Virus record (IMG/VR): IMGVR_UViG_3300020198_000120 | Location: 1 to 21,565 of that record | Direction: 5' to 3' (one strand) | Length of the DNA stretch: 21,565 nucleotides | Source of the DNA: a virus | Notes under the pieces: generated by a model | Told to the model about the DNA's origin: nothing | The model's input: only the letters and a program-made list of their open reading frames with translations | Database searches by the model: none | Position numbers and translations under genes: made by a program | Shown here: piece by piece, positions 1-21,565 of the stretch | Layout: every line of letters starts with the position of its first letter | Numbering within the stretch: position 1 is the stretch's first letter

Positions 1-15
1 ATGGAAGAGTGGCAT
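1..15 (-). CDS. Start of a downstream gene, cut by the left window edge
   Basis: An ATG at 15 follows an AAGGA ribosome binding site with 6 bases of spacing and reads five codons (MPLFH) before the window ends. It begins 19 bases after the stop of the preceding gene, which fits the tight spacing of the block. Nothing can be said about its product. Confidence 0.35.
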
Positions 16-34
16 TGGGCGTCCTTATGGAGCT

Positions 35-292
35 TCACTTTCCCATGTGCTTTCCGATATCCGGCCAGAACCAGGCGACAGCGGCGGTCCCGACGATGCC
101 GACTACCCACCAGAATATTTTCTCGCCGCCCCGCCCCGCGGCCTCGCGCAGCCGGCGCAAGAATTTCATGTCCTCACGAACAAGCGCCCTCTCCTCCGCT
201 GACCGGCAATCGATGCCGAACGTCATCTCGAATTTTTCGGCCATCGCCTCGCGAACGGCGTCCTTAACATCTTCCTTCGTCAGCTCGGGCAT
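35..292 (-). CDS. Small phage membrane protein, charged helix plus one C-terminal TM segment
   Basis: 85 residues from the ATG at 292. An in-frame TTG at 316 is possible but would overlap the upstream stop. Residues 1-50 are highly charged and helical (EDVKDAVREAMAEKFE, then REDMKFLRRLRE). Residues 59-76 form one Trp-rich hydrophobic segment (FWWVVGIVGTAAVAWFW). This layout, a charged N-terminal helix with a terminal membrane anchor, is common among small proteins at the end of phage lysis regions (DUF6127-like, from memory). The gene starts 5 bases after the o-spanin stop. A role as holin, antiholin or spanin accessory is possible but unproven. Confidence 0.7.
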   Translation of the reverse strand: MPELTKEDVKDAVREAMAEKFEMTFGIDCRSAEERALVREDMKFLRRLREAAGRGGEKIFWWVVGIVGTAAVAWFWPDIGKHMGK

Positions 293-297
293 TGGCG

Positions 298-534
298 TTA
301 TTTCCCCCACCCGCAAATCTTTCCGACGGCGTTATGCTCTTTCACCTGGGCGATTGTCTTTGGACTGTCTTTGACGCTCCAATAGATCGGCTTCGCGGCG
401 TCACAGAAGGCGAGCGTATCAGTTGTCGCCATCGTCCTTACGTCGGAAGCCGTCATCATCAAGCAGCCCCCCAGAGGCGCGCTCAACGTCAGCGCGAGCA
501 TCTTCACGAGCCTTGTTCGCTTTATTGAGCGCAC
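298..534 (-). CDS. Rz1-like outer-membrane spanin lipoprotein (o-spanin candidate)
   Basis: 78 residues if started at the GTG at 534, which has a GGAGGG ribosome binding site 8 bases upstream. Residues 1-11 are basic (RSIKRTRLVK), followed by a short hydrophobic core and a lipobox ending LGGC at Cys24, so the mature protein should be a lipoprotein. The C-terminal part (FCDAAKPIYWSVKD, then TIAQVKEHNAVGK) resembles a conserved phage small protein next to Rz-like genes. Its 5' part lies inside the i-spanin gene in another frame (overlap 419-534), the classic Rz/Rz1 overlap. An alternative start is the ATG at 501, which would shorten the signal. Together with the i-spanin it would disrupt the outer membrane at lysis. 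Confidence 0.72.
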   Translation of the reverse strand: MRSIKRTRLVKMLALTLSAPLGGCLMMTASDVRTMATTDTLAFCDAAKPIYWSVKDSPKTIAQVKEHNAVGKICGWGK

Positions 535-679
535 GGAGTCGTCCCTCCAAGTCGTCAACCTTCTGCTTCTGACCGCCGAGGGCGATCAGAAGCGCGTCTT
601 TCTGCTGGCGCATCCATTCCGAAAGGACTTTGAATGCGCCAGCGATGGCCGATATGATGGCCGTCACGATGCTGAGCAT
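419..679 (-). CDS. Rz-like inner-membrane spanin subunit (i-spanin candidate)
   Basis: 86 residues from the ATG at 679, which overlaps the upstream TAA by one base (TAATG). An N-terminal hydrophobic stretch (LSIVTAIISAIAGAF) is followed by a charged helix with coiled-coil character (QKQKVDDLEGRLRALNKANK) and an acidic C-terminus (GLLDDDGFRRKDDGDN). One TM segment, a periplasmic coiled coil and a lipoprotein gene overlapping the 3' end in another frame are the hallmarks of Rz/Rz1 pairs. Sequence identity among i-spanins is low, so the call rests on architecture and context. Confidence 0.68.
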   Translation of the reverse strand: MLSIVTAIISAIAGAFKVLSEWMRQQKDALLIALGGQKQKVDDLEGRLRALNKANKAREDARADVERASGGLLDDDGFRRKDDGDN

Positions 680-846
680 TATTTCGTGCCGCCGGTGACG
701 TTGAAGTCCTTCGCGGCGACCAAGCCGATGCCCACAAGCGCCGTCTGGAGATCGGCGAAATTGAGCGTCTTGGTCGTCCACGCATTCCAAAGAACGGTGA
801 CGAGAGCGAGAACTCCGGGGATAGTGGTCATCCAATTTTTCATCAT
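679..846 (-). CDS. Holin-like small phage membrane protein
   Basis: 55 residues from the first of two ATGs (846), behind an AGGAG ribosome binding site with 6 bases of spacing. The sequence has a KNWMTTIPGVLALVTVLW hydrophobic segment and ends AAKDFNVTGGTK. From memory, that C-terminal motif is widespread in small phage proteins beside endolysin and spanin genes. Two weak hydrophobic stretches (about residues 9-22 and 36-45) are compatible with a small class II-type holin, but topology is uncertain. It is translationally coupled to the i-spanin through TAATG. It was below the length usually called automatically. Confidence 0.65.
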   Translation of the reverse strand: MMKNWMTTIPGVLALVTVLWNAWTTKTLNFADLQTALVGIGLVAAKDFNVTGGTK

Positions 847-886
847 ATTGTTCTCCTATTGCCGCGAGCCGCGCAGCGCGGGTTAG

Positions 887-1057
887 TTACCTATAGCGCG
901 CCCCGTTTTGCAGACATGCCATTCCCCGGCACGATGGACGCGCGCCGATGACCCGTTGGATGGGGATAAGCGTCCAATGCTGGCGAGGCGCGGCGTAACG
1001 CTGTGCGGCCTGCGCGGGCGCGGCGAGCATGGCGAGGCAGAGCAGCGCGCGGATCAT
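887..1057 (-). CDS. Small secreted or periplasmic protein with signal peptide
   Basis: 56 residues from the ATG at 1057, which overlaps the upstream TGA as ATGA. Residues 1-18 form a textbook Sec signal peptide: M-I-R, a hydrophobic core (ALLCLAMLAAP) and an AQA-A cleavage site. The mature part is short and basic, with two cysteines six residues apart (CRGMAC) that could form a disulfide, and ends GARYR. No family recognised. Its place among the membrane micro-genes next to the endolysin suggests a periplasmic role in lysis or superinfection control; this is inference only. Confidence 0.6.
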   Translation of the reverse strand: MIRALLCLAMLAAPAQAAQRYAAPRQHWTLIPIQRVIGARPSCRGMACLQNGARYR

Positions 1058-1140
1058 TCGTCCTCGCTGATGTCGGCCAAAAAGAACACGGCGACCACGC
1101 CGATAAGGACGACAAGGCCGACAAATCCCCAAACTCCCAT
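1054..1140 (-). CDS. 28-residue single-pass membrane microprotein
   Basis: ATG at 1140 behind a strong GGAGG ribosome binding site with 5 bases of spacing. The peptide is almost entirely a TM helix (GFVGLVVLIGVVAVFFLA) followed by an acidic tail (DISEDE). Its stop overlaps the start of the secreted protein as ATGA. The strong ribosome binding site and coupling at both ends support translation. No family recognised; the size and shape resemble phage lysis peptides. Confidence 0.6.
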   Translation of the reverse strand: MGVWGFVGLVVLIGVVAVFFLADISEDE

Positions 1141-1151
1141 GGCAACCTCCG

Positions 1152-1229
1152 TTAATCGTCGAGCACCCATCCGGGGATGGAGCCGATGATGTGCAGCGCG
1201 AACGCGATGTAAGCGGCTAATTCCAGCAT
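1152..1229 (-). CDS. 25-residue hydrophobic microprotein
   Basis: ATG at 1229 with GGAGG 5 bases upstream, lying inside the end of the preceding gene in another frame. The peptide (LELAAYIAFALHIIGSIPGW then VLDD) is hydrophobic and helical with an acidic C-terminus. It ends 11 bases before the next micro-gene, and its 3' end lies just ahead of that gene's ribosome binding site. Function unknown; it may serve mainly to couple translation, or be a membrane peptide in its own right. Confidence 0.45.
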   Translation of the reverse strand: MLELAAYIAFALHIIGSIPGWVLDD

Positions 1230-1381
1230 CCGAGCCTCCGAAGCAGACACTCACCAAGATTGGTGAGAAAAATGATGGCCCAGCAGGCGATCGCCAGCAG
1301 CGCAAGGCCGAACATGACGGCGGGAACGGCGACGATGAGCAGGACCGCGCCGAACTCAGGATCGTCTGGGGGCTGAATCAC
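1217..1381 (-). CDS. 54-residue membrane protein, GTG start
   Basis: GTG at 1381 overlaps the upstream TGA as GTGA. A short acidic N-terminus (QPPDDPEFG) precedes about 30 hydrophobic residues (AVLLIVAVPAVMFGLALLAI then CWAIIFL), long enough for one long TM helix or a tight helical hairpin. The C-terminus is basic with Cys (CLLRRLGCWN). The lysis position and hydrophobicity suggest a holin or pinholin candidate. No family is recognised. Confidence 0.55.
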   Translation of the reverse strand: MIQPPDDPEFGAVLLIVAVPAVMFGLALLAIACWAIIFLTNLGECLLRRLGCWN

Positions 1382-1482
1382 CGGCGCAGACGCTCAACGA
1401 TGGCGCTGATGGCGCCGACCAAGCAGCCCAGCGGCGCGCCAAGCGCGAGGGCCAGCCCGTCAGAGAGGGCGCGACGGATCAT
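1378..1482 (-). CDS. 34-residue membrane microprotein coupled to the endolysin
   Basis: ATG at 1482 overlaps the endolysin stop as ATGA, and its own stop overlaps the next start as GTGA. The sequence is amphipathic to hydrophobic: a basic start (MIRRALSD), a small-residue hydrophobic core (GLALALGAPLGCLVGAISAI) and a basic end (VERLRR). It resembles a single-TM holin or pinholin with positive charge at both ends, but no family is recognised. Confidence 0.58.
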   Translation of the reverse strand: MIRRALSDGLALALGAPLGCLVGAISAIVERLRR

Positions 1483-2093
1483 TTGCGGCCCAAGACGCGC
1501 GACTGATAGGAGGCCATCGGCCATGCCGGTCCTGGATCGCGCTTGCGGCGGGGCGCAATGTCGTAGTGGCCGGCGATATCCTTGATCCCATAGGCGGCGC
1601 ATACGGCCTTGGCGATTTCAGCGGAGGCGTCGACCTGAGCCTGCGGATAGATTTGCCAGAACGGCGTTTTCTCGCCGTTCTGATGATGTGCGCGGACGCA
1701 ATCGCTGGGCGGCATGACCTTTGACGGCGCCACTTCGGAGATGAGTTTGCCGTCGCCGCGCTCAAGGACTGGGCCACAGTTCACATGCTCGAAACCGATC
1801 GAGAAGCCGTTGCACATCTTGCGGCCTTTCCAGGATGACTGGCCGGCATGCCACGTCTTGATGTTGAACGGCGCGAGTTGCGTGACCGAACCGTCCCGGT
1901 CGATAACGAGATGCGCGGACGCCTGGACGCTCTTGTTGATGAGAGTGGAGATCGCGCTCTGCGCCGTAAATCCGGCCGTGTAATGGATCACAAGCAGGCT
2001 CGGCGTGATGACTCCGCCGCGATTCGGCGTCGGCTTCTGAGAGACAGGCTTGCCGTCATTGTAGAGGATGTGATCAACGACGGTGAAGGCCAT
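1479..2093 (-). CDS. N-acetylmuramoyl-L-alanine amidase endolysin (Amidase_2 fold)
   Basis: 204 residues from the ATG at 2093, chosen because an AAGGGAG ribosome binding site lies 8-9 bases upstream; the in-frame ATG at 2138 overlaps the preceding ORF and lacks one. Motifs of zinc amidases (Amidase_2/AmpD type) are present. LLVIHYTAG carries His37, IGFEHVNCG carries Glu102, and GHYDIAPRRKRDPGP carries His176 and Asp186, which fit the zinc site. SAHLVIDRDGSVTQLAP is the usual substrate-groove segment. It cleaves the amide bond between MurNAc and L-alanine in peptidoglycan at the end of infection. There is no signal peptide, so a holin is expected to release it. The flanking membrane micro-genes are candidates. 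Confidence 0.95.
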   Translation of the reverse strand: MAFTVVDHILYNDGKPVSQKPTPNRGGVITPSLLVIHYTAGFTAQSAISTLINKSVQASAHLVIDRDGSVTQLAPFNIKTWHAGQSSWKGRKMCNGFSIGFEHVNCGPVLERGDGKLISEVAPSKVMPPSDCVRAHHQNGEKTPFWQIYPQAQVDASAEIAKAVCAAYGIKDIAGHYDIAPRRKRDPGPAWPMASYQSRVLGRK

Positions 2094-2107
2094 TAGCGCT
2101 TCTCCCT

Positions 2108-2227
2108 TCAATAAGCCGGCGTCTTCTCGACGCGGCATTCAGCGATGAGCGTTGGCGTCTCGCGGCGGACGAGCCATGCGTTGATGATGTAGTTTTTGAC
2201 CTCTGCTTGGGTTATGGCTCCGCTCAG
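2108..2227 (-). CDS. Possible 39-residue protein with non-ATG start
   Basis: An open frame (AITQAEVKNYIINAWLVRRE then TPTLIAECRVEKTPAY) fills the gap before the endolysin and looks protein-like, but has no ATG, GTG or TTG near its 5' end. A CTG at 2227 would overlap the upstream TGA (CTGA), mimicking the ATGA junctions around it; no clear ribosome binding site precedes it. The stop at 2108 leaves 14 bases to the endolysin ATG. It is hydrophilic, unlike its neighbours. Function unknown. Confidence 0.35.
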   Translation of the reverse strand: MSGAITQAEVKNYIINAWLVRRETPTLIAECRVEKTPAY

Positions 2228-2313
2228 CGATTGTCGCGAACCCAGACGCTTCCAGCGCCGACGCCCAGCCCGAGTATTACGGTCGCGAACAATTGAAAAA
2301 GGCCCATGTCCAT
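2224..2313 (-). CDS. 29-residue single-pass membrane microprotein
   Basis: ATG at 2313 lies 2 bases after the TGA of the upstream micro-gene. The peptide has one hydrophobic helix (GLFQLFATVILGLGVGAGSV) and a basic tail (WVRDNR). The ribosome binding site would be the GGGAGG in the end of the upstream gene. No family recognised. Confidence 0.5.
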   Translation of the reverse strand: MDMGLFQLFATVILGLGVGAGSVWVRDNR

Positions 2314-2315
2314 TT

Positions 2316-2438
2316 TCAGCCTCCCATCTGGGAATAGAGCGCCTTGCCTGCGAGCCACGCATACTTGAGGATAAACAGGAAGATGACGGCGAGAAGCAAC
2401 GCCTTGCCATGCCGTTCTATATCCGGCGGGAACATCAT
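2316..2438 (-). CDS. 40-residue single-pass membrane microprotein
   Basis: ATG at 2438 overlaps the preceding TGA as ATGA; the second codon is also ATG. A polar N-terminus (FPPDIERHGK) precedes one strong TM helix (ALLLAVIFLFILKYAWLAG), with a short tail ending SQMGG. A GAGGCGG element 3-4 bases upstream of the start could serve as ribosome binding site. No family recognised. Confidence 0.55.
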   Translation of the reverse strand: MMFPPDIERHGKALLLAVIFLFILKYAWLAGKALYSQMGG

Positions 2439-2524
2439 TTCATCCGCCTCAACTGAATGAGAAAGCGCGCGCCGGTCAGCACAACCGCGACCCAAAACCG
2501 AGCCATGTAGATCGCGGCGCGCAT
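2435..2524 (-). CDS. 29-residue basic membrane microprotein
   Basis: ATG at 2524 immediately abuts the upstream TAG (TAGATG). The peptide (RAAIYMARFWVAVVLTGARF then LIQLRRMK) has a short hydrophobic core between arginines and a strongly basic C-terminus, suggesting a membrane-associated helix. Its stop overlaps the next start as ATGA. No clear ribosome binding site beyond coupling. Confidence 0.45.
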   Translation of the reverse strand: MRAAIYMARFWVAVVLTGARFLIQLRRMK

Positions 2525-2677
2525 CTATCTCAGCCAGTCAGCGATCGTCGCAAAAGCGAGCATGACGACGATCGCCAGTATGGCGCCGATGATGATGCGC
2601 GCTTCAGGATCACGTGACGCCTTACGCGGATGGCTCGCTTGCGGGCTCCGACGCCGGGGCGGCGGGGGCGGGAGCAA
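2525..2677 (-). CDS. Probable small membrane protein, start uncertain
   Basis: The reading frame ends in a clear TM segment (ARIIIGAILAIVVMLAFATI, then ADWLR) right before the next micro-gene. The only usual start in the open stretch is a TTG at 2677, inside the previous gene, which would add a proline and arginine-rich leader encoded by the alternative frame of that gene's Pro/Ala tail. There is no ribosome binding site there. Either a rare start downstream is used or the gene is decayed. The hydrophobic segment is coding-like, but the coordinates are only an upper limit. Confidence 0.35.
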   Translation of the reverse strand: MLPPPPPRRRSPQASHPRKASRDPEARIIIGAILAIVVMLAFATIADWLR

Positions 2678-2876
2678 CGGCGCTGCGAAAGGAGTCGAAC
2701 CACACTCTCACCTCCGCGAAGGCCGTGGCGGAGTCGGTCGACGAATGCAGCGCGTCGAGCTGAGCTTTCAGCGACGCGATCTCGCCGTCCTTGGCGGCGC
2801 CGGCGTCATGCATGTTGACCAGCATCTGTCGCATTTCGCGCAGAAGATCGAGCGCGGCGTTTTCTGCCTCGGTCAT
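2622..2876 (-). CDS. Small helical protein with Pro/Ala tail, possible tail or lysis accessory
   Basis: 84 residues from the ATG at 2876, preceded by AAGGA with 9 bases of spacing. Residues 1-55 are a charged helix with coiled-coil periodicity (ALDLLREMRQMLVNMHDAGA, then GEIASLKAQLDALHS). The end is low complexity (APAPAAPASEPASEPS). No TM segment or signal peptide. No family recognised. It sits between the last fibre-region gene and the membrane micro-genes. Confidence 0.6.
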   Translation of the reverse strand: MTEAENAALDLLREMRQMLVNMHDAGAAKDGEIASLKAQLDALHSSTDSATAFAEVRVWFDSFRSAVAPAPAAPASEPASEPSA

Positions 2877-2926
2877 CGGTTCGGTCCTTTTGCGGATGGT
2901 GCCGGAAGCCGTCCGGCGGCGGATCG

Positions 2927-2998
2927 TCAGCGCGTCTTCGTCGCGCCATAAAGAAAGACCCACGCAATCATGCCCGCGAGAGACCAGATCAGAATCAT
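2927..2998 (-). CDS. 23-residue membrane microprotein
   Basis: ATG at 2998 overlaps the upstream TGA as ATGA. The peptide is one hydrophobic Trp-rich helix (ILIWSLAGMIAWVFLYG) with a basic tail (ATKTR), so positive-inside topology would put the C-terminus in the cytoplasm. No own ribosome binding site is evident; expression would rely on coupling. Very short, so chance cannot be excluded, but it matches the pattern of the genes that follow. Confidence 0.45.
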   Translation of the reverse strand: MILIWSLAGMIAWVFLYGATKTR

Positions 2999-3558
2999 GC
3001 GAGCATCTTGCCGAGACTGATCGCCGCGTTGATGTCTTCCTGCGTCTTGCCGAGGCTGATCGCCGCATTGATCAGCATCGCGTTGTTCGCGTGGATCATA
3101 GTGGCGCGCTCCCACCAGTCGCGCACATCCTGCGCCGCCGTCGCCACATAGGCTTCGACCGCTTCACGCAGGCCGAGCTGATTGAGCGCCAGGCGGAACT
3201 GCAGGTCCGTGCAGGACAGCACCGGGTCGAGCGGCGGATTCTGCAGCGCGTCGATTTCGGCGTTGAGCGTCGCGATCTGCGCGTTGAGCGCGGCGAGCTG
3301 CGTCTCCGCCTGCTCAAGCGCCGTCGCCTTTTCCTCGATCGAGGCGTGCGCCGCAGCCAATTCGGCCATAAGAGCGCCTTGCGTCGGCAGCACGCTCGCC
3401 AGCGCGACGCTATCGAGCGGCTCGGCGGCCAGCTGTCGCGTGTAGACGATTTCGCCGTCGACGACCACCTGGTCGATCCGCTCCTGGTGCGCGCCCTTGA
3501 GCGAGCCATCCTGATTTAGCACGATCAAGACGCGTTCCGGATATGTGACTCGTTGCAT
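2995..3558 (-). CDS. Coiled-coil protein following the tail fibre (fibre accessory or hypothetical)
   Basis: 187 residues from the ATG at 3558, which has GAGGTGA with about 8 bases of spacing; the longer in-frame ORF to 3669 overlaps the fibre gene and has no ribosome binding site. Residues 1-60 look like a small beta-rich domain (RVLIVLNQDGSLKGAHQE, QVVVDGEIVYTRQ). Residues 65-105 are a heptad-rich coiled coil (EKATALEQAETQLAALNAQI). The C-terminus ends in a short duplicated helix (INAAISLGK twice). Position right after the fibre genes suggests a fibre-associated or chaperone role, not proven. Confidence 0.7.
   Translation of the reverse strand: MQRVTYPERVLIVLNQDGSLKGAHQERIDQVVVDGEIVYTRQLAAEPLDSVALASVLPTQGALMAELAAAHASIEEKATALEQAETQLAALNAQIATLNAEIDALQNPPLDPVLSCTDLQFRLALNQLGLREAVEAYVATAAQDVRDWWERATMIHANNAMLINAAISLGKTQEDINAAISLGKMLA
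3007..3072 (-). repeat. Two-copy in-frame repeat in the 3' end of the coiled-coil gene
   Basis: Two 27-base copies (3007-3033 and 3046-3072) differ at two positions and are spaced by a 39-base (13-codon) period. They encode INAAISLGK twice. The period keeps the frame, consistent with a recent tandem duplication. Confidence 0.8.
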
Positions 3559-3629
3559 GTGATTATCACCTCTACAGATATGCCGGACGGCAAAAGTCAT
3601 ATTCCGCGCGGATGCGCCCCGGCATGGCG

Positions 3630-5090
3630 TCAGGCAGAAATAATCGCGAGATCGGTGCAGCGACGCCAATTAGTCCCATCGGCAAATGCTATAACCCCTC
3701 CGCCAACCTCATTGGAAACATAAATCTGTTGACCTGCTTTTGCCGCTGCTGAAGGAACGGTAGCGACCGTGTAGGATTTGACGCAGATCGGACCATCGAC
3801 ATCGAGTATCACCGCTGGCGTCGCCGTACCGATGCCGACCTTGCCTGCAAAATAGTTGTACGCATTGGCGTCTGACGCATAAAAACTGTAGGGCGTGTTC
3901 GTCTGCGTACCCGTGGTGATGTCGCCGACGTACACGCCATAGGTGTTGGTGATCGTGCCGGTGTTTGCAAGCGATGGGATGTTGAGGCCGGCTGCATTCG
4001 TGATCGTGCCGCTGCTCGTGTTGCGCAACCACGTGCGGATGCCGTCGAATGCAGTGATCGTTCCCGTTCCTCGATGACGCGCGACGACGTACTGGCCCAC
4101 AAGTCCTCTGTCTGCCGCGGTGAAGTTGGCGGTATTGCCGCTTGTCGTATCCCCCCAAGAAATCGCGCCGAAGTGTTCTCCCGCCGTGTCTGCGCTCGGG
4201 TTGAAGGATCCAATCGTATAGAGACATGATGCGCCGGAGGTGCCCGGATCGATCGTCTTCGAAATCATTGCGACGGGATTGAAGGCAGAGCTCCCGCTGC
4301 CGACAGCGAGGAGTTGCCAATCCTTGTCGTCAAACGTGCTGGTGCCGATGCCGAGACGCCCATTCAAATTATCCCAAAACAAGCCGTCCGAGCCGGCAAA
4401 GTTCACCCCGCTCTTGAATTGCACATTGCCGTCCGACCCGCCTGGAGAAGAGGGTGCACCAACCAGCGATTTTGCTGCGGGCCACGCCCCTCCAGCTTTC
4501 GGGCCATAGAGATTTCCAGCGCTGGAATCGATGGCGAAGTCGCCATCAACGCCTGCTCCGGACGAAGGCGCGCCTGATGTTGAAAGGATCGTGTTGACCG
4601 CGATGACCCACGCTCCGGCGACGCGAGCCTTCAGCCGCATTACAGCGCTGGAAAAATACAGCGCTCCATCGACGAGCGGATTGCCGGCCCCGTCTTGCGT
4701 CGGGTCGGCCGCAGAAACGCCGAGCCATTTCGCAAGCAGGCTTGTGAGAGAGGACAAGGCTCCGGAAGCGCTCGACGCCGCGCCTGACGCGCTGCCTGAG
4801 GCCGACGTTGCGCTCGCCGCCGCGCTGGACGCGCTGCCTGAGGCCGACGTTGCGCTCACTGCCGCGCCTGACGCGCTGCCTGAGGCCGACGTTGCGCTCG
4901 CTTCCGCGCTGGACGCGCTGCCTGAGGCCGACGTTGCGCTCGCTGCCGATGAGACTTTATCCGCCGCAACCGCAATGCGGTCCGCTGCGGTGGCCGTCGC
5001 GGCGTCCTGCGCCGCAGTGATTGCGTCTGCGAGAGAGACAGGGACAGGAGCAAGCTCGGCTTCAGCGTTGATATTAAGTTTCACGCCCAT
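3630..5090 (-). CDS. Tail fibre protein with Ala/Ser repeat stalk
   Basis: 486 residues from the ATG at 5090, which overlaps the upstream TAA (TAATG); the longer frame to 5183 is antisense-like overlap without support. After a short N-terminal segment (about 1-35), residues 40-115 are a low-complexity Ala/Ser/Gly stalk made from a 42-bp DNA repeat. The C-terminal two thirds is rich in Gly, Thr, Asn and Ser with typical fibre patterns: LGIGTSTFD and KVGIGTATPAVILDVDG, a form common in trimeric fibre head domains, then a terminal module YTVATVPSAAAKAGQQIYVS and AFADGTNWRRCTD found at the ends of many phage fibres. It probably forms a trimer that binds the host surface. Confidence 0.88.
   Translation of the reverse strand: MGVKLNINAEAELAPVPVSLADAITAAQDAATATAADRIAVAADKVSSAASATSASGSASSAEASATSASGSASGAAVSATSASGSASSAAASATSASGSASGAASSASGALSSLTSLLAKWLGVSAADPTQDGAGNPLVDGALYFSSAVMRLKARVAGAWVIAVNTILSTSGAPSSGAGVDGDFAIDSSAGNLYGPKAGGAWPAAKSLVGAPSSPGGSDGNVQFKSGVNFAGSDGLFWDNLNGRLGIGTSTFDDKDWQLLAVGSGSSAFNPVAMISKTIDPGTSGASCLYTIGSFNPSADTAGEHFGAISWGDTTSGNTANFTAADRGLVGQYVVARHRGTGTITAFDGIRTWLRNTSSGTITNAAGLNIPSLANTGTITNTYGVYVGDITTGTQTNTPYSFYASDANAYNYFAGKVGIGTATPAVILDVDGPICVKSYTVATVPSAAAKAGQQIYVSNEVGGGVIAFADGTNWRRCTDLAIISA
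4786..4953 (-). repeat. 42-bp tandem repeat, four copies, inside the fibre stalk
   Basis: Four consecutive 42-base units begin at 4786, 4828, 4870 and 4912. Each starts gacgcgctgcctgaggccga on the plus strand, and they differ at only a few positions, mainly at the end of each unit. In protein terms each unit is 14 residues of the type SATSASGSASxAxx. The unit is a multiple of three, so copy number can change without breaking the frame. Confidence 0.95.
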
Positions 5091-5464
5091 TAGCGGATCA
5101 CTCCATTCAGCACAGGGAAAGCCCCAACGCCAATCCCGCGAAGATCGGTCGGAGCCGCCGCGATATAAAAGCCGACTTCCCAATAGAAGGTGCCGCCATT
5201 GGGGAACGCCGACAATCCTGCGGCTGAAGGTGAATTAAACGTCAGCACTTTAGACGTGTTGTTGTAAGCAATGGAATTCGTCGGCGTCACTAAAGAGCCG
5301 CCCGTCTTCCACTCAAAAATGACCGTGCTCGATCCTGGCGACGCGCGCACCTGCGCAAGAAATGACGCCGTCGTCAGATTGTAAACCGCCGCGACATTGG
5401 TCAGGTCTATGGACGCCGACCAATGCTCCGTATTGATGAAATTTCCAAGATCGATCGCGGCCAT
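5090..5464 (-). CDS. Upper-baseplate or fibre-adaptor beta-sandwich protein
   Basis: 124 residues from the ATG at 5464 (TTGAGG about 8 bases upstream); the alternative start at 5491 overlaps the preceding mini-ORF. The pattern SIDLTNVAAVYNLTTASFLA followed by QVRASPGSSTVIFEWKTGG, then a C-terminal FYWEVGFYI and GIGVGAFPVLNGVIR, matches small beta-sandwich domains of phage baseplate-upper or fibre-attachment proteins (BppU N-terminal type, by resemblance). It lies between two fibre genes and is coupled to the next by TAATG, so it may link the fibre to the tail tip. Confidence 0.65.
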   Translation of the reverse strand: MAAIDLGNFINTEHWSASIDLTNVAAVYNLTTASFLAQVRASPGSSTVIFEWKTGGSLVTPTNSIAYNNTSKVLTFNSPSAAGLSAFPNGGTFYWEVGFYIAAAPTDLRGIGVGAFPVLNGVIR

Positions 5465-5474
5465 TTCCAGCGCC

Positions 5475-5570
5475 TCAATTAGGCAAGTCATAGATCGCGG
5501 CGATTGCCGTGAAATCCAGCGTCAATTTGAAGACGCTGTTTTGCCAAGCGATGAGTTTGAGGTTTTGCAT
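5475..5570 (-). pseudogene. 31-codon fragment resembling the start of the following gene
   Basis: ATG at 5570 reads a short frame containing FKLTLDFTAIAAIYDLPN and stops at 5475. The next gene contains WSASIDLTNVAAVYNLTTA in the equivalent place, so the two look like paralogous starts of the same domain. After DLP the reading hits a stop and the next gene's ribosome binding site follows. It could be the remnant of a duplicated gene, or a real micro-gene that couples the fibre gene (5585-6412) to the next. Confidence 0.5.
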
Positions 5571-5584
5571 CTCTCAGCCCGCGC

Positions 5585-6412
5585 TTAATTGCCAGCCATG
5601 ATGTGCCAGGTCGTTGCGCCGTCAGAGACCAGCAGCGCCCATTTGCCTGCCGTTGCGGCGAGGATGGCAGTCCCTGACGCGCCGCCGGCGACGGGCGAGA
5701 CATTGGATGAGGCGCTGTTGACGGCTTGCGCTGCAATCGTCTTCACCCAAAGCTCTTTGCCGGGGTAGTTCGCTGCTGATAGCAATGTCAGCGTGGCCGA
5801 TCCTGATGCATTAAAGATCAGCCAATGATCCGTCTCGACCTGCGAATAGTTGCCCGTCTTTGTCGCCGGCGCGGAAGTCTGCATGCCTCCGGTCGCTTTG
5901 ATCGATCCAACAACGTCGACGCCTTTTTCATGAATCGTGAATGCATCCTGAGCGGCGAAAGCGCCATTTGGCGTTACCTCTACGACCCATTTGACGCCTT
6001 GCGCCGTATCAGTCCAATTCTGCGTCGCCCGCGCTTCCCAATTCGCACGGCCGGAGCTCGACATGCCCGTAGCGCCATAGCCGAAAGCATCGATGCGCGC
6101 GATGACGTTGCCGGACTGAATGGCGCTTGGGCTCGCGCCTGTGCCGTTAGCGCGGCGCAGCGTGAGGCTGGGGACGCCGGCGAAGGCGTCGACGAGATAG
6201 CGCGCGTTGGCCGCGTCGGCGCCGCAGATGCGCGCTATCCATCCCGCCGGGGGCGCCGGCAATGAAGCGACCGCTGTTGCGTTCAGCGACCAGCCTGAGA
6301 ACGGCGCTGCATATTGCGTTTCAATCGTCCCCCCGAGCGCCTGACAGGCGGCAGGGTCGACATTGCTAGCAAGCGGAAAGGCTGCCGTGAAGGCTGTGGC
6401 GACATTGCCCAT
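5585..6412 (-). CDS. Tail fibre or receptor-binding protein
   Basis: 275 residues from the ATG at 6412, preceded by a weak AGG-containing site; the longer frame to 6604 overlaps the hub gene and its extra residues are not coding-like. The first 70 residues are a Gly/Ala-rich beta domain (TAAFPLASNVDPAACQALGG). The middle (SGNVIARIDAFGYGATGM, then NWTDTAQGVKWVVEVTPNGA) matches a motif common in tail fibres. The end (TDHWLIFNASGSATLTLLS, then GTAILAATAGKWALLVSDGA) is another common fibre C-terminal module. Located directly after the hub protein, it is likely the first side or central fibre. Confidence 0.8.
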   Translation of the reverse strand: MGNVATAFTAAFPLASNVDPAACQALGGTIETQYAAPFSGWSLNATAVASLPAPPAGWIARICGADAANARYLVDAFAGVPSLTLRRANGTGASPSAIQSGNVIARIDAFGYGATGMSSSGRANWEARATQNWTDTAQGVKWVVEVTPNGAFAAQDAFTIHEKGVDVVGSIKATGGMQTSAPATKTGNYSQVETDHWLIFNASGSATLTLLSAANYPGKELWVKTIAAQAVNSASSNVSPVAGGASGTAILAATAGKWALLVSDGATTWHIMAGN

Positions 6413-6429
6413 AAAGCTATTACCTATCG

Positions 6430-8430
6430 TTAGGGGATTATGGCAGAGACGCTGGCCGAATAGGCGCTCACAGCGCCACTGCTCGATACCCAACGCGCCT
6501 GCATCGTGACCGGTGTTCCGCTTGGCAATTCCGGCGTCTGCATGATGAGCCGCGAGAGCAGCGTATCGAAATTCGACCAGCTCGTTCCATTGTCCGTCGA
6601 CCAACGGCCGTCGATCTGAAGCAGCGGATCAGCTAATAATGCTCCAACTGTGATATCAGGCACTGACTGTAATGGGATGTTCTTATTAATGTCGAGTGAG
6701 AGTTGTGCAACACCGACGCCATTTCCAGTCGATATTGATCCGGCAATGAGGTATGTTGGCGCACTAAGCGCCGGCTGATTGATTATCACGAAATCAACGA
6801 CGGTATCGACCGGAGCCGCTTCGTCCTCGAATATGTCCGGCGTCACTTCAATGAGCGACGCCTGCCAATTCGCGAGCGAGCCATCAGGCGCAATTTTGTC
6901 GATTTCGAAGATACCGACGATTCCAACCTCAGGCGCATCGATCCTGATGACACGTTGTTTGAGAGCCGTCAGCGCGCGCGCGCCCAGGGAACAGGTGATT
7001 CGGCGTTTACGATTGACGCGTTTCACCTTGCGCGCCGCGAGGCGCCATGCCTGATTTACTGAGGTTACCCATTCGAAATCCAATGAGGCGCTACGCCTTC
7101 CGATCTTGGAGATCGAATAAGCATCCTCATAGATCGGCGCCTGCACGCGCTGATGGTTTTGGCGCGACTCGATATAGGTCGTTCGCATGGAATTGAATTC
7201 TTCATTAGACGATGGCCCAAAATCCTCAATAAACGCTCCGATATCAGCACTCGTGAAGGTGATCGCGGGCTCGCGCCATTTTCCGATCGCCATCGTGAAT
7301 AAACCATTTTGGTCGACGCCATAGTCGGCGTCACAACTTTCCATGATTTTACTCAAAACTTCGCGCGGTTCCATATCCATCGTGACCAATGCGGACAGGC
7401 GCGCGAATGGCTCATATGCCGCGGAGCCGCCGTTGAAGCCGGCGTGCTTAATAGGAACAAGTCTATCACAGTCATTGGCGGCTTCCGCGATCGAAAGCCA
7501 GTTAATCCCCTTGATTGCAGTTAGGTTTTCAGAAATCAGCCAATTGACATAATCAGCAGCGATGAGCGCCGGGTTTTCGCTCCATTTCCAAGTCGTGTCG
7601 TAAATATCGTAGCTGGTGTATACTTGCGTCCGATCGCGTGGATCATACACGCGAGCGCCGCGATAGATGAACGAATACCTCGGAAATCCATTAGGGAATA
7701 TCTTCAAACGGTCGCCTGCGGCGGCAGTGGCGTCCGCTCGAAGGTAATAGCAGGTCACGTCCTTGCCTACATGCGCGTCAGTCCATATCGGCGCCCACGC
7801 CGCATCAAGGGTTTGCGCATGTGGCCCTAACAGAAACGATGGATAGCCAGATGGTGCGGCGTTGGCCGCCTCAACGGCTATTATACTGCTGGTCAAGAGA
7901 TTGCTACCAGATGATTTACTACCAGAGGAAGGCTGAAATATATTTGGACTTAAAGCACTTATGGGCGCTTGAGACCAAATATATTGTTTTGTGAATGGAT
8001 TATAGCCTGAAATATACCAATAATAACCACTAACGACATAAGATTGTTGAAGCGGCACAAGCTCATCGTCGCAAATGAGCGCATCGAATCCATCCACTGG
8101 TCCGTCGTTCAAATATATGCCGTAAAATAGATATCTCTTATTAGTGGTAGTTTCCTCAAAAAATATCACGCCACTTTGGCGCACGCGCCCATAGGCCTTG
8201 ATCCTTGGCGCGGTCGAAGATTGTACTGTTGTCGTTAGCGGCGGCGGCGTCTGCGGCACCTGCGGGATTTGGAACTGAGGTTGCTCGCGCCTCCCACGAG
8301 TTCGACCAAGAAAGGAAAGGCCAATACCAGCCCCGGCTGCGAGAAAATTCAATCCTGGCGGCAGAAAAGACGCAGCGACGGACAGCGCCGCGCCGGCGAT
8401 GCGTTTAATAGGACTAACGATTTTAGACAT
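6430..8430 (-). CDS. Tail tip hub / host-specificity protein (gpJ-like)
   Basis: 666 residues. The ATG at 8430 overlaps the upstream stop by 8 bases. Residues 8-43 are hydrophobic and Gly/Ala-rich (GAALSVAASFLPPGLNFLAA), followed by a proline-rich segment (PQTPPPLTTT). The large middle part includes YGRVRQSGVIFFEETTTNKR, ISENLTAIKGINWLSIAEA and DADYGVDQNGLFTMAIGKWR, the pattern of gp27/gpJ-type central hubs. A C-terminal beta-sandwich (RWSTDNGTSWSNF, then MQARWVSSSGAVSAYSASV) resembles an FN3-like extension. It would close the tail tube and hold the fibres. An AT-rich patch covers about residues 90-170. Confidence 0.85.
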   Translation of the reverse strand: MSKIVSPIKRIAGAALSVAASFLPPGLNFLAAGAGIGLSFLGRTRGRREQPQFQIPQVPQTPPPLTTTVQSSTAPRIKAYGRVRQSGVIFFEETTTNKRYLFYGIYLNDGPVDGFDALICDDELVPLQQSYVVSGYYWYISGYNPFTKQYIWSQAPISALSPNIFQPSSGSKSSGSNLLTSSIIAVEAANAAPSGYPSFLLGPHAQTLDAAWAPIWTDAHVGKDVTCYYLRADATAAAGDRLKIFPNGFPRYSFIYRGARVYDPRDRTQVYTSYDIYDTTWKWSENPALIAADYVNWLISENLTAIKGINWLSIAEAANDCDRLVPIKHAGFNGGSAAYEPFARLSALVTMDMEPREVLSKIMESCDADYGVDQNGLFTMAIGKWREPAITFTSADIGAFIEDFGPSSNEEFNSMRTTYIESRQNHQRVQAPIYEDAYSISKIGRRSASLDFEWVTSVNQAWRLAARKVKRVNRKRRITCSLGARALTALKQRVIRIDAPEVGIVGIFEIDKIAPDGSLANWQASLIEVTPDIFEDEAAPVDTVVDFVIINQPALSAPTYLIAGSISTGNGVGVAQLSLDINKNIPLQSVPDITVGALLADPLLQIDGRWSTDNGTSWSNFDTLLSRLIMQTPELPSGTPVTMQARWVSSSGAVSAYSASVSAIIP
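7860..8170 (-). other. AT-rich patch within the hub gene
   Basis: By hand count only 42 of 120 bases are G or C in 7921-8040 and 20 of 60 in 8101-8160, well below the GC-rich flanks. It encodes a Tyr/Ser-rich segment (VVSGYYWYISGYNPFTKQYI, then PSSGSKSSGSN). The change in base composition inside one intact gene suggests a module gained by recombination. Confidence 0.7.
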
Positions 8431-8782
8431 TTGTCGTCGTTGGAATACGCCAGCAGGCGATGACCTTCGGCTTGAGACGCGCTACGGCGCCAAAACTGCG
8501 CGTTACGAACCAGCCCTCAGCCGTCAATACGCCGACGATAAGGTCTCCGCCTTCCTGCTCAGCAAGCGCGACCGCATTGGCTTCTGGCGCGCACGGCTCA
8601 AGGCCAATGAGGTTGCACCATATGGCAACGCCTTGCGCGATACCGTTCCTATGCCATGCGTACCGTATCGCGCTCGGCGATGGGGTTTTTGAGACGCCGC
8701 GATAGTTGAGCCAACGCGCCACAAAGCCCGCGCAAGGTTCGTTGGAACTCGCTGGTAGAAGAGCAAAATCGAGCGGCGTCAT
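8423..8782 (-). CDS. Tail tip assembly protein, DUF6950-like (possible peptidase relic)
   Basis: 119 residues from the ATG at 8782, which overlaps the previous TGA as ATGA; a TTG at 8791 is an alternative. EPCAGFVARWLN (Cys17), then EGGDLIVGVLTAEGWFVTRS and a final VIACWRIP match small proteins that sit where the NlpC/P60-type tail peptidase lies in lambda and in gene transfer agents. The Cys and the GD turn are kept, but no histidine follows the GD turn, so hydrolase activity is doubtful. It lies between a tail protein and the hub, coupled to both. Confidence 0.7.
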   Translation of the reverse strand: MTPLDFALLPASSNEPCAGFVARWLNYRGVSKTPSPSAIRYAWHRNGIAQGVAIWCNLIGLEPCAPEANAVALAEQEGGDLIVGVLTAEGWFVTRSFGAVARLKPKVIACWRIPTTTNV

Positions 8783-9345
8783 TGCGACCAAAAAATCGTA
8801 TGCGTGAAGCCGACGCGCTTGAAAATCTTATCGCCGGGATGACGCGCCTGCTGGTCGGCGTCGGTAACGAGATTGAGCGTAGGAAGATGCTTTGATGCGA
8901 AAAGCGGTTCCGCGGTGAGTTCCAGAATGTATGTGTCGTCGGAATATTTCAGCGCGGCGCGGTCAATGATCGCCATCTGGCAGAGATAGGGCATGTCAAC
9001 AGGTCGCCAGTCGCTATCAGACAACAGCACATAGACGCTCGCCGTGCGTCCGCGCATTTGCGACTCCTGATCACGCGCGGCTTGCGCAAGTTCATTGTTG
9101 AGCCCGGAAAGCGTCATCGTCACAAAATCTGTCGCCGCCTCATATCCGAAATTGAGGCCAGAAATATCACCGAAAGCGCCGAGTCCCTCCCATTCTCGAC
9201 CATCGTTTGTCGTCACGCCGCCCTGTCCGCGCCAGAGCCGGAGTGTTTCGTTCAGCAGCTCCAGTTCGACAGCGACCGCCATATTCACGATTTGCCCAGC
9301 GAGGAGCAATTGCGCGGCGTCAGTGAAGATCAGCGACGCACTCAC
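8779..9345 (-). CDS. Tail tip protein (DUF2163-like position and pattern)
   Basis: 188 residues. GTG at 9345 is preferred: it overlaps the previous TGA as GTGA and has AGAGG 7 bases upstream; a TTG one codon earlier is possible. AVELELLNETLRLWRGQGGV and GREWEGLGAFGDISGL, followed by VTMTLSGLNNELA, resemble beta-rich tail tip proteins between the distal tail protein and the peptidase in lambda-like and gene-transfer-agent tails. It probably forms part of the ring below the tube. Confidence 0.7.
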   Translation of the reverse strand: MSASLIFTDAAQLLLAGQIVNMAVAVELELLNETLRLWRGQGGVTTNDGREWEGLGAFGDISGLNFGYEAATDFVTMTLSGLNNELAQAARDQESQMRGRTASVYVLLSDSDWRPVDMPYLCQMAIIDRAALKYSDDTYILELTAEPLFASKHLPTLNLVTDADQQARHPGDKIFKRVGFTHTIFWSQ

Positions 9346-10010
9346 CAATTTGCCTCTTCGAAAGACAAATCGATTTCGCCCCAGCGGCCAAACTGCATCT
9401 GCAAACCGGCTTCTTTTTCTTCGAGATAGGCAAGCATGCGCGGGTCATCGATCTCGATCTTCGTTCCGGCCGCGTGCGCCGCCCGCAGCGGCGGCCAGAT
9501 GCGCGCGAGGTCGACGATCAGTGATTCAATGACATGAAGCCGCCCGGAGAGTTCTATGTAGTCGCCCGCCTGCAGGGGAGCCTGCTGCGAGTTCGTGATT
9601 ACGATCTCCGTCGCGCCCTTGGCCGCGCCCGCGGCGAGCGTGCAATCCGAAAGCGATGAGACGAAGCGATAGCCGCTGGAAAATATCTTGCCGTTGGTGA
9701 ACGTATGATAGATCGGGCTCGTCGCGCCGGCGCGGCGGACTGGGCCGTTCGCATAATCATAAGGTCCAACATAGATCGGCTCCGCGCGGCCTTCTATAAG
9801 CGCCAGCAACGCGCGAAAGGCTAGGATATTGGATTTCCGCGCCAGACAGCCTGTATAGACCAGCCGCCAACCCCCGGCGCTGGAGACGACTGTTTGCGGG
9901 CGTCCTGCGATCGGCTGCGGGCCTCTTGTGACCGGTCTGCCTTTGACGGGCGTTATGTGACGCACGGGGATCGTCTTGATCGGCCATACGGCGATAAGTG
10001 GGTCACGCAT
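9342..10010 (-). CDS. Distal tail protein candidate
   Basis: 222 residues from the ATG at 10010, six bases after the tape measure stop. A proline-rich start (VWPIKTIPVRHITPVKGRPV) leads into beta-rich sequence (GGWRLVYTGCLARKS, IEGRAEPIYVGPYDYANGP) and a late turn-rich module (GATEIVITNSQQAPLQAGDY, then IELSGRLHVIESL) typical of tail proteins. The C-terminus is acidic (GEIDLSFEEANW). First gene after the tape measure is the usual place of the distal tail (Dit/gpM-like) protein; the family name is not certain. Confidence 0.65.
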   Translation of the reverse strand: MRDPLIAVWPIKTIPVRHITPVKGRPVTRGPQPIAGRPQTVVSSAGGWRLVYTGCLARKSNILAFRALLALIEGRAEPIYVGPYDYANGPVRRAGATSPIYHTFTNGKIFSSGYRFVSSLSDCTLAAGAAKGATEIVITNSQQAPLQAGDYIELSGRLHVIESLIVDLARIWPPLRAAHAAGTKIEIDDPRMLAYLEEKEAGLQMQFGRWGEIDLSFEEANW

Positions 10011-10016
10011 CGAAGC

Positions 10017-12275
10017 CTATTTCCGTCGCATGTTGTGATTGGCGAGAATGGACGGGACTTCCTTCTCTAAAGCGGCTGCGCGCGACTCGATGAGAAATAC
10101 GATCTGATCGTCGCTCATGCGCTGAGGCGTCATCGTCACCCCCGTCGATTGATCGATGAAGGTAATTTTTGGAGTTTGCGAGTCGCGCATTGCAACCGGG
10201 ATCGATCGTCCATCAGGAAGCGGCACATAGGCCTCCGGCTGGCGGCCTTCTCCAAAGAGCGCCATCTGCGGCGAATTGGCGATGCCGCCGCTCGCATAGC
10301 GATGCAGCGGCAGCGGGCCAGTGCCGGTCATGATCCCGCCGTCGGCAAAGGGAAAGGCGAATTTGAACGGCGCGCCGCTGAATAGGCCCTTACCGCCGCC
10401 GAACAGATTGCCGAACAGACTGCCGAAAATGCCACCGCCCGAGGATTTGTCGCCGGCCGCGCCGAACAGCGAATTCGTCAGGCTGCGCGAGGCAATATCG
10501 ATGATTTTGCGCTCGATCTGTTCGAGTGTGCTCCTGAACGCGTCGCCGGCGTTCTTGGAGCCGACAAGGCCATTGGCGAGCGACGAAAACGAGCTGCGCG
10601 CGATATCGCCGACCTCGCGCATCGTGTCCCGCCAGGCTTCGGCGGCCTTGGCGTTGGCCTTTTGCGCGCGCTCCGCGTCGTCAAGTTTCGTCACCAGAGC
10701 GGCGATTTCGTCCTTTTGTTCCTGCGTCGCCTTGGTTCCGAGTTTGCGCTGCTCATTCTCGATTTTGATCTTGAGCGAGATTTCGTCATGTGCCAGACCC
10801 TCGGACGCGACAAGCGCGATGCGGTTCTTGAGGTCCGCTTCGACATCGGCAAAGCGCTCTTCCGACTTGGACTGTGCAGCCCCCGCAACTCGGCGGCGAG
10901 CGGCGGCTTTTGCCGCCTCTGCACGCTGCTCAAAACGCGAACGCGAAGCCCCAGCGGTTTGAGGCTGGATGATGCCGGACTCGCTGAGGGGAATGAACCG
11001 CCCCTTGAATGGCGTTTCGCCTGTCACGAGCTCGCGCACGGTATCGAACGGATGCAGAAAGCCGCGCATCACGGCCTGCAGGTTTTGCGACTCAGATACC
11101 GCCTGAGCGATCGTCCCGACGATTTCATACCAGCCGAGTTTGAGTGTAGCGACCGGATCGCCCAAGTCCTGAAACGCCTTGAGCAGCTTGTCGCTGGCCA
11201 CTGCCGCGGCGGCGTCAATCTGCAACTGCGTCTCATGCGCGGCCCGCGCTGCCTGGTCGAGATGGTCGCCGACGCGGCCCGTCGCCTCCGCCAAGCCGTT
11301 CATCGACGCGGCGCCGCTCTCGATTGCATCGAACATCTTCCGCCCGGCGTCTTCGCCGAACAGCGATTGGGCCAGTCCGAGCCCTTCGGCGCCTGGCAGT
11401 TCCCTGATTTTCTTTTCGATGATGTCGATGAATTCTCCGGCGGTTCTGGCGCCGTCCGCCACTTTCAAAAAGCCCGCGTCGATCTTCTCCAGCGCGCTTT
11501 TGACTGCGCCCTCATTGCGGGCGAACTGTTCGAACTGCATCGATGCATTGGCGAAGGCGCCGACCGCGCTTTTCTCGTCGAGTCCGACGCCAGCGCCGAC
11601 GATCTTTGCGCCTTGGACCTGCTCAGCCGTCAGACCAGACAGCTTCGCCGTCTCGCCGATCTTGGCGAGCGCGCTTTCAGCCTTCAGCGCCGCAACCTCA
11701 ATCCCCGCAACGGCGGCTGTGAGCTGGACGGCAATGCCGATCGGCGAGGTCAGCGCGCGAACCACGCCCGCGCCGAAAGAGCGAAGCGCGCCAGCGGCGC
11801 CGGCCCCGCTCGATCCGAAAACATCGGCAATCTGCGAGCCCTGTTGGAACAGCACGGTCAGCGGCGCCTGGCCGCCCGCAAGCGACACGCCGACATCCTG
11901 GAATTGGCGCGACAGATTGATCCATTCGTGGCGCGCCAGCCCAACAGCACGGGCGTTGTCATTGACGGCGCCGGTTAGTCGCCGGTGACGGTCGGTCGCG
12001 AGGTCGAGCACGCGCTGCGCGTCCTGTTCGGTGCGCACGCCGGCCGCGACCGCCGCGTTAGCGCGGACATAGGTCGAAGCCACCTGGGCGGCGGAACGCG
12101 CCTGACCGTCGAGTGATCGCTCGAGCCGGTCGAAGTCGCGCGCGGCGTTGCGCGCCTCTTTCGACAGACCCTGCATCGCAGCGTCGCCCGTCTCGCCGAT
12201 CTTTTTCAGCGCGGCGATGATCTTTTCGTCGCCCTCAGCGCCAAGGCGCAGCGTGACAGCGGATTTTCCGGCCAT
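10017..12275 (-). CDS. Tail length tape measure protein
   Basis: 752 residues, the longest gene, directly after the tail chaperone pair. The N-terminal 120 residues are helical and coiled-coil (EKIIAALKKIGETGDAAMQG). RQFQDVGVSLAGGQAPLTVL and FQQGSQIADVFGSSG form the signature segment of the lambda gpH / TMP_2 group. Hydrophobic helices follow (VVRALTSPIGIAVQLTAAVA). The long helical middle and the Gly-rich C-terminal end (GGGIFGSLFGNLFGGGKG; FADGGIMTGTGPLPLHRYAS) are typical. At roughly 0.15 nm per residue it would set a tail of about 110 nm, fitting a siphovirus. Confidence 0.95.
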   Translation of the reverse strand: MAGKSAVTLRLGAEGDEKIIAALKKIGETGDAAMQGLSKEARNAARDFDRLERSLDGQARSAAQVASTYVRANAAVAAGVRTEQDAQRVLDLATDRHRRLTGAVNDNARAVGLARHEWINLSRQFQDVGVSLAGGQAPLTVLFQQGSQIADVFGSSGAGAAGALRSFGAGVVRALTSPIGIAVQLTAAVAGIEVAALKAESALAKIGETAKLSGLTAEQVQGAKIVGAGVGLDEKSAVGAFANASMQFEQFARNEGAVKSALEKIDAGFLKVADGARTAGEFIDIIEKKIRELPGAEGLGLAQSLFGEDAGRKMFDAIESGAASMNGLAEATGRVGDHLDQAARAAHETQLQIDAAAAVASDKLLKAFQDLGDPVATLKLGWYEIVGTIAQAVSESQNLQAVMRGFLHPFDTVRELVTGETPFKGRFIPLSESGIIQPQTAGASRSRFEQRAEAAKAAARRRVAGAAQSKSEERFADVEADLKNRIALVASEGLAHDEISLKIKIENEQRKLGTKATQEQKDEIAALVTKLDDAERAQKANAKAAEAWRDTMREVGDIARSSFSSLANGLVGSKNAGDAFRSTLEQIERKIIDIASRSLTNSLFGAAGDKSSGGGIFGSLFGNLFGGGKGLFSGAPFKFAFPFADGGIMTGTGPLPLHRYASGGIANSPQMALFGEGRQPEAYVPLPDGRSIPVAMRDSQTPKITFIDQSTGVTMTPQRMSDDQIVFLIESRAAALEKEVPSILANHNMRRK

Positions 12276-12281
12276 GCGAGG

Positions 12282-13039
12282 TCAATCCTGTTTTTTGGCG
12301 ACGCCGGCGAGCATGCCTGTTTCGGCGACGACCAGCAGTTCGAGGAACGGCTGACGGTCGCAATGCGACGCCAGCAGCAGCGCCTGTGCGTAATCGACGC
12401 CGCAGATCGCGCCCGCCATGCCGGCGCGCTTCATGACGCCAGGCGATGAGCAGGCGGCGAGCGCCGCAGCGCCCTCGACCGTGCGCGGCATGTGTTTATG
12501 TTCGGGGCAAAGCCTGCCGCCGGCGCCCGGTTTTCCCTTCGCGCAGGCCGAGCCTAATTCGCGGCAGCTCCGGCAGTAGGCGGCGCCCCCGCCGGCGCGC
12601 CATTCGGCGAGAGCGCTGATGCGTTTCCCTCTTCGTCCATCTCGACGAGTCGCGCCATCAGCGCCGAAGAGATCAGCGCGTAGAGCGCTGGATCGCGCAG
12701 AAGATCGGCGACATTCTCGCGCGTGAGCGCCAGCTGCGCGCCGGTTTCGTCGCCGACGCCCTCCCATGATGCGACGCAGCGCATGCAGAGTTCGACATTG
12801 AAAACCAGCAGGGAGACGCCTGAAGACAGGCCTTCGTCTTCGGTCAATGACGCGGCGTCGCCGATATCAAGACCGAGTTCGGACAGCGCCCGCGCGCCGG
12901 CGCGGACGGACTGGAAGAATTCGCGCGCCGCGTGGAGCGCCGCCTCGCGATCAATGCTCGTCGCCTGCCGATAGGTCAGCGACGCGCCTGGGCCGAGCGG
13001 CAGGACGAGCCCTCTTTTTGGTTTGCCGATGCGAATCAT
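12282..13039 (-). CDS. Frameshifted tail assembly chaperone (gpGT-like fusion)
   Basis: A -1 shift at the GGGAAAC heptamer (12623-12629) joins residues 1-139 of the gpG-like frame to 113 residues of the overlapping frame, giving 252 residues. The second frame has no plausible start of its own: it is antisense-like until the slip site and becomes coherent after it. The extension contains YCRSCRELG and CPEHKH, a possible zinc-binding cluster, then a helical end (AICGVDYAQALLLASHCDRQ, PFLELLVVAETGMLAGVAKK). In lambda the GT form links tail tube protein to the tape measure; the gene sits at exactly that place. Confidence 0.82.
12554..13039 (-). CDS. Tail assembly chaperone, unshifted form (gpG-like)
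   Basis: 161 residues from the ATG at 13039, which overlaps the tail tube stop (TGATG). The N-terminal beta-rich part (KRGLVLPLGPGASLTYRQAT) is followed by helices (REAALHAAREFFQSVRAGAR, LTRENVADLLRDPALYALIS). After the slip site the unshifted frame gives only a low-complexity Ala/Pro/Gly tail (NGAPAGAPPTAGAAAN). Normal translation gives this short form in excess, and a minority of ribosomes make the fusion. Acts during tail assembly only and is absent from the virion in known systems. Confidence 0.85.
   Translation of the reverse strand: MIRIGKPKRGLVLPLGPGASLTYRQATSIDREAALHAAREFFQSVRAGARALSELGLDIGDAASLTEDEGLSSGVSLLVFNVELCMRCVASWEGVGDETGAQLALTRENVADLLRDPALYALISSALMARLVEMDEEGNASALSPNGAPAGAPPTAGAAAN
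12623..12629 (-). promoter_or_regulatory. -1 programmed ribosomal frameshift slippery heptamer GGGAAAC
   Basis: In the zero frame the codons read GAG GGA AAC (E137, G138, N139), giving X XXY YYZ = G GGA AAC, a canonical -1 heptamer in the right phase (lambda uses GGGAAAG). Downstream there is very GC-rich sequence able to form hairpins, for example CGCC-GAAT-GGCG starting about 14 bases after the heptamer. The -1 frame stays open for 113 codons. Confidence 0.88.
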
Positions 13040-14001
13040 CAGTAGGTCGCCACCTGGTTTTTGAGCGTCGCCGTCAGCATCGCCGTCGCGGCGGTCTGGC
13101 GCGCCTTGAAGGCGATCGTTTGCTGAATGCCGCCGGGGCCTTCGATCGGCACGCCGGCGCGGGTCAGCAGGATCGCCGGACAGGACAGCACAAGCCGATT
13201 ATTAGCGCCGACGATGAATTCGACATCGAGCGTCTTTTCCGTTTCGGCGGCGGCGAGCGCGTCATAGGTCGAACCGGCGTAGCGGATGGTAAGCTCGCCG
13301 GAAAACTGCGCCTGCGCCAGCAGAACCGCCGCCCCGAACTTGTCCGACGTGTCGATATAGCGGTCCTGAACGAGGCCGGTTTCGTAGGAAAATTTCGACG
13401 CCAGCAGCGACCCGACATTGGCTGAGTCGAGTTTGACATTGGCGCCCGTCGCCTTGAACGGCGCATAGGTCCGCGCCGCGACAGGCGTTCCGCCGCCCGT
13501 CGATCCCGCGATTGCCTCGCCATAGCCGAGTATATCCAGCATGACGCGTTGAATGCCGGCCGCGTCGGCGAGATCGAAGGCGATGCTCTTCGCCGCAAGT
13601 CCGGTGTGCATGCGGTAATCGCCGGCGATCGGCTTGATTTCGACGGCATAGGACGGAAGCGTCAGCCCGCCGGACGCGAAGACATGGGTGTAATTAGTCG
13701 ACCCTGACGTCGTCGGCGCGCCGAGCGCGAGCTTCAGCCAGTCGCCGATCTGGTTCATGCAGAGCGGCAATTCGAGCGAGCCGCCATGCTCGGACAAGGC
13801 CGGCGCGAAGGCCGCGTTGTCGCGAAAATTCTGATAGGACGCGCCAATGATCGGATCGTTTTCGAGCGGCTTCGTCTCTTTCAGTGACGACTTATAGAAA
13901 AAGGCGCGCTGGTAATTGCCGCTCGGCGCGGCCCCATAGGAGGACTCGACCTTAAACAGAAGATCGGAAAGCTGCCCGAGGGCGATTGAGGCGGTGGCCA
14001 T
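13039..14001 (-). CDS. Major tail tube protein
   Basis: 320 residues from the ATG at 14001, with AAGGA about 10 bases upstream. The N-terminus (QLSDLLFKVESSYGAAPSGN) and the following YQRAFFYKSSLKETKPLEND are typical of siphoviral tail tube proteins of the TTP family. LGAPTTSGSTNYTHVFASGG and PSYAVEIKPIAGDYRMHTGL are characteristic of tube subunits that look like those of gene transfer agents and lambdoid phages. It lies immediately before the chaperone and tape measure, the canonical order, and would polymerise around the tape measure. Confidence 0.88.
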   Translation of the reverse strand: MATASIALGQLSDLLFKVESSYGAAPSGNYQRAFFYKSSLKETKPLENDPIIGASYQNFRDNAAFAPALSEHGGSLELPLCMNQIGDWLKLALGAPTTSGSTNYTHVFASGGLTLPSYAVEIKPIAGDYRMHTGLAAKSIAFDLADAAGIQRVMLDILGYGEAIAGSTGGGTPVAARTYAPFKATGANVKLDSANVGSLLASKFSYETGLVQDRYIDTSDKFGAAVLLAQAQFSGELTIRYAGSTYDALAAAETEKTLDVEFIVGANNRLVLSCPAILLTRAGVPIEGPGGIQQTIAFKARQTAATAMLTATLKNQVATY

Positions 14002-14006
14002 CTTTC

Positions 14007-14234
14007 TTAATCCTTCCTGATGATGCCGGCGACGCCGAGGTCGATTTCAGACGCCGGGCGGCTCTTGCCTTCCAGCGCCTTGGCGTTTTCCGGCGTATTG
14101 GGGACGACGGCGCCGCTATGAATGCCCGGCGCGTCGCCGAGCGCGACGAGATAATTCGAAACGACGACGGCGGTGGTCATCGCCGGCGCAGCGTCGGAAA
14201 CGCCTGGCGGAGCCGGCGGGACTTTGTCTGCCAA
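14007..14234 (-). CDS. Small protein between tail terminator and tail tube
   Basis: 75 residues if started at the TTG at 14234, which has GAGGAG 8 bases upstream and follows the previous stop by one base. The ATG at 14258 would give 83 residues but has no ribosome binding site and overlaps the upstream gene; an ATG at 14180 would drop the proline-rich leader. The protein has a proline-rich start (KVPPAPPGVSD), then TTAVVVSNYLVALGDAPGIH and a polar end. No family recognised; position suggests a tail completion or tube accessory role. Confidence 0.65.
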   Translation of the reverse strand: MADKVPPAPPGVSDAAPAMTTAVVVSNYLVALGDAPGIHSGAVVPNTPENAKALEGKSRPASEIDLGVAGIIRKD

Positions 14235-14235
14235 T

Positions 14236-14697
14236 TCAGTAGCTCCTCGGAGAGACATAGGTGAGTTGCGCGCGGATCAACGCGGTGAGCACGGCTTTCG
14301 AGCCGGCGGCGTCTGTTCCAAGCTCGGGCTGTTCGACGATTTCCGCGCGGATCACGTCGGCGCCGAGCGTTGGATCGGCCTCGATAGCTGCATAGACAGC
14401 TGAAAGCGCCGCATCGAAAGCAGTATTGAGTCCGTCGCCTTCCGCCCCGGCCACGTAGAGTTCGATTTCGGCGTTGCGGACAAGCTCAAAAGCGTCAGGA
14501 CCGGCGCCGAAGCGACGCGTCGTCTCGACCGCATCACCATGCCGCAGCGCAACGATCGTTGCATATGGCGGATCGAAGGCCGTCAGCTCTTCGAATACAT
14601 CCTCGAAGACAGGATCACGCCGGACAGCAGGCAGAACGGTCGATGCATCCAGCGCCGCTTTGAGCGCCAGCATAGCGACTTCGGTTTCGCTGCTCAT
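14236..14697 (-). CDS. Tail terminator-like protein
   Basis: 153 residues. The ATG at 14697 overlaps the previous TGA as ATGA. An N-terminal helix (ETEVAMLALKAALDAS) is followed by beta strands (PYATIVALRHGDAVETTRRF, ELVRNAEIELYVAGAEGD), a helix (NTAFDAALSAVYAAIEADPT) and a last strand (VLTALIRAQLTYVSP). This alternation is that of gpU-type tail terminators, which cap the finished tube and join it to the head. The position directly upstream of the tail tube supports this. Sequence identity in this group is low. Confidence 0.65.
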   Translation of the reverse strand: MSSETEVAMLALKAALDASTVLPAVRRDPVFEDVFEELTAFDPPYATIVALRHGDAVETTRRFGAGPDAFELVRNAEIELYVAGAEGDGLNTAFDAALSAVYAAIEADPTLGADVIRAEIVEQPELGTDAAGSKAVLTALIRAQLTYVSPRSY

Positions 14698-14915
14698 AGC
14701 AAAACAATCTCTACATGTCCGCGCTTGACCGACTTTTTTATGCGCCCGTTTTCGATCATGAGCCGGCCATCTGGCGCAGTTTCCGCAATCACGAGCACGC
14801 CAAGTTCGTCATCGGCGCGAACGCATCTGCGCTGCAGAACGCCATCAAGGAAGATATTGGCCCGCAACAGGCGAGGGTGAAAATATGGGTCGCTTTCGTC
14901 TGCTGAAATAATCAT
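14694..14915 (-). CDS. Small unassigned head-tail region protein
   Basis: 73 residues with ATGA overlaps at both ends (14912-14915 and 14694-14697). The sequence is beta-rich and charged (YFHPRLLRANIFLDGVLQRR, VLVIAETAPDGRLMIEN) with a basic end (GRIKKSVKRGHVEIVLL). The shape fits a small beta-barrel, as found among phage connector or decoration proteins. No family is recognised with certainty. Confidence 0.7.
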   Translation of the reverse strand: MIISADESDPYFHPRLLRANIFLDGVLQRRCVRADDELGVLVIAETAPDGRLMIENGRIKKSVKRGHVEIVLL

Positions 14916-15562
14916 GACGCGTTCGCCGCCCGCTCGTAATTAGCGGTATATTTCGCGCCGGCGCGCTCGGCGATTGAAGCTATATTGAGCCGCTTACGGA
15001 GGCGAACCCGTTTCTTAAGAATGAAGAAAGCGAGACGCTCACCCTCGACGCCCTTCTCCCTGCCGATCGTCGGCGTTCTCGCGCCGCCGCGGCGATGAGC
15101 GCGCCGCGTCCCGCGCGACGCCTGCGCGACAGCGACAAAGCCGCCATTGCGCAGCGGAATGAAGCTGAACCTGCCGACCTTCGCCTTCACTTCCTGCGGA
15201 GAAAGACGCTTGCCGCCGCGCCCACGCGGGACATTCTCAGTCGGAACCCAGAGATATTTCTTGCCGCCGACGGGCTGAATGATCGGCCCCTCTTCGAAGG
15301 CGATCATAATTTCCGGCGCGCGTGAAAACGCGAAAACCGCCGGGCTGAGCGTGTTGCGCGCCTCTGCCGGATAGATTCTGACGCGCCATGTCGTCGGCAG
15401 ACGTTTCGAATTAAGCGCATCGCGCGTCATTGCGCGCAGCGGGTCGACCAATTCGGCGCGACCGGTCTGTTCTGTCGCCAGTCGAATGCGCTTCGCCAGC
15501 GCGATGCGCTCGCCTTCAATGGCGCCTGAAATCGCGTTTTTGTCGATATCGACCGTAATCAT
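14912..15562 (-). CDS. DUF6441-like phage head-tail protein
   Basis: 216 residues from the ATG at 15562, four bases after the preceding stop; a start at 15619 would overlap the upstream gene by about 50 bases. An N-terminal helix (ISGAIEGERIALAKRIRLAT) is followed by LPTTWRVRIYPAEARNTLSP and PEIMIAFEEGPIIQPVGGKK, then YLWVPTENVPRGRGGKR. This order (NTWR..YP, PA, I..G, PT) matches phage proteins grouped as DUF6441, from memory. It lies where lambda-like phages keep minor tail or neck proteins. The C-terminal half is strongly basic. Confidence 0.7.
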   Translation of the reverse strand: MITVDIDKNAISGAIEGERIALAKRIRLATEQTGRAELVDPLRAMTRDALNSKRLPTTWRVRIYPAEARNTLSPAVFAFSRAPEIMIAFEEGPIIQPVGGKKYLWVPTENVPRGRGGKRLSPQEVKAKVGRFSFIPLRNGGFVAVAQASRGTRRAHRRGGARTPTIGREKGVEGERLAFFILKKRVRLRKRLNIASIAERAGAKYTANYERAANAS

Positions 15563-15566
15563 CGCG

Positions 15567-15896
15567 TCACGCCGTCTGGAGATCGCAAAGACAGGTCCAG
15601 ACGAGGCCGGACGGATCATTACGCTTGGGCGCGGCGACGATCCGATAGTCTCGGCCGTCGACGGTGAAGACGCCGCCCTTGACCGGCGCGGCCAGTTCGG
15701 AAACGCGCACTTCTACTATGGTCTGCCCGGCGACAAGCGGCACATTGCCGAGCGTCACTGAATCATCCGCCTGATTGAGAACGACGACACAGGCGCTGGT
15801 GACGAAGTCCGGCGAGAGATAGCTCGCCGAAACGCCAAAGTTGGCGAAGACGCGGCCAAGCGTCTTCGCCTCAGATGTTGCAAAAGCGGACGGCAT
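15567..15896 (-). CDS. Head-tail connector or stopper-like small protein
   Basis: 109 residues. The ATG at 15896 overlaps the previous TGA (TGATG). FANFGVSASYLSPDFVTSAC leads to a beta-barrel-like part (TIVEVRVSELAAPVKGGVFT, VDGRDYRIVAAPKRNDPSGL) ending WTCLCDLQ. The PxxGG-x-F-x-VDGxxYRI pattern and the position between capsid cement and terminator genes suggest a gpFII-like stopper. Without structure prediction this is moderate. Confidence 0.65.
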   Translation of the reverse strand: MPSAFATSEAKTLGRVFANFGVSASYLSPDFVTSACVVVLNQADDSVTLGNVPLVAGQTIVEVRVSELAAPVKGGVFTVDGRDYRIVAAPKRNDPSGLVWTCLCDLQTA

Positions 15897-16495
15897 CAGT
15901 AGCCGAACGCCACCCAGTTGACCTTCTTTCCGAAGGTCGACGCGGCGACCGGGCCAGCCGCCGTCTTCCAGGTCTTCAGCAGGAAAGAGCCGGCCGCCGG
16001 GGCGCCTGCCTGATCGCCGATGCTCGAGCTGAGAAACTCAGGATCGGCGACAATGTCCGAGTCGAACTGTGCGACGACGCCAACAAGCAGCGACAATCCG
16101 GTCGCGATCGTGTCGGACGCCGCGACCGTCGTCGCCTGTCCCCAAACAATACGCGGCGCGTCAGAATCCGGCGTAAGGACGAGCTTGCCAGTCGATGTCG
16201 GATTAGCGGCAGCCTCTACGCATTTTCCGATGCGCAGATTAGACATCGTCTTGACGTTGGTCGCCTTTTTGGCGGAATTGTCCCACCAGACGGTGTCGCC
16301 GACGGACCATGCCTGCGCGGAGACCTTCGCAAGCTCCCAAACACCGCATCTCTGGAGGGGAACATCCACACCCGAAAGTGCGGTTATTTGCGCGACGCCA
16401 AATATCGCTCCTACTTGGGCGCCGGCGCCGGAGACCACATCATAGGGGGCAGCGAGCGTGATGACCTCGCCTTCCTGGATTGCATTGAGGGACAT
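15896..16495 (-). CDS. DUF2190-like capsid decoration (cement) protein
   Basis: 199 residues from the ATG at 16495, with AGGAAG 7 bases upstream. The first 110 residues match the DUF2190 pattern: IQEGEVITLAAPYDVVSGAG, AQVGAIFGVAQITALSGVDV, GVWELAKVSAQAWSVGDTVW and WDNS. The remaining part (LLVGVVAQFDSDIVADPEFL) extends past the usual length of about 110 residues, with an unassigned C-terminal domain (STFGKKVNWVAFGY). The family coats capsids outside, and the gene lies just after the capsid gene. The extra domain could reach out from the capsid surface. Confidence 0.8.
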   Translation of the reverse strand: MSLNAIQEGEVITLAAPYDVVSGAGAQVGAIFGVAQITALSGVDVPLQRCGVWELAKVSAQAWSVGDTVWWDNSAKKATNVKTMSNLRIGKCVEAAANPTSTGKLVLTPDSDAPRIVWGQATTVAASDTIATGLSLLVGVVAQFDSDIVADPEFLSSSIGDQAGAPAAGSFLLKTWKTAAGPVAASTFGKKVNWVAFGY

Positions 16496-16519
16496 TGTTA
16501 GACTTCCTATGTTTGGAAA

Positions 16520-16535
16520 GCGCGATAGATCGCGC
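16520..16535 (-). repeat. Second inverted repeat in the capsid-cement gap
   Basis: GCGCGAT and ATCGCGC form 7-base arms around a two-base AG spacer. It lies between the 11-base hairpin and the ribosome binding site of the cement gene. It may fold as a hairpin or act as a dyad site; function unknown. Confidence 0.5.
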
Positions 16536-16544
16536 GGAGGGGCT

Positions 16545-16572
16545 TAGCGCGCGCTCAATCAAGCGCGCGCTA
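16545..16572 (-). terminator. Strong hairpin after the capsid gene (mRNA stabiliser or attenuator)
   Basis: TAGCGCGCGCT (16545-16555) and AGCGCGCGCTA (16562-16572) are perfect 11-base inverted repeats around a CAATCA loop. No run of T follows on the minus strand, so it is not a standard intrinsic terminator. It lies 18 bases past the capsid stop, a place where hairpins often protect the abundant capsid message from decay or trim expression downstream. Confidence 0.6.
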
Positions 16573-16589
16573 TTGAGCTGCTCTTATCC

Positions 16590-18668
16590 TTAGGTGCCAG
16601 CGTTCCTGAACATCCCGCGGTAGTCGATCGCCTTAGCGGCGAAGTCGAGTCGCCCCTTGATTTCGAGACCATCAATCTCGAAACCGACCCGCTGCTCCGT
16701 GTAAACGCCTTCCTGTCCGTCGAGATAGGCGTAGTCGAACGTGTCGATGACATTATAATCGCCGAGCACGAACCACGGCTCGGCGCCAGCCGCCGGCTTG
16801 AGCCTCGGCTCGACGATCAGCGTCAGGCGGTTGGCGAAAGTATTGACGCCGGACGTCGCCGTCGCCTGCACCGCCGTCAAAAGCTTCTGCGCCGCAACCT
16901 TGCGCTTCGGAGTCACGACCAGATATTGAGGGATCAGGCCGGAAATCGCCTTTCCAGACGCATCCGTCTGCTCGAGCATTTTTTGCTCGGCTTCGGCGAG
17001 GGTCGTCTCATTCACATCTCCCGCCGTGCCGACATTGCCGTGCGTCGCGTGGAACAAAGCGACGCCGTCAGAGAGATTTGCATTGGCTGTGAAAACGCCC
17101 CATACGACGTCATTTTCAAGCTCGGCGGCGGCGCGGCCCATCTGAGAGGGAATGCGGTCAAAGGCGCCAAGATCATCGTTGATCAGCGCCTGACGCGTGA
17201 TGGGGACGATCTTGCCGTATGTCGCCAGCGCGTAGGTTTCTCCGGTGTCGCCGAACTTGCCGTATTTGAACTCGGCTCCCTCCAGCACCTTTTCGAAGGA
17301 CGGCATGCCGGTAAGCGCGACGACCGACTTCGATTTGAAGTCCGGCGAATTGCTTTGACGGCCGAGCATGCGCCAAGGCTGCGTCGCCGTCGTATAGGCG
17401 TCACGTAGTCGCTTCGACGCGACATTCGCCATCAAGCTCGAAAAGTCCGAGGTGGACATGCCGGCGCGGTAGAGCAAGCCTGGATCATTGAGACCGAGCG
17501 CCAGCGTCGCGCGCTCCATCTTACTCAAATTCGAAAGCGAGACGCCCTGCGTGCGCTGCACGTAGTGCGAGAATAGCCCAAGGACGGAGTCGAAACCGCG
17601 CATATCTGCGGCAAGGCTCCGGATCTGGCGACCCTCTTCGCTTTGCGGGTCGGCGGCTCCTGGATTAGCGCGCATTATGAGCGAGGACTCAATAGCGCGC
17701 CGCAGCGTTTCGCCTTCGTCGCGGGTAATATGCGCCACAGGACCAGCAACCGCCGCCGTCTTTTCCTGTCGACTCGCAGCTCGCTCCGTGAGGCGATCAA
17801 AGATCGCGTCGCGCGTCAATCCTTCGTCAATCCAGGAATCAACCTCCTTGCGAGCGCCTGCCAGTTCAGCGAGACGCTGGAGACCGCGCATATCGGCCGC
17901 GGTGAGCGCGTTCGTCGTGCGCTCTGCGGCTGGGGTTGGGACTTCTGGGGCTACCGCAGGAGCGGCGCGCGTCTCCGCGACGTCGGGAGCCGGCGTCGCG
18001 GGCGGGTTGGGTTCAACGGCCGCCGCAGCGGCCGGCTGTGCGGCACGGGTCATATCGTCTTCCTCTGTTTGATAGCCGGGATCATTGCCGCTTGGCGCGA
18101 CGGCCCGGACCGTCGCGGCGGTATCTGCGGGAACGGCGCAAAGTGTGACTTCAAGCAGCTCCCATTCGTCGGCGCGCCATGTTTGCTCGCCTGTGTCCTC
18201 CTGGCTGATCATCACCCAGCGCTTGACCGAATAGCCGATCGAAAAACTGGTCAGCGCGCCTCGCGAGACCATGCCCTCAGCCTTCCGGCCCTCCTCCGTA
18301 TCATCGAAGCGGACTCGGCCGACGAGCTGACCGTTCTCTATGCGCGCTTCTTCGACAACGCCGAGAATGGCGCCGATCGTGGATGCGTTGTGCGAGTCGA
18401 GCAGCTTGCACTGCCGCGCCTCGACGCGAGAGAGATCGACGGCGCTCGTGTCCATGTTGAGCGTTTCGATAAAGCCCCAGCGGCGAACGGGAGAGCCCGC
18501 AGCAAAGATTCCGTCGACGGTATGCGCGCGTTCGTCGTAGGTCGATAATTGGGTGTCGAAGCGCGTCTGGCGCGCGAGCGGGCGCGTGACCTTCGCCCAT
18601 GGCGACTCGACGCATGTCTTATTGCCGCCAGGCTGAAAACCTGGAGGCGCGCTCAATGAACGCGTCAT
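16590..18668 (-). CDS. Prohead protease and Mu gpT-like major capsid fusion
   Basis: 692 residues from the ATG at 18668 (GAAAGG 9 bases upstream). Residues about 30-190 are an HK97-type prohead protease (S78-like): LLDSHNASTIGAILG (His93), SRGALTSFSIGYSVKRW (Ser141/Ser143) and ELLEVTLCAVPADTAA. Residues 205-250 are a Pro/Ala linker; 250-350 are helical and charged, a possible scaffold or delta domain. Residues 400-692 are a gpT-like capsid domain (VALTGMPSFEKVLEGAEFKY, IVPITRQALINDDLGAFDRI, NVIDTFDYAYLDGQEGVYTE). The protease presumably cuts itself, the linker and the delta part off during capsid maturation. No separate scaffold gene is present. Confidence 0.92.
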   Translation of the reverse strand: MTRSLSAPPGFQPGGNKTCVESPWAKVTRPLARQTRFDTQLSTYDERAHTVDGIFAAGSPVRRWGFIETLNMDTSAVDLSRVEARQCKLLDSHNASTIGAILGVVEEARIENGQLVGRVRFDDTEEGRKAEGMVSRGALTSFSIGYSVKRWVMISQEDTGEQTWRADEWELLEVTLCAVPADTAATVRAVAPSGNDPGYQTEEDDMTRAAQPAAAAAVEPNPPATPAPDVAETRAAPAVAPEVPTPAAERTTNALTAADMRGLQRLAELAGARKEVDSWIDEGLTRDAIFDRLTERAASRQEKTAAVAGPVAHITRDEGETLRRAIESSLIMRANPGAADPQSEEGRQIRSLAADMRGFDSVLGLFSHYVQRTQGVSLSNLSKMERATLALGLNDPGLLYRAGMSTSDFSSLMANVASKRLRDAYTTATQPWRMLGRQSNSPDFKSKSVVALTGMPSFEKVLEGAEFKYGKFGDTGETYALATYGKIVPITRQALINDDLGAFDRIPSQMGRAAAELENDVVWGVFTANANLSDGVALFHATHGNVGTAGDVNETTLAEAEQKMLEQTDASGKAISGLIPQYLVVTPKRKVAAQKLLTAVQATATSGVNTFANRLTLIVEPRLKPAAGAEPWFVLGDYNVIDTFDYAYLDGQEGVYTEQRVGFEIDGLEIKGRLDFAAKAIDYRGMFRNAGT

Positions 18669-18681
18669 GGGAATTTACCTT

Positions 18682-20223
18682 TCAGTTTTGGTTGATCGAC
18701 GCGCCTGCGCCATCATTGAGCGCCGTGGCCAAAGCCTGCAGCGCGCCGGCGTGATCGATGCGCCGTGCGTCCGTGTCTAAAACGACCTTCGACGTTGTCG
18801 CGTCGATGGCCGCCAAGAAGGCGTCGATCTCCGCGAGAACCGCCTCCCAATTTTGTCCCCGTTCAGCGAGCGCATCCGGTTGAGATTGCAGTCCAGCGCG
18901 AATCTCCATGACTTTCGCCATGATTTCCTTCAGCGGATCGACCCAAGGGCGAACCGGCATGGCGAGTTCGCACCCAACGCTCGCGATACGCTCGTCGCCG
19001 CGGAGCAACGCCTCGCGCATCATGACCCGTCGCCATGCACGTCGCTCATGCGGCGCAAAGACCAACCACTGCACCACGTCAATGAGAACGTTTCCGGAGA
19101 CGATCGCGGCTCTCTGACTGCTATAGTTCGCTTGGCTCGGATCGCCTGTGACGGCGAAATATGGCACGCCGATCGACGCCGAGAATGCGAAGAGCTGCGA
19201 CCGGATGAAGTCTAGCGTATCGCCGCTCGTCGACGGCTGAAACGGCGTCACATCTTCGCCAGGGCCAGTGCGTAATAATTTACCAGGCGCAAGAGCCTCC
19301 TCAATCCGACCCTTCGCATCTATCTTCTGCTGACCGACAATCGGCGCTGCGCCTTGCGCTTCCGGAGTGCGGATAACGAGACCGATGCAGGCCTCGATTC
19401 GCTTGCGCCAGATGATCGCTTCGTTGACGTCATCAAGGCCGCGCATCGCCGTGATGGACGGCGCAAGCCAGCTAACGCCCCTGATCTGGCCAGGTCGCAG
19501 CACTTGATAGATGTGATCGACGTCAATTGCATCGACATAAGAAGAAACGCCGCGCATCAATCTATTTGGAGCGACGCCGATGAGTTCTCCGGGGTGAACG
19601 GGGTAGAGCCAGTATCCTGTTCGCGCACCATTTTTGTTGAATTCTACGCCCTGGAGGACGATTTTTCCGTCTTTTGCCGACTTCGCATAGGAATCGCGAT
19701 TTGCGTCAAGATAATCCGCTTCGCGCAGGATGATCTTTCCATTTGGTTTTCCATCGTCGTCTTTGGTCCACAATCGCAGAATTTCGCCATCTCGAAACAT
19801 CGTTCCGGCGACGAGATTTTGCATCCCATAGTAATCTTGCTGGCCTTCCGGATCGCATGTCTCGACAAACCGCGTCCAGGCGTCGTTGGCGATCTTTCGG
19901 AGACTCTTGCGCGGATCGACGGCGCGCGGCGTGATGCCAGTACCGACGACGCGTCCGGCAAACTGTGCCCGCGCCGAGGCGATGAGCTTATTATTGCGAT
20001 CAAGATCACGCGCGCGGTAGCGCAAACGGTCTATCGCGCCATAGTTCTCCGAATTAGCTGATGATCCGTTGGTCACCCACCCGGAAAGGCGGCGATCCTG
20101 CGACGCGCCGTCATAGGCGCGCATAAACTCCGCAGCGGCGGCGCGGGCATGCAGTCGACGCAGGCCGGATACCGGCGCGACCGCGAGCAGCGCGCGATCG
20201 AAAATGGAAGGGCGGAAGGTCAT
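18682..20223 (-). CDS. Portal protein (lambda gpB family)
   Basis: 513 residues. The ATG at 20223 overlaps the upstream TAA (TAATG). Near the N-terminus GAIDRLRYRARDLDRNNKLI and ARAQFAGRVVGTGITPRAVD are diagnostic of lambda-type portals; RDGEILRLWTKDD, VDAIDVDHIYQVLRPGQIRG and SITAMRGLDDVNEAIIWRKR follow in the family order, and SIGVPYFAVTGDPSQANYSS supports it further. It forms the dodecameric vertex ring through which the terminase pumps DNA. There is no fused minor head protein at the C-terminus. Confidence 0.96.
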   Translation of the reverse strand: MTFRPSIFDRALLAVAPVSGLRRLHARAAAAEFMRAYDGASQDRRLSGWVTNGSSANSENYGAIDRLRYRARDLDRNNKLIASARAQFAGRVVGTGITPRAVDPRKSLRKIANDAWTRFVETCDPEGQQDYYGMQNLVAGTMFRDGEILRLWTKDDDGKPNGKIILREADYLDANRDSYAKSAKDGKIVLQGVEFNKNGARTGYWLYPVHPGELIGVAPNRLMRGVSSYVDAIDVDHIYQVLRPGQIRGVSWLAPSITAMRGLDDVNEAIIWRKRIEACIGLVIRTPEAQGAAPIVGQQKIDAKGRIEEALAPGKLLRTGPGEDVTPFQPSTSGDTLDFIRSQLFAFSASIGVPYFAVTGDPSQANYSSQRAAIVSGNVLIDVVQWLVFAPHERRAWRRVMMREALLRGDERIASVGCELAMPVRPWVDPLKEIMAKVMEIRAGLQSQPDALAERGQNWEAVLAEIDAFLAAIDATTSKVVLDTDARRIDHAGALQALATALNDGAGASINQN

Positions 20224-20390
20224 TAAGCGGTGATATTTCGCTTTTTGAGCACGATGCCTTTTCGTGCATTTCCGCGCGTGTGGGCGCGAACAAGGCTTAG
20301 CTTGACGCGCCCCTCACGAACGATTTCACGTAACCCAAGTTGATCAACAAACAGTTCGTTTGTTTCCAAAATGGCCTGGCCGATATTCAT
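20223..20390 (-). CDS. 55-residue conserved-position micro-gene before the portal
   Basis: ATG at 20390 with a GGAGGAG ribosome binding site 7 bases upstream, one of the best sites in the window; the stop overlaps the portal start as TAATG. The protein has an acidic helix (NIGQAILETNELFVDQLGL) and a strongly basic second half (REIVREGRVKLSLVRAHTRG, then NARKGIVLKKRNITA). No TM or signal peptide. Lambda has no gene between W and B. Basic small protein, possibly nucleic-acid or portal binding; function unknown. It would set translation of the portal through coupling. Confidence 0.75.
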   Translation of the reverse strand: MNIGQAILETNELFVDQLGLREIVREGRVKLSLVRAHTRGNARKGIVLKKRNITA

Positions 20391-20520
20391 GTGTTTTCTC
20401 CTCCATCGGCGTCCGGCCTGGCAGGCCTGCGACGCACAGGTTCGCTTTCGCGAAACCGGAGCCGATGAAGCCCGGTTCTCGCCGTTCCCCCTGCCAAGGG
20501 AAATTCAGTGAATTTGTTGG
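20391..20520 (-). other. 130-base gap between gpW-like gene and micro-gene, with hairpins
   Basis: No clear gene. A hairpin at 20439-20457 pairs GGTTTCGC with GCGAACC around a GAAA tetraloop with one bulged base; a GGCC-TGGCA-GGCC hairpin lies near 20415. A frame open from about 20520 to the stop at 20387-20389 could start only at a TTG and has no ribosome binding site, so it is not called. No run of T suggests a terminator. It is the largest gap between genes in the packaging region. Confidence 0.45.
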
Positions 20521-20745
20521 TCAGTCCCGCTTAAAGCTCGCATAGGAGCCGCGATCGGCGCTCGACGGCGCCGGGCCGGTCGTTGGAATCGCCTGCTGCT
20601 GGCGTTTGAAATAATCGAGCGCCTTGATGATGGAATCGGTCGACTGATAGGTGACGCGACGGCCCGCATATTCGACGGTCAATTCGCCGGTCGCGAGCGC
20701 GGTTTCGAGCGCCGCGACCGCCTCGGTGATTTCGGTCGGCGTCAT
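20521..20745 (-). CDS. gpW-like head-tail joining protein
   Basis: 74 residues from the ATG at 20745, which overlaps the terminase stop as ATGA; the longer start at 20772 is less likely. Compared with lambda gpW it keeps the helix, the beta turn and the GRRVTY motif: MTPTEITEAVAALETALATG, then ELTVEYAGRRVTYQSTDSII and ALDYFKRQQQA. gpW seals DNA in the filled head and prepares the portal for tail joining. Gene order terminase, gpW, portal is the same as in lambda (A, W, B). Confidence 0.85.
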   Translation of the reverse strand: MTPTEITEAVAALETALATGELTVEYAGRRVTYQSTDSIIKALDYFKRQQQAIPTTGPAPSSADRGSYASFKRD

Positions 20746-21565
20746 ATCCAGTCGCCCCCTGACCAGGTCCATGATTTCGCCGGCGCGTCGCGCTCGGCAG
20801 GCGGGGCGGCGACCGGTTGCGCGTCGTCAGGCTTCGCCGCGGCGTCAACCGGATCGGCTGCGCGCAGCAATGGCGCGATCACGCTTTCCGGCGCGCCGCG
20901 CTGATAGGCGAGTTCGCGCCAGAAGCTCTCGGGACGATTGCCGATATCGAAAACCGGCGCGCCGAAGGCCAGCGCCATGCCGATGATGCGGCAATCGAGC
21001 CAGTGATTGTCTTCCTCGCGCTGCTTCCAGACCCGGTTGCCGTTCTTGTCGAGGCCGATGAATTCCGCCGTGAGCTGGCGGAAATATCCCTCGGCGAGAA
21101 ACGAGCCGAAATGGCAGAAGCCGGACGGCGCGATGATCTGCCCTTCGTCGCTGATCGAGGATTCGCGATTGAGATAGGCGTAGAAGCGCGATTTCAGATT
21201 GTAGGAGCCGGCCTTCCATTGCTGGACGCCCTTGCGGATGCGCTTGCCGCGCCAGTCGAAGTCGACGAGCTGCGGCGCGGCGAGCGCGGGACGGCCCCAG
21301 CCTTCCTCCGTGCGCACCGCATAGGCGCCGTGATGGCGGCGGACCCAGTCATAGACGATCGGCGCGTTGTAGCGGCAATCGACGCCGGTCGCGTCGAGGC
21401 GACGAAACCCGCCGAATGAATCGGCGAGCGGCGTCTCATGCAGTTCGGACAGGCGCTTCCAGCAGCCGTCGTCCGGGTCCGACGTATCGGATGGTTTTTC
21501 AGGCGTGCCGGCGTTGAGATAGGTCGCCAGCAGCGTGTAGGAGCGCCGATCCGCCGTCCAGCCGA
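20742..21565 (-). CDS. Large terminase subunit, GpA family, C-terminal part (5' end outside window)
   Basis: The frame is open to the window edge, giving about 273 C-terminal residues; the N-terminal ATPase domain lies outside. GWTADRRSYTLLATYLNAGT and WKRLSELHETPLADSFGG lead into the nuclease part: RRLDATGVDCRYNAPIVYDW carries the first catalytic Asp, and WKQREEDNHWLDCRIIGMAL the conserved late NHWxD. The tail is low-complexity Pro/Ala, ending TWSGGDWI. It cuts concatemeric DNA and drives it into the prohead with the portal. The missing upstream part should hold Walker A and B motifs and a small subunit gene. Confidence 0.95.
   Translation of the reverse strand, partial: GWTADRRSYTLLATYLNAGTPEKPSDTSDPDDGCWKRLSELHETPLADSFGGFRRLDATGVDCRYNAPIVYDWVRRHHGAYAVRTEEGWGRPALAAPQLVDFDWRGKRIRKGVQQWKAGSYNLKSRFYAYLNRESSISDEGQIIAPSGFCHFGSFLAEGYFRQLTAEFIGLDKNGNRVWKQREEDNHWLDCRIIGMALAFGAPVFDIGNRPESFWRELAYQRGAPESVIAPLLRAADPVDAAAKPDDAQPVAAPPAERDAPAKSWTWSGGDWI

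Follow-up and report, generated by a model that had tools for sequence, protein, structure and literature searches.

Why should about ten very small hydrophobic frames crowd around a single endolysin gene, and do they constitute the holin system of the phage or something else? This question is raised by a stretch of phage DNA (the window; 21,565 nt, IMG/VR record IMGVR_UViG_3300020198_000120) that makes up the entire contig C60 of a 3.95-Mb, 295-contig genome. The relatives of that genome in named collections are Methylocystis. Contamination of this draft assembly is estimated at 8.6%, and the link of the window to a Methylocystis-type host is likely, not certain. On the minus strand, tail genes are followed by lysis genes, and this lysis region would, in our best explanation, belong to a siphovirus-like prophage resident in a methane-eating bacterium of the Methylocystis type.

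A tiled set of hydrophobic frames surrounds the endolysin

Ten hydrophobic frames of 23 to 56 codons (m1, m3 to m6, and m8 to m12) run along the minus strand from position 2998 to position 887, tiled around an Amidase_2 endolysin that is encoded beside them on the same strand. The original prediction had counted about ten very small frames next to the amidase, and all of the frames that it named exist on that strand. The features are as follows (H, hydropathy).

2995..3558, minus strand: tail-associated gene before the cassette, from the open reading frame list
2927..2998, minus strand: m1, 23-aa single-helix membrane microprotein, H 1.92
2622..2876, minus strand: m2, 84-aa soluble, coiled-coil-like protein inside the microgene set
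2525..2677, minus strand: m3, membrane helix, H 2.93; start either TTG at 2677 or noncanonical near 2600
2435..2524, minus strand: m4, 29-aa basic membrane microprotein, borderline hydrophobic (1.57)
2316..2438, minus strand: m5, 40-aa membrane microprotein, N terminus MMFPPD
2224..2313, minus strand: m6, 29-aa membrane microprotein, H 1.84
2108..2227, minus strand: m7, uncertain 39-codon soluble frame, an open reading frame only
1479..2093, minus strand: Amidase_2 endolysin (PF01510, E 3.8e-27)
1378..1482, minus strand: m8, 34-aa membrane microframe, H 2.13
1217..1381, minus strand: m9, 54-aa membrane microframe with a GTG start, H 2.88
1152..1229, minus strand: m10, 25-aa membrane microframe, H 1.64
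1054..1140, minus strand: m11, 28-aa membrane microframe, H 2.81
887..1057, minus strand: m12, 56-aa signal-peptide-like frame with a C-x4-C motif

Membrane helices were assigned by hydropathy only, with H between 1.6 and 2.9 for m1, m3, m5, m6, and m8 to m11. The proposal that most frames encode a hydrophobic helix or a signal peptide was thus borne out for ten frames, m4 being borderline and m12 signal-peptide-like, but not for m7, which is not hydrophobic and lacks an ATG, GTG, or TTG start of its own. No ATG or GTG precedes the membrane helix of m3, whose nearest start, the TTG at 2677, lies within m2.

The frames are closely joined. Four-nucleotide start/stop overlaps occur as ATGA between the tail-associated gene and m1, m4 and m5, the amidase and m8, and m11 and m12, and as GTGA between m8 and m9, while m3 abuts m4 through TAGATG. 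Strong ribosome-binding sites precede m10 (GGAGG, 5 nt upstream of 1229), m11 (GGAGGT, 4 nt upstream of 1140), and m6 (GGAGG, before 2313). These are the couplings that the original prediction had listed, with the site at 2313 in addition. Promoter-like and terminator-like sites occur around the cassette at about chance level.

We compared the tiling with 300 dinucleotide shuffles of both flanks of the amidase gene at a hydropathy threshold of 1.5. The window has chains of three tiled hydrophobic frames upstream and five downstream of the amidase; the shuffles gave means of 0.16 and 0.30 (maximum of 2), and none of the 300 matched the observed chains. The claim that chance alone would not produce such a run was therefore upheld. 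The opposite strand contains no chain of this kind. Codon usage was also scored in frame after training on the window's large genes. This score, which is weak evidence for any single frame, was above zero for every microframe (weakly so for some) except m12, where it was about zero.

The upstream microgenes are conserved in order and under purifying selection

Relatives of the upstream set were not reached by tblastn alone; they were reached through m2 and then through m5. Homologs of m2 were found in prophages of four genomes, G022, G006, G029, and G035 (E values from 4e-19 to 3e-9), and in the viral metagenome contig L176. The pair m4 and m5 recurs in three other Methylocystis-type prophages or contigs, where m2 and m3 recur too; m1 recurs in one. 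At the G022 locus (L163), the order is m2, m3, m4, an additional 47-aa gene (x), m5, a membrane microgene at the place of m6, and then a lysozyme gene. L176 repeats this series ahead of an M15 peptidase, and the G035 locus (L164) has m4, x, m5, and an m6-place gene before yet another endolysin, with m2 farther down. Junction spacings of -1, -4, -4, and +2 to +12 nt are kept among these relatives, and the number of microgenes varies. Gene x is absent from the window, where a single ATGA overlap joins m4 to m5 in place of the two in L164 (m4/x/m5), which fits a clean gene loss or gain.

Sequence similarity differs among the members. Identity of m4 to the window copy is 66% in G035 (E 5.3e-7, querying with the G035 protein), 61% in L176, and 43% in L163; a scan of viral contigs gave no m4 relatives that tblastn confirmed. 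For m5, the G022 protein is 60% identical over 35 residues (E 1.1e-8), L176 matches at E 8e-13, and the G035 relative was found by hidden Markov model (HMM). The 13 C-terminal codons of m1 are 92% identical in another locus, L165 (E 2.9e-5; pS 0.31, pN 0.03), where the relative is truncated by the contig start and has no stop at the corresponding place. Conservation of m6 with the window is positional only and does not extend to sequence, with a membrane microgene at its place in L163, L176, and L164, the last of which shares the same GGGAGGCTGAAAATG junction. An unrelated short soluble gene occupies the place of m7 in L163 and L176. We did not claim a link between m5 and the MMHPDH microproteins, a family whose genes lie close to the endolysin in IMG/VR phages, since the link reached only E 0.05 to 0.4 and the iterated model also absorbed an L043 frame that neighbors a malate-dehydrogenase-like gene. 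The MMHPDH family itself, modeled by HMM from three seeds chosen by eye, is supported (L088, E 4e-9; L107, 0.003 without inclusion).

The homologs of m3 in L163, L176, and L045 start with ATG at the same place, and the window copy has lost that start. In L165, a single chain combines the m2 N terminus with a membrane helix, a hint that m2 may act at the membrane together with a helix like that of m3. Given this fusion and the missing m3 start, m3 might be reached by a +1 frameshift out of m2, though three relatives start m3 with ATG.

Next to the conserved set, the endolysin itself varies: it is Amidase_2 in the window, Phage_lysozyme in L163, and Peptidase_M15_4 in L176. Conversely, relatives of the amidase occur in 22 of the 101 genomes searched, and the amidase-bearing Methylocystis loci contain no homologs of the microproteins. 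The endolysin gene is thus a poor guide to the cassette.

Selection was examined between L163 and L176 with m3, m4, x, m5, and m6 pooled (165 codons), giving a pS of 0.35, a pN of 0.16, and a ratio of 0.45 (bootstrap 95% interval, 0.32 to 0.68), whereas shifting the frame gave ratios of 1.02 and 1.50. For the window and its relatives, the pooled m3 to m5 interval was 0.56 to 0.80. Individually, m4 and m5 mostly had pN below pS (the exception is m5 against G035), as did m2, and m3 alone was not distinguishable from neutral (bootstrap, 0.6 to 0.8). Taken together, these comparisons indicate that the upstream microgenes are genuine, conserved genes. Their frames are intact in relatives and purifying selection acts on them, so the outcome that would have refuted the original prediction was not observed for this set.

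The microproteins that we scanned against PHROGs, Pfam, and NCBIfam yielded no match above noise and no named holin, antiholin, or releasin family. The tested microprotein families had no match in 50,697 phage records, and ten frames compared with the curated PADLOC models had none there. At least four genes of the set are real, conserved, and in no known family.

The downstream frames

The conserved order and synonymous bias that the original prediction proposed looking for in relatives were found upstream of the endolysin but not downstream: a search of 17,604 short frames from the retrieved loci turned up nothing related to m8, m9, m10, or m11. For m9, there was no credible match in 39 genomes of the genus or in viral contigs; one in G026 (E 0.04) was dismissed, as no lysis genes surround it. 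At the position of m12, some 18 relatives encode a small lipoprotein (LTGC followed by two cysteines), to which m12 shows no sequence similarity. The same genome has a 96% copy of m12 at the end of another contig, where the sequence is rearranged (G000:C193). We rejected this copy as evidence of selection because it is joined to an inverted piece of the window (positions 4995 to 5156) and reflects rearrangement or misassembly.

Tiling, ribosome-binding sites, and hydropathy are what support m8 to m12. Other microgenes occupy the downstream part of the cassettes of relatives, among them a family of 31- to 35-aa membrane microgenes (MCGGVDPRP) that sits after the endolysin, so that the site itself is one that houses membrane microgenes. 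It is plausible that the downstream half of the set consists of genes.

A conventional lysis module lies next to the set

Just past m12, between 846 and 298, we found a conventional lysis set that had been overlooked, consisting of a holin candidate followed by overlapping Rz/Rz1-like spanin genes. The stretch from 887 to 2998 is thus only part of the lysis region.

679..846, minus strand: m13, 55-aa holin candidate
419..679, minus strand: m14, Rz-like inner-membrane spanin candidate, N-terminal helix H 2.07
298..501, minus strand: m15, Rz1-like lipoprotein with an LGGC lipobox, overlapping m14 in another frame
35..292, minus strand: m16, protein with a C-terminal membrane helix

The m13 gene is kept beside Rz/Rz1 in dozens of IMG/VR contigs, with relatives of up to 82% identity adjoining relatives of m15. 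Its AlphaFold2 model is a two-helix hairpin (residues 5 to 25 and 30 to 51) of moderate confidence (pLDDT 72), and hydrophobicity is weak in the second helix. m13 matched no family of PHROGs or NCBIfam, and Pfam returned noise only. The one annotated phage record with an m13 relative, MW202483, has it downstream of a lysozyme gene. Judging from sequence and model, m13 is likely the principal holin. An HMM of m14 found 56 related open reading frames, and its library match to phrog_739 is weak (E 0.033). m15 matched the Rz-like spanin family phrog_1275 (E 6.6e-8) and had 123 relatives in IMG/VR viral contigs. m16 matched phrog_6420, of unknown function (E 1.5e-8), and has a homolog in L053 after the spanin-like genes of that locus.

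The amidase has no N-terminal membrane (signal-anchor-release, SAR) segment; its best 19-residue hydropathy is 1.13, at residues 34 to 52. An arrangement of a pinholin with an SAR endolysin therefore does not fit.

Possible roles of the microproteins

The explanation that we favor, which we hold to be about evenly balanced between right and wrong, is that the microproteins are a modular, fast-turning accessory set of membrane proteins that modulates lysis next to a conventional set. The conventional set would be the amidase endolysin, the two-helix holin m13, the Rz-like m14, and the Rz1-like m15. Single-helix microproteins would be made from overlapping genes by coupled translation and would adjust holin triggering or lysis timing as accessory membrane components, while the upstream microgenes would turn over fast and be swapped one at a time. 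Late expression, membrane insertion, a role in lysis, and the membership of m8 to m12 in the same system are what we infer here. An accessory role is suggested by the position of the genes, their coupling to late genes, their indifference to endolysin chemistry, and the separate holin candidate. A holin- or antiholin-like function of this kind is plausible from the sequences, and the microproteins might delay lysis as an antiholin does, aid the holin, or act as sensors, alternatives that sequence cannot tell apart. A more specific form, in which coupled translation would fix the order and ratio of many single-helix subunits that form one membrane complex and time lysis with m13 and m2, strikes us as very doubtful.

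Genes carried as cargo are frequently located between tail and lysis genes, and the interval between the tail genes and the endolysin also suits cargo genes unrelated to lysis. The main rival, which we judge unlikely, is that the microproteins are morons, cargo peptides that would exclude superinfecting phages or alter the envelope and be dispensable for lysis. Fast turnover, one-by-one exchange, a number that varies among relatives, and the small lipoproteins at the m12 place would all suit cargo. However, the microgenes always adjoin endolysin, holin, or spanins, are coupled to late genes by ATGA with promoter- and terminator-like sites near chance, and match no known defense model. It is more doubtful still that most of the frames are spurious or the remains of decayed genes in GC-rich DNA. 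The missing relatives of m8 to m11, the lack of ordinary starts in m3 and m7, the codon score of m12, and a contaminated draft assembly lean that way; the shuffle test and the upstream order, junctions, and selection speak against it, although it may hold for m7 and part of m8 to m12. We consider it quite improbable that the microproteins jointly form the principal holin or a pinholin system. Several small membrane proteins per cassette do adjoin the endolysin, and phage P1 employs several holin-like proteins plus an antiholin (PMC9025707). Yet the conserved two-helix candidate m13 occupies the canonical place, and a pinholin would not release an amidase that lacks an SAR segment. With m13 and the spanins just outside 887 to 2998, nothing requires the microproteins to be the holin. 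Of the proposed multicomponent holin/antiholin system, then, the dense coupled set is real, but the main holin role probably lies elsewhere.

Comparison with known lysis cassettes

Genes of 23 to 45 codons are usually dropped by annotation, and the m13 relative in MW202483 is itself unannotated. The conserved, ordered, and selected microgenes add unnamed protein families to the lysis regions of phages with Gram-negative hosts, and the cassette provides a defined example in which control of lysis by numerous tiny membrane proteins can be put to the test.

Among known systems, m14 and m15, an N-terminal helix and a lipoprotein in an overlapping frame, are ordinary members of the two-component Rz/Rz1 spanins. 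Mu gp25 (DUF2730), a 99-aa single-helix releasin encoded near the endolysin, acts on SAR endolysins (PMC9239132). Like the microproteins as we read them, it is small, has one helix, and assists lysis from a gene close to that of the endolysin. The amidase of the window, however, lacks an SAR segment, and no Pfam-scanned frame matched DUF2730. Phage P1, with LydA, LydB, LydC, and LydD (PMC9025707), likewise has membrane lysis genes beyond one holin and one antiholin in a Gram-negative host. However, its genes lie in separate operons, its endolysin is of the SAR type, and library searches found no sequence relation to the microproteins. A similar layout occurs in the multigene lysis cassettes of phages with Gram-positive hosts, in which several unrelated membrane genes of one to four helices lie beside the endolysin and are gained or lost singly, rarely being common to different phages. 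The authors who described those cassettes stated that such an organization had not previously been described in phages with Gram-negative hosts. Those cassettes have at most four genes, whereas here there are about ten, encoding 23 to 56 aa, in a Gram-negative host and beside a spanin pair. Within the open-license literature that we compared, the set is a multigene lysis cassette in kind, with more genes and smaller proteins than the known cases.

Endolysin C termini and small lysis-region proteins in related phages

The window amidase lacks a C-terminal extension ending in a membrane helix. Among Methylocystis phage endolysins, such an extension is apparently common to those of L045, L046, L163, L165, L176, L031, and L036, which span the catalytic classes Phage_lysozyme, Amidase_2, Peptidase_M15_4, and Glyco_hydro_19, and an AAGSRT-like motif frequently goes with it. 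This suggests that these endolysins are C-terminally anchored.

The x family of membrane microproteins, with a C-terminal GNSGRxKHW-like motif, has members in the prophages L163 and L164, the metagenome viral contig L176, and L098, L086, and L097; it is not present in the window. Several of the phages other than L086 and L097 carry its gene in their lysis region. In L165, a single 131-codon frame (positions 11 to 406) fuses an N terminus like that of m2, the window's soluble coiled-coil-like protein, to a C-terminal membrane helix. About 18 viral loci (L076, L077, L087, L105, L115, L119, L124, L135, L139, L141, L147, and others) carry, between the endolysin and the holin, a member of a family of 46- to 66-amino-acid lipoproteins with an LTGC lipobox and two further cysteines; for this family we found no convincing counterpart in PHROGs and no match among annotated phage records.

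Related contigs of the same genome

L047 (G000:C79) is a second related prophage contig from the window's own genome. A methyltransferase-like gene follows its tail fibre gene, and no lysis genes were seen up to the contig end. At the end of another contig, L187 (G000:C193, positions 4846 to 5207), copies of two window segments are joined in an order that differs from any in the window:

4995-5156, first window segment copied
863-1066, second window segment copied

The joining is a rearrangement or a misassembly.
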